Origin: Candidatus Aenigmatarchaeota archaeon
GTDB lineage: Archaea > Aenigmatarchaeota > Aenigmatarchaeia > QMZS01
Reading direction: 5' to 3'
Assembly (NCBI GenBank): GCA_016932615.1
Contig: JAFGCN010000027.1
Span: 44,033 to 108,032 of the forward strand
DNA: 64,000 bases
The position numbers were made by a program, and so were the translations under genes. A model generated the notes under the pieces. It saw nothing but the letters and a program-made list of their open reading frames with translations, ran no database searches and had not been told where the DNA came from. Below, piece by piece: positions 1-64,000 of this stretch (its first letter is position 1; every line of letters starts with the position of its first letter).

Positions 1-1
1 G

Positions 2-73
2 AACGCGCTCGGCCACGAGTGGCTTTTCAAGTTCGTAAGGGATTTTGTGCAGGACAAGAACTTCCTTGGGTAG
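2..73 (+). CDS. C-terminal fragment of an unknown protein
   Basis: An open frame enters from the left edge and ends at TAG 71-73, giving 23 residues that finish FVQDKNFLG. The residue mix (aromatic plus charged, helix-like) looks coding, but the piece is too short to assign. The 161 bases that follow, up to the thiolase, hold no gene I can support. They end in an AT-rich promoter-like stretch. Confidence 0.4.
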   Translation, partial: NALGHEWLFKFVRDFVQDKNFLG

Positions 74-234
74 GGATGTGGTGTTTTTATCTCTCAGGTA
101 TTTTTGGAAAAATTTTCCTGCCAAATATGACGTAGTCCGAAAGTAACACTGCCGTATCCTTTTGCAACCACAAACCCTAAGTCAATTGACTTAGTTGGGC
201 AAAACAATATTTAATTACTTGCCTAAGATTACCT

Positions 235-1428
235 ATGGCTATTGCTATAATAGGCACAGGCATTACGCAGTTTGGCGAGCTTTGGGATTCCTCCTGGGAG
301 GAGCTGGTGAGAGAAGCATGCATGGAGGCGATAAAAAATGCCAATGTTGAAGTTAACGAAATTGATTGCGGATATTTTGGAAACATGAACCTTTCAAGGT
401 TCGATGGGCAGGACCACTTAGTTGCGAGGATAAATGAATTTTTGGGGCTAAGCCATGTATTCAGGACAGAGGCCGCCTGCGCATCCGGAAGCGTTGCACT
501 GAAGCTTGCGGCAACACAAGTCGAGCTTGCAGCACTCCGGGGAGAAAATGACGTTGCCCTTGTCTGCGGATTTGAAAAAATGACCGACCAGATGACGGGC
601 AGGACAACAAACATCCTTGCAAGCGCTTCCCACTTTGACACTGAGGTCATGAATGGCGCTACCTTTCCGGGGCTTTACGCGCTTCTTGCCCAGAGGTACC
701 TGCACGAGACAGGCGCAACAGAGCAGGACCTTCATGCAATTGCAATAAAAAACCACAAGAATGCAACGCAAAACAAGAAGGCGATGTACAGAAAGGAAAT
801 TACGATGAGCCACTTCAAGAGCCATGTTGCAACCCCGCTTTCGCTTTTCGACTGCTCTCCGATTTCAGACGGCGCAGCGGCGATGCTGGTGACTACAGAA
901 AAGTGCGCCAAGTACCTTGGAGTTGAGTACGTGAAGCTCGAGGATATTGAGGTCTGCAACTCCTCGATTTCACTGGCAAAAAGGTTTGACCCTCTTGTGC
1001 TTGATGCCGGGGTTTGCGCGTCAAAGCGTGTTTACAAGCGAATGGGCATTTCACCTAGGGACATTGACCTGATAGAAGTTCATGACTGCTTTACTATTAA
1101 CGAGATTTTGTGCCTTGAGGCGGCGGGATTTGCAAAGCGCGGTGAAGGGTACAATCTCATAAGGAGCATCCTTCCATATGACAGCATAAACCAGCTTACC
1201 CCGCCGGTTCCTTATACAGTGGATGGAAGGCAGCTTTATGTCAACACTTCAGGCGGGCTGAAGGCAAAGGGACACCCTGTCGGGGCGACGGGAGTTGCAC
1301 AGATTATCGAAGTCTGCGACCAGATTCTTGGAAAGGCGGGCGGCAGGAACGTAAACCCCAATATTGGGGCAGCCCTCAATATCGGAGGGACCGGAGGAAC
1401 AGCGGTTTTTTCTGTTCTGAGGAGGTGA
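235..1428 (+). CDS. Acetyl-CoA C-acetyltransferase (archaeal SCP2-type thiolase)
   Basis: Condenses two acetyl-CoA to acetoacetyl-CoA, the first step of the mevalonate route to archaeal lipids. The 397-residue protein has the thiolase layout: nucleophilic Cys82 in TEAACASGS, HDCF at residues 283-286, GHPVGATG around residue 346, and a glycine-rich C-terminus (NIGGTGGTAVF). The HDCF motif and overall length fit the archaeal/SCP2-like thiolases that form a channelled complex with HMG-CoA synthase and a DUF35 protein. The next gene encodes exactly those two parts, and its Shine-Dalgarno sequence overlaps this stop codon, so the two are very likely co-translated. The start ATG follows an AT-rich TATA-like stretch (about 205-215), consistent with a leaderless transcript. 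Confidence 0.93.
   Translation: MAIAIIGTGITQFGELWDSSWEELVREACMEAIKNANVEVNEIDCGYFGNMNLSRFDGQDHLVARINEFLGLSHVFRTEAACASGSVALKLAATQVELAALRGENDVALVCGFEKMTDQMTGRTTNILASASHFDTEVMNGATFPGLYALLAQRYLHETGATEQDLHAIAIKNHKNATQNKKAMYRKEITMSHFKSHVATPLSLFDCSPISDGAAAMLVTTEKCAKYLGVEYVKLEDIEVCNSSISLAKRFDPLVLDAGVCASKRVYKRMGISPRDIDLIEVHDCFTINEILCLEAAGFAKRGEGYNLIRSILPYDSINQLTPPVPYTVDGRQLYVNTSGGLKAKGHPVGATGVAQIIEVCDQILGKAGGRNVNPNIGAALNIGGTGGTAVFSVLRR
1421..1428 (+). promoter_or_regulatory. Strong Shine-Dalgarno site for the HMG-CoA synthase gene
   Basis: GGAGGTGA overlaps the thiolase stop codon. GGAGG lies five bases before ATG 1431. This decides the start of the downstream gene at 1431 rather than at the in-frame GTG at 1425, and shows translational coupling inside the operon. 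Most other genes here lack such a site. Confidence 0.8.
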
Positions 1429-1430
1429 TT

Positions 1431-2795
1431 ATGCCAAGGCCAGCAAAAGCTCAGCGGATAAACCATTTTGAAAACGTGGGTCTTGAGGGAGAGGTCTACT
1501 CGAAGACAAAGCTTCATGTGGCGTCCGACCTGTTCCAGTTCGAAAAAAAGCTCCCCTATGTAACTGCGCTTATAAAGACCGAGACCAAGACGATATTCGG
1601 TCTTGTCGATGAGCACAACGTCGAGATTGGTGACTGGGTTGTTTCAAGAGCCGGGCTTATTGGGGTTAATGACAGGGGTCTTAGGATTTACGGTTCTGTC
1701 TGGGAAAAGAAGCACTACTTCGAGGAGCCGCTTATGAAGCCGCCAACAACCAAAAGAGAAGCTCCCAAGTACAACTTTGTAGGCATCGAGGGATATGGAG
1801 TATATGTCCCGCGCCACCGGCTTGACCTGTCACAGCTTGGAAAAGTCTGGGGAAAGGATGCAGCCGGCTTCAAGAGTTTTCCCGGAAGCTTCGATGACCA
1901 GGCGAGCTACGCGTGCAATGCAACTCTTTCGGCAATGAGGCACGCCGGGGTAGACAAGCAGCAGGTTCGCTTTATTGAGGTCGGAAGCGAAAGCAAGGTC
2001 TATGCTGTAAAGCCGACGGCAAGCATAATCGCGGGAATGCTTAGGACAAGCAACTGCTTTGCAGCGGATAACGAGTTTGCGTGCAAAGCGGGCCTGCAGA
2101 GCTTTGTGAATGCGCATAATTTTGTCATGGCTCATGGGGGCTTTGGAATTGCAGTCGGGGCGGACTCCGCGCAGGGGGAGCCGAATGACGTGCTTGAAAT
2201 GACTGCCGGGGATGGGGCTGCTGCATTCGTACTTGGAGCGGAAAGCCCTATTGCGCTTGTCGAGGGCATGACAAGCTACACGACAGACACGGCAGACTTC
2301 TGGAGAAACGAGGGGGATAGATTCCCGCAGCATGCAGGAAGGTTTTCGGGCGAGCCGGCTTATTATAAGCACGTCCTTGCTTCGGCAAAGCACTTATTCA
2401 ACAAGCTAAAGCTTGAGGCGCAGGACTTTGATTTTGTAGTCTTCCACCAGCCAAACGCGAAGTTCCCGAGAATCGCAGCCACAATACTTGGCTTCAATAA
2501 GGAGCAGTTCGAGCCGGGAATTGTTTTTGACTGGATAGGAAACACCTATTCTGCAAACTGCATGCTAGGGCTTGCAAAGGTCCTGGATATTGCAGGGCCT
2601 TACCAGAGAATACTTGTGGTTTCCTACGGGTCAGGCGCAGGAAGCGATGCCATGTCTCTTGTAACAACTCCTGAGATAGAAAAAAAGCGCGGCAGAAGGG
2701 CAAGGTCAGTAAAGAGCTGGATAGGCCAGACAGATATAGGAAACCTCATTGTTGAGGGGTATGGAAGGTACCTTCGGAACAAAGGGCTTATCTAG
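1431..2795 (+). CDS. DUF35 OB-fold domain fused to hydroxymethylglutaryl-CoA synthase
   Basis: Makes HMG-CoA from acetoacetyl-CoA and acetyl-CoA. Residues about 115-454 form an archaeal HMG-CoA synthase: nucleophile Cys218 in NEFACKAG, a Glu in IEVGSESKVY, His339 in VVFHQPNAKFP, and the SYGSGAGSDA loop. Residues about 1-105 resemble the OB-fold half of DUF35 (a run of beta strands ending in DWVVSRAGLIGVNDRG). They contain no cysteine, so the zinc-ribbon half usual in DUF35 proteins is absent. In archaea studied so far, thiolase, DUF35 and HMGCS are known as three chains of one complex; here two of them are one polypeptide. The start at 1431 is chosen from the Shine-Dalgarno site. Confidence 0.9.
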   Translation: MPRPAKAQRINHFENVGLEGEVYSKTKLHVASDLFQFEKKLPYVTALIKTETKTIFGLVDEHNVEIGDWVVSRAGLIGVNDRGLRIYGSVWEKKHYFEEPLMKPPTTKREAPKYNFVGIEGYGVYVPRHRLDLSQLGKVWGKDAAGFKSFPGSFDDQASYACNATLSAMRHAGVDKQQVRFIEVGSESKVYAVKPTASIIAGMLRTSNCFAADNEFACKAGLQSFVNAHNFVMAHGGFGIAVGADSAQGEPNDVLEMTAGDGAAAFVLGAESPIALVEGMTSYTTDTADFWRNEGDRFPQHAGRFSGEPAYYKHVLASAKHLFNKLKLEAQDFDFVVFHQPNAKFPRIAATILGFNKEQFEPGIVFDWIGNTYSANCMLGLAKVLDIAGPYQRILVVSYGSGAGSDAMSLVTTPEIEKKRGRRARSVKSWIGQTDIGNLIVEGYGRYLRNKGLI

Positions 2796-2799
2796 AACG

Positions 2800-3183
2800 A
2801 TGTTTCAGGATTTTGTTGAAGAGCTAAAGCAGCTTAATCTTCCAATGGGTGAATATGCGATATTTGGGAGCGGGCCGCTTGCTGTCAGGGGAGTCAGGGA
2901 GTCTCAGGACATAGACCTTGTCGTAAAGGATGGGCTCTGGCAGGAACTGTCCCAAAAATATGCTCCGGAAGGCAGGAGAATTTACGTGGGAAATGTTGAG
3001 ATATATGCCGACTGGAGCCCCTGGACGGACACGGGCTTTCTGGTGGATTCTGCGGAGATTATAGAGGGCATGCCTTATGTCCGGCTTGAGTATGTGCAGG
3101 AGTGGAAAGCATACCTGAGTCGGGATAAGGATAAGGCAGACCTAAAACTGATTGAAAAGTACCTTTCAGAGGGAGGAAGGTAA
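2800..3183 (+). CDS. Nucleotidyltransferase-like protein (AbiEii/MNT type)
   Basis: This 127-residue protein starts at ATG 2800, five bases after the HMGCS stop. An upstream in-frame start at 2749 would overlap HMGCS and adds nothing recognisable. The motif IFGSGPLAVRGVRESQDIDLVV matches the nucleotidyltransferase-fold pattern of GS followed by D-x-D, as in small NTases and AbiEii-type proteins. The substrate cannot be told. The last third is charged and helical. It may be carried in the mevalonate operon by position only. Confidence 0.6.
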   Translation: MFQDFVEELKQLNLPMGEYAIFGSGPLAVRGVRESQDIDLVVKDGLWQELSQKYAPEGRRIYVGNVEIYADWSPWTDTGFLVDSAEIIEGMPYVRLEYVQEWKAYLSRDKDKADLKLIEKYLSEGGR

Positions 3184-3203
3184 GTATTTTTTTGGTATGG
3201 CGT

Positions 3204-6200
3204 TTAGCTTGTAACTTCCATGACGAGCACTGAACCGGAATAAATCAGGTACTCCGAATCGCTGCTTATGTCAGCAGTAATTTTTGCCTTGTATATGAAG
3301 GGCACAGTAGTCTCATAGCCGCTACCCGATAAAGGGAGCTCTATCGATTCAAGCGCGATGCCTTCATAATCCAAGGCCCCTACGGGGCTTTCCGTCATTC
3401 TTATTTCAAGACTGCCGCCGAAGTTTCCGGTCTGGAAGTAATGGTAGACCTTTATTTTCACTCTTTCGCCAGGGTTTATATCGGACTTTGTGACGCTAAG
3501 CGTTATGTCTTTTTCAGGATTTTTCTTTGAAAGGACCGCCGTTTCGTAGCTTGATTTTATCCTGATTCCAGACCCCTCCCAGGCACCTTCCCTGCACACA
3601 TAGAGCGAGCCCTTTCTCATTGCAGTGTATCCGTTTCCGACACAGGAATTTTCAAGGGCGCATTGTCCATTGAAGCAGCATATGCTTTTTGATTCATCTA
3701 TGAGGGTGGGCGAGCAAGTGTAATCTGACGTTCCGGGAAGGTTGCAGTCGCAGTCATGAAGGCACTCCGCGTTTCCGACTCCGCCTTTACCCCAGACGCC
3801 GTTCTTGCACATCCACATGCACCCGTTAAGGTCGTTTTGCCCTTCCGGGTAGCACTCTATATTTGTAGGGCCTGTGGCGTGAGCGCACTGCCCCTTAGGG
3901 CAGCAGTAAAAGCAGGTGTCGTTTTTTATGGAAGTGTCCGTTTCGTAGAAACCGGGTTTGCCGGAAGTATATCCGCTTAGCCGATAGGTCACCATCTTGT
4001 AGGTCTGGCAGGTTTTTTCTCCGGGGCTTGAAAGAGTCGAGGGGCTGTCCTCCACACAAAACGAGTTTGGATAGCAGTCGGGGCTTTCAGAGTAGCAGAA
4101 TGTCTTGTCGGGGGTATAGCAGTCGACGGTAATATTATATACATTTTCGGTTGGCTTTCCTGCAAAGCTGATTTCATATGAGCCTGTTGCCTCCTTCAGC
4201 TCAAGCTTTTGCTTTCCGTTTGACTCAGGAACGGCAGGAACTTCTTCTTTGTTTTCGCTGAGCTCATAGATGTAGTCGCTGAAGGGGCTGTTGCCGTTAT
4301 CCTCATACTGCTCGTATCCCTGCATTGAATGGCTAATCTTTGAAGCTTTTATCTGTATTTCATCATCAGCGCTTGGCTGTGGAATGACGTAGGCAATGGC
4401 GTCCCTTGGCCTGTCGAAGATTATGCTGTAGCTTAAGGGAGCATTGCTGAAGCTGCTCTTCGGTGTGTTTACTCCATTGCAAAGGTTATAGTATTTATAA
4501 TAATGGTCTGCCCGGTGATTGTCACACGGGTGGCTTATTTCGGTGTAGAGGGGTATTTTTTCAGTTTCTGATTCAAGTTTATAATTGAATATGGTTTCGC
4601 CACAGCTCTGGGAGTTAGTCCACTTGCCGTTATCACACTTTAGCTTTAGCCCCCCATATAGGATTTCAGTTCCATGCCTGTAGCATCCGACAGATGAATC
4701 TTCGTTAAGCGATTCGTAGCCATCCGTTCCTAAAACCTGCTTGCAATCTTTCCAGGTCGAATCTGAGCTGTCCCAGCATAGGGTAGGGCTGTCTGGGATT
4801 TCCACATGGGCGCAGTATGAAACCGTGCTGGTGAAGTCGCTCCAGGACTCCATTCCGGGGGATATAACTACGCCATCGTCTTGGACATTGCTGATTTGCT
4901 CTGTCGGGCAGCAAAAGCTCTGCCCGCCGGCAAAGTCTGCTGCGCAGTTTCCGGATGCACAGGGGTGAGAGTCATCGATTACCGTGTCTTCGCATTCGTA
5001 GAAATCCTTTATGGCAAGATAATTGCAGTAGCAGGCTTGTTTTGAGTTGAGGTAGGCATCCCTTTCTCCAATGCAGCTGCTGTGGTCTGAGCTTCCCGTT
5101 ACACTCTCACAGCGGTAAGTTTTGCCTACGCTTGTCGGGCTGTCCCGGGGGTCAGCAATCATCGTGTACTTCTCGTTGTATATGAAATCTTCCTCGTCGG
5201 AGGCCTGCTCTTCTACCGGAACGCAGCAGTATTCGCCGTCAGGGCAAAGGGAGCCCTTCACTACTCCCCCATTTTTAACCACGGAAATTTTCCAGGAATA
5301 TCTATTTGGATAATCACCGTAGTCAAGAAGGGGCTGGTTGCAGTACTGCCAGTTGTTTACGGATAAGCTTGTTCTCTTGTACCAGGGTATGCTGGAGTCC
5401 ACTTCCATACAGGTGCCACCTATGTCAGAGCAGGTTTTGGACTCATCGATTGTACACTTGACTCCTGCCGGGCACATATTTGTGCCAACCCCTCTGGAAA
5501 TAAAAAGCTGCTTTCCGCTTCCCCCGCACTCTCCGCCAAGCTTTACTTCACAGAAGGCCTCATCGGGGTTGCTGTCCTGCATGTCTTTATAGTTCTGGCT
5601 TTGGTCGCTGCATCCTGCAAACCCGTCATAAACAGGGGCGTTATCCATGCACCAGCCCTTGCAAAGTTCGTCCTCACACAGGCAGCCTGTTGAGCCGTCT
5701 TCTCCGCCGGGGCAGCCGGTGAAGTAGCGGGTGAGAAAGGAGCCGTCATGGTAGTAGTGACCCTCTGGATCGCCGCTGGGGAAGTGGTCCAGGCTAGAAC
5801 TGTAGCCGCATCTATCCGTGCAGGTTACTTTTTTATTTGCATTGTCGTCTATGCACGTTTGCCATGGCTGGCAGTCTTTTACTGAGGAACTTCCCTCAGT
5901 CATTGCTGCTATTTTGCATAAATTGTCGCACCCGTCCTCACAGTAATAGAAATAGAGTTTGGTTTTATAGTCCGTGAACTTACTCATTGTCTCAAGGTAG
6001 TTTTTTGGGTCATAGGAGATCAGCTGGCTTTCCGTCCCACTAGAGTACCAGACCTCTTTGGCTTCAGAATAGGTTGGGTTTCCATCAGTACATTGGTCAT
6101 CGAAGGGTGTGCAGTCAAACGTCCTGCTAAGACTGTCGCAATAGTTACAATCTCCTTCACAGTGAAACCCTTCAGAGTCGTCTTCACAGTGCGCTGTCGG

Positions 6201-6260
6201 GGCTATTAAGGTCAGGGTTATGAACAGTACAATCAAAGGTAAAACTATCTCACTTCTCAT
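3204..6260 (-). CDS. Large cysteine-rich secreted protein
   Basis: About 1018 residues. ATG at 6260 gives a classical signal peptide (MRSEIVLPLIVLFITLTLIA, then a small-residue cleavage region). An earlier in-frame ATG at 6299 would also keep the signal but overlaps the upstream gene by 50 bases instead of 11. The mature part is packed with cysteines in short clusters (for example CEGDCNYC, CDCNLPG, CCFNGQC), as expected for disulfide-stabilised modules. The last about 110 residues have few cysteines and look like an all-beta, Ig-like domain. No catalytic motif is visible. It follows the coiled-coil gene in a likely operon. Probably a cell-surface protein; function unknown. Confidence 0.72.
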   Translation of the reverse strand: MRSEIVLPLIVLFITLTLIAPTAHCEDDSEGFHCEGDCNYCDSLSRTFDCTPFDDQCTDGNPTYSEAKEVWYSSGTESQLISYDPKNYLETMSKFTDYKTKLYFYYCEDGCDNLCKIAAMTEGSSSVKDCQPWQTCIDDNANKKVTCTDRCGYSSSLDHFPSGDPEGHYYHDGSFLTRYFTGCPGGEDGSTGCLCEDELCKGWCMDNAPVYDGFAGCSDQSQNYKDMQDSNPDEAFCEVKLGGECGGSGKQLFISRGVGTNMCPAGVKCTIDESKTCSDIGGTCMEVDSSIPWYKRTSLSVNNWQYCNQPLLDYGDYPNRYSWKISVVKNGGVVKGSLCPDGEYCCVPVEEQASDEEDFIYNEKYTMIADPRDSPTSVGKTYRCESVTGSSDHSSCIGERDAYLNSKQACYCNYLAIKDFYECEDTVIDDSHPCASGNCAADFAGGQSFCCPTEQISNVQDDGVVISPGMESWSDFTSTVSYCAHVEIPDSPTLCWDSSDSTWKDCKQVLGTDGYESLNEDSSVGCYRHGTEILYGGLKLKCDNGKWTNSQSCGETIFNYKLESETEKIPLYTEISHPCDNHRADHYYKYYNLCNGVNTPKSSFSNAPLSYSIIFDRPRDAIAYVIPQPSADDEIQIKASKISHSMQGYEQYEDNGNSPFSDYIYELSENKEEVPAVPESNGKQKLELKEATGSYEISFAGKPTENVYNITVDCYTPDKTFCYSESPDCYPNSFCVEDSPSTLSSPGEKTCQTYKMVTYRLSGYTSGKPGFYETDTSIKNDTCFYCCPKGQCAHATGPTNIECYPEGQNDLNGCMWMCKNGVWGKGGVGNAECLHDCDCNLPGTSDYTCSPTLIDESKSICCFNGQCALENSCVGNGYTAMRKGSLYVCREGAWEGSGIRIKSSYETAVLSKKNPEKDITLSVTKSDINPGERVKIKVYHYFQTGNFGGSLEIRMTESPVGALDYEGIALESIELPLSGSGYETTVPFIYKAKITADISSDSEYLIYSGSVLVMEVTS

Positions 6261-6594
6261 ACTCCTTAAGCTTCCCCTCAAGTTTTTCGACACCCTCATT
6301 TTCCTTGACTTTAGCTTCTTCAGTCTTTATCTCCTCGACAATTTTCTCAAGCTCTATTTCGACCTTTGCTGCCATGTCTTTTTTTGCCCAGCGGTTCATC
6401 CCTTCCTCTTCTTCAAGGGTCCTGATTTTCTGCTCGGCCACGTCGAGTTTCTGTAGAAGGTCTTTCTTTGAGGCATACCCTTTCTTGTCGACTTTTTCCC
6501 GGAGGCGGTCCCATTTTTTCCGAAGTCTACTTATTCTCCTCCTGAAGGCGCCTTCAGAGTTGAACATGCAGAGTACCGATGAGAGGAAACCCAT
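6250..6594 (-). CDS. Small coiled-coil protein
   Basis: 114 residues. A short hydrophobic start (MGFLSSVLCMF) is followed by an almost unbroken charged helix rich in Lys and Glu with heptad-like spacing (LQKLDVAEQKIRTLEEEE). Its 3' end overlaps the start of the cysteine-rich secreted protein, so the two are probably one transcript. It could be a membrane-proximal scaffold. No family recognised. Confidence 0.6.
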   Translation of the reverse strand: MGFLSSVLCMFNSEGAFRRRISRLRKKWDRLREKVDKKGYASKKDLLQKLDVAEQKIRTLEEEEGMNRWAKKDMAAKVEIELEKIVEEIKTEEAKVKENEGVEKLEGKLKEYEK

Positions 6595-6654
6595 AAATAT
6601 AGCAATATAGAATCTATTTGGCTTTTCTCTTATAGATTAGTTAGCTATACTTTT

Positions 6655-8907
6655 ATGGCTCATTTGAAGGGCATGGACACCTGGATTTGGCTTGTCGGAG
6701 GAATTATCGTTACAATCCTTTCCATGTTTCTGTTCTTAAACCTTTTTGCGAGCATCAATCTTCAAAGCCACACACAGGCCTCAGTTGAGACCTCTGGAAA
6801 CCTTGCTTCTGACATAAACCGGCTTTGCTCGATGAAGGAGGGCGAGGCGATGAACCGGGAAATGAAGTTCTCGACCATTGTAACAGAGTTTTATGCTTCA
6901 CATAATGGCTCTATTGAAATTGATTCCGGGAGGACATACGGGCAGCTTTTGTGCGTAAATATATCCGGGAAAAGCTCCTGCAGCGAGCTTGACTGCCCCC
7001 TTGAGATTTCGACGATAATAACAGAGAAGAAAATCCTCTCCCTCATCGACAAAATGCGAGGCGACATAAGCTACAGGGACTATTCCGTGGAAGCAGTAAG
7101 GACTTCCTGTGGGGTGTCAGTACTTTTGAAAGGTGAGCGGTCTGGCTGCATCTGCGGGCTCGGGGAGTTTGATACCCCGGTTTACTGCGACTATAACGGT
7201 CACCAGCCCATAGTTATTTCCAAGGATCACTCGGTTGTCCTTGCCGATACCGAGCCATGGCTTTCTCCAGATGAAGACTCACTTCAGCTCTTCTCTAACA
7301 TTGCCGGATACCTTGGCGGAAATTCAATTCTCATCCTTTATGATGATGATTCAGTTGACCCTGCCCTGACCCAGGCGTCTCAGGTAATAGATCAGGTAAT
7401 CTCTGAAGGGTATAGCGTAGACTCTGTGCTCCATGAAGCCGCTGTTGACTTTTCAGCGTATGACCAGGTCTGGCTAGTCACACCTGGATTTTGCGAGCTT
7501 TCTTCGAGGAACTGCAGCCAGCATTACCGGTGGAGCGTTAATGAGGAAAAGCGGCTTATCGAATATGCGGATTCCGGAGGCAAAATTTTGCTTGTCACCG
7601 ATTCTGGTCTTGTAAATGGGGTTTATGGCCAGATGGGGCTTGACTTAATAAACTCCCTCCTGATTGAGCTGGGCTATCCTCTTGAGCAGTTGCCGAGTTG
7701 TGTCTGCGGCTGTGAAGGAAGGCCGACTAACCAGACCGTTCTTGAAGCGGGCGGCATTGGCGATGGGCTTAGCGTTCTTAACGTGCTTGGCGCGGCTGTC
7801 TTCAGGGAGACTTGCATATATGACCCGAAGGAAAGCGGAGGCGATTCCGGCGTTGGTGGGTGCGGCTCTGACAGGCTATGTTACCCGAACTGCCCTTCGG
7901 GAGACCCCGACTGTTCCTGCATAGAGCAAAATGGCTTTGTCTGCGACGAGGAAAAGGACTGCCCTGGAACAAAGCTAAAGCATGCCGGCGGGCGTACCTG
8001 CTGCTCTGAGCAATGTTCCGCTTCAGGCCCGCAGGTCTGCCAGAATACAAGCGATGTTCCGGAAGGGGGCCTGTGCGTTTGCACAGGGCAGTGCCAGCCC
8101 GGCCTGTCTTGCGGGGATAAGAAGCGCTGCTGCCCTGCTGGAGCCGAATGGAACGGTTCTAAATGCTCAAAATCCGAAATCTGCTCGAGTTCTATTTCAA
8201 AGTGCTATGGCCAGGGCCATTGGGAGCATTATGGCTCACGGAATTTTTTCAGTAATGTGGGCCGCGCCTGCGAATGCAAAATATATTCTGGCATGACAAC
8301 GCCAGCGCCGCAGTCTCAGCGGTGCTATGGCTGCGATTATGTTGAAGTCTGCCAGTCCAGCGTGGTCAAGCCCATTGCAGAGGAAATCATAAATTGCTGC
8401 AATTCAAAATGCACTGATAGCGGAGGGCATGGAAGCTGCATGAAGTATTGTTCCAATGCAGTCCAGAATTCAGGGCTTTCCTCGACAGAAACTGACGACA
8501 CACTGAAGAAATGCTATGGCCTTTACGCAATATATGGGATGGGCCCTGGCGCCAAATGGACAAGGGGATACATGCTCCATATAGAGGCGCCTGCTTCGGT
8601 CATGTTTAGCGGCGGAACATGGATGTGCAGCGGGTATTCCCTGATGCTCACCACGCTTTTGAGAAGCGTGGGCTACACGACTTCAGAGGCATATTCAATT
8701 TCTTCAGATGACCATGCATACAACCTGGTGAAATTTCCTGGCGACACGAAATATACTCTTGCAGACACGGTTAATAATCGCCCCAGTCCTGTTAGGCTGG
8801 GGTCTGTTCCGGGCGGATACCTTCACTGCAGCTATATCTCCAACACCTGCGGCAATGATGCCGGGATGTTCACATGCCCTTCAAGGGGCAATGTTTATGG
8901 GTGCTGA
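6655..8907 (+). CDS. Membrane-anchored cysteine-rich protein with transglutaminase-like domain
   Basis: 750 residues. One N-terminal membrane anchor (about 10-34) is followed by an extracellular-type region. Residues about 222-325 have a Rossmann-like pattern (ILILYDDD, VWLVTPGF, GGKILLVTDSG) similar to GATase-like folds. A cysteine-rich stretch follows (about 385-560). The C-terminal domain shows a transglutaminase/cysteine-protease triad: Cys658 in TWMCSGYSLMLTTLLRSVGY, His687 in DDHAYNLV, Asp704 in LADTVNN. Order and spacing fit transglutaminase-core proteins, which cross-link or cleave peptide bonds. It may therefore modify surface proteins such as its cysteine-rich neighbours (inference). 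It is divergent from the coiled-coil gene across a short AT-rich promoter region. Confidence 0.75.
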   Translation: MAHLKGMDTWIWLVGGIIVTILSMFLFLNLFASINLQSHTQASVETSGNLASDINRLCSMKEGEAMNREMKFSTIVTEFYASHNGSIEIDSGRTYGQLLCVNISGKSSCSELDCPLEISTIITEKKILSLIDKMRGDISYRDYSVEAVRTSCGVSVLLKGERSGCICGLGEFDTPVYCDYNGHQPIVISKDHSVVLADTEPWLSPDEDSLQLFSNIAGYLGGNSILILYDDDSVDPALTQASQVIDQVISEGYSVDSVLHEAAVDFSAYDQVWLVTPGFCELSSRNCSQHYRWSVNEEKRLIEYADSGGKILLVTDSGLVNGVYGQMGLDLINSLLIELGYPLEQLPSCVCGCEGRPTNQTVLEAGGIGDGLSVLNVLGAAVFRETCIYDPKESGGDSGVGGCGSDRLCYPNCPSGDPDCSCIEQNGFVCDEEKDCPGTKLKHAGGRTCCSEQCSASGPQVCQNTSDVPEGGLCVCTGQCQPGLSCGDKKRCCPAGAEWNGSKCSKSEICSSSISKCYGQGHWEHYGSRNFFSNVGRACECKIYSGMTTPAPQSQRCYGCDYVEVCQSSVVKPIAEEIINCCNSKCTDSGGHGSCMKYCSNAVQNSGLSSTETDDTLKKCYGLYAIYGMGPGAKWTRGYMLHIEAPASVMFSGGTWMCSGYSLMLTTLLRSVGYTTSEAYSISSDDHAYNLVKFPGDTKYTLADTVNNRPSPVRLGSVPGGYLHCSYISNTCGNDAGMFTCPSRGNVYGC

Positions 8908-8935
8908 GGATATTAGTTAAAGATAAGCTAATATT

Positions 8936-9802
8936 ATGCATTGCAAAGATGCTTTCAAGGTAAGGGTCTTTTGCGCCCTGGTTTTTTGCCTTATCCTGGC
9001 CCCCATTTCTTTTGCTGAAAGTGTTCATGTCTACCGAGACTTTCCTGGCGAAGCCCGGATTGGCTCTGTGATTCAGATAAACCTGACCGTGGAAAATTTA
9101 GGGGCTTCTGTTATAGAAGCAACCATTCAGGAAAACGTGGGTGACTATACTGTTATTGAGCCCACGCCAGTGTCTTATGTAGGCACTCCTGGAATTATTG
9201 GGTTTAGGCTGCCTTATTTTGAATGGAATGTTACGGTTGGCCCTATGCAGAATGAAACAGTCTATTACCGTGTAAACCTTACCTCTCCCGGGGAGGTGCT
9301 GCTTTCTCCTGCAACTGTCATTGTCGGGGACGAATATATTTATTCGGATTCGGGAAGTATCAGCGTTATTTGCAATCAGAATGGGGACTGCGAGTCCCTT
9401 TTGAATGAGAACTGTTTCAACTGTCCTGAAGACTGCCCTACAGGCGCCAGTGACGGAATATGTGACCTTGTAGCGGACGGCAGATGCGACCCTGATTGCG
9501 AAGAGGGATCCGACGAGGATTGCCCGTATTGTGGGGATGGTATTTGCAGCCCGAAAGAAGATGAGTCAACTTGCCCTGGGGACTGCCGGGTAGATAGGCC
9601 ACAGGATCCGGAGGAATCAGGAGATACAGAGTCGCCTGGTTCGGAAGGAATGGATTATGGCCTTATCCTGGGCATTGTTTTTGCCTTAGCCATTCTCATT
9701 TTAATTGCAGTTTACCTTAAGAGGCGAGCCTCCAAAACTTCTGAGATTCCTCCTGAAGCGCCTGCACAAAGCCAACCTATTTACCCGGAATATCCTCAAT
9801 AG
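8936..9802 (+). CDS. Secreted single-pass membrane protein with Cys-rich calcium-type motifs
   Basis: 288 residues. Signal peptide (about 8-28), a beta-rich domain resembling CARDB/DUF11 Ig-like folds (about 29-145), then a cysteine/acid-rich stretch containing CGDGICSPKEDESTCPGDC. A Pro/Glu/Ser linker, one transmembrane helix (about 241-261) and a short proline-rich cytosolic tail follow. The C-G-D/N-G-x-C motif recurs in the convergent neighbour, so both may belong to one surface system. Function unknown. Confidence 0.7.
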   Translation: MHCKDAFKVRVFCALVFCLILAPISFAESVHVYRDFPGEARIGSVIQINLTVENLGASVIEATIQENVGDYTVIEPTPVSYVGTPGIIGFRLPYFEWNVTVGPMQNETVYYRVNLTSPGEVLLSPATVIVGDEYIYSDSGSISVICNQNGDCESLLNENCFNCPEDCPTGASDGICDLVADGRCDPDCEEGSDEDCPYCGDGICSPKEDESTCPGDCRVDRPQDPEESGDTESPGSEGMDYGLILGIVFALAILILIAVYLKRRASKTSEIPPEAPAQSQPIYPEYPQ

Positions 9803-9809
9803 GCCTCTG

Positions 9810-9826
9810 GTCTTCGCTTTGAAGAC
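9810..9826. terminator. Hairpin between two convergent genes
   Basis: GTCTTC and GAAGAC form a 6-base stem with a GCTTT loop in the 65-base gap between converging genes, with a T-rich run shortly after. It could help end transcription in both directions. Archaeal termination relies mainly on T-runs, so the hairpin may be incidental. Confidence 0.25.
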
Positions 9827-9867
9827 TCAAGCCGCTTTTTCAAACCTCCCTCTTGTTAACTTGCAGA

Positions 9868-10551
9868 TTAATTTGTGCTTTCAACAACTGTTCCGTTTTC
9901 AAGCACGATTGCTGGCTCAACCCCCTCTTGGCTTTTCAGGGATACGAATACTTCAATGCCGACTTCGTTTTGGTAGGTTACTGTTGTGTTCGTTATCGTG
10001 AAGTTTGAGAGGGCCATGCCTTTTGCGGAGTAGTGGGCATCTAGGACTTCGCCAATCCGCATTTCCGAAAGGGTGAATGCCTTCTCTACGCAGGAGTCAG
10101 CAGCGCTGTCGTAAACCTGGCCTTGCCAGCACCCGCAGTCCTTGTTGCAGTTGTTTGGGTCTTCAAAATATTCGCATTCTCCGTTTCCGCAGATTGGAGA
10201 TACGCAGGATTTTTTCTCAAGCGAGCAGTACTCTCCCTGCCGGCAGGTGCAGTCTTCCCTGTCGTCAAGGCAGTTTTCTCCGGATTCACAGACCCCGTTA
10301 TTTTTGACGCTCTGCAGTTTTTCCGTTTTTTCACTATTCTCCTGGGGGATGTCTTTATTGTCATCAAGATTTTCACCACTTCCTCCAAATAGGTAGCTGC
10401 TTAGAAATGCAATCGAAACAATTACGATGATGATTCCAATCACGGCCAGAAGGTATTTCTTCCGGCTTGTGGAATAGTTTTTCTGGTTTTCCTCCGGGGG
10501 TGGGCTTTGGGGCGGCGGATCCTGAGGGACAATTGGATATATTTCATCCAT
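9868..10551 (-). CDS. Membrane-anchored Cys-rich protein
   Basis: 227 residues in a type II layout: a proline-rich cytosolic N-terminus (PQDPPPQSPPPEE), one membrane helix (about 33-54), an acidic linker, then cysteine clusters including ICGNGECEYFEDPNNC and a short beta-rich C-terminal part. The CGNGxCE motif matches the CGDGIC motif of the convergent gene. No enzyme motif is visible; probably extracellular. Confidence 0.65.
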   Translation of the reverse strand: MDEIYPIVPQDPPPQSPPPEENQKNYSTSRKKYLLAVIGIIIVIVSIAFLSSYLFGGSGENLDDNKDIPQENSEKTEKLQSVKNNGVCESGENCLDDREDCTCRQGEYCSLEKKSCVSPICGNGECEYFEDPNNCNKDCGCWQGQVYDSAADSCVEKAFTLSEMRIGEVLDAHYSAKGMALSNFTITNTTVTYQNEVGIEVFVSLKSQEGVEPAIVLENGTVVESTN

Positions 10552-10581
10552 AACTTACTATTGGAAGTATTAAACTAGATT

Positions 10582-11121
10582 ATGGTGGAGCAAAAGCCCT
10601 TTGAAAATTATCCCTGCCGGACTTTGGCGCTTTCCAATTTGCTGACACTTTCGATTTACTTTCTGGGCGGATACATTCTCTACCAGTTTGGTGCCCTGTG
10701 GCTTGGGCTTTACCTCCTTTATGCCCTTGCCCTTGAATTCCGGGTGATGAAAAACAGTTGCGTGAGCTGCCACTACTATGGCAAAACCTGCGCCTTTGGG
10801 AAGGGAAAACTCGCCGCATTGTTTTTCAAAAAGGGAAGCCCCGGCAAATTCGCCAAAAGGGAAATTTCCCCGAAGGACCTAATTCCTGAGCTTCTCGCGT
10901 CACTCGTTCCGTTAATTGCAGGCCTCGGGCTTTTAATATTCAGTTTCAGCTGGGCGGTGCTGGCTTCTGTTGTCCTGCTGGCAGTTCTTACTTCTGCTGG
11001 GAACGGCTTTGTCCGGGGAAAACTTGCCTGCAGGTTCTGCAGGCAGAGAGAACTTGGCTGCCCTGCCGAGAGGATGTTTAGGAAGGGCAGAAAGTTGGGT
11101 CGAGCGTTAGCGAGCCGCTAA
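10582..11121 (+). CDS. Four-helix membrane protein with two cysteine clusters
   Basis: 179 residues. Two hydrophobic pairs (about 18-48 and 107-138) flank polar loops. The first loop has CVSCHYYGKTCAFGKGK and the C-terminal tail has CRFCRQRELGCPAE. Both clusters would lie on the same side of the membrane, so they could jointly bind a metal or form disulfides. I do not recognise a named family. The stop codon lies inside a hairpin motif that recurs near 47.18 kb. Confidence 0.6.
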   Translation: MVEQKPFENYPCRTLALSNLLTLSIYFLGGYILYQFGALWLGLYLLYALALEFRVMKNSCVSCHYYGKTCAFGKGKLAALFFKKGSPGKFAKREISPKDLIPELLASLVPLIAGLGLLIFSFSWAVLASVVLLAVLTSAGNGFVRGKLACRFCRQRELGCPAERMFRKGRKLGRALASR

Positions 11122-11127
11122 ATTCCT
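11110..11127 (+). repeat. Hairpin motif shared with 47176-47194
   Basis: GCGAGCCGCTAAATTCCT here matches GCGAGCCGCTAAAATTCCT at 47176-47194 except for one extra A. Each copy is the core of a small hairpin (TTAGCG/CGCTAA here, GCGGC/GCCGC there). Each lies at the edge of an accessory stretch: the AT-rich island here, the recombinase patch there. Confidence 0.45.
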
Positions 11128-11190
11128 GTTAGTTTCGTTTCCAGTTACGAAGTTCTGGAAACCTGCGTCCGCAGAGTCGGGAGAAAGGGC
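11127..11190 (+). repeat. Left inverted-repeat arm of the AT-rich island
   Basis: TGTTAGTTTC (11127-11136) and TCGGGAGAAAGGGC (11177-11190) are both found exactly, in reverse complement, at 12569-12578 and 12553-12566. On this side the two blocks are separated by 40 bases that form hairpins (GTTTCCAG/CTGGAAAC at 11137-11162 and CTGCG/CGCAG at 11163-11174); on the right side only by 2 bases. The rest of the 160-base gap to the next gene is a TATA-rich promoter region (TATTTATATAG near 11250). Confidence 0.7.
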
Positions 11191-11285
11191 GTTCTATCAA
11201 ATGAGCGAATGCTATACATCAAGAACAAGAATCTAGAGGCGTTTGCAATTATATTTATATAGAAGTAAGCATTATTAAATTTATA

Positions 11286-12527
11286 ATGGAAAAAGATGAA
11301 ATATTGAAAGAGATAACAGATAAATATCTTGGTTCAGAAGAATTCAATGGTTATGCTCTTTATAATTTGGAAAATGAAATACAAAAGATAATTGAATTAG
11401 TTAAGGATGAAAAAATTGAAATAAATTTTGGTGATGGGCATCCGAATTTTCATATTAAAGCATTTGATTGTGATAATGTAGATACTCAATTAAAAAAAAT
11501 TGATTCAATGGGACTTAATAATTCATGTGCATATCCAACAAAAAAATATCTCAAAACAAAAATACCTTATGGAAAATATAAAGATAAACCATTTACGAGA
11601 TTGATTGCATTAGGTGAAGCAACACTAAACTTTGCGGTGTTTGATTTAAGTGTTCTAGAAATATATAGAAATGATCCTAGGTTTTCATATTCTACTGATG
11701 ATGTTGGTGGGCAAATTAACATCTCTGATGATTACTATAAATCTACAGAAGTAAAATCCTCCGATAAAATTTTACTTCAGACGTTTGGTTTTTGTTATGA
11801 AAAAGAAAAGTTTAATAGAGCAGTTGCAGTATTTTATAGATATCTGGCTAATTTATCTGATGAACATCAAAAAATATGGCATGCTAAACTTTTGAGTGGA
11901 GATTATTTTTTACACCCGGATTATGCCCGAAGTTCTATGGGACATTGGCCTGAAAAAGTTTCAATTTTTGAAGCATTTATTGAAGAACTAAAAACGATTA
12001 ATGAGTTTTCTAAATTAATGAATAGACCAACTTTATTTAAGGAAGATTTCAAAAATAATAAACCTAGAGATTTTGCATTTTTAATCCGACCAACACTTAA
12101 AGAATTTAATTCATTTATTCATTTGTTAGATAAAATGATTTCTGACAATATCAATAAAGATTTTTTTAAGGATGATATTGAGTTAGAATCTGAAGAAATT
12201 AGAACAGATGGTAAGATTATTGTTAGACAAAAAGCAACGATTACTCTACTGAAAGACTGGTTAGATAAAGTAGTCAAATTTCCTGATCCAAAACCTAAGG
12301 AAGAAATGATAAAAACAATAAGAAATATTAGAACTATGCGTCAACATCCTGCTCATAAAGTTGATGAAGATGTTTTTGACCAAAAATATTTCAAAGAACA
12401 AAGAGAGTTAGTTATTGAAGCATATAATGCAATAAGAACTTTGAGATTAATTCTTGCAAATAATCCTAGAACCAGATCTTATGAAGTGCCAGATTGGTTA
12501 TATAAAGGAGAAATTTGGTCATTTTGA
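11286..12527 (+). CDS. AT-rich accessory protein, possible HEPN-like C-terminus
   Basis: 413 residues of unknown family. Base and codon use differ sharply from all neighbours (AAA, ATT, TTA and AGA dominate), a sign of transfer. The protein is mostly helical and charged. Near the C-terminus the segment IRTMRQHPAHKVDEDVF contains R-x4-H patterns (RTMRQH and RQHPAH) followed by a long helix, as in HEPN-type RNases and AbiJ-like defence proteins. This similarity is weak and inferred from a short motif only. The gene is alone between two inverted-repeat arms, has its own TATA-like promoter, and could be a cargo or defence gene. Confidence 0.6.
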   Translation: MEKDEILKEITDKYLGSEEFNGYALYNLENEIQKIIELVKDEKIEINFGDGHPNFHIKAFDCDNVDTQLKKIDSMGLNNSCAYPTKKYLKTKIPYGKYKDKPFTRLIALGEATLNFAVFDLSVLEIYRNDPRFSYSTDDVGGQINISDDYYKSTEVKSSDKILLQTFGFCYEKEKFNRAVAVFYRYLANLSDEHQKIWHAKLLSGDYFLHPDYARSSMGHWPEKVSIFEAFIEELKTINEFSKLMNRPTLFKEDFKNNKPRDFAFLIRPTLKEFNSFIHLLDKMISDNINKDFFKDDIELESEEIRTDGKIIVRQKATITLLKDWLDKVVKFPDPKPKEEMIKTIRNIRTMRQHPAHKVDEDVFDQKYFKEQRELVIEAYNAIRTLRLILANNPRTRSYEVPDWLYKGEIWSF

Positions 12528-12552
12528 TGTAAACGCCCCCTTCTATTTTTTA

Positions 12553-12578
12553 GCCCTTTCTCCCGATTGAAACTAACA
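12553..12578 (-). repeat. Right inverted-repeat arm of the AT-rich island
   Basis: GCCCTTTCTCCCGA (12553-12566) and GAAACTAACA (12569-12578) are exact reverse complements of the two blocks at 11177-11190 and 11127-11136. A GGGCGTT-like block is also mirrored (11188-11194; AACGCCC at 12532-12538). This marks the island edges. No transposase is present. Confidence 0.7.
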
Positions 12579-12645
12579 ACTGTTTAACGAACTTTATTCT
12601 CCTTTGCCTCGTCTTTTATGAGTATTAACGAAATAAGCGGTTAAC

Positions 12646-14766
12646 TTAATACACAAACAGCATCTCCCTGAACTTGGGCACAGGCCAAAGCTTGTCCTCG
12701 ACTTCTCCTTCAAGCCCGTCGATTGCTTCCCGAAGGTTTGCCATTACGTTCAGCACTTCGCTGGTCTTTCCTGCTTCGATAATTCTTTCAAGGTTTTCCG
12801 ATTCATGCATGGCCTTTGATATGAGGTTTGAAACCCTGTTCAGTCTCTTTTCCATTCCGGATATGCTTTTGGCGTTTTTGTTTGCTTCTTTTAGGAGCAA
12901 GACCTCTCTGCAAAGATTTCTCTGGTGGCGAAGGGCGGCAGGCAGAATCATTGTTTTTGCAAGGTCGAGCATGCACTTTCCCTCGAGGTCGATTGTTTTT
13001 TCATACATCTCCCAGAGTATGTGGTACCTTGACTCAAGCTCCCTTTTTGAGTAGACCCCGTACTTTTCAAAAAGCTTTTGGGCTTTTTCGGACCTGAGGT
13101 ATTCAAGGGCTTCGGGAGTTGCCCTGATGTTTAAAAGCCCCCTTCTTTTTGCCTCTTCCTGCCACTCGGGGCTGTAGTTGTCGCCGTTGAAGATTATCCT
13201 CTTGTGCTTTCGTATTGTTTCAAGCAGCACTTTCTGAAGCGCCTGATTGAAGATTTCCCCTTTTTTGGTAAGGGCTTCGGCTTGGCTGCATATTTCGTCC
13301 AGCGCTTCTGCGATAATTGTATTGAGGACCGTGTTTGCTCCCGCGCATGACTGGCTTGAGCCAACTGCCCGAAACTCGAATTTGTTTCCGGTAAAAGCAA
13401 ATGGAGAAGTCCTGTTTCTGTCTGTCGTGTCTTTTGGTATCGGTGGAATTGAGCTTACACCGATTTTCAGCATTTCCTTTGGCTTTCCGGTGCCATTTCT
13501 GCCGCTTTCAATCCGAGAAATTATCTCCGTAAGCTCGTCGCCAAGCGAGATGGAGATTATTGCTGGAGGCGCTTCATTTGCGCCGAGCCGGTGGTCGTTT
13601 CCGCTTGAAGCAACTGACGCGCGAAGAAGGTCTGCGTGCTTGTCAACAGCCATAATGACCGCGCAAATGGCTGTGAGGAATTTTGCGTTTTCCTGCGGGT
13701 TGTGCCCCGGGTCAAGCAGGTTTTTTCCGTCAGGGCCAAACAAGCTCCAGTTGTTGTGTTTTCCGGAGCCGTTTACTCCCTTGAATGGCTTTTCGTGAAG
13801 CAGGCATACAAGGCCGTGCTTTTCTGCGGTTTCTTTCAGTATCTGCATGATCAGCATGTTGTGGTCCACCGCAAGGTTTTGCTCCTCATAGAGGGGCACT
13901 ATCTCGAACTGGGCGGGGGCGACTTCATTGTGCCTCATCTTTGCGGGTATGCCAAGCTTCCAGCACTCCTTGTCAACTTCCTCCATGAAGCAAATGACTC
14001 TTTTCCTTATGCTTCCGAAATAATGGTCTTCCATCTGCTGGTGCTTTGAGCCGATTCTTCCAAAAAGAGACCTCCCCGTCAGTATGATGTCCGGCCTTTC
14101 CAGGTAAAAGTCCCTGTCGATTAGAAAATACTCCTGCTCTATTCCCACCATCGGGACGGCTTTCTTGTCTGGAAGTTCTTCGCCGAATAGCTTCAGAAGC
14201 CGCCTCGTGGACTTGGAAAGCGCTTCGGCAGACCTTAGAAGAGGGGTTTTCTTGTCAAGCGCATCCCCGTTGTAAGAGTAGAACGCGGAAGGAATGCAAA
14301 GTGTCGGGCTCTCGCCGATGTACTTTATGAATGCCGGGCTTGTCGGGTCCCAGGTTGTGTGGCCTCTTGCCTCGAATGTTGCGCGAAGTCCGCCTGAGGG
14401 AAAGCTTGAAGCATCCGGCTCCCCGGAAACGAGGTTTTTGGCCGAAAATTTCATTATTGCCCTTCCGTCCGAAAGGGGCTCCAAAAATGCCTCGTGTTTT
14501 TCTGCAGTGAGTCCCGTCATCGGCTGGAACCAGTGGGTGAAATGCGTTGCGCCTTTTGAAATCGCCCAGTTTTTCATGCCTTCAGCGACGTCACCCAGCA
14601 GCTCTTCAGGGAAAGGGTCTCCCCGGTCCAGGGTGTTTTTGAGCGCGGTAAAAGCGGGGGTTGGCAGATATGCGCTCATTGCATTAAGCCCAAAGGAATT
14701 CTCGCCGTAGGTTTCCGTGATTTCTGTTTTTCCGGCGTTATCTGCGGCCATACCTAATCTTTCCAT
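12646..14766 (-). CDS. glnN: Glutamine synthetase type III
   Basis: Makes glutamine from glutamate, ammonia and ATP in the cytosol. 706 residues, the length usual for GSIII and much longer than the about 450 of GSI. Recognisable catalytic-core segments in order: VGIEQEYFLID, MRHNEVAPAQFEIVPLYEE, KPFKGVNGSGKHNNWSL, NDHRLGANEAPPAI, and the arginine/phosphate segment NRTSPFAFTGNKFEFRAVGS. A helical C-terminal extension follows. GSIII is mainly bacterial, so transfer is plausible. Translation could also begin 15 bases later (MAADNAG). It is divergent from the SpoU gene. Confidence 0.95.
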   Translation of the reverse strand: MERLGMAADNAGKTEITETYGENSFGLNAMSAYLPTPAFTALKNTLDRGDPFPEELLGDVAEGMKNWAISKGATHFTHWFQPMTGLTAEKHEAFLEPLSDGRAIMKFSAKNLVSGEPDASSFPSGGLRATFEARGHTTWDPTSPAFIKYIGESPTLCIPSAFYSYNGDALDKKTPLLRSAEALSKSTRRLLKLFGEELPDKKAVPMVGIEQEYFLIDRDFYLERPDIILTGRSLFGRIGSKHQQMEDHYFGSIRKRVICFMEEVDKECWKLGIPAKMRHNEVAPAQFEIVPLYEEQNLAVDHNMLIMQILKETAEKHGLVCLLHEKPFKGVNGSGKHNNWSLFGPDGKNLLDPGHNPQENAKFLTAICAVIMAVDKHADLLRASVASSGNDHRLGANEAPPAIISISLGDELTEIISRIESGRNGTGKPKEMLKIGVSSIPPIPKDTTDRNRTSPFAFTGNKFEFRAVGSSQSCAGANTVLNTIIAEALDEICSQAEALTKKGEIFNQALQKVLLETIRKHKRIIFNGDNYSPEWQEEAKRRGLLNIRATPEALEYLRSEKAQKLFEKYGVYSKRELESRYHILWEMYEKTIDLEGKCMLDLAKTMILPAALRHQRNLCREVLLLKEANKNAKSISGMEKRLNRVSNLISKAMHESENLERIIEAGKTSEVLNVMANLREAIDGLEGEVEDKLWPVPKFREMLFVY

Positions 14767-14848
14767 TTTGGGATATATCCCCCGGTAATATGAAATATTA
14801 CCTGTCGTTGATATTCTGCTTTGTGATTAGTTATCTATTGATTTAGTT

Positions 14849-15562
14849 ATGAACCTCTACGGAAAGCGGCCGGTAATCGAAAGAATGAGGGTTGACCCCG
14901 AAAGCATAAGGGCAATCTATGTTGAGGGAGGAACCCATATCGAGGAGCTCTCAAGGATTGCCCATGAAATCGGCTTTCGCCTTAACAAAATACCGAGGGA
15001 CAAGTTCTACCGCATGTCGAGGGGGCTTAACACCCAGGGTGTGATTGCAGAGGTCGAGGACTTTGTTTACAACGATTATGAGGACATAGTCTCCGCGCCT
15101 GACGAAATAAAGCCGATACTGGTTTTTCTTGACGGGGTCACTGACCCGCAGAACCTTGGCTCGATTATCAGGAGCTTGGCGTGCCTGGGCGGCTTTTGCC
15201 TTGTCCTTCCCAGAAGAGAATCCGTTGACGTAAATGAGACGGTTCTCCGGGTCGCTAGCGGCGGCGAAAGCCACATGCCCATTTGCCAGGTTTCAAACCT
15301 CAGCAATGCGATTATCCGCGCTAAACGGGAGGGCTACTGGATTGGCGCAACAGTCGTAGAGGGGGGAGTGAACCCTGCCAAAGCCCGCTTGAATTTTCCG
15401 CTTGGCCTGATTTTCGGCTCGGAAGGCCAGGGGATAAGGCCGGGGCTGATGAACAGGGTGGACTATATGCTCACGATTCCAATGAAGGGCGCTGACCTGT
15501 CCTTCAATGTCGCGGTGGCGGCAACCCTTTTCTGCTACGAAGCTGCAAAACAGAGGGAATGA
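14849..15562 (+). CDS. SpoU/TrmH-family RNA 2'-O-methyltransferase
   Basis: 237 residues. An N-terminal substrate-binding domain (MNLYGKRPVIERM) is followed by the SPOUT knot: FLDGVTDPQNLGSIIRSL (motif 1), LIFGSEGQGIRPGL (motif 2) and PMKGADLSFNVAVAATLF (motif 3), binding S-adenosylmethionine. This matches the RlmB/TrmH group that methylates a ribose in 23S rRNA or tRNA. The exact target cannot be told from the sequence. Confidence 0.9.
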   Translation: MNLYGKRPVIERMRVDPESIRAIYVEGGTHIEELSRIAHEIGFRLNKIPRDKFYRMSRGLNTQGVIAEVEDFVYNDYEDIVSAPDEIKPILVFLDGVTDPQNLGSIIRSLACLGGFCLVLPRRESVDVNETVLRVASGGESHMPICQVSNLSNAIIRAKREGYWIGATVVEGGVNPAKARLNFPLGLIFGSEGQGIRPGLMNRVDYMLTIPMKGADLSFNVAVAATLFCYEAAKQRE

Positions 15563-15630
15563 TTTCCAAAAGCCCATCTTTTGACTTTTTCTGGGCTTCC
15601 TGAAAAATAACTTATAAATAATAGCTATTT

Positions 15631-15948
15631 ATGGACAGCCCTGAAACAAGGCCCACCGCAATAAAGGATTCTGTAACTGATGCGGGCATCTCAAGAAATG
15701 AGCTTAAGCGGCTTTATTCCGAATTCCGCTCTTTTGGCGAAGGCGAGCAGGCAATGCCCATAGGTGACCCCAAGGGACTTATGGGCAGGTTCAAGTACCG
15801 TGAAGGGGACTTCAAGATGTTTATGCGTGCTTTCAACAAGGCGGCAATGGAATTCAATATTCCCATCTTCATAAAGCTTGACAGAAACACGCATCGCTCT
15901 TTTCTCTGCTACGAGAACAAAGGAGGGGTCTTATTTAGCGTTTTCTAG
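15631..15948 (+). CDS. Small protein of unknown function
   Basis: 105 residues, soluble, no family recognised. Helix-rich first half (ISRNELKRLYSEFRSF), then a mixed alpha/beta tail (FNIPIFIKLDRNTHRSF). A TATA-like stretch (AACTTATAAATAATAG) ends just before the ATG, so it has its own promoter. One of several about 100-residue stand-alone genes in the window. Confidence 0.55.
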   Translation: MDSPETRPTAIKDSVTDAGISRNELKRLYSEFRSFGEGEQAMPIGDPKGLMGRFKYREGDFKMFMRAFNKAAMEFNIPIFIKLDRNTHRSFLCYENKGGVLFSVF

Positions 15949-15983
15949 GTTATCTAGAATTTTATTTATTTTTCAGTAGTTTT

Positions 15984-16334
15984 ATGGAAGGAACTTACAA
16001 GGTTCAGTTGCTTGACGCCGGCCCCAACAGCCCGTTTGGAAATGGTATGATGGTATATAAGGAGAATTCTCCTTTTGCCTGGATTAAAGTACCTTCAGGC
16101 AGTGGTGAGCTTAAGGAAGGTTTGCCGGGTTTCCTGAAAAATTCATTCAAACTGCCTGAAAAGCCGGTTATGAGCGTATTGAAGCCCTTTGGCCATTTTG
16201 GCAAGGAACTTGCCTGGGAAACAAAGCCCTTTAATTTTAGATGCGGATTGGGCTTGGTGTATAGTTTGATTGATTATGCCACCCGTAATAAATTAAAGCC
16301 CTCAGACCCAATTTACCTGAACGCAAGCCCATGA
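15984..16334 (+). CDS. Small protein of unknown function
   Basis: 116 residues, soluble, beta-rich start (YKVQLLDAGPNSPFGNG) and a helical end (LGLGLVYSLIDYATRNK-like region). It follows the previous small gene after 35 bases with an AT-rich promoter (TTTTATTTATTTTT). No cysteine pattern or catalytic motif. Function unknown. Confidence 0.55.
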   Translation: MEGTYKVQLLDAGPNSPFGNGMMVYKENSPFAWIKVPSGSGELKEGLPGFLKNSFKLPEKPVMSVLKPFGHFGKELAWETKPFNFRCGLGLVYSLIDYATRNKLKPSDPIYLNASP

Positions 16335-16374
16335 AAATTGCAAAACCAAATATCTACTTTAAACTCATTTGATT

Positions 16375-17460
16375 ATGGACGCCATGCAGAGGATGGATCT
16401 GGTAAAACTTGACCCTATAGAGGAAATTATAACTGAGGATGAGCTTTTGGAGCTTCTGAAGATAAAGGAGCGGCCCATTGTCTATGACGGCTTTGAGCCT
16501 AGCGGAGTAGCCCACCTTGGGACAGGAGTTCTCCGGGCGATAAAGATTCAGGACCTTCTTGATGCGAACTGCCGGTTCAAGCTTCTTCTGGCTGACTGGC
16601 ACGCAATGCTTAACAACAAGATGGGCGGCGACCTTGAAAGGATACAGAAGGCGGGAAAGTACCTTATCGAGGTCTGGAAGGCCTGCGGAGTCGACACGAG
16701 CAAGGTCGAGGTCGTATGGGCGTCTGAAATGGTCAAAAACCCCGACTACTGGAAGCGCGTCCTGGAAATCGCAAAGCTTACCACTGTGAGCAGGATGGTG
16801 CGCTGTTCGACGATAATGGGGAGAAGCGAGGGTGAAATGCAGTATGTTTCCCAGCTTTTCTACCCCGCGATGCAGGCATCTGACATTTTCGAGCTTGAAG
16901 TCGACATCTGCCAGCTTGGAATAGACCAAAGAAAAGTCAACATCCTTGCAAGGGAAATCGCCCCGAAGCTTGGCTACAATAAGCCGGTTTGCGCCCACCA
17001 CCACCTTCTTATGGGTCTTCAGGGAGCAGCCAAGATGAATTACGGCGAAGGCGAGGAGGAAAATAAGGAGATTGACGCGAAGATGAGCAAGTCAAAGCCA
17101 GAAACCTGCATATATGTCCATGATTCGCCTGAAGACATTGCAAAGAAGCTGAAAAATGCCTACTGCCTTACAAAAGTTGTCGAGGGAAACCCTGTCCTTG
17201 AGCTTTCGCGCTACATAATATTCAGGAAGCAGAAAACCCTGCTGATTGAGAGGCCGGAAAAGTTTGGCGGAAACACAGAGTACTCAAGCTACAGCGAGCT
17301 TGAAAACGCCTTCAGGGAGGGATTAGTCCACCCCATGGACCTTAAAACTGCGGTTTCAAGGGACTTAGCAAAGATACTTGAGCCAGTAAGAGTGCATTTT
17401 GAAAACAACCCTGAGGCGCGGGAATTATATGAAATTGTAAGGGGAGGAATCACCCGCTAA
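16375..17460 (+). CDS. tyrS: Tyrosyl-tRNA synthetase
   Basis: Charges tRNA-Tyr with tyrosine. About 361 residues from ATG 16375, the archaeal/eukaryal TyrRS length, class I. The HIGH-like motif is GVAHLGTG, preceded by VYDGFEPSG, which lines the tyrosine pocket. The KMSKS motif is present exactly (DAKMSKSKPET), and LYPAMQASDIFEL-type and VDICQLGIDQRKV segments are typical of the family. The upstream in-frame TTG at 16369 is not needed; the TATA-like ATATCTACTTTAAA supports the ATG. Confidence 0.95.
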   Translation: MDAMQRMDLVKLDPIEEIITEDELLELLKIKERPIVYDGFEPSGVAHLGTGVLRAIKIQDLLDANCRFKLLLADWHAMLNNKMGGDLERIQKAGKYLIEVWKACGVDTSKVEVVWASEMVKNPDYWKRVLEIAKLTTVSRMVRCSTIMGRSEGEMQYVSQLFYPAMQASDIFELEVDICQLGIDQRKVNILAREIAPKLGYNKPVCAHHHLLMGLQGAAKMNYGEGEEENKEIDAKMSKSKPETCIYVHDSPEDIAKKLKNAYCLTKVVEGNPVLELSRYIIFRKQKTLLIERPEKFGGNTEYSSYSELENAFREGLVHPMDLKTAVSRDLAKILEPVRVHFENNPEARELYEIVRGGITR

Positions 17461-17484
17461 AAAGGGCTTCCCGGGTGTTCGAGT

Positions 17485-17979
17485 ATGCGCGCAGAGCTTA
17501 AGCCGGTGGACTTAAAGCCGGGCTATCTTGAATGGGTTGGGCTAAGGCAGCCGTTGGAGTTGGCGGAAATAGATTATGGTGTGGCGAGGGAACTTGCTGG
17601 GGAACTGAATGCTCAGATGACTGGAAACAAATACCACGTTTATTTTCTTCCTTCAAAAGGAATTTTTGACCCGTGGGATAGCGGCTGGAAGGGCTTTAGA
17701 CAACCACTTGAAGTGACTGGGGTGGACTAAGCAACTCTTTGCCCAACTTCGGGAAGGGGGATTAGGTTCGAGTTTGGCAGCAAAGTTTACTGCCCCAGCC
17801 CGTTTACATGCGTTGCCGGACGTATGCTGTCAGGCAATGCCTCAATTTACCTTGCGCTTGGGGTCCGCACCGAAAATAATCCTGAAGTCTATATTGAAGG
17901 GTCTCCTGAAGTCCTTAAAGTCTCCAAGAAAAAGGGGCCGAATTTTGACAGCAGTATCTTTGACGGGCGTTTTGTATAA
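17485..17979 (+). pseudogene. Small unknown gene interrupted by one in-frame TAA
   Basis: An 81-residue frame starting at 17485 stops at TAA 17728-17730, but the same frame continues open for another 82 codons to TAA 17977-17979. The continuation looks coding (FEFGSKVYCPSPFTC, YLALGVRTENNPEVYIEG). The first part contains two related segments, VGLRQPLELAEIDYG and KGFRQPLEVTGVD. Possible explanations are a nonsense mutation, a sequencing error, or two separate small genes, the second from ATG 17824. No family recognised. Confidence 0.5.
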
Positions 17980-17991
17980 AAAGATTATATT

Positions 17992-18615
17992 ATGGCATTT
18001 AGCGTCAGGCAGAATATTCTTACCGCAGGAATCGCCATTCTGATGGTGTTTTTTGTCTCTTATGGGATTGGCTCTTTTTATCCCGCCCCGGAGTATTCCG
18101 ACTTCTGCACGCAGGGAATTTTGGGCTTTGCAATAGAGTCGGAAAGCCAGTGCCAGGAGTATGGAGGGAAGTGGATGAATTACACGGCTCTGCAGATTCC
18201 CACCCTTCAGGAGCAGTATGTCTGTACGCGCATGCCTTCGGACAACCAGACCGAGGTTCGCCTTTCATGCACAGTTGCACCCGAAAGGAGCGGGTACTGC
18301 GAAGTCGACTATTACTGCTCAAAAGATTTCGAGGCGGCAAATGAAATTTACCGGAGGAACTTTTTTGTCGCTTCCGCCTTTTTAGGCATAATTGTTCTTG
18401 TCCTTGGAGGAGCCGTCCTGAAGCTTGAAAACGTTGGAGCAGGGATAATGGGCGGCGGCCTTCTGGTAATTCTCTACGGGATAGTCAAGTACTGGGGGCT
18501 TGCAACAGACATGATTAAGTTTTTGATGACCGGAATTGCCCTGGCAGTTCTGCTGTGGCTTGGTTACAAAAAGCTGAATCCGGAAAAGAAAAAGAAAGGC
18601 AGATTTCTGAGATAA
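17992..18615 (+). CDS. Membrane protein with an extracellular Cys loop
   Basis: 207 residues. One N-terminal membrane helix (about 10-32), then a loop of about 90 residues with six cysteines (YSDFCTQGILGF, SQCQEYGGKW, CEVDYYCSKDF), then three further helices and a basic tail (NPEKKKKGRFLR). The loop probably lies outside and is disulfide-bonded. Function unknown. The TATA-like TTGTATAAAAAGATTATAT directly precedes the ATG. Confidence 0.65.
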   Translation: MAFSVRQNILTAGIAILMVFFVSYGIGSFYPAPEYSDFCTQGILGFAIESESQCQEYGGKWMNYTALQIPTLQEQYVCTRMPSDNQTEVRLSCTVAPERSGYCEVDYYCSKDFEAANEIYRRNFFVASAFLGIIVLVLGGAVLKLENVGAGIMGGGLLVILYGIVKYWGLATDMIKFLMTGIALAVLLWLGYKKLNPEKKKKGRFLR

Positions 18616-18646
18616 CCTCCCACTAGTATTGATTGTAGCTAAATTT

Positions 18647-19903
18647 ATGGAGCCGGACAGAAAACAAAAGGTTCTAAGGAAGGGGGAGCGGGCGGTACAG
18701 GTTTCTGCGGCAGTTTCGATAGTGCTTATTGTTTTGAAGGCGGCGGCGGGGCTTTTGTCCGGAAGTATAGCCCTTCTTTCAAGCGCGCTTGACAGCTTTG
18801 TCGACACCCTGGGGATGCTTGCGGGCTGGCTTGGCCTTAAAATCGCCCAGAGAAAGCCGGACAAAAGATTCCATTACGGGTATTACCGCGCCGAAACGCT
18901 TGCAACGCTTTTCATGTCCTTTATCATCCTTTATGCGGCATTAAGGTTGCTCCTGGAGGGGTACTCCCGCCTCTTTTCTGCAGCGGACATTAGCTATCCC
19001 CTTTTGGGCCTTGCTGTTGCGGCAGTAAATATCCTGGCCTCTTTTTTTCTCTCCCGATATCTGGCTCGGGTGGGAGAAGAAACTTCCTCTCCACTTCTTA
19101 CAGTTGCCTCAAGGGAGCGCCTAACGGACATCCTTTCGGGCATTGTTGTTTTTATCGCGGTCCTTACAAGCTACCTTAAGGTTCCTTATGTTGAGGGGCT
19201 TGTGGTAATTGGAATTTCGCTTCTTATTCTCAGGGTGGGCATGGCATCTGTTAAGGATTCGGTTTTGGTGCTGATGGACGTGTCCCCCAGCAAGGCATTT
19301 GCGTCAAAGATCGGCGAGGCGGTTATGTCTGTCGGGGGCGTGTCGTCTTACAATCACCTTCGCATGAGAAAGAGCGGGCCCTTCGTGTTTTGCGAGCTTA
19401 GCATCAGGGTTAAAAAGTTGGCAAGCGTATATAAAGCCCATGAGATAGCTGAAACTGTAGAAATGAAGATTAAGGAGAAATTGGGCGAAATCGCTTCAGT
19501 GACAGTCCATATAGAGCCAGACAATGAAGGCAAAAGCAGGATTGCAATTCCCGTAAGCTCTTGCGTCGGCCTTGAGTCCAAAATATACCCGGATATTGCC
19601 GAAGCGCCATGCATACTTTTTGTGGATGTCGACCGTGATGGAGGTAAAATAGATAGGCATTATGTGCGAAAGAATCCTGCGCTTGGGCTTAAGGAGAAAA
19701 AGTGCATAAAAGCCGCGAAGATGATTCTAAAGGAAAAGCCGGATGTTCTCATCGTTTCCCGGATGTGCGTACCTCCGTTTCACCTTCTAAAAGAGCAGGG
19801 GCTTGTTGAAATATACTCCTCGAGGGGAGCCACAGCCAAATCTGCAGTAAGCAATTTTCTTAAGGGAAACTTGAAAAAGATGAAGACAAAGCAACTGGAT
19901 TAG
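18647..19903 (+). CDS. Cation diffusion facilitator fused to a NifX-like domain
   Basis: Membrane antiporter for a divalent metal, about 418 residues from ATG 18647 (a TTG 18 bases upstream is a weaker start). Residues 1-290 form the CDF fold: SGSIALLSSALDSFVDT with the first metal pair D49-x3-D53, RFHYGYYRAETL, and the second pair RERLTDILSG. There Glu157 replaces the usual histidine before Asp161, so the site is D-D-E-D, suggesting Mn or Fe rather than Zn (inference). A CDF cytosolic domain follows. Residues about 300-410 (SRIAIPVSSCVGLESKIYPD onward) match the NifX/NafY iron-molybdenum-cofactor-binding fold, perhaps a metal sensor. Confidence 0.85.
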   Translation: MEPDRKQKVLRKGERAVQVSAAVSIVLIVLKAAAGLLSGSIALLSSALDSFVDTLGMLAGWLGLKIAQRKPDKRFHYGYYRAETLATLFMSFIILYAALRLLLEGYSRLFSAADISYPLLGLAVAAVNILASFFLSRYLARVGEETSSPLLTVASRERLTDILSGIVVFIAVLTSYLKVPYVEGLVVIGISLLILRVGMASVKDSVLVLMDVSPSKAFASKIGEAVMSVGGVSSYNHLRMRKSGPFVFCELSIRVKKLASVYKAHEIAETVEMKIKEKLGEIASVTVHIEPDNEGKSRIAIPVSSCVGLESKIYPDIAEAPCILFVDVDRDGGKIDRHYVRKNPALGLKEKKCIKAAKMILKEKPDVLIVSRMCVPPFHLLKEQGLVEIYSSRGATAKSAVSNFLKGNLKKMKTKQLD

Positions 19904-19930
19904 GGTGCAATTTTGTGTTTATGGTTTTGG

Positions 19931-20851
19931 CTAGTCTGCTTTTTTAAGAATGTCTTTTGTAAGGAAATATGTGGCCTTGAGTATATCTGACTTTTCGGAT
20001 TCGTTTTCGGGATGGATTATCAGCTTTATCTTCAGGTACCAGTGAGGGCCGTCGGCGTCAATCTGGACATTCGCGCTTTCTCCGTCTTTAAGACCGGAAT
20101 TTACGAAGGATTTTATCTTCTTTATTCTTGCATCTATGTCTTTAGGTACCCTCGAGATTTCAAGCTTTATCTCCTGGTACATTCTGTCGCGCCCCATGTT
20201 TAGGACGTTCTTTTCCAGGATTTGCTTGTTGGGTATCTTTACGGTTTCCTTGGGGTCTGAAACCGACTCGATGGTGATGAAGAAAGTTCCGATTTTGGTG
20301 ACCATTCCAACATCCTCGCCCATCTTTATAACATCCCCTATCCGGAAGGGCTTTTTCTGCAGTACTATCAGCCATATGAAAAAGGAAAGTATTATTTCCC
20401 TGATTGCAAAGGCGACGCCTGTTGTTACGAAACCGAGGTATATCGCGATATTTTCCTGGGAAACCCCAAGTCGCCAGAGTATGATCCCTAGGGCAACCAT
20501 ATAAATAAAACTGGAGTAGAGTTTGGTGAATATGATGTTCTGCTCGACTTCAAACTCCCCCTCGAACAGGTGAAAAATCTTGTCGACAGTCAGACGGACA
20601 AAAAGAGAGGCTGCAAGAAAGGATATTACAGTTACGAAAAAAATGTCGGCAATATTGATTATTATCTCAGGCACATTAAGATAACCATTCCTGTAGGCGA
20701 CAATCGGCACAAGAATGAGGAGTGCAAGGGCAAGGAGCATTACCGCACGCTTCTGGAACTTATCCTTTAGCTGGGACAGGCGTTCTTTTCTAGCTCTAAA
20801 CTGCTCTTCAATGTGGTTTCGTTCGAATTTCAGCTTTTTGGAGTAAAGCAT
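19931..20851 (-). CDS. Small-conductance mechanosensitive channel (MscS family)
   Basis: 306 residues. A charged N-terminal helix, three to four membrane helices, then the MscS beta-domain: PFRIGDVIKMGEDVGMV, the strand IGTFFITIESV, and VKIPNKQILEKNVLN, all typical of the family. It releases solutes on hypo-osmotic shock. The pore helix (FVTTGVAFAIREIILSF) is Ala/Gly-rich as expected. Single gene, convergent with the cation transporter. Confidence 0.9.
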   Translation of the reverse strand: MLYSKKLKFERNHIEEQFRARKERLSQLKDKFQKRAVMLLALALLILVPIVAYRNGYLNVPEIIINIADIFFVTVISFLAASLFVRLTVDKIFHLFEGEFEVEQNIIFTKLYSSFIYMVALGIILWRLGVSQENIAIYLGFVTTGVAFAIREIILSFFIWLIVLQKKPFRIGDVIKMGEDVGMVTKIGTFFITIESVSDPKETVKIPNKQILEKNVLNMGRDRMYQEIKLEISRVPKDIDARIKKIKSFVNSGLKDGESANVQIDADGPHWYLKIKLIIHPENESEKSDILKATYFLTKDILKKAD

Positions 20852-20895
20852 ATATTATATACCCGCTTGAATATAAATCCTGCAGCTAATTGGGG

Positions 20896-21153
20896 CTAAA
20901 GAGACATGTCAGGATCTTCATTTTCCTCTATTTCAAACATGGAATAGAGCTTTGATACAAGCCCCGCATAAAGTGCCATCGCCTGCTGGGGGTGCTCGGT
21001 CATAATGTGATTTACCAGGGCTAAAAGCTCTTTGCTCATCATTGCGGCATTGAACATGTCTTCATTGTCTGTTGCAAAGTTCAGTTTTATTCCTGACTCA
21101 GAGGAGGATTTCGTGTCTATAGTCTTGTCGCAGATTTTGCATTTGACTCTCAT
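20896..21153 (-). CDS. Small CxxC protein
   Basis: 85 residues. It begins MRVKCKICDKTID, a single CxxC pair that could bind zinc in a dimer. The rest is helical with many Met residues (FNAAMMSKELLALVNHIMTE) and an acidic end. TATA-like bases lie immediately upstream (TAAATACC on the minus strand). Function unknown. Confidence 0.6.
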   Translation of the reverse strand: MRVKCKICDKTIDTKSSSESGIKLNFATDNEDMFNAAMMSKELLALVNHIMTEHPQQAMALYAGLVSKLYSMFEIEENEDPDMSL

Positions 21154-21223
21154 AAATGGTATTTAAAAAAGTACTTAACCATCATGCTACAGAGCAGTTG
21201 GCAAGAGATAATATGTTTTTTCG

Positions 21224-21844
21224 CTAATCCTGCCCCCGAAGGTTAATCAGGATCATCAGGATGTTTATGAACAGGTTTATGAAGTCGATGTAAAGCGCGG
21301 CAACTGCGGGGACATAATCCTCGTTTGGGTAGTTCTTCAAAATTGATGACATATCGTAGAGGACAAAGCCCGCGAAAAGAAGCGTGAAAAACGCGCTGAT
21401 AATAAGGCCGTACCCGGTGAGCCCCAGGAAAGTTACCGCAAGGGATGCGACAATTCCGAATATCAGGAGGACAAACAGCATCCCCCCAAGAAACGTGAAA
21501 TCCTTCTTTGAAAAATACGCGTATCCGGCAAGCCCTGCAAAGACAACTGTGGTTATGGCGAATGCCTGGAGTATCAGCCCCGGGTCAATGTATATAGCAA
21601 GCCCGAGAATTGGCGCCATAAGTGCGCCCATCAGAATGTTGAAGAAGTACAGAAGCGGCAGGCTTTTTGTCGAGTATATAGCGTACATTACCACAAAACC
21701 CATCAGGCCCAGGCCAAGGAGCACCCAGATGTTTGACAGGTATGGCAAAAGGAAAAGCAGCCCTATGAGAGAGCCTATTGTGCTCACTACGAGAGTTGTA
21801 GCAAAGAGAGGCATCACCTTCCTCTTGAAAACCTTCTGTTCCAT
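21224..21844 (-). CDS. Bax inhibitor-1/YccA-family membrane protein
   Basis: 206 residues with seven predicted membrane helices. The C-terminal signature of the BI-1 family is visible (VLYDMSSILKNYP, AALYIDFINLFINILMILI). Bacterial members (YetJ, YccA) act as calcium leak channels or modulators of membrane proteases. Which applies here cannot be told. Single gene with its own promoter. Confidence 0.85.
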   Translation of the reverse strand: MEQKVFKRKVMPLFATTLVVSTIGSLIGLLFLLPYLSNIWVLLGLGLMGFVVMYAIYSTKSLPLLYFFNILMGALMAPILGLAIYIDPGLILQAFAITTVVFAGLAGYAYFSKKDFTFLGGMLFVLLIFGIVASLAVTFLGLTGYGLIISAFFTLLFAGFVLYDMSSILKNYPNEDYVPAVAALYIDFINLFINILMILINLRGQD

Positions 21845-21873
21845 AATATAAAATATAAATTTAGCGTAGGTGT

Positions 21874-22296
21874 ATGAAGGGCGCTTATGTTATTGTCCTC
21901 GAAGTTGAAAAAGACTGCTCGCTTGCCGTGGGGGCTTTAGGCGAACTGCATTTCAGGAAAGGGATTTACCTGTATGTCGGCTCTGCGATGAACAATTTGG
22001 AAAAGCGGACTAGGCGGCACCTGAGAAAAGAGAAAACTCTGCGCTGGCACATAGATTACCTGACAGTTTCGCCTTTCGTAAATGTAAGAGCGGTTTACTT
22101 TCGGGAGTCCTCCCGAAAGGAGGAGTGCGAAATAGCAGGTCTTGTGGCAAAACACGGCACTCCTGTTATGGGGTTTGGCTGTTCTGACTGCCGGTGCCAT
22201 AGCCACCTTTTTCAGGTAAGCGATGAGGAATTTTTGAAAGGTACGATGAAACGATTCTTTGGCGCTCAAGACAGTAGGTTAACTCTGCCCTTTTAA
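21874..22296 (+). CDS. DUF123 GIY-YIG-like nuclease domain protein
   Basis: 140 residues. The archaeal DUF123 family is recognised by GIYLYVGSA near the start, LEKRTRRHLR, LRWHIDYLT, ECEIAGL and FGCSDCRCHSHLF. It is related to GIY-YIG endonucleases, and stand-alone or fused copies occur in many archaea. The substrate is not known. Divergent from the BI-1 gene, separated by only 29 bases, so the promoters must overlap. Confidence 0.85.
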   Translation: MKGAYVIVLEVEKDCSLAVGALGELHFRKGIYLYVGSAMNNLEKRTRRHLRKEKTLRWHIDYLTVSPFVNVRAVYFRESSRKEECEIAGLVAKHGTPVMGFGCSDCRCHSHLFQVSDEEFLKGTMKRFFGAQDSRLTLPF

Positions 22297-22375
22297 ATAT
22301 GCTTTCTACTTTTTCATAATTCTTGCGGCTACATTCTTGCATTTTGATTAAATATCTGGAGGGGTAAACGGCTCT

Positions 22376-22720
22376 ATGGGAGAAGCTATTGTTGAGAGGA
22401 GAGCGCTGTCCGAGTGCCCCGTTGGGAGATTGTCTTGTGGAGACGTTGTCAATGCTTTGGAAGCCGGACGCTCCAGTCGGGAGATTCTGGACTTGGCCGG
22501 ATGCTGCAAAGATTGTCCTGCTTACAGGGCTTCATCTGATGGGGCATGGTTGGGGTCTGGAGATAGCCGATACGTAAGAATGGGGGGCGATTGCGGATTT
22601 TGTGTGCCGGGCTGGAATGAGGCGCTGGGATTGGGTCCTGTGTGCCGCATCAAGGAGTGCGTGGATACTCTGGGAATGATATACCGAGGTGACGGAGCCA
22701 GTATAGCCCGCACGCCTTAA
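22376..22720 (+). CDS. Cysteine-rich small protein, DUF3795-like
   Basis: 114 residues. The cysteine spacing (GCCKDCPAY at 42-50, DCGFC at 72-76, CRIKECVDTLGM at 90 onward) resembles DUF3795 proteins, which likely bind zinc or an iron-sulfur cluster. This match is by eye only. The gene starts after an 80-base AT-rich gap and ends 81 bases before tRNA-Leu. Confidence 0.55.
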   Translation: MGEAIVERRALSECPVGRLSCGDVVNALEAGRSSREILDLAGCCKDCPAYRASSDGAWLGSGDSRYVRMGGDCGFCVPGWNEALGLGPVCRIKECVDTLGMIYRGDGASIARTP

Positions 22721-22777
22721 GGATGGCTCTTGGGCTTTTGTTTTGTCTTGTTTTGATATTTTCTGACAGAGCCGATG

Positions 22778-22788
22778 CTTTATTTTAA
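22778..22788 (+). promoter_or_regulatory. TATA-like box of tRNA-Leu
   Basis: TATTTTAATCC lies about 20 bases before the first tRNA base (22802), in the usual archaeal TATA position for a transcript starting at or near the tRNA 5' end. Confidence 0.45.
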
Positions 22789-22801
22789 TCCAAATTATAT
22801 T

Positions 22802-23101
22802 GCGGGAGTGTCCGAGTCTGGCCAACGCTTTTTCTGCCTTTAAATCCCATGAAGGAATGGGGCGGAATGATGGTTAAAGGAGCAGGACTTAAGAAATTAA
22901 GTTTGGAGCCGAAAAACGGCGATGACTGCCGAAAAAGCTCTTTTAAGAAATCCTGTGCGTTAGTCGCTGCGAGGGTGAATCTTTTTCTTTTGAAAAAGAA
23001 AAAGCTCCAGGACCAAAAAGAAAACAAATATTTCGCTTCGCGGAATAATGCCTGAAGGTCGGGGAAGAAGATTTCCTTGAATTCGAATCCCTTCTCCCGC
23101 A
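22802..23101 (+). tRNA. tRNA-Leu(UAA) with three introns
   Basis: Exons 22802-22825, 22878-22893, 22950-22975 and 23082-23101 join to an 86-base tRNA. Acceptor GCGGGAG/CTCCCGC, D-stem TCC/GGA with G18G19 in AGTCTGGCCAA, anticodon stem CAGGA/TCCTG with loop CTTAAGA (anticodon TAA), a long class II variable arm with GCG/CGC stem, T-stem GAGGG/CCCTT, loop TTCGAAT, discriminator A. Introns are 52, 56 and 106 bases, at D-loop 21/22, 37/38 and 53/54. Each boundary has a 4-base central helix between 3-base bulges: GGCC:GGTT, CTTA:TAAG, CGAG:CTTG. Cutting after the second bulge base gives exactly these exons. CCA is not encoded. Intron 3 belongs to a shared two-hairpin element family. Confidence 0.88.
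22976..23081 (+). repeat. tRNA-Leu intron 3, copy A of a two-hairpin intron element
   Basis: Inside the closing stem (AATCTTTTTC with GAAGAAGATT) are hairpin 1, a perfect 10-base stem CTTTTTCTTT/AAAGAAAAAG (22981-23004), an A/C-rich spacer (ACCAAAAAGAA), and hairpin 2, TATTTCGC-TTC-GCGGAATA (23029-23047). The same order of parts, with similar bases, occurs in the tRNA-Cys intron and in the copy 3' of tRNA-Cys. Confidence 0.7.
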
Positions 23102-23120
23102 CATTTTTAAGGTCTGGCTT

Positions 23121-24503
23121 CTAGTTAAGCTTCTCTATGCAGCTTCCAAGCTGGAAAACTTTTCCTTCCTGCAAATGGTCGCCGATTATGTGAAGCCCTA
23201 TTGGCATTCCTTCGCTTCTGCCGACAGGAACGGACAGGTGAGGCACTCCGCAAAGGTTTGGCCCCACAGTCAGGATGTCCATTGCGTAGTGCTGGGCAGG
23301 CGTAAGCTCTGCGATGTCTGTGAACTTGGGAGCGACAATCGGCATTGTGGGCGTAACGATGCAGTCGAACTTCTGGAAAGCAGACTTGAATTCCTTTATC
23401 AAATGTGCTCGGACCTTCAGGGCTTTAAGGTAATACTTGTCCCTGTAGCCGGATTTCCTGTAGAATGTCCCAAGAATGCACCTCCTTTTTGCCTCGAGCC
23501 CAAAGTACTTCCCGCGGACTTTCGAGAAAAACTCGTTGTACCCTCCTTCAATCTCAAGGGTTGAGCCGTACCTTATGCCGCAGAACTTGGCAAGGTTTGT
23601 AGATGCCTCGCTCATCGCGATTATGTAGTATGACGGAAGCGCATACTTTGTGGAAGCAAGGGAGAACTCTTCGTACTTTATCCCGGCAGACTCTAGCTTT
23701 TTTATCTGCCTCCAGATTTCCTGCTTAATCTCTTCATTGACACCCTCGAAATATTCTTTGGGAACGCCCACCCTCATTTTCGAGGGATCTTTTTCAAGAA
23801 AGCTCGTATAATCCTCATCTTTTCGGTTTATTGAGGTGGAATCCCTTTCGTCAAATCCGGCAATTTTCGATAGGCCCCATGCGGCCTCAAAGCAGTTTTT
23901 GCCGATTATGCCGACCTTGTCGAGGGAAGAGGCGTAGTCTATCATTCCATATCTTGAAACCCTTCCGTATGTGGGTGTTATTCCGACCACTCCGCAAAAA
24001 GAGGCGGGGCAGGATATGGAGCCGCCGGTTGATTCTGCCATTGCAACGTGTGGCAGGTTCTGGAGTGCTGCAGTCAGGCATGCGGCGCCGCCCGAAGAGC
24101 CGCCGCAGCTTCTTCTGGGGTCAAGCGGGTTTTTGGGAACGCCGAAAGCGCAGTTCATGGAAAAAGTGCCAAAGCCAAACTCGTCCATTGCGGTCTTTCC
24201 TATGATGTAACCGAAGTTCTTTATTTTTTCAACCACGTGGGCGTCAAATGGGGGGACATAAGTTTCAAGTATCCTGCTCCCTGCGGTCGTCCTTATCCCG
24301 CTTGTGCAGAGGCAGTCCTTTACGGAAATTGGGACTCCTGGAAAGCTTTCCTTTGCGCCCATTTTCTCGCAGTGGCTTAGCGCTTCGTCTCTTGAAACTG
24401 TAATAAAGGGCCCGAATTTGCCCTGAATTCTGTCAACTTCCTTCCATATCTTTTCAAATACTTCCCCCTGGTTGGGGTTTTCGAGATATTCCTTAAGGTC
24501 CAT
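23121..24503 (-). CDS. gatA: Asp/Glu-tRNA amidotransferase subunit A
   Basis: Amidase subunit of GatCAB, which turns mischarged Asp-tRNA(Asn) and/or Glu-tRNA(Gln) into the amide form using glutamine. 460 residues. The amidase signature is clear: catalytic Lys in SVKDCL, GGSSGGAACL, and the Ser-cisSer pair in ESTGGSISCPASFCGVVG. GatB is encoded nearby (27.5-28.9 kb, same strand) but not adjacent, and no gatC is visible in the window. The start lies just downstream of an AT-rich promoter. Confidence 0.93.
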   Translation of the reverse strand: MDLKEYLENPNQGEVFEKIWKEVDRIQGKFGPFITVSRDEALSHCEKMGAKESFPGVPISVKDCLCTSGIRTTAGSRILETYVPPFDAHVVEKIKNFGYIIGKTAMDEFGFGTFSMNCAFGVPKNPLDPRRSCGGSSGGAACLTAALQNLPHVAMAESTGGSISCPASFCGVVGITPTYGRVSRYGMIDYASSLDKVGIIGKNCFEAAWGLSKIAGFDERDSTSINRKDEDYTSFLEKDPSKMRVGVPKEYFEGVNEEIKQEIWRQIKKLESAGIKYEEFSLASTKYALPSYYIIAMSEASTNLAKFCGIRYGSTLEIEGGYNEFFSKVRGKYFGLEAKRRCILGTFYRKSGYRDKYYLKALKVRAHLIKEFKSAFQKFDCIVTPTMPIVAPKFTDIAELTPAQHYAMDILTVGPNLCGVPHLSVPVGRSEGMPIGLHIIGDHLQEGKVFQLGSCIEKLN

Positions 24504-24629
24504 AAAATACCTAGATTTTATAAGGTTTTGAAAGTGCCGCGTTTTTCCTCTTTTTTTGCTTAAATACGCTCTTTGGGCTGCAGCCGGACCCCTGCTGAGC
24601 CATATTTAACATTTAGCCCTTCTTTCTAA

Positions 24630-24887
24630 ATGGGAAAAGCAATTCTTTGTTACGAAATAATGCCGGAAAGCATTGAGTCAGTTGACCTGGTGGAGGAAGG
24701 GCTCAAAAAGCTTAATCCCGGAAAAATCGAAAAAAAGCCGATTGCCTTCGGGCTCAGCGCATTTGAGGTGACCTTTATCATCGAGGATGCGGAAGGGGCT
24801 GCAGGCAACACCGACGAAATCGAGACAAACCTTGAGAAAGTAGAGGGAGTCGGCTCGGTGAAGAGCATGGGCGTAACCCTTGCTTAG
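24630..24887 (+). CDS. Translation elongation factor 1-beta
   Basis: The archaeal guanine-nucleotide exchange factor for EF-1alpha, 85 residues, the usual length. Family segments: KIEKKPIAFGLSAFEVTFII, EDAEGAAGNTDEIE and VEGVGSVKSMGV. Ferredoxin-like fold. A TATA-like CATATTTAACATTT lies directly before the ATG. It is divergent from gatA. Confidence 0.92.
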   Translation: MGKAILCYEIMPESIESVDLVEEGLKKLNPGKIEKKPIAFGLSAFEVTFIIEDAEGAAGNTDEIETNLEKVEGVGSVKSMGVTLA

Positions 24888-24912
24888 ACACAGTTTGCTG
24901 TTTGTTTTTGGC

Positions 24913-25284
24913 TTATATGATGCCCATTGATACTGACAGGGCAAGCTCGTGCTTTCTGAAGTAAAAATTCGCTTTTAGGGCTGCTTTTGGGTCCGGGCTT
25001 TTGCAATAAATTTCTCCAAGCGCAGAGTAGACGGGAACCAGACGACGGGCCAGCTGGGGGTAGAAGTTCCAGTGTATGTCTGGATGAAGCTTTTCTGCCC
25101 TTTTGTTCGCGTCTTCGTAATTTTTCATTGCTCTCTCAAGGGCACTAATTCTTTTGGACCCGTTCAGCCGTTTTGAAGCTTCATAGTCTTTGGCTCCGCT
25201 TACAATCAGTTATACCAGTTCCGGGTCTCTTTCAACCCAGAAGTCGTGGCTGTAAGCCGGGCCCAGATAACCCAATTCTGCCAT
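24913..25284 (-). pseudogene. Helical-repeat protein gene interrupted by one in-frame TAA
   Basis: From ATG 25284 the frame reads 24 residues (MAELGYLGPAYSHDFWVERD...), then a single TAA at 25210-25212, then 98 more coding-like residues in the same frame to the stop at 24913. The longer part contains YEDANKRAEKLHP and YSALGEIYCKSPDPKAAL, resembling TPR-type helix pairs. CAA to TAA is a one-base change. The 210 bases upstream (25285-25494) hold no other gene; they are AT-rich with a short GCCGA/TCGGC hairpin. Confidence 0.5.
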
Positions 25285-25509
25285 GCATACCCTTAGGTTT
25301 TTTGGAATTTAAGTTTCTCAAGTATTGCTATTAAAACAAGTACATTTAGATGACGAAAACAAAAAATTGAGCCGATTTCGGCGATGATTGGTGATGGGCG
25401 AACGGATACTCTATTTTCTTTTTCTGGAACTTTGTACGTTTTTTGTAATGCTTTTGCCAGACAATCGTATTTTTTTCCAGCTTAAAAAAAAGCATTGCTT
25501 TCTCTAGTT

Positions 25510-25971
25510 ATGCCTTTCAGGAAAACTCTTCCCGGTTCTAACCTCTATCGTGGGGAGTTGCTCTTTTTCAAAGTACTGGAAGGATGCAACGGGGGAAGTT
25601 CAGGCAGATCGGATTATTCTGCTGTCTTGGATTTTCCGCCAAGTTACTTGATCTTTGCAGATGAGAATATACCGCAGATGCTGATAGCTGCAGTTGGCGA
25701 AAATGCTACGGCGCACAGGATTTCCAGTGTTGTCAGAGAAGAGCCTATTTTTGGGCTAAAGCGTCGTATGCTCGATATGGATATTGAAGATATCGCCTTT
25801 CTTTATGGAGGGGCTTATATACTTAGTTCTGACCGTGATTTTAGGAATTATCCTCGCAGAATTTACATCAAGCAAAGTTCCGTAGGATATAAAACGCCTC
25901 AACTGGAGAAAGACCTTCAGGTGGTTATGGAGCGCCTTTCCCAGGATTTTCCAGAATACTCTCCTAGATAG
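25510..25971 (+). CDS. Protein of unknown function
   Basis: 153 residues from ATG 25510 (a TTG 15 bases earlier is in frame but less likely). Mixed alpha/beta, soluble, no recognised motif. Segments such as DFPPSYLIFADENIP and IAFLYGGAYILSSDRDF look like strand-rich core. It is followed after 36 bases by another unknown gene, and both may be one accessory unit. Confidence 0.55.
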   Translation: MPFRKTLPGSNLYRGELLFFKVLEGCNGGSSGRSDYSAVLDFPPSYLIFADENIPQMLIAAVGENATAHRISSVVREEPIFGLKRRMLDMDIEDIAFLYGGAYILSSDRDFRNYPRRIYIKQSSVGYKTPQLEKDLQVVMERLSQDFPEYSPR

Positions 25972-26007
25972 ATTATTGTTTTTTTTAAATAATTACTTTT
26001 TACTTTC

Positions 26008-26679
26008 ATGGGCACTGGACTTAGTAGCGTTAATTCTGGTCTTCCAGATAGGTTTCCAATCGGTCTTTGTTTGGACGAGAAAGGCCGGTATAGAGACACT
26101 TCTGTTTACTTGGAGATGCCAGAAACCCTTCTTCTTGGAAATGTTGAACAAATACGCTCAAGGAAGACTCGTGGTGGCAAAACTGGAACACAAATGTATC
26201 GGGATGCAGGTTCCTTGGAATTTAGCGCCTCCTCAGAACCGTATAAAGAAGCTCATGATCTGCTATATTGTTATGCTGATCAACTGTCCCGTGAGATATT
26301 GACTCCGCCTAATGATCCACAGGAACACTTTCTTAAGGGGTATATTCTTACAAATCTGGGCAAAAATCCTTCAGGCTCCAAAAGAAGGTCAGTTTTGGAG
26401 GTTCTTGAGAGAACTCCAAGAAGTACCAACCTGGAATTTTCCCTTGCGGTCTGCAATGCGTTTGAGGTATCTCCAGGAGTTTTTGTTGAGCTAGACACCC
26501 CTTATCCCAATTCAGTCAGGTATTTTGCTGAATTTCACATAGAAGCATCTCCTGGCGAGATAAGAGTTATCCCTGCAAGGATAAGGGATGCTGGTAGAGG
26601 AAGCGGAGAAAGCGAACTTGAATTTAATAAGGTAGTTTTAGCACGATTTCTTTATGATTTTTCCAGGGCTCACCGGTAG
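26008..26679 (+). CDS. Protein of unknown function
   Basis: 223 residues, soluble. The middle is helical (PYKEAHDLLYCYADQLSRE); the C-terminal half is beta-rich (VFVELDTPYPNSVRYFAEFH). I recognise no family. A T-rich stretch with TAAATAATTACTTT lies just before the ATG. It lies directly upstream of tRNA-Cys in the same direction. Confidence 0.55.
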   Translation: MGTGLSSVNSGLPDRFPIGLCLDEKGRYRDTSVYLEMPETLLLGNVEQIRSRKTRGGKTGTQMYRDAGSLEFSASSEPYKEAHDLLYCYADQLSREILTPPNDPQEHFLKGYILTNLGKNPSGSKRRSVLEVLERTPRSTNLEFSLAVCNAFEVSPGVFVELDTPYPNSVRYFAEFHIEASPGEIRVIPARIRDAGRGSGESELEFNKVVLARFLYDFSRAHR

Positions 26680-26716
26680 ATCTGGCATTAATTGATTTAA
26701 ATTCAAATAGAATTAC

Positions 26717-26867
26717 GCGGAGGTGGCAGAACAGCTATGCATCCGGCTGCAGTCCTACCCTTTCTTTGCAAAAGAAAGGCTGAGGTTCACCCAAAGAAAG
26801 CAGATTCCTGCTTCGCAGAAACAAAAGCGGTTACCGGACCAAGAGGGTGCGACTCCCTCCCTCCGCT
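26717..26867 (+). tRNA. tRNA-Cys(GCA) with one intron
   Basis: Exons 26717-26752 and 26833-26867 join to 71 bases. Acceptor GCGGAGG/CCTCCGC, D-stem GCAG/ATGC, anticodon stem TCCGG/CCGGA with loop CTGCAGA (anticodon GCA), T-stem GAGGG/CCCTC, discriminator T (U73), as usual for tRNA-Cys. The 80-base intron lies at 37/38 with a bulge-helix-bulge: outer TCCGG/CCGGA, bulges AGT and TTA, central CTGC:GCGG. Oddities: the D-loop AACAGCT lacks the G18G19 pair, and the T-loop TGCGACT has G where U55 is expected; these positions normally contact each other. Confidence 0.85.
26753..26832 (+). repeat. tRNA-Cys intron, copy B of the two-hairpin intron element
   Basis: Hairpin 1 is CCTTTCTTT/AAAGAAAGG (26759-26779), followed by a spacer with ACCCAAAGAAAG and hairpin 2 CTGC-TTC-GCAG (26808-26818), then AAAGCGGTTA at the splice site. 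ATTCCTGCTTCGCAG (26804-26818) is identical in copy C. Confidence 0.75.
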
Positions 26868-26868
26868 G

Positions 26869-26952
26869 TCAGACCTTTTCTTTAGGAAAGAAAAGGGCCG
26901 ACACCCCCAAAAGAACCCTATTCCTGCTTCGCAGGAATAACAGCGGTCTGAT
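26869..26952 (+). repeat. Free copy C of the two-hairpin intron element, 3' of tRNA-Cys
   Basis: It starts within two bases of the tRNA-Cys 3' end. It contains hairpin 1 CCTTTTCTTT/AAAGAAAAGG (26874-26896), a spacer CCCCCAAAAGAACCC, and hairpin 2 ATTCCTGC-TTC-GCAGGAAT (26920-26938), then CAGCGGTCTGA. It is closed by TCAGACC/GGTCTGA. It aligns over its whole length with the tRNA-Cys intron and with tRNA-Leu intron 3. No tRNA exons flank it. Confidence 0.7.
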
Positions 26953-26977
26953 AAGCGCAAGAGAAGCTATTGGCAGC

Positions 26978-27397
26978 TTAAGACACCTTTTTCCAAATAA
27001 GCCGTCCTTTTTGTTCGTGATCTATACCCTTGTTAACCCAAATGACGCTTATATTTCCATTGGGCAGTATGTGCAAAGTATGTTCTCCCCAAGCGTTCAA
27101 ATTTGAAGTAGGTCTCCAGTCATAAAATCCGGTAAGAACAGAATTTCCAAGATATCTCAGGTGGCTTTCCCATTCAATCCCGTTACGTTCCCGACCTATT
27201 GCCTTAAAATCATTTCCGATTAAATGTACTACTCGTACCTTTCCATTGTCGTGCACATAAGTACCAATAATATTTTTGAACTTTCTTTTTAGATAGCGTT
27301 TATCATAAAATTCACGCTTGAAGAGGACTATAACTGCTTCTGCAATAAATGTGGCGATTATTCCAAGTAAGAATGCAATCGTAAAATCATTCTCCAT
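26978..27397 (-). CDS. Single-pass membrane protein of unknown function
   Basis: 139 residues: one N-terminal membrane helix (about 7-27), a basic stop-transfer stretch (KREFYDKRYLKRKFK), then a beta-rich cytosolic-type domain with several Trp residues (IEWESHLRYLG, FYDWRPTSNLNAWGEH). No family recognised. Base use is more AT-rich than the flanking gat genes. Confidence 0.6.
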   Translation of the reverse strand: MENDFTIAFLLGIIATFIAEAVIVLFKREFYDKRYLKRKFKNIIGTYVHDNGKVRVVHLIGNDFKAIGRERNGIEWESHLRYLGNSVLTGFYDWRPTSNLNAWGEHTLHILPNGNISVIWVNKGIDHEQKGRLIWKKVS

Positions 27398-27452
27398 AAT
27401 TCTTTTTTGCAGAGTATATTCTAGGCGTTAATGGTGTTAGTCTGGCTTTAGA

Positions 27453-28889
27453 CTAAATCATATCCTTAATCATCTCCCTTATCCTTCCCGGTGACGCATG
27501 ACGCCCGGATTTCTTCATCACCTGCCCGACGAGGTAGTTGAATGCCTCTTCATGCCCGTTCTCGTAGTCCCGAACCGCCTTTGCGTTGCCCCGTATGACG
27601 TCCCGGACATACTTTTCGAGCTGCTCTTCTTCCAGGGGCTTGTCAAGCTTCAGGTCTCGCAGAACATGGTCCGGCTCCCTTACCTTCTGCTTTTTGACGG
27701 CGTCGTAAACCATCTCCCTGATGACAAGCTCGGCAACATCGTCCATTATCTTGTAATCCTGGAGCAGGTCGAGAAGCCTCCTCAGGTGCCTTATCTCGAT
27801 TCCGCTGTCCTTAAGCGAAATGTTGTGGTAGTTGAGGGTCTTTTTCACGTATTTTGCAAGTATTGTCGCGGCTGGCTTTTCGCTGTGGGTTTCGCAAAGG
27901 TACTCGAAGTAATTTGCCATTTCGGGCTCCGTAAGAATTGTGTCAATAATCTCCTCAGAAATCGTGCCCATTTTCAGGTATCTCTTTTTCTTCAGGTCAG
28001 GAAGCTCCGGGAGGTTTGACTGGACCTTGTTAAGAAGCTCGTCATCAATTTCCATGATGGGCAGGTCCGGCTCAAATATATATCCGTAGTCTTCCTCCTC
28101 TTCCTTTGCCCTGGCGCTTGTGGTGGTCTTGGTCTTCTCATTCCAGAGCCGGGTTTCCCTCTTTACTTCCTGCACGTTTTTCTGGCGTATTATCTCAAAG
28201 CTCAGGCTCTTTTCGACGTCCTTTATGCCGGAGATATTTTTGATTTCAACCCTTTCGCCATCTTTTTTCTGCTCGACCATCCTTCCGAGGAATGGGTCGA
28301 AAACGTTTTCAAATCGGGTGACGGAAATGTTTGCGTCCATCCTCATGCATCCCTCTTTTCTAAAGTCAGTTACGTAAAGGTATTCAATAATCTGCTGGAG
28401 CTTTTGCAGGAAAAGCCGCGCTTCGGCGGGGCTTGACAGGTCCGGCTCGGTCACTATCTCGACCAGGGGAGTTCCGGAGCGGTTGTAATCAAGAAGGCAG
28501 CAGTCATCTTTTCTTACAATCCTTGCAGGGTCTTCCTCGAGGTGAATGCCCCGGAGCCGAATCTCTTTGTTGTTGATTTTAACTGACCCACCTCTTGCAA
28601 GCTTTACCTCCTGCTGGGTAATCTGGTAATCCTTGGACAAGTCCGGGTAAAAGTAAGTTTTCCTCGAGAACAGAAATCTCCTGTTGAGGTTGCAGCCGAG
28701 GGCAAGTGCTATCTTTATGCCCTGCTCTATCGCTTTTTCGTTTAGCCGCGGCTTGGTTCCCGGAAAGCCGAGGCACACATCGCATACATTTGTGTTTGGC
28801 TCTGCGTTTTCGTTTGCGCAGGAGCAGAATAATTTTGAGCGCGTGTCTAGCTGCACATGGACTTCAAGCCCTATTCTTATGCCTTCCAT
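27453..28889 (-). CDS. gatB: Asp/Glu-tRNA amidotransferase subunit B
   Basis: tRNA-binding and kinase subunit of GatCAB, 478 residues. The N-terminal cradle domain has GLEVHVQLDTRSKLFCSC, the zinc-type cysteines in FCSCANENAEPNTNVCDVC, and the YPDLSKDYQITQQ and GIHLEEDPAR segments of the active site. The C-terminal YqeY-like tail domain is present (SGRHASPGRIREMIKDMI). It pairs with gatA at 23.1-24.5 kb. Confidence 0.93.
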   Translation of the reverse strand: MEGIRIGLEVHVQLDTRSKLFCSCANENAEPNTNVCDVCLGFPGTKPRLNEKAIEQGIKIALALGCNLNRRFLFSRKTYFYPDLSKDYQITQQEVKLARGGSVKINNKEIRLRGIHLEEDPARIVRKDDCCLLDYNRSGTPLVEIVTEPDLSSPAEARLFLQKLQQIIEYLYVTDFRKEGCMRMDANISVTRFENVFDPFLGRMVEQKKDGERVEIKNISGIKDVEKSLSFEIIRQKNVQEVKRETRLWNEKTKTTTSARAKEEEEDYGYIFEPDLPIMEIDDELLNKVQSNLPELPDLKKKRYLKMGTISEEIIDTILTEPEMANYFEYLCETHSEKPAATILAKYVKKTLNYHNISLKDSGIEIRHLRRLLDLLQDYKIMDDVAELVIREMVYDAVKKQKVREPDHVLRDLKLDKPLEEEQLEKYVRDVIRGNAKAVRDYENGHEEAFNYLVGQVMKKSGRHASPGRIREMIKDMI

Positions 28890-28962
28890 AAAATAACCTA
28901 TAGATATTTCTTATCCCTTTTTCCAGGCACTGTCGGATTATAAATTCTCGCCTATATTCTTT

Positions 28963-31065
28963 ATGGTCCATGCTGACCCTTACCTTTTTGGTTTCGTAAT
29001 GATTACGCTTGCTGCCCTCGTAATTGGACTTATAATGGGATTTATGCGCCAGCCCTCTGTAATTGCCTACCTGCTTGCCGGGGTTCTGGTTGGCCCATAT
29101 GGGCTTAAGCTTATTTCTGAAGGGAGCATGATTTCCGGCCTGGGAAACCTCGGCGTTATGCTGCTGCTGTTTTTTGTAGGAGCAAGCATTTCCCTTTCGA
29201 CGCTCGTGAAGCGCTGGAAGCTTGCGATTTTTGGAACCCTCATCCAAATTATTCTCAGTCTTGGCGTGGTTTTTCTTATAGGCCATATATTTTCCTGGCC
29301 TCTTGGGCAGATGGTTTTGATGGGCTTTGTGATAAGCCTGAGCAGCACTGCAGTAATCGTCAAGATTCTTGAGTCCAGAGAGGAGATTGGCACAAAGCTT
29401 GGGCAGGATGTGATTGGGATCCTTGTAATGCAGGACCTGGCAGTAATTCCAATGATAATGATTTTGTCAGCCCTGTCGGGTGAAGCGACAAACGTAACAG
29501 GGCTTCTGCTGAACCTTGCCGGAGGGATATTTGTAATTGTTCTTGTCCTGAGCATTGTCAGGAACGGATTTTTGAAGCTTCCATTTGGGAAAAGGATAGA
29601 ATCGGACCCTGAACTTCAGGTTTTGGCAGCTCTTGCCATGTGCTTTGGAATTGCAGTTCTGAGCGAGTCATTTCAGCTCTCTGCAGCATTTGGCGCATTT
29701 ATTGCAGGAATGTCCATTTCCTCAGTAAGGGAGATGAAATGGATTACCCAAAACCTTCAGCCATTTAAGGTTCTTTTCATTGCGCTTTTTTTCATTTCAA
29801 TTGGCATGATGGTTGACCTGGAATACCTAAGCGCCCACGCTTTTGAGCTTGGCCTGCTTCTGCTTGCCCTTTTCTTTGTCAACAGCATTCTGAATGCCTT
29901 TATCTTCAGGTGGAGCGGGGAATCCTGGAGAAACAGTCTTTATGGCGGCTCTTACCTGGCCCAGATTGGAGAGTTCAGCTTTGTGCTTATCGCAATGGGG
30001 CTTGGCCTGGGGCTTATTTCATCAAGCGCTTACCAGTTGACCCTGCAGCTGATTGCCCTTTCCCTTATAATAAGCCCGTTCTGGATAAGCTTTTTCCGCC
30101 AATTTGTGGACAAGTCCACTTTGATAAGGGAAGCGATTCATTCCGGAGAGGGCAGACGAGAGGGCATACAATTCATAAAGCACCTTGTCGATGCCAACAA
30201 GCTGCAGGTTATCGTTGACGAACAGAGGATGGAGCGGCGCGTCCGCCGGCTTCAAACCTGGGTTGACAAGCTCACGTTTACGAGAATTTTTGCACTGTGG
30301 TTCTTCGTAATATTTTCATTTGGCCTGATTTATTTCTATGGCCAGACTCCCGAAAACAGCCTTATCTACCAAAATGGTGGCTCGGTGAATAACCTGATGG
30401 ATACAATCTACTTTAGTTTCATCTCAGCCACAACCACGGGCTATGGAGACATTCTTCCTTTTGGGCTGTTCAAGATACTTGCCATTATTGAAGTTGTCTG
30501 CGGGTGGCTGCTTCTGGCTGCGGTAACAACACGGCTTATTTCCGTAAAGCAGGATATAATCATCGGAGAGCTTTATAAGGCATCGCTCAGAAGCGAGATT
30601 TCGGGCCTTAGGACGGCATTACGGCTTTTCAGGCAGAATATCGATGACTTTATTATCCGGATGGAAGAAGGGGCGCTTAAGAAAAGGTCTCTTAATGACC
30701 TTTCGAGATATCTTGCTTCTTTCGAGGAGAACCTGCTAAGAGTCAAGCTCATAATTCCAAAAGATAATGAGGATGGGTTCAGGACAGCTCCCGAAGAGGA
30801 AGATTTGGAGATTCTGGTAAATAGCGCAATGAACTCTTTTGAAAAGCTCTTGGAGCTAATCAATACCAACCACCGCGAAACCCTTGATTGGAGAACTGAG
30901 TCGGCGATGAATCGCATTAAAGTTTCCGTTCAGATTGGAGAGGACATATTCAAACTTGCAGACCGGTCCGGCTTTTTCAAGCCCGAATTTATGAAGGGAT
31001 TAAATGAGCGGCGGGAAAGCATAATTTCTGAGATAAGGTCAAAAGTCGGGCATAGGCCAAAATAA
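28963..31065 (+). CDS. CPA2 cation:proton antiporter fused to a K+ channel pore
   Basis: 700 residues. Residues 1-390 form a KefB/CPA2-type antiporter with about 12 helices (MRQPSVIAYLLAGVLVGPYG near the start, and the IAQDLAVIP-like segment GILVMQDLAVIPM). After a basic linker come two more helices around a potassium-channel selectivity filter, TTTGYGDILPFG (about residues 490-501). The C-terminal about 170 residues are a cytosolic helical/coiled-coil domain, not the RCK/TrkA-N domain usually joined to either part. It probably couples K+ flux through two routes in one protein (inference). Confidence 0.85.
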   Translation: MVHADPYLFGFVMITLAALVIGLIMGFMRQPSVIAYLLAGVLVGPYGLKLISEGSMISGLGNLGVMLLLFFVGASISLSTLVKRWKLAIFGTLIQIILSLGVVFLIGHIFSWPLGQMVLMGFVISLSSTAVIVKILESREEIGTKLGQDVIGILVMQDLAVIPMIMILSALSGEATNVTGLLLNLAGGIFVIVLVLSIVRNGFLKLPFGKRIESDPELQVLAALAMCFGIAVLSESFQLSAAFGAFIAGMSISSVREMKWITQNLQPFKVLFIALFFISIGMMVDLEYLSAHAFELGLLLLALFFVNSILNAFIFRWSGESWRNSLYGGSYLAQIGEFSFVLIAMGLGLGLISSSAYQLTLQLIALSLIISPFWISFFRQFVDKSTLIREAIHSGEGRREGIQFIKHLVDANKLQVIVDEQRMERRVRRLQTWVDKLTFTRIFALWFFVIFSFGLIYFYGQTPENSLIYQNGGSVNNLMDTIYFSFISATTTGYGDILPFGLFKILAIIEVVCGWLLLAAVTTRLISVKQDIIIGELYKASLRSEISGLRTALRLFRQNIDDFIIRMEEGALKKRSLNDLSRYLASFEENLLRVKLIIPKDNEDGFRTAPEEEDLEILVNSAMNSFEKLLELINTNHRETLDWRTESAMNRIKVSVQIGEDIFKLADRSGFFKPEFMKGLNERRESIISEIRSKVGHRPK

Positions 31066-31169
31066 GCCCCCTTTCGTAAAAGCAATGGCCTTGCCGGCGA
31101 GAAGATTTTTAAAACTTTTAAAATTTATAAAAATGGTCGATTTTGGATTGGCTTTTGCTTCTTTTGGCT

Positions 31170-31853
31170 TTAGTAGTGGATTGGCTCTCCCCTTCGGATA
31201 ACCATCATCTCGATCGATTTCTTGTCGAATTGCCCGAATTTCTTCTCTCCGGCCTCGATTGACGAAACGACGAGCTTTTTTGCCTGTTCTTCAGTCATAT
31301 CGTCTTTGTAGTTGCTTTCCAGGTATTTCTGCGCATCTTCCTCCCCTCTTCCAAGGGCTTTTGCAAGCCACCGGTCAAGAGTTCCTGAAGGGTTTATTAC
31401 GTAAAGTATCGATTCTTCGTTTACGCCACCCAGGAGAATTGCAACCCCATAAGGCCTTGCTCCTGCAAACTGAGTGTAGAGCTGCATCCTGTCTGCGATT
31501 TTCTTTCCCAGGACAAAAACGTCAATCGGCTCCCCGAAGGTCATCTTGTGTATCTGCGCGTGCACCCTTAAGATGTCAATTAGGGCCCTTGCGTCTCCAG
31601 TAAACCCACAGGCGGTAGCGCCCATGTGCTTGTCGATTGCGGCAACTTTTGTCGCCTTTCCCTTCAGCTGGAGTTTTGTGTCTGGGGTATATGCGGCAAG
31701 GACTATTCCATCCTTGAATACCACTCCAACGCAGGTCTTTCCAAGCTTTACTGCCTGGAGAGCGTACTCTACCTGGTAAATCCTCCCTTCTGGTGAGAAT
31801 ACTACAATCGCCCTGTCATAACCCATTTGGCTAGGTAAGTCCATATCTGCCAT
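31170..31853 (-). CDS. psmA: Proteasome subunit alpha
   Basis: Outer-ring subunit of the 20S proteasome, 227 residues. The alpha-type signature YDRAIVVFSPEGRIYQVEYALQAVK is present at the N-terminus, followed by KDGIVLAAYTPD, GATACGFTGDARALIDILR, TQFAGARPYGVAILLGG and the helical end. Alpha subunits lack a catalytic Thr, as here. The upstream minus-strand bases contain a TATA-like ATATATTATTTAAACC. Confidence 0.95.
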   Translation of the reverse strand: MADMDLPSQMGYDRAIVVFSPEGRIYQVEYALQAVKLGKTCVGVVFKDGIVLAAYTPDTKLQLKGKATKVAAIDKHMGATACGFTGDARALIDILRVHAQIHKMTFGEPIDVFVLGKKIADRMQLYTQFAGARPYGVAILLGGVNEESILYVINPSGTLDRWLAKALGRGEEDAQKYLESNYKDDMTEEQAKKLVVSSIEAGEKKFGQFDKKSIEMMVIRRGEPIHY

Positions 31854-31898
31854 AGATTAACTAGGGTTTAAATAATATATCTTTTTGCCCTTCCCCGA

Positions 31899-32837
31899 TT
31901 AAGCCGATGCATAGTCGGCTGCTTTTGCGGTTTTGGTTCCTTGCGAGGGCTCGGGAGCATCTTCAGAAGGTCCCCCTTTCCACCTTCTTAGCTTATTCAC
32001 TGCGGCCCGACCGAGGCCATAGGTAGTTCCCGCCACAGCAATTCCTGCAAGGAAAGAAATACCCAGCATAGCAATTACATAAGGATACATTTCCGGGCTG
32101 TAAACTAATTCTGCAGCTTCTGCTCCATTTTCTTCAAAAATACGGCTTAGGGCATTCAAGGGTTCAAAGACCAGTTCTCCGCCAGCTGCGCTGAAATCGC
32201 CTACATTAAAGGCGGGGACCCCTTCTGGAAGTTCCTTAAACATATCCGTTGCTTTTACAACTTCTTCATCTACCGATGAAATGCGTAGCTGATAAACAGG
32301 AACCGCAACTAAAGAGCTTCCGGCAATAGCGAGCGGGAGGGACTTTCTTTTTTTAGCTTCATAAAGCAATTCAGCTCCCAGCGCCATGGATATGGCGTTC
32401 GGGGCTATAGCAACTAGCGCATCAGAAGGCCAGGGGCCAAAAGTGTCTGGATTTACATAACCCGCAATGTCTAATTGGGAGAGGTCTTTGGATTCAATCA
32501 GTGGGAAAATCTCACGAAGGAAGTCGCCCCCAAGAGCACTATCTATCACTATCTCTTCGTTTGTGCCTCCGGTTGCAATATTAGTGGCTGCGTGAGTAAG
32601 TTCATGCGCTACAACATAGGGCTTTATTAAAGGGGTCCCCATTAGGGCATAAAAGGAAGCGGGAATCGCAGCGACATTAAGCGCCTTTTGAGTGGTTTTC
32701 CCGCCAGGCAGGCTTTCGGGGAATAGGTCATAGTAAGTCAGGTCCCGATACAAGTCTTTCCATCCATTAACGGGATTAAGCGCTCTGACAAGGCTTGAAT
32801 CCTTGTAGAGATTTTCCGAGCCAGTTTCTTTAATCAT
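31899..32837 (-). CDS. Membrane metalloprotease-like protein with HELTH motif
   Basis: 312 residues with about four hydrophobic helices. VVAHELTHAATN (H78-E79-x2-H82) in a membrane-near helix is the HExxH zinc motif of M50/DUF3267-like integral proteases. The later segment PSDALVAIAPNAISMALG could supply further active-site contacts. The C-terminus is a membrane helix followed by a disordered tail. A protease role is inferred from the motif. It could also be an inactive relative. Own promoter. Confidence 0.65.
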   Translation of the reverse strand: MIKETGSENLYKDSSLVRALNPVNGWKDLYRDLTYYDLFPESLPGGKTTQKALNVAAIPASFYALMGTPLIKPYVVAHELTHAATNIATGGTNEEIVIDSALGGDFLREIFPLIESKDLSQLDIAGYVNPDTFGPWPSDALVAIAPNAISMALGAELLYEAKKRKSLPLAIAGSSLVAVPVYQLRISSVDEEVVKATDMFKELPEGVPAFNVGDFSAAGGELVFEPLNALSRIFEENGAEAAELVYSPEMYPYVIAMLGISFLAGIAVAGTTYGLGRAAVNKLRRWKGGPSEDAPEPSQGTKTAKAADYASA

Positions 32838-32960
32838 ATTACCACTAATAGATAATGATTAATACTATATAAGCTTTTCTAAGCATTAATTTTTGCCTAA
32901 AGTCACTCCCTTTCGGGTTAATTGCCATTTTAGACTCTCTTCTTTCCAAAGCTCCCTTAA

Positions 32961-32970
32961 TTTAAACTTT
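32961..32970 (+). promoter_or_regulatory. TATA-like box of the S13-S4 genes
   Basis: TTTAAACTTT lies 14-23 bases before ATG 32984, consistent with a leaderless ribosomal-protein transcript. Confidence 0.5.
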
Positions 32971-32983
32971 TCAATTGATTGTT

Positions 32984-33457
32984 ATGGCAGAAACCAAGAA
33001 GATTATCCGAATTGCAAGAAAGGACGTTGATTCCGCCCTACCCATAGAGAGGGCTCTCTGGGGCATTAAGGGCGTCGGAAAAGCGTATGCGCACGCAATA
33101 AGGGTTCAGCTTGGAGCAGACTCCAGGAAGAAAGTAGCCGATCTTACGGAGAAAGAGATAGAAAAGCTTGAGGATATTATATTTAACCCTTCAAAATACG
33201 ATTTGCCTGTCTGGATGCTAAACCACAGAAAAGAAAGGGAAACCGGTGAGGATGCTCATTATGTTGAGGCAAACCTTGATTTCAAGAAGAAAATTGACAT
33301 TGATTTTGTCAAAAAACTTAGATGCTGGAGAGGAATAAGGCACCAGCAGGGCCAGCCGGTAAGAGGACAGCGGACAAAGTCCCACTTCAGGGGCGGCTCT
33401 GCGATAGGAGTCTCAAAGAAGAAGGAAGCGCCAGGCAAGGCGGGAGGTAAGAAGTAA
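32984..33457 (+). CDS. rps13: 30S ribosomal protein S13
   Basis: 157 residues from ATG 32984 (a TTG 9 bases earlier is in frame but less likely). Binds the head of the small subunit. Archaeal S13 features: an H2TH-like ALWGIKGVGKAYAHAI segment and the basic C-terminal LRCWRGIRHQQGQPVRGQRT. The tail is Lys/Gly-rich. It is followed after one base by rps4 in the conserved archaeal order. Confidence 0.95.
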   Translation: MAETKKIIRIARKDVDSALPIERALWGIKGVGKAYAHAIRVQLGADSRKKVADLTEKEIEKLEDIIFNPSKYDLPVWMLNHRKERETGEDAHYVEANLDFKKKIDIDFVKKLRCWRGIRHQQGQPVRGQRTKSHFRGGSAIGVSKKKEAPGKAGGKK

Positions 33458-33458
33458 T

Positions 33459-34031
33459 ATGGGAAGCCCAAGGAAACTAAGGAGTTCATTTGGAAGGCCG
33501 CTTAAGCCGTTCGACAGGGCCAGAATAGAGTACGAGGCAGGGCTTAAGAAAGAGTATGGCTTTAGGAGAAAAAGGGAAATCTGGAAGCTCAGCCAGTACT
33601 TTAAAAACCTCAAGAGGCGTGCAAGAAACATTCTTGCAACACACGACATCAATGATGAAAAGGTCCTTATGGCAAAACTGACCCGGCTTGGCATCGGAAG
33701 CGAGGGCTTCACGCTTGATGACGTTTTGAACCTGAACCTTGAGGATGTCTGTGAAAGGCGGCTTCAGACCCTTGTCGTGAAAAAGGGCATCGCAACAACA
33801 CTTAAGCAGGCAAGGCAGTTCATTGTGCACAGGAGGATTCTCATTGGAAATACAATCGTCGATATGCCTAACTACATTGTAAATGTCGAAGAGGAGGCAA
33901 ACATAAAGCTTAGGGCAAAACAGCTAAAGCCAAAACCAGAGGAAAAACCAAAGGAAGCGGAAACAGAAGGGGTCGAGTCTGAGGCAAAGCAGGAGGAAGT
34001 GTCGGCAGAAGCCGAGCAGAAGAGTGAATAA
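33459..34031 (+). CDS. rps4: 30S ribosomal protein S4
   Basis: 190 residues. S4 domain: CERRLQTLVVKKGIATTLKQ, ARQFIVHRRILIGNTIVDMP. Archaeal N-terminus (RSSFGRPLKPFDRARIEYE). The last about 35 residues are an acidic, low-complexity Glu/Lys tail. In most archaea rps11 and rpoD follow; here they do not, and the next gene is the RNase P subunit. Confidence 0.95.
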   Translation: MGSPRKLRSSFGRPLKPFDRARIEYEAGLKKEYGFRRKREIWKLSQYFKNLKRRARNILATHDINDEKVLMAKLTRLGIGSEGFTLDDVLNLNLEDVCERRLQTLVVKKGIATTLKQARQFIVHRRILIGNTIVDMPNYIVNVEEEANIKLRAKQLKPKPEEKPKEAETEGVESEAKQEEVSAEAEQKSE

Positions 34032-34136
34032 AACCAGCCAAACCCGAATTTTTTAGCGTTTGAATCATCTTATGCGGGATTTATCATTTCGCTTCAGGAT
34101 TGTTTTGTTTAACTGCTTTATCTCTTTTTTAAGGGT

Positions 34137-34421
34137 ATGGCAAGTATGGCAAAGGAAGAAATAATTGATTTTCTAAGGGGAGAGTTCATAGGGAAAACTG
34201 TCCGGGTAGTGGAAAGCTCAAATAAAGACCTTATCGGGCTTGAGGGTCGGCTTGTCGATGAAACAAGAAATATGTTTGAGATTGAAACCCCCGCAGGCAC
34301 AAAGAAAGTCCAGAAGAAAATCTGCAAGTTCCTTTTCGTTTCAGAGAAGATTTTGGTGGACGGGAAAATCATAAACCTGCGCCCCGAAAACCGGCTTACG
34401 GGCAAGTTTAAGGACTGGTAA
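34137..34421 (+). CDS. RNase P protein component 1 (Rpp29/Pop4)
   Basis: 94 residues. Protein subunit of RNase P, which matures tRNA 5' ends. Family motifs: DFLRGEFIGKTVRVVESSN, LIGLEGRLVDETRNMFEIET and the C-terminal LRPENRLTG. Sm-like fold. The second in-frame ATG (34146) is an alternative start. It stands near the ribosomal genes, as is common for this gene in archaea. Confidence 0.9.
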   Translation: MASMAKEEIIDFLRGEFIGKTVRVVESSNKDLIGLEGRLVDETRNMFEIETPAGTKKVQKKICKFLFVSEKILVDGKIINLRPENRLTGKFKDW

Positions 34422-34481
34422 CCATAAACTCTGCAGGGAGACTTGTAACAGTCAAATAACTATTAAATCCAATCAATATTT

Positions 34482-34892
34482 ATGGACGTTCGCAAGGAAA
34501 TCGTTTCCGCGCTTTTGTACTTTGGTGTTCCTTTGCTGATTTTACTTCCACAATCCATAGTCGAGCAGAGGGTGGGCTGGCTTGGGCCTGAGGCAGACAT
34601 GATATTGTCGGTTCTGCTCCTTTCAGTGATGCTGGTGGCTGCCTATGTGATTTCTGTAAGGTACTACTTCAAGAACTGCAAAATGGGAGACCCTGTAAGG
34701 GAAGGGCTGATGCTTGGGATTCTCTATGTGGCGATGTTTGTAACCTTGGCTATGGTTTGGGAGTACCTTGGAGGGCCTTATCTATACGGTGATGATCTGA
34801 TTCTGCTAGCCCTTGCAATGACACCTGCAGTAACAGTTGTGGCGGCAATAGACGCTAAGCCAAAGAGAAAGAAGCTTTTCGGCCTGTTCTAG
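34482..34892 (+). CDS. Four-helix membrane protein of unknown function
   Basis: 136 residues, about four membrane helices with a short basic C-terminus (DAKPKRKKLFGLF). No charged residues typical of a transporter are conserved that I recognise. Promoter-like AACTATTAAATCC lies upstream. Confidence 0.6.
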   Translation: MDVRKEIVSALLYFGVPLLILLPQSIVEQRVGWLGPEADMILSVLLLSVMLVAAYVISVRYYFKNCKMGDPVREGLMLGILYVAMFVTLAMVWEYLGGPYLYGDDLILLALAMTPAVTVVAAIDAKPKRKKLFGLF

Positions 34893-34936
34893 AAACTTTT
34901 TTTCAGGTTTGTTTTATTTTGGCCTTTCTTGTATTT

Positions 34937-36151
34937 TTAAAAGTCCCCTAAATTCATCTGCTTTTTCTTAAACTGCTCGACTTCTGCCTTCTGGCCGAGC
35001 GGAAGAAGCTTTCCATAAACCCCTCCGCCTCCCGGTATATGCTCTATTTTGTCTTCCCGGAACGCCCGGATATATTGGGCGGTTTTTTCGTCAATTTTGG
35101 CAATTTCTTCGATTGGCGCGTTAATCAGGACTTCGATTTCGTTTCCGAACTTTTCCACGAACATTTCCCAGATTCTGGAAACCCTGCTTGAGGAGAGGGT
35201 TGTTATCCCATAGGCAGTTGCTATTATTTCGGTCAATGGGTAGATGTGAATGTACTTTGGCCGGTTAGGGTTTCCTTCATAGCTGGAAAGCTCCCTTATC
35301 CTGTCGGCAACACCTTTCTTAATAACCCCTCCGCAGTTCTGGCAGCGCCACTTGTGCCTTATGGCATCATCAAGCGAGTAAAAAGCAAGGCAGGTCTTGC
35401 ATCTTGTGGCGTGGTACTTTCCGTGCTCAGGGTAAAATCCGCAGTTCAGGATGACTCCCCGCCCGTTTTCACCCCGAAGGGCTTTAGCAAACTCCTCAAA
35501 GGTGAAATCTTCCAAACGGAGGCGGTTGAACTCCCGTGCAAGCCGCAGGGGATATGGAGAATGGCAGTCGCTGTTCGAAAGAAACGTTACGCCCTTAAGC
35601 TCTAAAATGCCGTTTGCAAGTATGCTGTCGGCTGACAGGCCCAATTCTAGAAACTGTATGCTTTTTGTATTCTTTCCGTAACATGATTGCAGCGTGTCGT
35701 TATGCGCGTAAACTCCAAAATATGGTGTAAAGGCGTGGGCAGGCCCGATAAGCCCGCCGCAGGAAATCACAAATTCTGCGATTTCCTCTCCATTCAGCTT
35801 GAGCCAGGGCCTTCCGTCTGCGTCAAGGTTTGACGAGTGGCGCATTAGCTTTTCCCTGAGCTCTTCTGCCTTTGATATTGAAGGCAGAAATATGATGTGG
35901 TGCACCCTCTGGTTGTCCTGGACTTCAGTCTGCATGACAAATTTTGTCCCCTCTCTATCATATATGCCTTCCCCGGACAGGTTTTCCTTAATGTGGCCAA
36001 GCCACTTCCCGTGAATGCAGTCGCCGGTTCCAAGGAGAGTGATTCCTTTGAGCTTTGCCTGCTTTGCCAAAAGAGGAATTTCCATATCATTTGACGTGCC
36101 GCGGGCGTACTTTGAGTGTATATGAAGGTCGGCATTGAACTCTAGAACCAT
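34937..36151 (-). CDS. PHP-family endonuclease, EndoQ-like
   Basis: 404 residues. The layout matches archaeal endonuclease Q, which cuts 5' of uracil, hypoxanthine, xanthine or abasic sites. PHP metal motifs: ADLHIHSKYARG, GTGDCIHG, TEVQDNQRVHHIIFLP, PAHAFTPYFGVY and NSDCHS. A zinc domain follows (CKTC ... CQNCGG, about residues 255-285). The helical C-terminus has the typical SSSRVSRIWEMFVEKFGNE and PGGGGVYGKL. It repairs deaminated DNA, useful where uracil-DNA glycosylases are few. Assignment is by pattern, no search done. Confidence 0.85.
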   Translation of the reverse strand: MVLEFNADLHIHSKYARGTSNDMEIPLLAKQAKLKGITLLGTGDCIHGKWLGHIKENLSGEGIYDREGTKFVMQTEVQDNQRVHHIIFLPSISKAEELREKLMRHSSNLDADGRPWLKLNGEEIAEFVISCGGLIGPAHAFTPYFGVYAHNDTLQSCYGKNTKSIQFLELGLSADSILANGILELKGVTFLSNSDCHSPYPLRLAREFNRLRLEDFTFEEFAKALRGENGRGVILNCGFYPEHGKYHATRCKTCLAFYSLDDAIRHKWRCQNCGGVIKKGVADRIRELSSYEGNPNRPKYIHIYPLTEIIATAYGITTLSSSRVSRIWEMFVEKFGNEIEVLINAPIEEIAKIDEKTAQYIRAFREDKIEHIPGGGGVYGKLLPLGQKAEVEQFKKKQMNLGDF

Positions 36152-36200
36152 AAAATCTATTCTAAAAGAAGCTATAAGGGGATTACTGCCAGATTTTGTG

Positions 36201-36210
36201 ATATAAATAT
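36201..36210 (+). promoter_or_regulatory. TATA-like box
   Basis: ATATAAATAT lies 19-28 bases before ATG 36229, a good archaeal TATA position for a leaderless transcript. It sits between divergent genes. Confidence 0.5.
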
Positions 36211-36228
36211 ACCTAGGTATATAGATAT

Positions 36229-36705
36229 ATGCTTGGAAAGATTTTTGGTTGGAACCGGGCAGAGGATATTGACTCTCCGACTCTTCCCAGAAGGCCGAAC
36301 CTAAAAAGCCCCTATTCCCAGTCGCTTTTTGAAGGAGTTCTTATGGAGTACCGGGGCGGGGATGTCCCTGCTTTGTCGGTTCCGGTATCTGAATTTATGG
36401 AGAACTCCGGCAGGGCCGGCAAATCCAGCGGCCCTTTCAGGATAGATTCTGTTTGCTTTAGGCAGGTTCAGGAGAACCTTTCGCCAAGAGAGTCCCTTAA
36501 GCAAGGGATAGAAGGGCTCATAAGGGAGGCAAGAAGGAAAAACGGCATTGCGGTCGCCCGCTGCGAGCTTACAATATCCTGGAAAAGTGAGAAAGACGGC
36601 TCCAAGAAACCCATGCCCGAGTTTTACGGCCAGGTTGTAATACCTGTGAATAATGAGGCGCCAAAGAGGGAATTCCGGTTCCAGCGAAATATTGCTTTCT
36701 TTTAG
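36229..36705 (+). CDS. Protein of unknown function
   Basis: 158 residues, soluble. A disordered N-terminus is followed by a helix (PRESLKQGIEGLIREARRK) and beta strands (ARCELTISWKSEKDG, EFYGQVVIPVNN). No family recognised. Own promoter; separate from the following ABC operon by 79 bases. Confidence 0.55.
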   Translation: MLGKIFGWNRAEDIDSPTLPRRPNLKSPYSQSLFEGVLMEYRGGDVPALSVPVSEFMENSGRAGKSSGPFRIDSVCFRQVQENLSPRESLKQGIEGLIREARRKNGIAVARCELTISWKSEKDGSKKPMPEFYGQVVIPVNNEAPKREFRFQRNIAFF

Positions 36706-36784
36706 CCCTGCCTCTTAGCCCCGGTTTCTGTTGCCTAAAAGTTTCTTGCTGAAATGGTGAAGTATTAAGCGTGCAAAGTAAATA

Positions 36785-37810
36785 ATGGCTGCCAGGAAAA
36801 GAAGCCCCATACGGAAAAAGCCCATTGTGCAAATAGAGGGGCTTACAAAGAAATTTGGCGATTTTACTGCTGTGGATAATATCAGCTTCACGATACAGGA
36901 GGGGGAGATTTTCGGGTTTTTAGGGCCTAACGGCGCAGGGAAATCAACAACACTCTCGATGCTTGCAACGCTTATGATGCCTGACGGCGGAAAAGCCGCA
37001 GTTAACGGCTTCGATGTTGTGCTGGAAAGGGATAGTGTGAGGTCTTCTATAGGCATGGTTTTTCAGGACTCCTCCCTGGATGAAGAGCTTACGGCTTATG
37101 AGAATATGGACTTTCACGGGCGGCTTTATGGCGTGCCGCCTGATGAGAGGAAAAAGAATGCTCATGAGCTCCTTAAGCTCGTTGGTCTTGATGACCGCTC
37201 GGACTCTTTGGTAAAGACTTTTTCCGGAGGAATGAGGCGTCGCCTTGAGATTGCCCGGGGGCTTCTCCACGAGCCGAAAGTCCTGTTCCTGGACGAGCCG
37301 ACTCTGGGGCTTGACCCGCAGACCCGAAATAAGATATGGGACTATGTAAAGCGCCTCAACAGGGAAAACGGGCTTACTATAATCCTTACCACACACTATA
37401 TGGACGAGGCAGACAAGCTCTGCAACAGGATTGCAATAATCGACCGCGGAAAAATAATCGTTGCTGGCTCTTCCCAGGAGCTTAAAGACACCATTGGGGG
37501 GGATGTTGTGACAATGGAAACAAAAGACAGAGAGAAAATTGGGCTTCTTATGAAGGGCTGCAAGTGGTGCAAGTCCGTAAAAATCCATGATGGGCAGATT
37601 ACGCTTCACGTCCAGGATGCGGGAAAGCGTGTGCCTGAGATTCTTGACAAGGCATACAAAAACAAGATTAAGATTGGCTTTCTTACGATAAACAAGCCGA
37701 CACTTGAAGATGTTTTCCTGCATTATACGGGAAAGACCATACGGGAACAGGAGGCAAGCTCGGCGGACGTTATGAGAATGCGCCATAAGGTTTGGGGTGG
37801 AAGAAGATGA
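36785..37810 (+). CDS. ABC exporter ATP-binding protein (DrrA type)
   Basis: 341 residues. Walker A GPNGAGKSTT (47-56), Q-loop VFQDSSLDEELT, signature FSGGMRRRLEIARGL, Walker B VLFLDEPTLGLDP, and the H-loop TTHYMDEADKL. The C-terminal about 100 residues match the DrrA-type accessory domain. It drives the permease encoded two genes downstream. Its stop overlaps the start of the hydrolase by 4 bases (ATGA). Confidence 0.93.
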   Translation: MAARKRSPIRKKPIVQIEGLTKKFGDFTAVDNISFTIQEGEIFGFLGPNGAGKSTTLSMLATLMMPDGGKAAVNGFDVVLERDSVRSSIGMVFQDSSLDEELTAYENMDFHGRLYGVPPDERKKNAHELLKLVGLDDRSDSLVKTFSGGMRRRLEIARGLLHEPKVLFLDEPTLGLDPQTRNKIWDYVKRLNRENGLTIILTTHYMDEADKLCNRIAIIDRGKIIVAGSSQELKDTIGGDVVTMETKDREKIGLLMKGCKWCKSVKIHDGQITLHVQDAGKRVPEILDKAYKNKIKIGFLTINKPTLEDVFLHYTGKTIREQEASSADVMRMRHKVWGGRR

Positions 37811-38391
37811 AGGAAAGGAGGGTTTTTTTGGTTCATGGATGGGGGGAAAAGCCAGATGGGAACTGGTTTTCCTGGATTAAGGGGGAGCTTGAGAAAAATG
37901 GATTTAAGGTAATTGCCCCCGAGATGCCTGACACGAATTTTCCGAAAGTGGGGGCATGGGTGGAAAAACTGCGTGAAGAGGTTGGGCACTTGGACAAGGA
38001 CACCTACTTCATAGGGCACAGCATGGGGTGCCAGACTATAATGAGGACTATCGAAAGTTTTAAGGAAAAGGAGCGATGTGGAGGAGCAGTTTTTGTTGCC
38101 GGCTGGATTCAGATTCTGGAAATGCCTAACCTGAGCGCGGAGGAATCTGAAATTGTAAAATCCTGGATAAAAGGGGATGTGGATTTTGGCAAGGTGAAGC
38201 ATATCCTGGGCGCGTCTGTTGCAATTTTTTCGGATAATGACCCGTTTATTCCGCTAGAACAGGAAAAGCTTTTCAGGGATAAGCTAGGCGCAAAGACAAT
38301 TGTTCAGCACGCCAGGGGGCACTTTACAGCAAGAGACGGGATTACGGAGTTTCCGCTGGCTTTGCAGGAACTACTGGAGGTGGCAGGATGA
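37807..38391 (+). CDS. Serine alpha/beta hydrolase, RBBP9/YdeN type
   Basis: 194 residues from ATG 37807, which overlaps the ABC stop (ATGA). Catalytic triad: Ser in FIGHSMGCQT, Asp in FSDNDPFIP, His in HARGHFTAR. RBBP9/YdeN-type small hydrolases begin VFLVHGWG as here. It is tied by 4-base overlaps to the ATPase before it and the permease after it, so all three are one operon. It may act on the exported compound (inference). Confidence 0.85.
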   Translation: MKERRVFLVHGWGEKPDGNWFSWIKGELEKNGFKVIAPEMPDTNFPKVGAWVEKLREEVGHLDKDTYFIGHSMGCQTIMRTIESFKEKERCGGAVFVAGWIQILEMPNLSAEESEIVKSWIKGDVDFGKVKHILGASVAIFSDNDPFIPLEQEKLFRDKLGAKTIVQHARGHFTARDGITEFPLALQELLEVAG

Positions 38392-39137
38392 TGGATGCGG
38401 TTTACACTATATGGCTTCGAAACATGAAACGCTATCTTAGAAGCAAGAGCAGGATATTTGGAAGCTTGGGCCAGCCATTGTTTTTCCTCCTTCTCCTTGG
38501 CTACGGCCTGAGCTCATTTTCTATTCCGGGGCTGGGGCAGAACTATCAGGTATTCATTGTTCCGGGGATTATCGCGATGACAGTCATGTTTACATCAATC
38601 TTTTCAGGAATCCAGATTATCTGGGACAAGCAGTTTGGCTTTTTGAAAGAGACCCTCATAGCCCCGGTTTCAAGAAACGCAATAATGCTTGGGCAAACGC
38701 TCGGAGGCGCAACAACAGCAATCCTTCAGGGGCTGCTGATATTTTTCCTCTCGATTCTGATAGTCGGCTTTAGGCCCACCCTGCCGGGAATTGCTATCTG
38801 CATCGGCTTTATGGCATTAATCGGAATCTCTCTTACCGCCTTTGGGATAGCAATCGCATCTAAAATGGACGATATGCAGGGCTTCCAGCTTATAATGAAT
38901 TTCGTTCTCTTCCCGATATTTTTCTCTTCGGGCGCAGTTTTCCCGATAGATAATGCTCCTGAAATCCTGAAGGTTATTGCTCACCTGAACCCGCTTACCT
39001 ATGGAGTGGAGGGAATCCGGTACGGGCTTTTTGGCGCATCCCAGATTAATCCTATACTGTGCTTTGCGGTTTTGGCCGGATTTTCAGCAGCAATGGTCAT
39101 GGCGGGAGGGCTGCTTTTCAGGAAGGTAAAGGTCTAA
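38388..39137 (+). CDS. ABC-2 type permease
   Basis: 249 residues with six membrane helices, the ABC2_membrane layout: KRYLRSKSRIFGSLGQPLFF near the start, IWDKQFGFLKETLIAPVSR as the coupling helix, NFVLFPIFFSSGAVFPI and HLNPLTYGVEGIRYGLFG near the end. Membrane half of the exporter with the ATPase at 36785. The start overlaps the hydrolase stop. Confidence 0.92.
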   Translation: MMDAVYTIWLRNMKRYLRSKSRIFGSLGQPLFFLLLLGYGLSSFSIPGLGQNYQVFIVPGIIAMTVMFTSIFSGIQIIWDKQFGFLKETLIAPVSRNAIMLGQTLGGATTAILQGLLIFFLSILIVGFRPTLPGIAICIGFMALIGISLTAFGIAIASKMDDMQGFQLIMNFVLFPIFFSSGAVFPIDNAPEILKVIAHLNPLTYGVEGIRYGLFGASQINPILCFAVLAGFSAAMVMAGGLLFRKVKV

Positions 39138-39193
39138 TCCCAGATTTGTTTAAATATAATATTTGGCTAATAAGGGTAAGTTTTAGCCGAAAT

Positions 39194-39481
39194 ATGCCTG
39201 CAAGATTGCCTCCTGATATACGCCACCTCAGTAACATTGAGCTTGAAAAGGCGCTTTTGAGGTTTGCAATAACGGCGGAATTTGAGTGCATCAATGCTTA
39301 TGAGGAGATTCTGTCCCTTGTCAGGGAAACCAGCTTTCGCTCAGACATTATCCGAATCCTTGGGGAGGAGAAGCAACACGCAGCAATTCTCCAGGAGATG
39401 CTTTCAAAAAGAGACAATATTCCGGCAGCGGAGCCCTTTAAGCGTTTCAAATACGAAATAGACCCGCAAATGTATTACTAG
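39194..39481 (+). CDS. Short ferritin-like protein (EncFtn/rubrerythrin-like)
   Basis: 95 residues from ATG 39194 (the frame is open further upstream but overlaps the permease). A two-helix ferritin-like unit: metal-ligand Glu in AITAEFECINAYEEI and the ExxH motif in LGEEKQHAAILQEM. The length and pattern resemble encapsulated ferritins, which dimerise to form the iron site. No encapsulin shell gene is visible here. A TATA-like TTTAAATATAATATTT lies upstream. Confidence 0.7.
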   Translation: MPARLPPDIRHLSNIELEKALLRFAITAEFECINAYEEILSLVRETSFRSDIIRILGEEKQHAAILQEMLSKRDNIPAAEPFKRFKYEIDPQMYY

Positions 39482-39513
39482 CGGGATTTTGGTGTTGGAT
39501 GGGACTACTTTTT

Positions 39514-39524
39514 CATAAATATAG
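39514..39524 (+). promoter_or_regulatory. TATA-like box
   Basis: CATAAATATAG lies 17-27 bases before ATG 39541. This supports that start rather than the in-frame ATG at 39499, which lies upstream of the box. Confidence 0.5.
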
Positions 39525-39540
39525 CAGAGTATTGGTAATT

Positions 39541-39990
39541 ATGGGAACAGACCGGTACTGCTGGCTTTTCGGCGCAATTGCACTGATAATAATTGTTCTT
39601 GCAGCGAAGTATGGGCAGGAAGTATCCTCTCCTGTAGATTTCCCACTTTCCAAGCCGGGTGAGGAGTTTAACCTTAGCGTGGGAGAGCACATGTTTATAA
39701 GGGGAGAAGAGCTTGAAGTGAGATTCTTGAATGTGACAGCAGACTCAAGGTGCCCGGTCGGGCTGGAATGCTTCTGGATGGGGCAGGCAACGGTTTCCGT
39801 GGAGCTTTTGCGCGAGAACAGGAGCTTTAGCAGGTTCAACCTGACGCACCGTCCCGGAAACACAAGCATTGCCACGAAAAACATTGCCGGATATTCAGTG
39901 AAGATTACCGGAATTGAGCCGTATCCTACTGCGGGAAGGAAAATAGAAACTTCGGAGTATGTTGCAAGTTTTGTCGTCTTGAAGGCATGA
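39541..39990 (+). CDS. Membrane-anchored extracellular protein
   Basis: 149 residues from ATG 39541. An N-terminal hydrophobic helix (about 8-22) acts as signal or anchor. A beta-rich domain follows with SRCPVGLECFWMGQATV, a cysteine pair seen in a widespread family of bacterial and archaeal secreted or lipoproteins of unknown role. Single gene. Confidence 0.65.
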   Translation: MGTDRYCWLFGAIALIIIVLAAKYGQEVSSPVDFPLSKPGEEFNLSVGEHMFIRGEELEVRFLNVTADSRCPVGLECFWMGQATVSVELLRENRSFSRFNLTHRPGNTSIATKNIAGYSVKITGIEPYPTAGRKIETSEYVASFVVLKA

Positions 39991-40040
39991 GCATAGGGGC
40001 TTGCAAAAAGGCCTGACTTAAATCTTGCCCCAGACCAATT

Positions 40041-41591
40041 ATGATGGACCTGTCGCTTATACCGGAAAACCCTGGCAGCTACCTCTTCAAGGACAAAGAA
40101 GGGAAAGTGATTTATGTCGGGAAGGCAAAAAACCTCAGAAAGCGCGTCAAGTCCTACTTTCGAAAGAAGGGTCTGGATGCCAAGACCCAGGTTCTTGTGG
40201 AAAATATTGATTCTGTGGATTTCGTGGTTACCGACAATGAAGTTGAGGCGTATGTTCTTGAGGACACTCTCATAAAAAAGCACCAGCCCAAGTTCAACAT
40301 AGACCTTCGCGATTCGAGAAGGTATGCCTATATCAGGATAACTGACGAGGAGTTCCCCCGGCTTGTTGTTGCAAGAAACAAGAGCGAAGGTGGGCAGTAT
40401 TTTGGGCCCTTTGTTTCAGCGGAAAGGAGAGATTACCTTCTTAAGTTTCTTAGGAAAACTTTCAGGATAAGAACGTGCAAGAAGCTTCCAACTAAGCCAT
40501 GCCTTCGCTACCATATCTCGCGCTGCCAGGCGCCCTGCAGGGGAACAATTTCAGCGGCAGAGTACCGGCGCACATTTGACAGGGTGAGAAAAATCCTTGG
40601 CGGAAACATAGATGAGGCAAAAGCCCAGATATACGAGGAAATGGGTGAGATGGCGCGCCAGCAGAATTTTGAAAGAGCCCTTGAACTAAAAAACCAGCTT
40701 GACTCCCTCGAAAAGCTTAAAGAAAGGCAGAACATGGATCGCCAGAAGGACTATGATGAGGATGTGCTAAACTATGTCATTGACGGCGGCAGGGTCACCC
40801 TATTTCTTTTCAATGCCTGCCTTGGAACGGTTGACCACAAGGAGGAGTTTTCATTCGACTACAGGGAAAATTTCCTGGAGGAGTTCCTTGTGCAGTACTA
40901 CTCTGAAATCCGCATACCAAGCTTTGTAATAGTGCCTGACGAGGTAAGCAGTGCGCTTTCAGACTACCTTACAGAAAAGGCGGGAAAAAAGGTGAAGGTT
41001 GTCGTCCCGAAAAAAGGTGAGCGCTTCGAGCTTTTGGAGCTTGTCAGGAAAAATATCGAGATTATGCTTTACGGAAACGCAAAGAAGGTAGAGGCCCTCC
41101 AAAAAAAGCTGGGCCTTTCGAAACTGCCAAAAGTGATAGAGTGCTTTGATATCTCTCACCTTTCAGGGACTTCGATGGTGGGATCGATGGTGCAGTTTAG
41201 AAGCGGTATCCCCGACAAGGGAAATTACAGGAGGTTTAGGATAAGAGACGTTTCAGGAATCGATGACTTTAGGGCGATAGCTGAGGTTGTAAGGAGAAGG
41301 TACTCCCGCCTGATTAAGGAAGGCCGCGAACTGCCTGACCTTGTAGTAATTGATGGCGGAAGGGAGCAGCTTAATTTCGCCCTTTCGGAAATAAAGAAGC
41401 TTGGGCTTGATTTGCCGGTAATTTCGATTGCAAAGAGAGAAGAGGAGATTTACCTTCCCGGCAGGGCTGCGCCTGTTGCCCTGGACCATAAGGAAACTGC
41501 CCTCAAGTTCGTCCAGGAGATAAGGGACGAAGCCCACAGGTTTGCGATAAAGTACCAGCGGCTCCTCAGGAGCAGGAGCATGAAGGACTGA
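40041..41591 (+). CDS. uvrC: Excinuclease ABC subunit C, short form
   Basis: 516 residues. N-terminal GIY-YIG nuclease (ENPGSYLFKDKEGKVIYVGKA), a cysteine-containing linker (RTCKKLPTKPCLRYHISRC), the UVR motif (ARQQNFERALELKNQLDSL), and the RNase H-like C-terminal nuclease (CFDISHLSGTSMVGSMV, LVVIDGGREQLNFALSEI). It ends at AHRFAIKYQRLLRSRS, just where the helix-hairpin-helix pair of bacterial UvrC would begin, so that DNA-binding part is missing. Bacterial-type repair gene. uvrA and uvrB are not in the window. Confidence 0.93.
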   Translation: MMDLSLIPENPGSYLFKDKEGKVIYVGKAKNLRKRVKSYFRKKGLDAKTQVLVENIDSVDFVVTDNEVEAYVLEDTLIKKHQPKFNIDLRDSRRYAYIRITDEEFPRLVVARNKSEGGQYFGPFVSAERRDYLLKFLRKTFRIRTCKKLPTKPCLRYHISRCQAPCRGTISAAEYRRTFDRVRKILGGNIDEAKAQIYEEMGEMARQQNFERALELKNQLDSLEKLKERQNMDRQKDYDEDVLNYVIDGGRVTLFLFNACLGTVDHKEEFSFDYRENFLEEFLVQYYSEIRIPSFVIVPDEVSSALSDYLTEKAGKKVKVVVPKKGERFELLELVRKNIEIMLYGNAKKVEALQKKLGLSKLPKVIECFDISHLSGTSMVGSMVQFRSGIPDKGNYRRFRIRDVSGIDDFRAIAEVVRRRYSRLIKEGRELPDLVVIDGGREQLNFALSEIKKLGLDLPVISIAKREEEIYLPGRAAPVALDHKETALKFVQEIRDEAHRFAIKYQRLLRSRSMKD

Positions 41592-41604
41592 CTTTGAGCC
41601 GCAT

Positions 41605-42390
41605 TCATAACTGTTTCAGATCGATTGGGTTTGAAAACGCATTTCCAAGATACAGGCTTCCAATATTCCAGTAATAGGCGAGACTGTCGATACGGGGGGG
41701 TGATTCTTTCAGGACATCCAGGCCGAGGACATATTGTGGAAACATGTTATCATTATCTCCCCACTCGGTCGTGTCTTTCCACTTGCTGCCTAGCTTGATG
41801 AATACGGGATTTCTGACCCAGGGGTCTACTGCATCAGACTGGTTGTAGGTAGGGTCTGTGATTACGCATCCTTCTATGCCTTCATCTTTTGTCACAAATG
41901 GGAGCAACACATACCCATGGCCAGCTTTTAATGAATAGCCAAAAGCGGCATTAGGAAATCCATGCTCCATAAGCGAAAACGCAACACTTCTTGAGGAGGT
42001 CCCGCAGCAGTCCTTTGGAAATAAGCCCTTTAGATTATGCCGTTTTCCGAGAATGTAGTGGTGATGGGAGACCTGGTAGCATTTTGACATTACTTCTTCA
42101 AGTTCCTCTTTTGAGTTGATTATCATCGAGCAGGGGCCGTCGATGGAAGGGTAAAGCTCAGCCGTTTCGAGCAGGCCTTTTTCATACAATTCGTCGGCTT
42201 TAAAGCAGGGGACATATTTCAGTTGGAGCTTGCCGTCATGCCTCCAGAGGGTCTTTATGTGGGATAAATTTATGCCTCCGTTATATGCTACCATTTCTCT
42301 CTCCAGTGCCAGGGTATTAAATCCCGCGCTGTCGGAAATGTCTGCTATTTTTGCCGCCTTCAGGGGCGGAAACTCTACTTTTCCTGCCAT
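41605..42390 (-). CDS. Cysteine-protease/transglutaminase-like protein
   Basis: 261 residues, cytosolic. A Cys-His-Asp order is visible: C128/C129 in KDCCGTSSRSVAF, H158 in AGHGYVLLPF, D179 in ITDPTYNQ. This resembles papain- or transglutaminase-like folds, where Cys starts a helix and His and Asp lie on strands. No named family recognised, so activity is inferred. The end is convergent with uvrC (13 bases apart). Confidence 0.55.
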   Translation of the reverse strand: MAGKVEFPPLKAAKIADISDSAGFNTLALEREMVAYNGGINLSHIKTLWRHDGKLQLKYVPCFKADELYEKGLLETAELYPSIDGPCSMIINSKEELEEVMSKCYQVSHHHYILGKRHNLKGLFPKDCCGTSSRSVAFSLMEHGFPNAAFGYSLKAGHGYVLLPFVTKDEGIEGCVITDPTYNQSDAVDPWVRNPVFIKLGSKWKDTTEWGDNDNMFPQYVLGLDVLKESPPRIDSLAYYWNIGSLYLGNAFSNPIDLKQL

Positions 42391-42490
42391 AAAGACTAAT
42401 ATTGAAATACTTATTTTTTGGTGGTATCTAGCTTGTAATTGGTTATGCTTAACCCGGGTGCCTTAAATATTGCAATTTGCTAGTTGGTTT

Positions 42491-42958
42491 ATGGCAGACC
42501 TTATAAGAGGCATAAAATCCGGAGCGCTCTCGGGCGCCGTAATTGAAATCTTCTCTGCAATTCTGGTAGCATTCTTTTACTTTTCCACCTCCTCGGAACT
42601 CACCGCGCAGTACTTTCCCGTGATTGCCGCGGGGCTTGTTGCAAACATAATCCGGGGGATTGTCGATGGCCTGGTTTTGGGGCTCATATTCTCCTACATT
42701 TACGAAACTCTTCCGGGCAAAGGGAGCATTGTCAAGAGCATATTCCTGCACCTGGCGGTCATTATCACAATATCGCTTCTTGCTCTTGTCCTGATACCCG
42801 CGGGAATGCTTTACTCATTTGCCTTTTCAATGGGCGGCGTCCTTGCCATTTATTTCATCCTGAGCGCTGTCCTTCTGGGCGTTTTATGGGACAAGCTAGG
42901 CCCGACAAAGGAGGCGAGAAGGGCAAGACGGGCTAGCCACAAGGGAGAGGAGGTATAG
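42491..42958 (+). CDS. Four-helix membrane protein of unknown function
   Basis: 155 residues from ATG 42491. Hydrophobic helices about 13-32, 43-71, 81-101 and 110-130, ending in a basic tail (KEARRARRASHKGEEV). Gly-rich helix pairs (GLVANIIRGIVDGLVLGLIF) suggest a compact bundle. Function unknown. Confidence 0.6.
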   Translation: MADLIRGIKSGALSGAVIEIFSAILVAFFYFSTSSELTAQYFPVIAAGLVANIIRGIVDGLVLGLIFSYIYETLPGKGSIVKSIFLHLAVIITISLLALVLIPAGMLYSFAFSMGGVLAIYFILSAVLLGVLWDKLGPTKEARRARRASHKGEEV

Positions 42959-43116
42959 GGCCGGGTGTGAGGCGGCACTTATGGGGAATCCTTTTTTAGT
43001 CTTTTCGTTGACCCACGCTTCGTAGTTTTCTTCCTCCTCAGCGTAGACTTTTAGCAGGTATGTGTTTCTTAAGGAAGGTCTTTTTTGAGTTAGGTCTTCC
43101 AATTGTTTCTATAATT

Positions 43117-43293
43117 ATGGACCCTGCCAAATCCATTTCCGCCCTGAAAAAACTGCTGGAAAAGTACCCTCTTGAGGAGGATGAAAGAGAAGCCGTTTTG
43201 GCTGCAATTGGCATGCTTTCCTGGGCAGGCCTTTCCAAAAGCCACATAAAATCCCGGAAAGCCAAGAAGGAGAGAAGCGCTGAATGGAATTGA
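43117..43293 (+). CDS. Very small helical protein
   Basis: 58 residues from ATG 43117. Acidic helix (LLEKYPLEEDEREAVLAA) and basic C-terminus (KSRKAKKERSAEWN). AT-rich bases lie just upstream. No family recognised. The 158-base gap before it (42959-43116) holds no gene I can support. Confidence 0.45.
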   Translation: MDPAKSISALKKLLEKYPLEEDEREAVLAAIGMLSWAGLSKSHIKSRKAKKERSAEWN

Positions 43294-43297
43294 AACC

Positions 43298-43762
43298 TCA
43301 GCCGATATTCAATTGCCTGTCGAGAGGCGGGTTTGAAAAGTACGCCCTGACACTGAAGGTTGGGTCCATAAGTTCAATCATCACAAACTTTTCCCTTTCG
43401 ATTAGCTTGAATCCGGGCCGGGTGAGATATTTTTCCTGAAAAGCCGAAAAGCCAGAAACTGTGAAGTCTGCGTCTCCCTCTTCTGGCCTTGTCAGGTCGG
43501 GGGCGCGAATCTTCAGGATCCTGAGAGTGCCTGAGCCAGTTTCCAGCGGCTCAATATGAAAAAGAGGTCCTGTCGGCGTTTCCTTGATGATTTTTCCCAT
43601 TTTTCCTGCCGCCTCAAGCAGTTCCTCGTATTTTTCTTTGCTCTGGGAGAAAATGCAGGCATAGTTTACAAATGCCTCTTTTTCAGAGGTGTGCTTGTTC
43701 TTGAGAGTATTGGCCTTCACGACGATGCTTTTCACCAGGGCTTTCAAATCGGCAGTGTCCAT
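43298..43762 (-). CDS. Conserved protein of unknown function
   Basis: 154 residues, soluble. Helical N-terminus; the central part (LRILKIRAPDLTRPEEGDADFTV) and the end (LMDPTFSVRAYFSNPPL) look like a small beta-barrel and match a conserved hypothetical family by eye. Upstream lies the MFS gene on the same strand, so they may be co-transcribed. Confidence 0.6.
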   Translation of the reverse strand: MDTADLKALVKSIVVKANTLKNKHTSEKEAFVNYACIFSQSKEKYEELLEAAGKMGKIIKETPTGPLFHIEPLETGSGTLRILKIRAPDLTRPEEGDADFTVSGFSAFQEKYLTRPGFKLIEREKFVMIELMDPTFSVRAYFSNPPLDRQLNIG

Positions 43763-43783
43763 AATTTATCGGTCGCAAGTCTT

Positions 43784-44962
43784 TTAGCTTTTCAGCGAAA
43801 AATATGCGAGAGCCGCCAGTGACATGACTGTTGCAAACAGGAACGCGTAGGAGGGGCTTATTGTCCAAAGGAATCCTGCAATAATTGATGCCGGGAGGTA
43901 AATGAGGCCTGTTACGAAGTTGTACAGGCCAATGGCGGTTCCCCTCTGGTCTTTCTCAATATCTGAAATGTACGCCTTGCTTTGCGCCTCGTCGATTGCA
44001 TAGAAAACCCCAAAGAGAAGGAATAGAAGGATTACGTCAAGCTTTGTTGCGGCAAAGACGAAACCGAGCGACATTATGGCGTAAGTCAGGTAGCCGAGCA
44101 TTATGATTTTCTTTCTTCCAATAATATCTCCAAGCTTTCCGATCGGGACGGCGACGATGACAAACGCGACATTGAAGAGGGCGTACAGTAAAACGACGTC
44201 CTTAATTGCAAAGCCGATGCTGTATGCCTTGAGGAGAAGAAAGCCAAAGCTGAAATAGACGAGCGAGAAAATACCTGCGGACTTCAGGTAGTGATGGAAC
44301 TCCTTTTTCATGGTCTTATGAGCGGTGAATATGCTTTCCCTTTTCCTTGGCGAGGCAGGATTTTCCTTAATCAGAAGCAGGAGCGCGACCGAAAGGATTG
44401 CAGGCACAAGGGCTATGACAAAAAGCATCTGGAACGTGCCCATTGTGCTTCCGTAAAAGTCAAGGACAAAATATGCAATTAGTGGCCCAACTATTGCCCC
44501 TGATTTGTCAAGCGCCTTATGCAGGCCAAAGGACAGCCCCCTGTTTTTGTCTGTGGAAAGGGATGATATCCAGGCATCCCTTGGCGGCCCCCGGAAAGAC
44601 TTTCCCAGGCGTTCGAGTACCCGAAAAGCTGAGGCGAAAAGGACGGTGCTGGCGAAAACCAACAGGGACTTTGCAGCCGCAGAAAAGCCGTAGCCGATAG
44701 CAGCATACTTTTTTCTCTTTCCGGTTTTGTCAGAGAGCGCCCCGGAAATGTAATCGAGAGACGAGGAGGCAAAGTCAGCCAGGCCTTCTATCAGCCCTAA
44801 AAGGGCAGCAGAAGCTCCAAGTACTACAGTAAAGAAGATTGAAAACACCGAGAAAATCATTTCTGAGCTGACGTCAGTAAGGAAGCTGACGATACCAAGC
44901 ATGAACACGTTAAAGTCCACGCCGAATATCCCGTTTTTCTTAGGCTCTTTTTTCTCTGGCAT
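43784..44962 (-). CDS. Major facilitator superfamily transporter
   Basis: 392 residues with 12 predicted helices. The MFS loop-2/3 motif is seen as DYISGALSDKTGKRKKYAAIGYG and its repeat as GKLGDIIGRKKIIMLGYL. The substrate cannot be told; the N-terminal FLTDVSSEMIFSV pattern is common in MFS proteins found beside metal or drug resistance genes. It is followed by the 154-residue conserved protein. Confidence 0.88.
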   Translation of the reverse strand: MPEKKEPKKNGIFGVDFNVFMLGIVSFLTDVSSEMIFSVFSIFFTVVLGASAALLGLIEGLADFASSSLDYISGALSDKTGKRKKYAAIGYGFSAAAKSLLVFASTVLFASAFRVLERLGKSFRGPPRDAWISSLSTDKNRGLSFGLHKALDKSGAIVGPLIAYFVLDFYGSTMGTFQMLFVIALVPAILSVALLLLIKENPASPRKRESIFTAHKTMKKEFHHYLKSAGIFSLVYFSFGFLLLKAYSIGFAIKDVVLLYALFNVAFVIVAVPIGKLGDIIGRKKIIMLGYLTYAIMSLGFVFAATKLDVILLFLLFGVFYAIDEAQSKAYISDIEKDQRGTAIGLYNFVTGLIYLPASIIAGFLWTISPSYAFLFATVMSLAALAYFSLKS

Positions 44963-45078
44963 AATATATATTTTTTAGGAGGGGAAGGCGGGAAAATATT
45001 GGCAACCCCTTTGCTGATGAGATCTGCATCAGGTTCTACTCTGATGAAGTGGCCAAAAAGGCTCGGGGATAAGTTTCC

Positions 45079-45453
45079 TTAGCCAAGGCTCATCCAGAAA
45101 AACCACGCTCCGATTAGGAATATGACTGCCCCCCAGAGTGCAGAATGTTTTTTGAACATCTGCGCTTTCTTGTTTATCCTTCCAGGGAAAGCTATCTTTT
45201 CGATTCCTTTCAGCAAGGTGGCCCACCCCAAAAGTGTGATGGCAATTCTCCAGTCGGGAGCCCACACATTGTGCAGCGTTACGGTGACTAAACCCATCAA
45301 AAAGGTTATGTAGCCGGTAGAAACAGTTATGCTTTTGTCATCAGTGTAATTAATGACACGCCCAAGAAACTTCGCTCCAACCGATAGTCCCCCAAGAATC
45401 ATGAACAGGCTTCCCCAGAACCTTGCAAGGTATATTGCGATTTCGAGCTCCAT
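45079..45453 (-). CDS. Four-helix membrane protein
   Basis: 124 residues, four hydrophobic helices with a basic loop (FPGRINKKAQMFKKHS). No recognised family. The 116-base gap downstream to the MFS gene contains a CTGATG/CATCAG hairpin (45013-45033) that I could not assign. Confidence 0.55.
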   Translation of the reverse strand: MELEIAIYLARFWGSLFMILGGLSVGAKFLGRVINYTDDKSITVSTGYITFLMGLVTVTLHNVWAPDWRIAITLLGWATLLKGIEKIAFPGRINKKAQMFKKHSALWGAVIFLIGAWFFWMSLG

Positions 45454-45552
45454 ATATTTACCCTATCAGTATATAGATTAAAGCCAAAGTTCTGTTCTAG
45501 CGGCCCACTATCTTTCAATTAAGCTAATTGCTCGAGATAAGCCAAAAAGAAG

Positions 45553-46017
45553 TCACTTTATCCGAGCGTGCATGGCGGTAACCATAGGCCTGAAGCCGTA
45601 TTTTTCATAGGACTTTATCGCATAGGTGTTCTTGGAATAGGTCTTCAGGGTTACGTCTTTTATTTTCTTTTTCCTAAACCACTGGAATAATTCATCCAGA
45701 ATAAGCTTGCTGATGCCCTGCCTTCTAAATTCCTCTAAAACGAACATAAAGCCGACATACCCGAATTGCTTTTCTTCCATGAAATGGGGCGAATCTTTTA
45801 TCTCCCCGTATCCGCAGGCTACGATTTTGCCGTCTTTTTCGACGATAAGCAGCAGGACTTTTTTTGACTTCATCAGGTCCGAAACCTTGTAATATTCAAT
45901 CCGGCCCTTCTTTTTGAGGGTAGGGTCGAAGGGCCTTACATAATCTGTGGACTTTTGCTGGAACTTTTCCAGTGCCTTAATGTCGCTTTCTGCGGCTTGC
46001 CTGACTGTGAATGCCAT
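45553..46017 (-). CDS. GNAT-family N-acetyltransferase
   Basis: 154 residues from ATG 46017, preceded by a TATA-like box. GNAT motif A is VGFMFVLEEFRRQGISKLIL (acetyl-CoA pyrophosphate loop RRQGIS), and motif B is YSKNTYAIKSYEKYGFRP. It transfers an acetyl group to an unknown amine or protein. Confidence 0.85.
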   Translation of the reverse strand: MAFTVRQAAESDIKALEKFQQKSTDYVRPFDPTLKKKGRIEYYKVSDLMKSKKVLLLIVEKDGKIVACGYGEIKDSPHFMEEKQFGYVGFMFVLEEFRRQGISKLILDELFQWFRKKKIKDVTLKTYSKNTYAIKSYEKYGFRPMVTAMHARIK

Positions 46018-46098
46018 AATATAGAGAAAATAACTAGTGGCTAAGGACAGTTTGGATTTCTGCATCACAATGTACCTGTTAGCCTTTCATCCGGCTTA

Positions 46099-46404
46099 CT
46101 ATGCTCCGAGGAATTTCAGCACTCCGTACACAAGGAAGCCCGGCCAGAGTATTGCTTTCATGACTCCGAGTATTGCCATCCAGAAGCCAGTCGAGGTTGT
46201 AATGTAGTAGACAAGCGCTCCGAGAAAGCCAAGGCCGTAAATTGCGCTTCCGCACCCAGGCCCGCTTTTGCACTCTTTTTTGTTCCAGGGCGCGCATTCG
46301 CCGTCACTGCACCCTTTCTCAATCTTCATCCCAATTGCCTGGCCAATCTGGTCCCAGGTAAGCTCCCTACTCCTTTCAGGTTTTTTCTTTTTGATTGCTG
46401 CCAT
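46099..46404 (-). CDS. Small Cys-containing membrane protein
   Basis: 101 residues. A basic N-terminus, a cysteine cluster (GCSDGECAPWNKKECKSGPGC), then two membrane helices (about 55-70 and 74-98). Function unknown. Confidence 0.55.
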   Translation of the reverse strand: MAAIKKKKPERSRELTWDQIGQAIGMKIEKGCSDGECAPWNKKECKSGPGCGSAIYGLGFLGALVYYITTSTGFWMAILGVMKAILWPGFLVYGVLKFLGA

Positions 46405-46431
46405 AATTTAGACTATTGGCAGAATATATAA

Positions 46432-47127
46432 TCACGGGCGAGCGCCTTCATTTTTTTTGGCTATCAGAATGACAAATTTGCAGTTCAGCGTATAAGGGGG
46501 ATTTGCCCCTTCAAAATCTTCCACAACTGCCGAGTCGTGCATTTCGGTTTTGTACTCCCTGAAAAGAACCTCCAGTGTTTTCTTTGCGTCGTTTAGCGTG
46601 TAGAGGGGTTCCTTGCCAAAGGTGACTAATTTTCCATCGGGAGAGAATCTTTTGATGTCGGCTGAAAAGTCAAGGATTACCCTGCCGCCTGGCCTGAGGA
46701 CCCGGCCAATTTCGGAAATTACCTTTTGCAGAATGTCTCTAGGGAAAAGGTGCAAAGTGCCTGTGCAAAACACGCCGTCAAATGATGCATCTTCAAAGGG
46801 AAACTTTCCTGTGAGGTTAAATGCCTTGGTTTCAAGAGAGGGCCGGTATTTCTCAGGGGTATTGTGCCATAGTTTGCTGAGCGCGCTTTCGTCGATGTCG
46901 GAAGCCGTAACCGAATCAGCTTTTTCCAATAGGAACTGGTTGTATCTGCCGTCTCCGGCGGCAAGGTTTAGCCATCTGCCTTGGATTGCGGTTTTTTGCA
47001 GAAGCTTAAGCGTGTCCTCGTCGCCACGCCCCCAGATTGAATCTTTGCCTGTAGCGAAATAGTCAATCCCCTCCGTAAAGATGTGCTTGTCTTCTTCCGG
47101 CTTTGTGGACCTTGTTATTTTGTCCAT
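46432..47127 (-). CDS. SAM-dependent methyltransferase
   Basis: 231 residues from ATG 47127 (a GTG 15 bases earlier is in frame). Class I motif I is WLNLAAGDGRYNQFL, motif II acid in VTASDIDESA, motif IV FDGVFCTGTLHLF, and RVLRPGGRVILDFS. Resembles ubiquinone/methionine-type methyltransferases; substrate unknown. Confidence 0.85.
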   Translation of the reverse strand: MDKITRSTKPEEDKHIFTEGIDYFATGKDSIWGRGDEDTLKLLQKTAIQGRWLNLAAGDGRYNQFLLEKADSVTASDIDESALSKLWHNTPEKYRPSLETKAFNLTGKFPFEDASFDGVFCTGTLHLFPRDILQKVISEIGRVLRPGGRVILDFSADIKRFSPDGKLVTFGKEPLYTLNDAKKTLEVLFREYKTEMHDSAVVEDFEGANPPYTLNCKFVILIAKKNEGARP

Positions 47128-47175
47128 ATTATTGTAAGGCACTTGGAGTTAATATGTGGCTTCAGGAGAATTGCG

Positions 47176-47194
47176 GCGAGCCGCTAAAATTCCT
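47176..47194 (+). repeat. Hairpin motif shared with 11110-11127
   Basis: GCGAGCCGCTAAAATTCCT, inside the perfect hairpin GCGGC-GA-GCCGC (47173-47184). It marks the left side of the accessory patch that ends with the frameshifted recombinase. Confidence 0.45.
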
Positions 47195-47261
47195 TAACCT
47201 ATTACTGTTTATTAATTAACCATGTATAAGTGGTAGTTAAAAGCTTTTAATAACTACATAT

Positions 47262-47897
47262 ATGCTAAACATAGAAAAATTGGGTGAACCGGGACCTAAG
47301 TTCAGGTACTATAGTGGTACGATTGCAGACAATGTGGTTACCTGTGCCGACATTCAAAATGGGATGCCTGTTTTTGACAAAGGAAGAGAGCCCGCACATA
47401 CTGAAAGGGCAATTTCCTGGACAGCTCGCCCGTATAGGGCATTAGGGTATGCTTTTGAGAAGTCCAGGGGATTGAGCCGCCTCAACTCATTTCCGGTTTT
47501 GTTCAGTGGAGAATTGCCTCTGCAGCTTAAGGGTTGGGAGATGGACGATGCACCACTACTCCTGGCTTTTGACGTTGCTCCTATGGACAGGGTGTATGTG
47601 CCTCAGGAATTTGTTGAGCCAGGATACCCGCATCCAGAAGAAGTAAGGTCAGGTGCGTAGCTTCGCTAAAGGAGTATCCCATTGCCGAGTTTCTCGAAAT
47701 GGGTTTGGGCCCAAAAAGAGCCGAATTCAAACGATATTTGTCTGAGAATCCCATACCCCCAATCTACCTTTAACCTTGGCGAAGCTTCTCTCTCACCATT
47801 CCTGCCGGGCTTTTTTGGGAAGGCTCTACTTGGAGCGCCCATATTTTCTGGCCTCAGGTATGCCCGAGGCGAAGAAGTCACCAATGCGATAAGATAG
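47262..47897 (+). pseudogene. Accessory gene broken by frameshifts
   Basis: A 132-residue frame from ATG 47262 ends at TAG 47658-47660. A coding-like continuation (LKEYPIAEFLEMGLGPKRAE) lies in another frame from about 47660 to TAA 47771-47773, and a third piece (GEASLSPFLPGFFGKALLG) in yet another frame to TAG 47895-47897. The simplest reading is one protein of about 210 residues with two frameshifts. Otherwise only the first 132 residues (VYVPQEFVEPGYPHPEE near the end) are a gene. No family recognised. Strong TATA-like promoter (TTTTAATAACTACATAT). Confidence 0.45.
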
Positions 47898-47965
47898 GCA
47901 TTAATCCAAATGAGTTGTTACTAATTAGTTAGTATTTAAATGTTTCGGAGTACTTAATTAAGAAT

Positions 47966-48634
47966 ATGGCCGGAACATTACTTGAAGTAAAATTGGGTAG
48001 GCGGGCAACACAGAGTTTCAATAATGATTCTTGGTCCGATTCAATAAGAAATTCTTTCCTTAATAGGATTCCTTCATTTGACTTTGGTTCTGGAAGAGAT
48101 AATGTACCCCCAGAATATCTCTTTCCTAATGTTCACTATTACAACTCAAGTGAAATCTATAAATCAAACGATATAATTGTTGTAGGAGAATATTGCAATG
48201 AAGGAGTTATTGTTCCCGGAACGTTTAGTATTGCCTTTAATCAACTGTATAATTGTACTCCACTGATTAGCCTTATTGACGGTGATGAGAAATACCTGTC
48301 ATTTTTACACACCTGGGCGATAGCCGGTGATTCTGATGTGGTCGACAAACAAGTAAAGCACTATATGGAAACGGTTACTCGATTTGGGGATATATCAGAA
48401 ACAATATTTGCGCCAAGAAAAGGAAGTTGGGGTTCTGATACAAACTACAAAACTGCCATTGATGATATAACCGAAAATAGCCGGAAAACAATTGTGCTTG
48501 AGAGAAATGTTGGAGAATTAAGGGGAATTGCAAATAGCGAAGGGGCGTATTTTAAGGAATGTGGACATCACCTCTGGGGAAAACACCAATTACCCAAACG
48601 AAACATTCGCTTTACCCACCCAAATCTGCTATAA
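47966..48634 (+). CDS. Accessory protein of unknown function
   Basis: 222 residues. Base use is more AT-rich than the core genes. The middle has strand-like hydrophobic stretches (NDIIVVGEYCNEGVIVPG), and the C-terminus is basic with His/Trp (ECGHHLWGKHQLPKRN). No motif recognised. It lies between the broken accessory gene and the broken recombinase, in an apparent integrated patch. Promoter-like TTAGTATTTAAATG lies upstream. Confidence 0.55.
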   Translation: MAGTLLEVKLGRRATQSFNNDSWSDSIRNSFLNRIPSFDFGSGRDNVPPEYLFPNVHYYNSSEIYKSNDIIVVGEYCNEGVIVPGTFSIAFNQLYNCTPLISLIDGDEKYLSFLHTWAIAGDSDVVDKQVKHYMETVTRFGDISETIFAPRKGSWGSDTNYKTAIDDITENSRKTIVLERNVGELRGIANSEGAYFKECGHHLWGKHQLPKRNIRFTHPNLL

Positions 48635-48682
48635 AGCGAATATGTCTCCTGCAATATATATTATCCCGGTTAAACTATCTAT

Positions 48683-49491
48683 ATGGGCTTTCGTTATCTG
48701 AATCTCTCCTCTGAAGAAAAATATGCCCTTGTCGGAAAGCTGATTGAGGAGCTGAAGCTTCGGAAATATTCTTATCAAACAGGCCAGGCGTACATCAAGA
48801 TTGTGCGGCGGTTTCTAAGCTCAAACAAGACTCCAAGAGAATTTCTTTTAGCTCTTACCGAAAGGAGCAACTCGACAATGCGCCTCAACTACTTTGCCTT
48901 AAAGTTCCTATTTGAAAACGTCTTTCGAGAAAAGTTTTTTGAAAAGCTGACCCTTGCCAAGCCCTCCCAGAAGCTTCCTGTGGTTCTGAGCAGGGAAGAG
49001 GTTGCAAGGATGCACGCTTCTGAAACCAACCTTAAGCATAAGCTGGTCCTGGCTCTCCTCTACTATGCAGGGCTTCGCCTCAATGAAGCAAGTGCCTGTG
49101 TTGGGAAGACCTTGATTTTGACCGGAATATGATTCACCTTAAAGTTACCAGGGGCGGAAAGGAGAGGGTTGTCTTTCTGCACCCAAAAGTCAGGGAGATT
49201 TTGGGCCTTTCCTGCATGGGTAAGTCCGGGCTTATTCTTTCAACAGATGCCGGAGAGAAGTATGACAAGAGGACAATACAACAGATTGTAAAAAATGCCT
49301 CAAGAAAGGCAGGAATCAGGAAGAAAACAACCCCACATACCCTTCGCCACAGCTTTGCAACGCACCTTCTCGAAGGCGGAGCAGATATAAGGTATATACA
49401 GCAGTTCCTTGGCCACAAAGACCTTAGAACTACTCAGGTTTACACGCACGTCGCAAACAAGGAGATAGCAAATCTTTCCGCCCTGCTTTAG
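48683..49491 (+). pseudogene. Tyrosine recombinase (XerA-like) with a frameshift
   Basis: Two overlapping frames, 48683-49132 and 49129-49491, together give one recombinase of about 268 residues. The N-terminal SAM-like domain (TGQAYIKIVRRFLSSN) and the catalytic domain are intact: Arg in YYAGLRLNEA, HTLRHSFATH, LGHKDLRTTQVYTH with the nucleophile Tyr. The break lies near 49100-49107, where WEDLDFDRN appears in the second frame after NEASACV in the first. XerA resolves chromosome dimers at dif in archaea, but its place in an accessory patch suggests a mobile-element integrase. It could be a sequencing error or true decay. Confidence 0.8.
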
Positions 49492-49565
49492 CGCTTTGGC
49501 TTACCAGAAAAGAAAACAAAAAAGCGCCATCAAGACTGTTTGCAAGGCCGCCCTCTATTGAATGG

Positions 49566-50630
49566 CTAAATCCAGCCCCTTCTCCTGAAGTATGCTATCA
49601 TAGTCCCGGCAATAAGCAAAAGAAGCAGCCACAGATAAAAGTAGCCGTACTTAAGCCCGAATTCAGGAATGTTCGGAAAATTCATGCCGTATAAGCTTGT
49701 TATAAACGTCATTGGGATAAATATCGTGGAAATTACCGTAAGGAGCTTCATTATCTCGTTCATCTTGTGGCTTACGCTTGAAAGATAGACGTCTACCTGG
49801 CCTGAGATTATGTCCCGGAAGGTCTCTATGACGTCCATTGCCTGTATTGTGTGGTCGTAGAGGTCCCGAAGGTAGGGTTTTGTGCTTTTCCTTATGATTT
49901 TTGAGTCTGTCTTTTCCATGCTGCTTACGACTTCCCTTAGAGGCCAGACTGATTTCCTGAGGTAAAGGAGCCCTTTTCTTATCTTCTGTATCTTGTTGAT
50001 TGTTTCGGGGTGCGGCTTATTTATGGCTTCCTCCTCAATGTCCTCCACGTCTTCTCCCACCTTCTCGAGAACAGTGAAGTAATTGTCAACGATTGCGTCA
50101 AGGAGCGCGTAGGCAAGATAGTCTGACTTCATTTTCCTGATTTTTCCCTTGCCGCTTCGTATGCGGTTTCTTATCAGGTCGAAAACATCCCCCTCGCTTT
50201 CTTCGAAAGATATGACGAAGTTTTTTGCTATTACGAATGACACCTGCTCTACTCTCAGTTCCCCCCTGGAGTTATAGAAAATCATCTTGCAGACCGCAAA
50301 CAGGTAGTCTTCATAGTCTTCCAGTTTCGGCCTCTGGTCGGTGTTGGCTATATCTTCAAGGACGAGCGGGTGGATGCCAAAGGTTTTTCCAAGCCGCTCG
50401 ATAATCTCTGTTTCGTGAAGGCCGGTGACGTTTACCCAGGTTATGGTGTCGCTTTTGACATACTTTTCGCATTCTTCCGGTATTTTCACGAACCTATCAT
50501 CGAAATAATTTTCATCGTAATCTATTACCTGAATCCTTACCTTCTCCGCTTTCTTTTTCCCGGTGTAAACTATCGTGCCTGGAGGGAGCCCCTGCGTTTT
50601 TCTCTCTCCAAATCCGAAGAGGTCTGGCAT
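49566..50630 (-). CDS. corA: CorA-type magnesium/cobalt transporter
   Basis: 354 residues. Long cytosolic N-terminal funnel, then the stalk helix and two C-terminal membrane helices with the selectivity motif YGMNF (in FITSLYGMNFPNIPEFG), and a basic end (YFRRRGWI). Forms a pentameric Mg2+ channel. Single gene, downstream of its own promoter region (TATTAATTATG on the minus strand). Confidence 0.92.
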   Translation of the reverse strand: MPDLFGFGERKTQGLPPGTIVYTGKKKAEKVRIQVIDYDENYFDDRFVKIPEECEKYVKSDTITWVNVTGLHETEIIERLGKTFGIHPLVLEDIANTDQRPKLEDYEDYLFAVCKMIFYNSRGELRVEQVSFVIAKNFVISFEESEGDVFDLIRNRIRSGKGKIRKMKSDYLAYALLDAIVDNYFTVLEKVGEDVEDIEEEAINKPHPETINKIQKIRKGLLYLRKSVWPLREVVSSMEKTDSKIIRKSTKPYLRDLYDHTIQAMDVIETFRDIISGQVDVYLSSVSHKMNEIMKLLTVISTIFIPMTFITSLYGMNFPNIPEFGLKYGYFYLWLLLLLIAGTMIAYFRRRGWI

Positions 50631-50668
50631 AATTAATATGGATTTCGGAAGTATTATCCTTGTAAGCC

Positions 50669-53600
50669 CTATTTCTTGCTCCCTTGGTTTTCTTTTTCCT
50701 CCTTTGGCTCTTTTATCGCCCAGTCAGTTTGGCTTACCCAGATGTTGATGGTGTCGTTTGTGCAGCCCATCTGAAGTTCCCCTTCGTTTTTGCCGGGCTT
50801 TATCTCAAGAATCTGGCTGCAAGAGCACCCATGGGTAAGGATTAGGTCAAGGTTGGTGCTGTCGAAGTGGTTGGGGTTAAGCTTTACAATTGCAACCCAG
50901 TAGCTTGTTCCCAGGCACAAGTCGCCTGAGCAGTCATTTACCGCATCGCAGTCAGCGTCCGTCTGGTCGCCGCAAATGGTTTCATCGGTTTCTCCGTCGC
51001 AGTTATTGTCCTTGCCGTCACAAAGTTCAGGAGCGAATGGGTAAACTGTGCTGTCATAGTTATCGCAGTCTCCGCAGCTTGGGGAGTAGCCGTCACTGTC
51101 AAGGTCGTCTTCTTCTGCGTAAGCCGTGCACTCCTCTCTCTGGCAAATGCAGGTCTCAATGCAGGAGTTCTCCCTGTCAGAATAGTCCCTGTAAATGTTA
51201 TCGTAGCAGTTGTCAAGCCCGTCACACTCGGTTGCAGGACAGTGGTCATCAGTGTCGCACTCTGCCTCGCAAATTCCCTGGACACAATAGGTCTCTTCCG
51301 GAGGGCTTGGGCAGCTTACCTCGCAGTTGGTACAAGCGCATTCTTCCAGGCAGTAATTGCCGCAGGAATTTTCTACAGTGGTCGAGTCAAACTCCCGGTT
51401 CCCGTTATATTCAGTGAGTTTAAGGCCTGTGCAGTAGTCACCATAGGTTTCTGAACAAGAGTTTTCAGGACAGTGGTCATCAGTGTCGCACTCGGCCGTG
51501 CAAACGTCTTTTACGCAGTAAGTGTTGGTTTCAGGCGCAGGGCACTCGGCCGTGCATTCTGTGCAGGTGCAGTCTTCAAGGCAGGAATTGCCGCAGGAAG
51601 ATTTAATCGTTGTTGAGCCCATAGCCCTATCCTCATCGTACTCGGTAAGCTTCTTTTCAGTGCAGTAGTCCTCGAAGGTTTCAGAGCAGGAAGTGTCGGG
51701 GCAGGAGTTCTCGGCGTCGCACTCGCCGCTGCACTTTTCCTTGCTGCATGTGCTTGTTACAGTCGAGTCGCCTGTTGTGCAGTGCCCGAGGTTGTATCCA
51801 TCATCAACGCAGTGGCTTGAAAAAGCCGCCCGGTAGTCCCAGGTAAATATCCTGAATGGGTTTTCGCCTTCATAGTCGCAGGATTCAATGAGCCCAAAGC
51901 TGTTCCCCGAACAGTCTTGAGCGTTCCCCACAAGGCAGCCGTCTATTCCTGCGCAGGTCTCAAACCCGTCGCACCAAAGGCCGTTATCACAAAGAGCATC
52001 TCCGGATTCATCAATTTCCTCATTGCAGTCATTATCAAGCCCGTCGCATATTTCATCTGCCCCCGGGAACGAAACTGCGCTGTTGTCATTGCATTCACAT
52101 ACCGCCCCCCATCCGTCCCCATCAGAGTCTGTCTGGTCCGGGTTATATTCAGAAGGGCAGTTGTCACAGGCGTCCCCGATTCCATCGCTCTGGATGGTTC
52201 TGAGGGCTGACACTCTTATGTCGTCAAAATAGGCGTATTGCCCTGAAATTCTGGAATAATCCCATCCTCCAATCTTGAGCTTAAAATTACTGCCTGATGC
52301 CAGGGCGGCTGTTGAAAATTCATTTACCAGCACTTCGCTTTCCCAGTACTGCACGCTTGTTTTTGTAATTACCAGCTTGAAAGGTACATATGCTCTCGGA
52401 ATAGGCCTTATTTCTTCGGGGTGGCTTGATGAGCTGGGAGAATAGATTATCCGGGAGCCCCAGGTCGCATAGCCCACCCCTACATAATTGCTTGTGTCAG
52501 AGTCAATCAGCCGGAAAAGCATTTCAGGAGTTGTTGCTGAGCTGCTAAAGGCCCACTTGCCTTCAACTGTAAGGGTGTCCCAGTCTTCAGCGTGAATGTT
52601 GCCTGAAACAAGATAGATGTGGTACGAAGAACTGCTTCCCTGGCCAAGAATACTAAAGGTTGCTTCCTGGTTTGTTTCCTGGTAAGTGCTGTCCCCCACA
52701 AGGTCCATCGTCCATTTGGAGGAGTCCAGGGTATTGTCATCAAAGTCGTCCTGGAAAAGAAGGTTGCTTCCGCTCCCTTCCGTGTCAGAGTCTTCCTGCC
52801 CCGGGTTTGCAGTTTGCGGGCAGTTGTCGCAAATGTCGCCGATTCCGTCACTGTCCGCGTCTTCCTGCCCGGGGTTTGAAGCAGTTGGGCAATTGTCACA
52901 TACGTCTCCAACTCCATCCTCGTCGGAGTCCTCTTGGTAGGGATTGTTTGTTTCAGGGCAGTTATCGGCGTCAGCACACAATCCGTCATTATCGGAGTCT
53001 TCGCAGTAAATAGTGATGTTTACCTTGGCAGTTACCGCGTCTCCTCCGGCAGTTGAGTTATAATATGTAAAGAATTCGTAAGTTTTTCCCTGCTCGCCTG
53101 TTGGGATTACTGTCCAGTTCTGCTCGCAGGTATCGCTTTCCTGCATCCCGCCCAGGCATGATAAATCGGCAGGCGTCATGGGATTCTGGGTTGTTGTGTA
53201 GAATGGCTTTGAGCCCTCAGCCATAGGAACTACCCCTTTTTCAGAGCCGCCGGTGTAGTTTGTTTCTTCCCTAAGCCATATAAACCAGGCACCCGTTGAT
53301 GGGTAAACACTCCCGCATTTTTTTTGGGTGTCATCTTCACCCCAGTCAGTACCGTCCTGCTGGTTATTGTCCATTCCCCGGTCATCGAAGTCAACGGTAA
53401 AGTCTCCATCATCGTTGCATATATCTTCCCCTTCAAAGTATCCAAAGTTCCACTGGTCGCCAAGCGGCCTTGTTTCTCCGGTAAGTATGTTTTTCCTGGC
53501 TGGCGGCGGTATAGTCTGTCCTGCCCCATTGTTATCCTCAAAGCACACTCCGGCGTCAGTGCTGGAGCGGGCTATCTCAGAGTACCAGCCAAGTTCGTAG

Positions 53601-56575
53601 AATGCAAGGTCAACTTCAAAGTTGCTGTCAGTTCTCCCTAGCTTGCATGAAAATCTTATGTCATCGCCAACCCCGGTAGCTATGGGAAGCATTCCATCCC
53701 ACAAATACTCGTGCGCAGAGGCAGGGCTAAGCGTTGTAAGGTCACTATAATACGCTCCTCCCATGTCATTAAGCGTTGCGGTGTAAGTTGAGGCGACAAG
53801 CGTCCAGCCGCCCCCATCGGTTTCCATGTCGCAATAAACATTATAAGGGTATCCGCTTCCCGAAGGGTATATGGTGTAGATTCCGCTTGTCCGGGTCCCT
53901 TTCGCATAGAGCTGCTTGCATGAAACAGGGAAGGCCAAAGGGTCAAGCGTTGCAGTAACGTCTCCACAATTATTCCTGACGCAGTCTACGCCGGTGGTGA
54001 ATGTGAAGGGCTGGTTTTGGTAAACAACCAGGTCTGAAGCCGGAGACACAAGGTAGGGCTCAAGGTTTTCGCATGCATCGCCAATTCCGTCTCCATCTGA
54101 ATCTGCCTGGTTGGGGTTTGCATCATTAACGCAATTATCGCAGGAGTTTCCTATTCCATCACTGTCTGCATCCTGCTGGTTGGGGTTGGCAAGGGCAGGG
54201 CAATTATCGCAGGCGTTTCCAACGCCATCATTATCAGAATCTGCCTGGTCGGGGTTATAAGCGTAGTCACAGTTGTCGCAGGCATCACCGAGGCCGTCGT
54301 TATCCTGGTCCAGCTGGTCAGGGTTGGAGACCTCCCTGCAATTATCCATACTTCCGCATACGCCATCCTCGTCAGCGTCATTTAAAGGGTCGAATGGGCA
54401 CGGGTCACAAACATCGCCCAGTTCATCTCCAGTAGTGCTTGTTGGAGGGGTAGCAATGCCAAGTGAAGTAATGGAAGCGAGTGTAGACACAAGCGTGAAG
54501 TGTCCGTCTCCATTATTGCGGTAATACCTAATCTGGCCGCTACTCCATGTAGTTATCACGACATCCTGATCGCCATCCTCATCAAAGTCGTAATTATCTA
54601 TAGAGCCGTGGTTGTTTGTGTCAAACACCTGCCATTTATATGTAAATGCTCCAGCCCCGTTTCCGGTCCACAGGCCGTATTCCCCGCCAGAGCCGCCCGT
54701 AGCTATGACATCAGTATTTCCGTCATTGTTAAAGTCTGCAAGGGTTACACCGTAAGGATCACTGCTGACCCCGATGGTGTCGAAAAGCCAGAATGGGGAT
54801 GAGAACCCACCTGCGCCATCACCGTAGTAGGCATAGATGTTTCCGCCGGAAGATTCTCCATAAACGAAATCCATGTTTCCGTCATTGTTGATGTCTCCGG
54901 AATCCTTTCCCCGACCGTAGTTTCCTGGAGCAGTTGAAGTAATTAGGGTGGTGGTGAACCCTCCTGCCCCGTTGCCCAGGAATAAATAGATATGCCGGTT
55001 ATTCCCGCCGACTATAAAATCATAGTGCCCGTCATTATTGAAGTCTTCAGAGGCCATGCTCATTTCATAACCATTCAGATTTATCTGGCTGCCGACCTTT
55101 ACGGGTGCCGAAAACACTCCGGGGCTGGTTTGGGCAACAAAATAGCACCAGTTGTCCACTCTGTTGCAGCCCACGAAGTCAAGGTCCCTGTCACCATCAT
55201 AGTCGGCAATTGCCGCTGCGCCTCTAGAGTAACTGCCTAGGGTGCTTGCAATAAACGGAGATGCAAAGGTTCCGTCATTATTTGATTTTATATAATGGCG
55301 GTTTCCGAGTTCATCTCCTACGATAACAAAGGCGTCAAGCACGCCTCCATCGGCATTATTCTGGTCAGGATTGTAGGCGCTTACGCAGTTGTCACAAACA
55401 TCCCCCACGCCGTCATTATCAGTATCTGCCTGATTGGAGTTAGCTAAATACCGGCAGTTGTCACATAAGTTCCCAATTCCGTCTCCATCAGTGTCTTCCT
55501 GCCCGGAGTTTGAAGCAATCGGGCAATTGTCGGCGTCAGCGCATAGCCCATCGCCATCTGTGTCATCACAGTAAATTGTAATATTCACTTTTTGGGTATT
55601 TCTGGTTGCCGCAAGTGGTGAAGAGTAGATTGTGTAAAACTCATAGGTTTTTCCCTGCTCGCCAGTTGGAATCACTGTCCATGATTGGGTGCATTCCTGC
55701 CCTTCCTGCATATTTTCAAGGCAGGACTCATCAGTTTTTGTCTGTGGGTTTGGGCTTGTCGTGTAAAACGGCTCGGCCCCAGTTACCGTTGAAATCAGTC
55801 CCTTGGAACTGCCGTAAAACGCGATTCCACCGATATAGCCATTGCTGCTTCCCGAGCCGTCATTGTACCATCTCTGGACGAACTTGTTGCTGGTGTCAGA
55901 GCTGTCGGTGTAACAAAGCACCTGGTCGCAGGTATAGGTGTCGGAAGCGAAGGCCCCGGTCGACCTGAACCTGACAATAAGCCCTCCGCCCTGGAAAGTG
56001 TAATCTTCTTCTATTGGAAAGCACAACTCCCAGGTGCCGCAGGAAGTGTCTCCCCTTAAGCTTGGCGTTGCCAGCTCGTCATACACGATTTGCCGGTATC
56101 CGTCTGCATCGCATGAAGTTCCGCCGTTTGAGCTTGTGTGGCATAGCCAAATGTCCATGGAGATATCTGCATCATTTGGCCGCCCGAGGTCAAAGCAGGC
56201 GTAGTCTCCAGAGTTTACCTCAAACGGCTCTATATTTTTGTAAACAAAGCCCTTGTACGTACCATATGAGCCTCCCGCGCCAAAAGGGATGCAGTTGCCT
56301 ATGCCCTTGGTTTGGGCGGGAATTGCACCTCCGATAAACTCCGTGTCTTCAACAGGGTCAAGCGCTGCTGCCACATCTCCGCAAGTCCCTTGCACACAGG
56401 TAACTTTTGACGTAAAAGTGAATGGCTCGTTTTGGCTTACCACAGTTTCTGAGACTGGCTCAACGAGTTCGGCTTGAAGCGTTGCCTGTTGTGCCGTAGC
56501 GATGCCTAAAGGGACAAGAACCAGAGAGAGAAATATTAGGGTTTTTACGAATAAGCCAAATTTTTCGAGTGCCAT
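50669..56575 (-). CDS. Giant secreted multidomain surface protein
   Basis: About 1968 residues from ATG 56575 (signal peptide FVKTLIFLSLVLVPLGIATA; an earlier in-frame start at 56623 is less likely). Two homologous domains (about 45-335 and 875-1160) begin CGDVxAxLDP and end WTVIPTGEQGKTYEF; the second contains a fibrinogen-C-like insert (CDMETDGGGWTLVAS). Acidic calcium-binding TSP3 repeats (DTDGDGIGNLCDNC) surround an FG-GAP/VCBS propeller (about 412-705) and a LamG-like sandwich (about 1267-1460). Then come a MopE motif (EICDGLDNDCNEEIDE), two 70-residue Cys repeats (ECDTDDHCP), and a second MopE motif. No anchor is visible at the C-terminus. Confidence 0.85.
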   Translation of the reverse strand: MALEKFGLFVKTLIFLSLVLVPLGIATAQQATLQAELVEPVSETVVSQNEPFTFTSKVTCVQGTCGDVAAALDPVEDTEFIGGAIPAQTKGIGNCIPFGAGGSYGTYKGFVYKNIEPFEVNSGDYACFDLGRPNDADISMDIWLCHTSSNGGTSCDADGYRQIVYDELATPSLRGDTSCGTWELCFPIEEDYTFQGGGLIVRFRSTGAFASDTYTCDQVLCYTDSSDTSNKFVQRWYNDGSGSSNGYIGGIAFYGSSKGLISTVTGAEPFYTTSPNPQTKTDESCLENMQEGQECTQSWTVIPTGEQGKTYEFYTIYSSPLAATRNTQKVNITIYCDDTDGDGLCADADNCPIASNSGQEDTDGDGIGNLCDNCRYLANSNQADTDNDGVGDVCDNCVSAYNPDQNNADGGVLDAFVIVGDELGNRHYIKSNNDGTFASPFIASTLGSYSRGAAAIADYDGDRDLDFVGCNRVDNWCYFVAQTSPGVFSAPVKVGSQINLNGYEMSMASEDFNNDGHYDFIVGGNNRHIYLFLGNGAGGFTTTLITSTAPGNYGRGKDSGDINNDGNMDFVYGESSGGNIYAYYGDGAGGFSSPFWLFDTIGVSSDPYGVTLADFNNDGNTDVIATGGSGGEYGLWTGNGAGAFTYKWQVFDTNNHGSIDNYDFDEDGDQDVVITTWSSGQIRYYRNNGDGHFTLVSTLASITSLGIATPPTSTTGDELGDVCDPCPFDPLNDADEDGVCGSMDNCREVSNPDQLDQDNDGLGDACDNCDYAYNPDQADSDNDGVGNACDNCPALANPNQQDADSDGIGNSCDNCVNDANPNQADSDGDGIGDACENLEPYLVSPASDLVVYQNQPFTFTTGVDCVRNNCGDVTATLDPLAFPVSCKQLYAKGTRTSGIYTIYPSGSGYPYNVYCDMETDGGGWTLVASTYTATLNDMGGAYYSDLTTLSPASAHEYLWDGMLPIATGVGDDIRFSCKLGRTDSNFEVDLAFYELGWYSEIARSSTDAGVCFEDNNGAGQTIPPPARKNILTGETRPLGDQWNFGYFEGEDICNDDGDFTVDFDDRGMDNNQQDGTDWGEDDTQKKCGSVYPSTGAWFIWLREETNYTGGSEKGVVPMAEGSKPFYTTTQNPMTPADLSCLGGMQESDTCEQNWTVIPTGEQGKTYEFFTYYNSTAGGDAVTAKVNITIYCEDSDNDGLCADADNCPETNNPYQEDSDEDGVGDVCDNCPTASNPGQEDADSDGIGDICDNCPQTANPGQEDSDTEGSGSNLLFQDDFDDNTLDSSKWTMDLVGDSTYQETNQEATFSILGQGSSSSYHIYLVSGNIHAEDWDTLTVEGKWAFSSSATTPEMLFRLIDSDTSNYVGVGYATWGSRIIYSPSSSSHPEEIRPIPRAYVPFKLVITKTSVQYWESEVLVNEFSTAALASGSNFKLKIGGWDYSRISGQYAYFDDIRVSALRTIQSDGIGDACDNCPSEYNPDQTDSDGDGWGAVCECNDNSAVSFPGADEICDGLDNDCNEEIDESGDALCDNGLWCDGFETCAGIDGCLVGNAQDCSGNSFGLIESCDYEGENPFRIFTWDYRAAFSSHCVDDGYNLGHCTTGDSTVTSTCSKEKCSGECDAENSCPDTSCSETFEDYCTEKKLTEYDEDRAMGSTTIKSSCGNSCLEDCTCTECTAECPAPETNTYCVKDVCTAECDTDDHCPENSCSETYGDYCTGLKLTEYNGNREFDSTTVENSCGNYCLEECACTNCEVSCPSPPEETYCVQGICEAECDTDDHCPATECDGLDNCYDNIYRDYSDRENSCIETCICQREECTAYAEEDDLDSDGYSPSCGDCDNYDSTVYPFAPELCDGKDNNCDGETDETICGDQTDADCDAVNDCSGDLCLGTSYWVAIVKLNPNHFDSTNLDLILTHGCSCSQILEIKPGKNEGELQMGCTNDTINIWVSQTDWAIKEPKEEKENQGSKK

Positions 56576-56772
56576 ATAGTTATAATCCGTAGGCAATAAT
56601 AAAAGTTTCACTGGAGCATACAATTGTAATGCTTCTGTAACTTTATCGAAGCCATGCAGATCGCTGGAATGGGGGTTTTTGGGGATTATTATAGGCAGTT
56701 CCCTGCTGTTACTATAAATAGTGTCTTATGCGCCTGATAATATATCTTCAAATTTTCAGGGGATAATGGTTT

Positions 56773-57861
56773 ATGGCTGAAAAGGATTATTACAAGATTC
56801 TGGGCGTCGAGAAAAGCGCTTCCAGTGATGACATAAAGCGGGCTTTCAAGAAGCTTGCCAGAAAGCACCACCCCGATGTCGCGGGAAAGGAAAGTGAGGA
56901 AAAATTCAAGGAGATTAATGAAGCGTTCCAGGTCCTGTCTGACCCGCAGAAAAAGGCGGCTTATGATAACTATGGAAATGCCGATTTTGGAAGCCAGGGC
57001 TATGATTATTCTTCCGAAGGGCCTGACTTTGGCGATATTTTCTCTGACCTTGGCTTGGGAGACATTTTCCGCGCGTTCAGAAGGGGCTCTTCTGACGAAA
57101 GCAATTCTTTTTCCGGCTCGGACCTTCGCCAGGATATCGAAATAACGCTTGAGGAGGCGTTTAGCGGAGTTGAAAAGGAAGTGGAATTTCCTGCGGAAGT
57201 CCCGTGCGATCAATGCTCGGGCACCGGAGCGAAGGGTGGAGAGCTTGAAACCTGTGCCGACTGCGGCGGCGTTGGAAGACTCAAAAAAGCGCACAGGACG
57301 CCATTTGGCCAGTTCGTAAGCATCGTTACCTGCCCTTCCTGTGCAGGCAGGGGAAAGGTCGCCAAGGATTATTGCCGGGAATGCAGGGGACGGGGCCGGC
57401 TAAGAAAGAAGCGCAAAGTTACTGTTAAAGTGCCAGCGGGAATCGAGAATAACTCGTACCTTCGGATTTCCGGGCAGGGGGAAGCAGGAGTTATGGGCGC
57501 CCCTTCAGGCGACCTGTATGTTTTGGTTGGAATAAAGCCCCATGACGTGTTTGAGCGGGCTGGAGACAATCTCCGGCTCGAGCAGAAGGTCTCCCTTTTG
57601 ACAGCAATTACCGGAGGGGAAATCGAGATTCCCGCAATGGGGGGAAAAGCAAGCATCAAAGTGCCAAAGGGCACACAGAGCCATACTGTGTTTAAGCTTA
57701 AGGGGCAGGGAATGCCAAGAATCAATGGGGACGGAAGAGGCGACCTTTTGGTAAAGCTGATTATAGAAATCCCTGACAAAGTCAGCAGGAAGATGGAGGA
57801 ATGCCTGAGGGAGATGGAGGGCCACCAGGCAAAGAAGAAGCGGGGCTGGTTTGGAAGATAA
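56773..57861 (+). CDS. dnaJ: Chaperone DnaJ
   Basis: Co-chaperone that stimulates DnaK ATPase, 362 residues. J domain with HPD (ARKHHPDVAGK), a Gly/Phe-poor linker, the zinc domain with four CxxC pairs (CDQCSGTG, CADCGGVG, CPSCAGRG, CRECRGRG) and the C-terminal beta domains. First gene of the dnaJ-grpE-orf-dnaK cluster, all on the plus strand. Confidence 0.95.
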   Translation: MAEKDYYKILGVEKSASSDDIKRAFKKLARKHHPDVAGKESEEKFKEINEAFQVLSDPQKKAAYDNYGNADFGSQGYDYSSEGPDFGDIFSDLGLGDIFRAFRRGSSDESNSFSGSDLRQDIEITLEEAFSGVEKEVEFPAEVPCDQCSGTGAKGGELETCADCGGVGRLKKAHRTPFGQFVSIVTCPSCAGRGKVAKDYCRECRGRGRLRKKRKVTVKVPAGIENNSYLRISGQGEAGVMGAPSGDLYVLVGIKPHDVFERAGDNLRLEQKVSLLTAITGGEIEIPAMGGKASIKVPKGTQSHTVFKLKGQGMPRINGDGRGDLLVKLIIEIPDKVSRKMEECLREMEGHQAKKKRGWFGR

Positions 57862-57887
57862 TAAGTTAGAGGGGAATTTGTAATTTA

Positions 57888-58478
57888 ATGGTTTTAGAGA
57901 TTATGCCAAAAAACGTCGAGGAAGTCCCGAGAAAAATTGTCAGAAAAGAGCTGGAAAAAAAGCCGGAGCAGCAAGCAGTAAAGCCCACCGTAAAACCGGC
58001 AAGGGACCTGGAAAAGGAGCTAAAACAAGCAAAAGAGAGGGAGGAAGAAACTCTGACAAAGCTCAAATATCTCCAGGCGGAGTTTGACAATTACAGAAAA
58101 CATTACGACAAGGAGCGGTTGGAATTTGTAAAATTTGCAAATGTGGGGCTTGTCGGCGACCTCCTGACTGTGCTAGACGAGTTCGAGCGGGCGATAGAAG
58201 CCATAGGCGACGAGGAAACCCGGAAAGGCATGGCTCTTCTCCAGGGAAACCTCCTCAAAGTCCTGAAAAAGCACGGGCTTGAGAGAATCGAGGCGGCCGG
58301 GCACAAGTTTGACCCGTACTTCCATGAAGTGATGCTTATGCAGGAAAGCGAGGGCGATGAGGGGCTCGTCCTCTCCGAGCTCCAGAAGGGCTACAAGCTG
58401 AACGGGAAGGTCATACGGAGCTCGAAAGTTGTTGTTTCGAAGGCAAGGCCGGAAAACCCGGGAAGCGCTTCTGCGTAA
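57888..58478 (+). CDS. grpE: Nucleotide exchange factor GrpE
   Basis: 196 residues, 26 bases after dnaJ. Exchanges ADP on DnaK. Long N-terminal coiled coil (EKELKQAKEREEETLTK), then YLQAEFDNYRKHYDKE, GDLLTVLDEFERAIEA and the beta-wing end (FDPYFHEVMLMQESE, GYKLNGKVIRSSKVVVSK). A later ATG at 57903 is also possible. Confidence 0.94.
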   Translation: MVLEIMPKNVEEVPRKIVRKELEKKPEQQAVKPTVKPARDLEKELKQAKEREEETLTKLKYLQAEFDNYRKHYDKERLEFVKFANVGLVGDLLTVLDEFERAIEAIGDEETRKGMALLQGNLLKVLKKHGLERIEAAGHKFDPYFHEVMLMQESEGDEGLVLSELQKGYKLNGKVIRSSKVVVSKARPENPGSASA

Positions 58479-58561
58479 GACTGCTGCGGGAATGCGTTCT
58501 TTTTGCCAGGAGATTGATTTCTGAAAGTACTTAAGCAAATTTGGGTAGTAATTTGAGAAGT

Positions 58562-58870
58562 ATGGCTAATAATGGCACATATTTGGGCACAATAGACGTA
58601 AGCAGTTCTCCAATAATTCCCTGTGGCACCAGTGTATCCGGTTTTGAAGTAACTGCTCTTGAAAGCAAGGACCCGGGTCTTATGGATGAGGAGAGTATTG
58701 AAAGGGTTAGGCCAGGCATCAGGTATGTCACACTTTGTCAGGGTAGGACCTATGTAAGTGAGCGGCCTTCAGATAGGCCAGGGATTTATTTTAGCGACCT
58801 CAGAGAAGCATTGCATATGAACCCAATAGAAGCCCTTAATCATATAACTGGCTGTAAACTATCGTTTTAA
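58562..58870 (+). CDS. Small protein between grpE and dnaK
   Basis: 102 residues from ATG 58562. No family recognised. Beta-rich start (TYLGTIDVSSSPIIPCG) and helical end (SDLREALHMNPIEALNHI). Its own AT-rich promoter-like bases (CTTAAGCAAATTTGG) lie upstream. Its place inside the chaperone cluster does not show a chaperone role. The 198-base gap before dnaK holds a TATA-like TTTTAAAATTTT at 59026-59037. Confidence 0.5.
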   Translation: MANNGTYLGTIDVSSSPIIPCGTSVSGFEVTALESKDPGLMDEESIERVRPGIRYVTLCQGRTYVSERPSDRPGIYFSDLREALHMNPIEALNHITGCKLSF

Positions 58871-59068
58871 ATTTTGAGTTTTTGTAAACTTCATATTCCG
58901 GGCGCGGCGTTCCTGTTTCGTTTTGCCTTTACCTTGGAGGGAAGATTGTCAGGCAGGCATTACAAAAGCACTACCCCAGCATTATTCTGGTAATGCCCCG
59001 AAAAGAGTTTGCAAGCAAATTTCACTTTTAAAATTTTTGTATAAGTAATAATGTATATTATTGAGAAT

Positions 59069-60988
59069 ATGGCAAAGGAGAAGATTATCGGGATAGACCT
59101 TGGGACCTCGAACTCCCAGGCAGCGGTAATGATTGGCGGAAAGCCCACCATTATCCCTTCAGCAGAGGGAGCTACCGTTGCAGGAAAGATGTTTCCCTCG
59201 ATTGTTGCATTTACAAAGGAAGGCACTTTGCTTGTAGGCGAGCCGGCAAGGCGCCAGGTGGTTTCAAACCCCGAAGGAACTGTCAGCGGCGCAAAAAGGC
59301 AGATGGGGACAGGCCACAAATTCAAGCTTCACGGAAAAGAATACACCCCCCAGCAGATTTCGGCGTTTATCTTGCAGAAGATAAAGAGGGATGCTGAGGC
59401 ATTCCTTGGCGAAACAATAAGAAAAGCTGTAATTACTGTCCCTGCTTACTTTAATGACAACCAGAGGCAGGCGACAAAGGACGCGGGAAAAATCGCGGGG
59501 CTGGAAGTTGAGCGGCTTGTTAACGAGCCGACTGCCGCCGCGATGGCTTACAACCTCGAAAAGGACGAGGAGTCCAAGATTCTGATTTTCGACCTCGGCG
59601 GAGGAACCCTGGACGTTACGATAATGGAATATGCAGAAGGCACTTTCACTGTCCTTTCGACGTCAGGCGACACTCACCTTGGCGGAAGGGACATGGATGA
59701 ATCGCTTGTCGGCTATATTGTTTCTGAGTTTAAGAAGAAGGAAAATATTGACATATCAACCGACAAGATTGCAATGCAGAGGGTCAGGGAAGCGGCTGAA
59801 AAGGCAAAAATCGAGCTTTCGGCAGTTTTCGAGACCGAAATCAACCTGCCGTTTATTGCGATGTCGGGCGGTAGTGCCAAAAACCTTGAGATGAAGATTA
59901 CCCGCTCGAAGCTTGACGAGCTTGTAGACACAATCGTCCAGAAGTGCAAGGTGCCTGTCGAGCAGGCGATTAAGGATTCTAAGCTTTCAAGAGGGGAAGT
60001 AGGCAAGGTGATTCTTGTCGGAGGCCCTACGAGGATGCCGCTTATCCAGAAGTTTGTCGAGGAAATCACAGGCAGAAAGCCGGAGAGGGGCGTTGACCCC
60101 ATGGAGTGCGTTGCCCTTGGAGCAGCAGTACAGGGAGCAATTCTTGCAGGCGAAATAAAGGACCTCGTCCTGCTTGATGTTACTCCGCTGACCCTTGGAA
60201 TTGAAACTTTAGGCGGCGTGATGACCCCAATTATAGAACGAAACAGCACGATTCCAATAAAGAAAAGCAAGGTCTTTTCAACCGCGGTCGACATGCAGCC
60301 GGCAGTGACGGTTCATGTAATTCAGGGAGAAAGGCCGCTTGCCAAAGACAACACCAGCTTGGGAGAGTTCAACCTTATGGGAATTCCTCCAGCCCCCAGA
60401 GGGATGCCAAAAATCGAGGTCAGCTTTGACATTGATTCCAGCGGAATACTTCATGTTTCAGCCAAAGACTTGGGCACTAAAAGAGAGCAGGCCATCACAA
60501 TAACCGCTTCGACAAAGCTTTCTGAGGGCGACATCGACAAGATGGTGAGGCAGGCCCAGGACCACGAGGAAGAAGACAAGAGAAGAAAGGAGGAAATCGA
60601 GGCGAAAAACAACCTTGATTCCACTATCTACGAAACTGAGAAAGTCCTTTCCGAGCTTGGTGACAAGCTTTCGGCAGAGCACAAGCAGAATGTGGAGGAC
60701 GAGCTAAAGAAATCAAAAGAGGCACTGGATTCTGAAGACACTTCAAAGCTGAAAGCCGCAACCGAGGAGCTTAGGAAGGTCCTTCAGGCGGCAGGCGCGT
60801 CAATTTACCAGCAGGCAGCCCAGGCATCTGCAGAAGGGCCGCAGTTTGGCGCTGGAGGGCCAGAAGGTGCAGCAGGCCCGGCAGGAGGGGAGAAAAAGAA
60901 GGAAGAAAAGAAGCCGGAGGCAGATGAAGAAAAGGTTGTTGACGCTGAGTACAAGGTTGAAGGAGAGGAAGAGAAGAAGAAGGAATGA
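59069..60988 (+). CDS. dnaK: Chaperone DnaK (Hsp70)
   Basis: 639 residues from ATG 59069 ([16 protein letters not shown]); an ATG at 59051 is also in frame. ATPase domain: phosphate 1 GIDLGTSNS, phosphate 2 [15 protein letters not shown], adenosine [11 protein letters not shown]. Substrate domain: [15 protein letters not shown], then the helical lid and a long low-complexity Gly/Glu/Lys tail (EGEEEKKKE) lacking a typical EEVD. Bacterial-type Hsp70 acquired with its partners. Confidence 0.95.
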
Positions 60989-60992
60989 CTGC

Positions 60993-61469
60993 TTAATTGA
61001 GATATTCTGCAGGCTGCCATTCTGGGTGCGTTGAGTATATTTCTTCAAGCTTTTCTTGCATATCTTCAGGAAGGCGGGGTTCGTATACATTGCAGGTCAC
61101 CAGTTCTGGACAGATATCGCTGATTGTGCTGACAATGTCACTAATCTCAGAGCTTATCGGCTGCCTTTGGTACAGGGAAATATTGAACCTGGATTTTTTT
61201 AAGCTCCAGTCCTTTGCAGGATATTGCATTTTTCCAAGGAGTCCATAATCAAAGTCTTGAAACAAGGTAATTTCCCGTTTGGCCAAATCCAGGTGGACTG
61301 GCACATTTGCTTTCGTTTTTGGGTTTTCAAACATGAGGTTTACCTGATTTGCATATAAGGGATAGGTCAGTAAAGTACCTTCAATGGGATTTAGAGGGTC
61401 ATCATCCCCAGAATACTCAAGCCCCCGAAAGATTAGTCCCATTTTCTCAATCTTATCTACAATTGACAT
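60993..61469 (-). CDS. Protein of unknown function
   Basis: 158 residues, soluble, mixed alpha/beta. No family recognised. Segments VHLDLAKREITLFQDFDYG and NISLYQRQPISSEISDI have strand character. It is divergent from the TPR gene across about 40 bases, and its stop lies four bases after the dnaK stop. Confidence 0.55.
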   Translation of the reverse strand: MSIVDKIEKMGLIFRGLEYSGDDDPLNPIEGTLLTYPLYANQVNLMFENPKTKANVPVHLDLAKREITLFQDFDYGLLGKMQYPAKDWSLKKSRFNISLYQRQPISSEISDIVSTISDICPELVTCNVYEPRLPEDMQEKLEEIYSTHPEWQPAEYLN

Positions 61470-61507
61470 AATTCACTATAGAATAATAATTTCAATGCAT
61501 AGTAATT

Positions 61508-63136
61508 ATGGCAAGAAAGTCGCTCGTTCCGCTGATAAAGAAGATAATCGAGCTAATTGGGTCAGGAAAAGAGGCTCCTGCCCCGAAGGAATTCCGAAAA
61601 TTGCTTGATTTTAAGGGGGAGTTTAATTTGGAGGAAACTGATGGGATTTATGAATTTGGGCGTGTTTTTGGGGAGGAAACCTGCAAGAAATTTGCCCCAA
61701 AATTCATTTCAGAAATCGACAAGCTGATAAAGAAGAAAAAAACGCCAAACCTGTATTTTATCAAAAGCGAGATTGTCTGCAACTGCGAAAAGCCAGAAGA
61801 CACCCTGAAGGTTTTGAATAATATGCTGAAGGTTTATCCCAAGCATCCAGAGTTGCTGAACACAAAAGCCCAAATCCTCAAAGACCTAAACCGACCTGAA
61901 GAAGCCCTCAGGGAAATAGAAAAAGCCCTTAACATTGAAGATCATCCAGTTTACCATAACACCAAAGCATTAATCCTCAAAGACCTAAACCGGCCTGAAG
62001 AAGCCCTCAGGGAAATAGACAAAGCCCTGAAGATTAAGGACTCTCCAGCTATCCACAACACAAAAGCAGCAATCCTCCAAGACCTAAACCGACCTGAAGA
62101 AGCCCTCAAGGAAATAAACAAAGCTATAGACCTTAAAGACCATCCCGCCTACCACAACACCAAAGCATTAATCCTCAAAGACCTAAACCGGCCTGAAGAA
62201 GCCCTAAAAGAGATAGAAAAAGCCCTGGAGATTAAGGACTCTCCAGCTTACCACAACACCAAAGCATTAATCCTCAAAGACCTAAACCGGCCTGAAGAAG
62301 CCCTCAGGGAAATAGAAAAAGCCCTTAACATTGAAGATCATCCAGCTAGCCACAACACAAAAGCAGCAATCCTCCAGGACCTAAACCGGCCTGAAGAAGC
62401 CCTCGAAGAGATAAATCTGGCTGTGGAGGGAGAAACAAAAAGCCCCGTTTTTTTAGGGAATAAGGTTCATATCTTGCTGGGGTTAGGAAAATTAAAGACT
62501 GCAAAGGAAACTCTCTCGGAAGCGTTAAGATATGCTCCTGAAAATGAATTTCTTCTGAAGACAAAGGATGTTTTGAAAAATGCTGAATCCTTGGAGAATA
62601 CTTCAAGGATTATCAATGAGCGCCTTGAAGAGCGAGAGAAAAAACTTAACGAAAAGATTGAGACTGCAAAGGAAGAGTTAAACAAAAAAATAGAGGCTGG
62701 CAACGTAAAGCTTGTCGAATTCCTTGGTGTCTTCGCTGCGATTATTGCCTTTATACTATCCTCGATTAACATACTGTCAACGGATTTGTCGCTTTGTGAG
62801 CGGCTTATCCTTATAGTAGGTCTGGGTTCGGTACTGGTGCTGTTTATCCTGCTGATCGAAATACTTATCTGTGAAAGAAAGGATGGTGAGAGGTTATATG
62901 TGGTTTTGGCTGTGTTGCTGGCATTCATAGGGTTGCTAGTTAGTGCTTCAATTTCGGGCTTTTGCCCTTCAAACCACCAAACACAAAGCCAGGATTCCTG
63001 CCAGGGCGCTCTAAACCTATCTGCGATTTTCTGGCTTCCCGGAGCCAAAGAGCAGGTAACGGTGCAGAATGGGTTTGTTGAGGGTAATGCGTCTCAAGCG
63101 TCAAATGCCAAGAGTTATGTAAACTCTTCTTACTAA
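61508..63136 (+). CDS. TPR-repeat membrane protein
   Basis: 542 residues. After a basic N-terminus come six 33-residue TPR-like units (LKDLNRPEEALREIEKAL) at about residues 120-300, encoded by 99-base repeats (61870-62410) that are almost identical in DNA. A coiled coil follows (about 370-400), then three membrane helices (about 403-485) and a Cys-containing extracellular-type C-terminus. It may scaffold proteins at the membrane. No family name. Confidence 0.7.
   Translation: MARKSLVPLIKKIIELIGSGKEAPAPKEFRKLLDFKGEFNLEETDGIYEFGRVFGEETCKKFAPKFISEIDKLIKKKKTPNLYFIKSEIVCNCEKPEDTLKVLNNMLKVYPKHPELLNTKAQILKDLNRPEEALREIEKALNIEDHPVYHNTKALILKDLNRPEEALREIDKALKIKDSPAIHNTKAAILQDLNRPEEALKEINKAIDLKDHPAYHNTKALILKDLNRPEEALKEIEKALEIKDSPAYHNTKALILKDLNRPEEALREIEKALNIEDHPASHNTKAAILQDLNRPEEALEEINLAVEGETKSPVFLGNKVHILLGLGKLKTAKETLSEALRYAPENEFLLKTKDVLKNAESLENTSRIINERLEEREKKLNEKIETAKEELNKKIEAGNVKLVEFLGVFAAIIAFILSSINILSTDLSLCERLILIVGLGSVLVLFILLIEILICERKDGERLYVVLAVLLAFIGLLVSASISGFCPSNHQTQSQDSCQGALNLSAIFWLPGAKEQVTVQNGFVEGNASQASNAKSYVNSSY
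61870..62410 (+). repeat. Six tandem 99-base coding repeats
   Basis: The stretch AATCCTCAAAGACCTAAACC recurs every 99 bases (first at 61873, next at 61972), with one variant form CCTCCAAGACCTAAACC. Units differ by only a few bases. Such homogeneity points to recent expansion or gene conversion and could vary in number between cells. Confidence 0.75.
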
Positions 63137-63143
63137 GAACCAT

Positions 63144-63680
63144 CTACTGGCAAACTGTAATCACTTCAAGGGCAGATGGCAGGTTGCAGTGCCACTTGAT
63201 GATTTCCCTCGTCCAGGGGGAGAATGTTTCGGGATTCGTCTCCAGGATTTCCTTTAGCCGCTCAGGGGAGACAAACTCGACTTTCTGTATCTCGTCTTCT
63301 GCGGCTTTTGGGCTTTCCCTGATTTTTCCGGAATAGAGCACAAACATCGCCTTTCCGTGCGGCTCTCTGCAGAGCCGGAATTTTAGAAGCGGCTTAAGCT
63401 TCACGTCTTCAAGCCCAAGCTCTTCCCGAACGCCTCTTTTGGCCGCCTCTTCATAGCCCTCGTTTGCCTTTACGTGCTCTGTGACCGAGCAGTCAAGCGT
63501 GCCGGGGTAAATTGTCTTGTTGGAAGACCTGAGGGATAAAAGCATCTCCCCTTCTTCATTTGTGATTATGACGTGGGAGCCCCGATGAAAGTAGCATTCC
63601 CTGTAAACTTCCTCGCGGCAGGACGTTCCGATAACTTGGTCTTCAGAATCGATAATATCCAAAAGCTCTTCCAGTTCCAT
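63144..63680 (-). CDS. Nudix hydrolase, IDI/YfcD-like
   Basis: 178 residues. Nudix box GYEEAAKRGVREELGLE (residues about 74-90) with the REEL catalytic segment. The fold start DSEDQVIGTSCREEVYREC and YPGTLDCSVTEHVKANEG recall the IPP isomerase/YfcD branch, but the Cys and Glu of true type I IDI are not clearly in place. If it were an isomerase, it would extend the mevalonate pathway started by the thiolase. Own promoter (TATAAATTTAC on the minus strand). Confidence 0.82.
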   Translation of the reverse strand: MELEELLDIIDSEDQVIGTSCREEVYRECYFHRGSHVIITNEEGEMLLSLRSSNKTIYPGTLDCSVTEHVKANEGYEEAAKRGVREELGLEDVKLKPLLKFRLCREPHGKAMFVLYSGKIRESPKAAEDEIQKVEFVSPERLKEILETNPETFSPWTREIIKWHCNLPSALEVITVCQ

Positions 63681-63870
63681 AATAATTAAGTAAATTTATA
63701 TGCTCTGTTTTACTTTTGTAAAATATCTTGAATTTTGTTTTGGAGGTTTCCTGGGCGGCTGAGGGGTGTGAGTTATGGCTTGGTCTTGCCAGGAATCGTA
63801 TGGAGGGATTTAATAATCAGGACTGGGTTTGGGAAGTGGCACTATTTTGCACAGGGTTTTCCAGCTTTGA

Positions 63871-64000
63871 TTATCTTCTGATGCGGGCGGATTTCTGTCT
63901 GGTGGCCTTTCCCTTCCGCTTCTTTTGCGTCTTCTTCCCGACGGACTTTGTCTTTCTAGTAGCCCTGCTTACGGCCTTCCCCCCATTCACACGCCCTGCC
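63871..64000 (-). CDS. C-terminus of a very basic protein
   Basis: Frame open from the right edge to TAA at 63871-63873. The 42 residues visible are almost all Lys, Arg, Gly, Ser and Thr (KSVGKKTQKKRKGKATRQK), as in disordered tails of ribosomal or nucleic-acid-binding proteins. Cannot be assigned. The 190 bases between it and the Nudix gene show no gene. Confidence 0.45.
   Translation of the reverse strand, partial: AGRVNGGKAVSRATRKTKSVGKKTQKKRKGKATRQKSARIRR

Follow-up and report, generated by a model that had tools for sequence, protein, structure and literature searches.

Most of the tRNA introns that we read in the genome of a Candidatus Aenigmatarchaeota archaeon form a single family, recognisable and under structural constraint, many copies of which are nearly identical. 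Its members are homologous across tRNAs and across positions within them, for the most part have BHB splice sites, display a mirror co-variation between two of their segments, occur in both orientations and are also found outside tRNAs. We infer that they move as DNA.

Members of the family in the window

The window, a 64,000-nucleotide stretch of contig JAFGCN010000027.1, contains three hairpin stretches that an earlier note had described: the tRNA-Cys intron, the third intron of tRNA-Leu and a free copy. All three were found where the note had placed them (Table 1) and form one family, as it had claimed, although the family is larger than claimed.

Table 1. Coordinates of the tRNA genes, family members and control gene in the window.
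Feature	Position	Strand	Basis or remark
tRNA-Leu, three introns, anticodon TAA at 22890-22892	22802..23101	+	Cloverleaf after manual splicing; ARAGORN: tRNA-??? with (taag)
Family member, third intron of tRNA-Leu at position 53/54 (TGAATC-hairpin-linker-AAAAAGAA)	22976..23081	+	C27:67008 in the genome
tRNA-Cys(GCA), exons 26717-26752 and 26833-26867	26717..26867	+	Automatic BHB splicing; ARAGORN names tRNA-Cys
tRNA-Cys intron, position 37/38, family member	26753..26832	+	R1 match, 51.9 bits; exact BHB splice sites
Free copy, begins one base past the tRNA-Cys discriminator base	26868..26953	+	R1 match, 45.9 bits
Core of hairpin 1 in the free copy, with pyrimidine arm CCTTTTCTTT, loop and purine arm AAAGAAAAGG	26874..26896	+	Fold, mirror test
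Free-copy spacer, around ACCCCCAAAAGAA, mirroring the purine arm	26902..26916	+	Mirror test
gatB, beside the tRNA-Cys locus, control for copies at gene starts	27453..28889	-	No copy at the gatB start

When the window was scanned as it stands, neither ARAGORN nor Rfam called a tRNA, because tRNA-Leu and tRNA-Cys both bear introns. After splicing by hand, ARAGORN recognised the Cys gene as tRNA-Cys and the Leu gene as a tRNA too, to which it assigned no isotype; automatic BHB splicing of tRNA-Cys gave an outer helix of 5/5 and a central helix of 4/4. Above the gathering score, Rfam matched neither the window nor the element copies at 8 loci. Leu intron 3 matched the R1 model with 50.6 bits (E 2.8e-9), and the Tyr D-loop intron is 82% identical to it across the 53-nt module.

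The free copy and the Cys intron can be aligned without gaps (70% over 90 nt) and do have in common the 15-mer ATTCCTGCTTCGCAG noticed earlier. The free copy is closed by TCAGACC/GGTCTGA, with TGTCAGACC/GGGCCGACA as an alternative pairing, and its folding stands out from that of shuffled sequences (z = -4.6), whereas the Cys intron and Leu intron 3 are unremarkable when folded alone (z about -1.3). Of the plan proposed for the three stretches, hairpin 1 and the spacer are constant, while the second hairpin, with its GC-TTC-GC tip, is variable or absent in many copies. Nor is the spacer of a fixed type, as had been supposed: from copy to copy, its A/G run changes in mirror image with the purine arm of hairpin 1. 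There is no support for reading the free copy as a transposition intermediate, since G005, a genome of a different genus in the same family as ours, carries a copy in the corresponding place, immediately 3' of a tRNA-Cys without an intron.

Predicted splicing, family size and spread between tRNAs

A BLASTN search of the genome with the free copy as query retrieved the Cys intron and over a dozen more copies. The covariance-model search of this and related genomes that the earlier note had proposed was carried out with a seed of 23 copies. In this genome it gave 46 matches at E <= 1e-4 and about 60 credible ones. The top-scoring matches, C22:4186 (68.9 bits) and C10:41895 (65.4), were absent from the seed; matches C7:84841, C27:32806 and C10:57418 were dropped, as they scored below 20 bits. 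Sequence around the matches was read in stretches of no more than a few kb. The 61 credible copies in 1.26 Mb comprise 52 sense introns, 7 antisense copies and 2 free copies. The sense introns, spliced automatically or by eye, are spread over 36 tRNA genes and occupy five positions (D-loop, 37/38, variable arm, 53/54 and 59/60). Antisense copies lie inside introns or adjoin tRNA fragments, some nested in introns and others beside duplicated tRNA ends, and leftover tRNA fragments are found near the intron-gained genes Val-CAC, Gln, Val-TAC and Arg. The Rfam tRNA model found 8 tRNAs, and standard tRNA finders miss most tRNAs in such genomes.

BHB splice sites were assigned automatically for most copies, and the exon-intron junctions have the archaeal BHB features, namely a 4-bp central helix and 3-nt bulges. 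A strict BHB (outer helix 5/5, central helix 4/4) is present in many copies at 37/38 and 59/60. Copies at 53/54 have the central helix and a weak outer helix; the automatic BHB parser needs a tight outer helix, and introns at this position were spliced by hand and rechecked with ARAGORN. Intron removal yields normal tRNAs: ARAGORN recognised 19 of 19 spliced tRNAs, Leu-CAA without a standard isotype. The genome has one EndA gene, of the plain type (C18:45567, PF01974 and PF02778), whose product probably removes the introns.

The 53/54 intron of Ala-GGC and the 37/38 intron of Arg-CCT are 96% identical over 53 nt, whereas introns that occupy a given tRNA site in this and in sister genomes share 57-70% identity. 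As copies in different tRNAs can thus be closer than introns at orthologous sites, the introns have spread between tRNAs. The common ancestry across tRNAs and tRNA positions from which the earlier note had deduced intron movement is strongly supported by this comparison. It also bears on two other explanations. Gene conversion among old introns, without new insertions, would likewise make paralogous introns within a genome alike; however, the most similar introns reside in different tRNAs and positions and have unlike flanks, hence no shared exon guide, and the G005 tRNA-Cys has no intron. We regard it as very improbable. Convergence, in which splicing favours hairpin introns and unrelated introns come to look alike, would fit the hairpin near the 5' splice site that is common to all, but it is hardly credible in view of identities of up to 96% over 53 nt, 68-bit model scores outside the seed and the 100 of 156 genomes of the phylum that have no match at E <= 1e-4; for most copies it is already refuted by the identity between introns of different tRNAs.

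Copies outside tRNAs and the mirror rule

Hundreds of copies unrelated to tRNAs, which the earlier note had named as a result that would overturn its reading, are not seen in this genome, where nearly all credible copies lie in or adjoin tRNAs; in relatives, where many copies unrelated to tRNAs do exist, the objection partly applies. The label ‘tRNA intron element’ is therefore too narrow: the element is a dispersed hairpin, and those of its copies that lie in tRNA genes are introns. The module is found in relatives directly 3' of tRNAs and, on the opposite strand, 0-4 nt from the start codons of mainly housekeeping genes. A gene-start copy in G008 is 89% identical to a T-loop intron in G005, and the free copy at the RFC-L start shares 80% identity with the Val-GAC intron.

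Such placement would suit a cis-regulatory module, that is, a switchable leader hairpin of ribosomal-protein, RNA-polymerase and RFC genes, with the tRNA introns belonging to the same regulon. The copies lie upstream of the ATG of L40e, uS3-like, L6-like, S17e-like, RpoF-like, RpoA'-like and RFC genes (names read from sequence), copies at L40e occur in two families distant from each other, f1 and f16, whereas gatB starts have none, and two competing helices co-vary in the gene-start copies. We consider this explanation unlikely, however, as copies are patchy on the same gene (about 6 of 30 L40e loci), tRNAs and mRNAs contain the element in opposite orientations relative to the transcript, and the 36 tRNA genes in one genome are left unexplained.

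The spacer of the element mirrors the hairpin purine arm and co-varies with it. Among the tRNA introns of this genome, mirror co-variation was scored in 37 of 48 (shuffle mean 10.9, maximum 21 in 5000 shuffles), and 30 of 39 were mirrored versus 3 direct; class-wide, 57 of 60 non-seed copies follow the rule against 23.7 expected. In the free copy, the arm mirror reads AAAAGAAAG and the spacer AAAAGAACC. Where the two arms disagree, the spacer follows one or the other equally (2 vs 2), in few cases. Mirror co-variation is a signature of an intrastrand triplex, and it is from this co-variation that we predict that the element may form one. RNA is reported to form pyrimidine-motif but not purine-motif triplexes (PMC4666352), and an RNA triplex in the sense transcript was rejected on these grounds. 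Yet the rule holds in tRNA introns whose purine strand is the transcribed strand; therefore, DNA is the likelier level of the constraint.

PIT/BoxC elements and TMECO (PMC4666352) have the same succession of pyrimidine arm, loop, purine arm, loop and mirroring second purine arm, and many dispersed copies in either orientation. The third segment mirroring the purine arm, typical of PIT elements, is present here, but the G/C-rich TMECO/BoxC consensus is not, the arms being A/T-rich in every copy read. Those elements are G/C-rich, intergenic and not known as introns; the family described here, which is A/T-rich and has a spacer of 10-14 nt, gives rise to tRNA introns.

How the element may move

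The reading that we favour, by a narrow preference over its negation, is that the family is a mobile DNA element, non-coding and short (about 55-100 bp), which generates tRNA introns and spreads by repeated copying. In its constant part, the pyrimidine/purine hairpin and the spacer mirroring the purine arm would allow a single DNA strand to fold into an intrastrand triplex. A copy in a tRNA gene, its 3' end pairing with the tRNA, would create a BHB junction at which EndA would cut the copy out, so that it would be tolerated. Repeated copying may have filled most tRNA genes of this genome, while in relatives copies would settle also at the edges of protein and tRNA genes.

This mobile DNA element is weakened as an explanation by the lack of a moving agent in the two protein families searched: neither RVT_1 nor Y1_Tnp has a member in this genome (G000), though Y1_Tnp is present in 5 of the 11 genomes of the order. 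Nor did any site come to light that is filled in some members of a population and empty in others. A tRNA association of about 95% also counts against a free DNA element, unless targeting is strong, as does the match between each intron's 3' end and its own tRNA, which simple cut-and-paste insertion leaves unexplained. Separately, pattern scans of viral contigs for a carrier gave one match (L129, 10.6 bits), in the coding region of a phage-like contig, which we attribute to chance.

Movement might instead take place at the RNA level. EndA would release introns bearing 5'-OH and cyclic-phosphate ends; these would be ligated into other cut tRNAs or reverse-spliced, and their cDNA recombined into DNA, free copies being by-products. 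The majority of copies have the sense orientation and ends that coincide exactly with BHB splice sites, and the free copies abut the tRNA 3' end, all of which would fit; but none of the order's 11 genomes has an RVT_1 reverse transcriptase, antisense copies inside introns and at start codons would be unexpected, and the mirror rule would have no role in sense RNA. We hold this route to be unlikely.

Several known systems invite comparison. REP/RAYT elements and palindromic MITEs derived from IS200/IS605 are short hairpins, dispersed, intergenic and non-coding, and the family resembles them in being made of short dispersed non-coding hairpins; the Y1 transposase that characterises them has no counterpart in this genome. 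To our knowledge, neither a third-strand mirror nor a tRNA-intron habit is a feature of these elements. The disruption of tRNA-Thr in Caldiarchaeum (PMC3293823) likewise paired the gain of an intron with a tRNA fragment left behind close by; the proposal there was a recombinase element of 1.8 kb, whereas here solely a non-coding element lies between the fragments.

Transposition of introns between tRNAs was inferred earlier in Thermoproteales (Fujishima et al. 2010, Mol Biol Evol 27:2233, via PMC4090602, PMC4033280), and here too introns in unlike tRNAs are more alike than orthologous ones. As far as the Thermoproteales case is described in those two articles, our family differs from it in that one structured, mirror-co-varying module underlies nearly all introns, both orientations occur, the single EndA gene is of the plain type and copies are not confined to tRNA genes, being also intergenic and at gene starts. 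The mirror rule and the extra-tRNA copies at start codons and tRNA 3' ends are new beyond that case.

Introners are eukaryotic mobile elements that create spliceosomal introns, and the likeness, as they are cited in PMC11782384, is that a mobile element generates spliceable introns; BHB/EndA splicing, another domain of life and no known transposase set our family apart. Tentatively, and with more doubt than confidence, we suggest an archaeal counterpart: a DNA-level mobile triplex element that enters the edges or loops of strongly transcribed genes and brings its own BHB junction into tRNAs. If this is true, tRNA introns would still be arising directly from an introner-like element, which in relatives would also supply the start-codon-adjacent leader hairpins of ribosomal-protein genes. 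Gene-start copies tie tRNA introns to a wider repeat class, and the mirror rule offers a physical handle, triplex-forming DNA, that was missing from earlier cases. Archaeal tRNA introns are debated as ancient relics or recent arrivals, and this genome makes their gain directly testable.

A family of intron elements in and beside tRNA genes

The three hairpin stretches named by the earlier note are present in the window where it placed them (table). The tRNA-Cys intron and the free copy are 70% identical across 90 nt, and a BLASTN search of the source genome (G000; 1.26 Mb, 29 contigs, 97% complete) with the free copy as query returned, besides the Cys intron, more than a dozen further copies, mostly within tRNA genes. 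A covariance model (R1) was built from an alignment of 23 copies and covers hairpin 1 and the spacer (53 positions), hereafter the module; its stem co-variation exceeds every shuffle. R1 matched G000 46 times at E ≤ 1e-4, with additional weaker matches. The family occurs in each of the order's 11 genomes, but the ten besides G000 have only 1–8 matches each at that threshold; phylum-wide, R1 found a match in 56 of 156 genomes and none in the other 100 (relatives' genomes are 65–89% complete). The Rfam tRNA model recognised 8 tRNAs in G000 versus more than 20 in many members of the class.

Sixty-one copies were placed in G000 by automatic splicing at bulge-helix-bulge (BHB) junctions, by hand splicing with an ARAGORN check, or by eye on the sequence. 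Sense introns account for 52, across 36 tRNA genes, with assignments made partly by eye: machine checking after splicing covers roughly three quarters of these tRNAs, and Leu-TAG, Pro and Ser-TGA were assigned by reading alone. Their positions are the D loop (6), 37/38 (17), the variable arm (1), 53/54 or 54/55 (16) and 59/60 (12). Two antisense copies are nested inside 59/60 introns, and four more lie immediately downstream of tRNAs, three of them (at Gln-TTG, Val-TAC and Arg-TCG) with part of the tRNA 3' end duplicated beyond the copy. At Val-CAC, a duplicated 5' end precedes a sense copy. Local alignment of the duplicated pieces gave scores of 13–17 against shuffled maxima of 11–16, and each duplication, taken singly, is suggestive rather than certain. 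G000 holds two free copies.

Introns lacking the module occur in tRNA-Leu(TAA) and several other tRNAs. A second repeated motif, AACTGCAAACAGTTTTATCATTTA, lies 3' of a gene in G000 and, in G009 and G010 (loci L096 and L117), upstream of or within tRNA D-loop introns; it is possibly another intron family. G000 seems to have a tRNA-Leu whose anticodon is AAG (loop CTAAGGA), as do G006 (C13) and G138 (C74); A34 is unusual in archaea.

Coordinates of the features discussed
Location	Position	Feature
Window	22822-22873	tRNA-Leu(TAA) D-loop intron, no match to R1
Window	22894-22949	tRNA-Leu(TAA) anticodon intron, no match to R1
Window	22976-23081	tRNA-Leu intron 3
Window	26753-26832	tRNA-Cys intron
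Window	26868-26953	Free copy, directly 3' of tRNA-Cys
G000 C11	42449	Free copy, 3 nt from start codon of RFC-large-subunit-like gene, opposite strand
G000 C29	35463	Antisense copy nested in 59/60 intron, Trp
G000 C18	48942	Antisense copy nested in 59/60 intron, Leu-CAA
G000 C10	41895-42053	Apparent tRNA-Leu(AAG)
G000 C18	45567	EndA gene (L041)
G000 C27	around 32770	Second motif (L015)
G137 C73	4792	Copy at stop codon (L122)
G001 C44	52447	Copy with tandem repeat (L102)

Mirror symmetry of the spacer

Most copies have a spacer whose A/G run mirrors the purine arm, as in the arm and spacer pairs AAGAAAAA and AAAAAGAA, AAAGAAAA and AAAAGAAA, AAGAAAGG and CCCCAAAGAA, and AAGAAGG and CCCCAAGAA. An exact 7-nt mirror was found in 75 of 96 copies versus 22 expected (maximum 36 in 2000 shuffles), in 37 of 48 tRNA introns of G000 versus 10.9 (maximum 21 in 5000 shuffles), and in 57 of 60 class-level copies outside the model seed versus 23.7, all by shuffles that ignore relatedness. 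Of 39 informative tRNA introns in G000, 30 have a spacer identical to the mirrored arm and 3 a spacer identical to the arm unmirrored, and register shifts inside one sub-family (Gly-TCC versus Ala-GGC) show arm and spacer changing in coordination. Such symmetry is not explicable as Watson-Crick pairing and matches the requirement of an intrastrand triplex, a likeness shared with the bacterial PIT/BoxC repeats, which are known intrastrand-triplex elements (PMC4666352). In RNA, pyrimidine-motif triplexes form but purine-motif ones do not (PMC4666352). Since the purine strand is the transcribed strand of the tRNA introns, selection for the mirror rule probably acts at the DNA level.

Movement among tRNAs and copies at gene edges

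That the intron itself moves, as the earlier note proposed, is borne out by the modules of introns at different positions in different tRNAs: Ala-GGC (53/54) and Arg-CCT (37/38) are 96% identical, as are Gly-TCC (37/38) and Val-TAC (59/60), and Ala-TGC (53/54) and Arg-TCG (37/38) are 89% identical, whereas between sister genomes the introns that occupy one site in a given tRNA share 57–70%. Exchange or copying of introns from tRNA to tRNA has thus taken place within the lineage since its genera diverged. The same pattern is reported for Thermoproteales (PMC4090602, PMC4033280).

Outside tRNAs, 25 of the copies read in relatives, and one in G000, have a module that starts 0–4 nt from an opposite-strand gene's start codon; further copies in relatives start at a stop codon or immediately behind it, or come after a tRNA 3' end. 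By our reading of their N-termini, the gene-start hosts look like ribosomal proteins (L40e, uS3, L6, S17e, L7Ae/L30e), RNA-polymerase subunits F and A', RFC subunits, a HerA-like ATPase and GatA. Of 30 L40e loci compared phylum-wide, G002, G005, G008, G078 and G082 show a gene-start match that is strong or moderate, and G009 adds a sixth case with a visible remnant; none of 30 gatB loci has the element at the gene start. One gene-start copy (G008) and a T-loop intron of G005 share 89% identity, so both are the same element. Gene-start copies have two alternative pairings, since the bases following hairpin 1 pair either with the 5' flank or with a downstream segment; both helices co-vary. The L122 copy starts precisely at the stop codon of a gene with a C-terminus resembling that of a splicing endonuclease, and at L102 the stretch following the module (CTAGCCAAAAAGAAAAATAATCTTATCCAAGCATAAGACACTTT) is tandemly repeated ahead of a masked N run.

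The suggestion that the free copy is a transposition intermediate does not hold for a fresh one: in G005, of another genus in the same family, a copy lies directly after an intronless tRNA-Cys, with a module only 66% identical to that of the window. With so low an identity it is either an old resident or the product of repeated landing at one site.

Processing and a proposed mechanism

The splicing endonuclease (EndA) of G000 is a single gene of one-unit architecture (PF02778 and PF01974); its usual N and C domains are preceded by an acidic N-terminal extension of ~110 residues that is probably disordered. The enzymes usually associated with non-canonical introns are, however, of the two-subunit or epsilon type (PMC4033280). 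No RVT_1 domain was found in the 11 genomes of the order; a search of G000 for Y1 transposases of the IS200/IS605 type found none, and five relatives only (G002, G004, G005, G006, G007) have them, with up to 6 matches in G005.

A DNA-copying mechanism with BHB splicing in tRNAs seems most likely. A DNA element foldable as a hairpin plus a third strand would be copied into new sites, with preference for tRNA genes and the edges of housekeeping genes. Those copies in a tRNA whose 3' end complements the loop would form a BHB and then be spliced, and those without such a 3' end would be lost or left as fragments.
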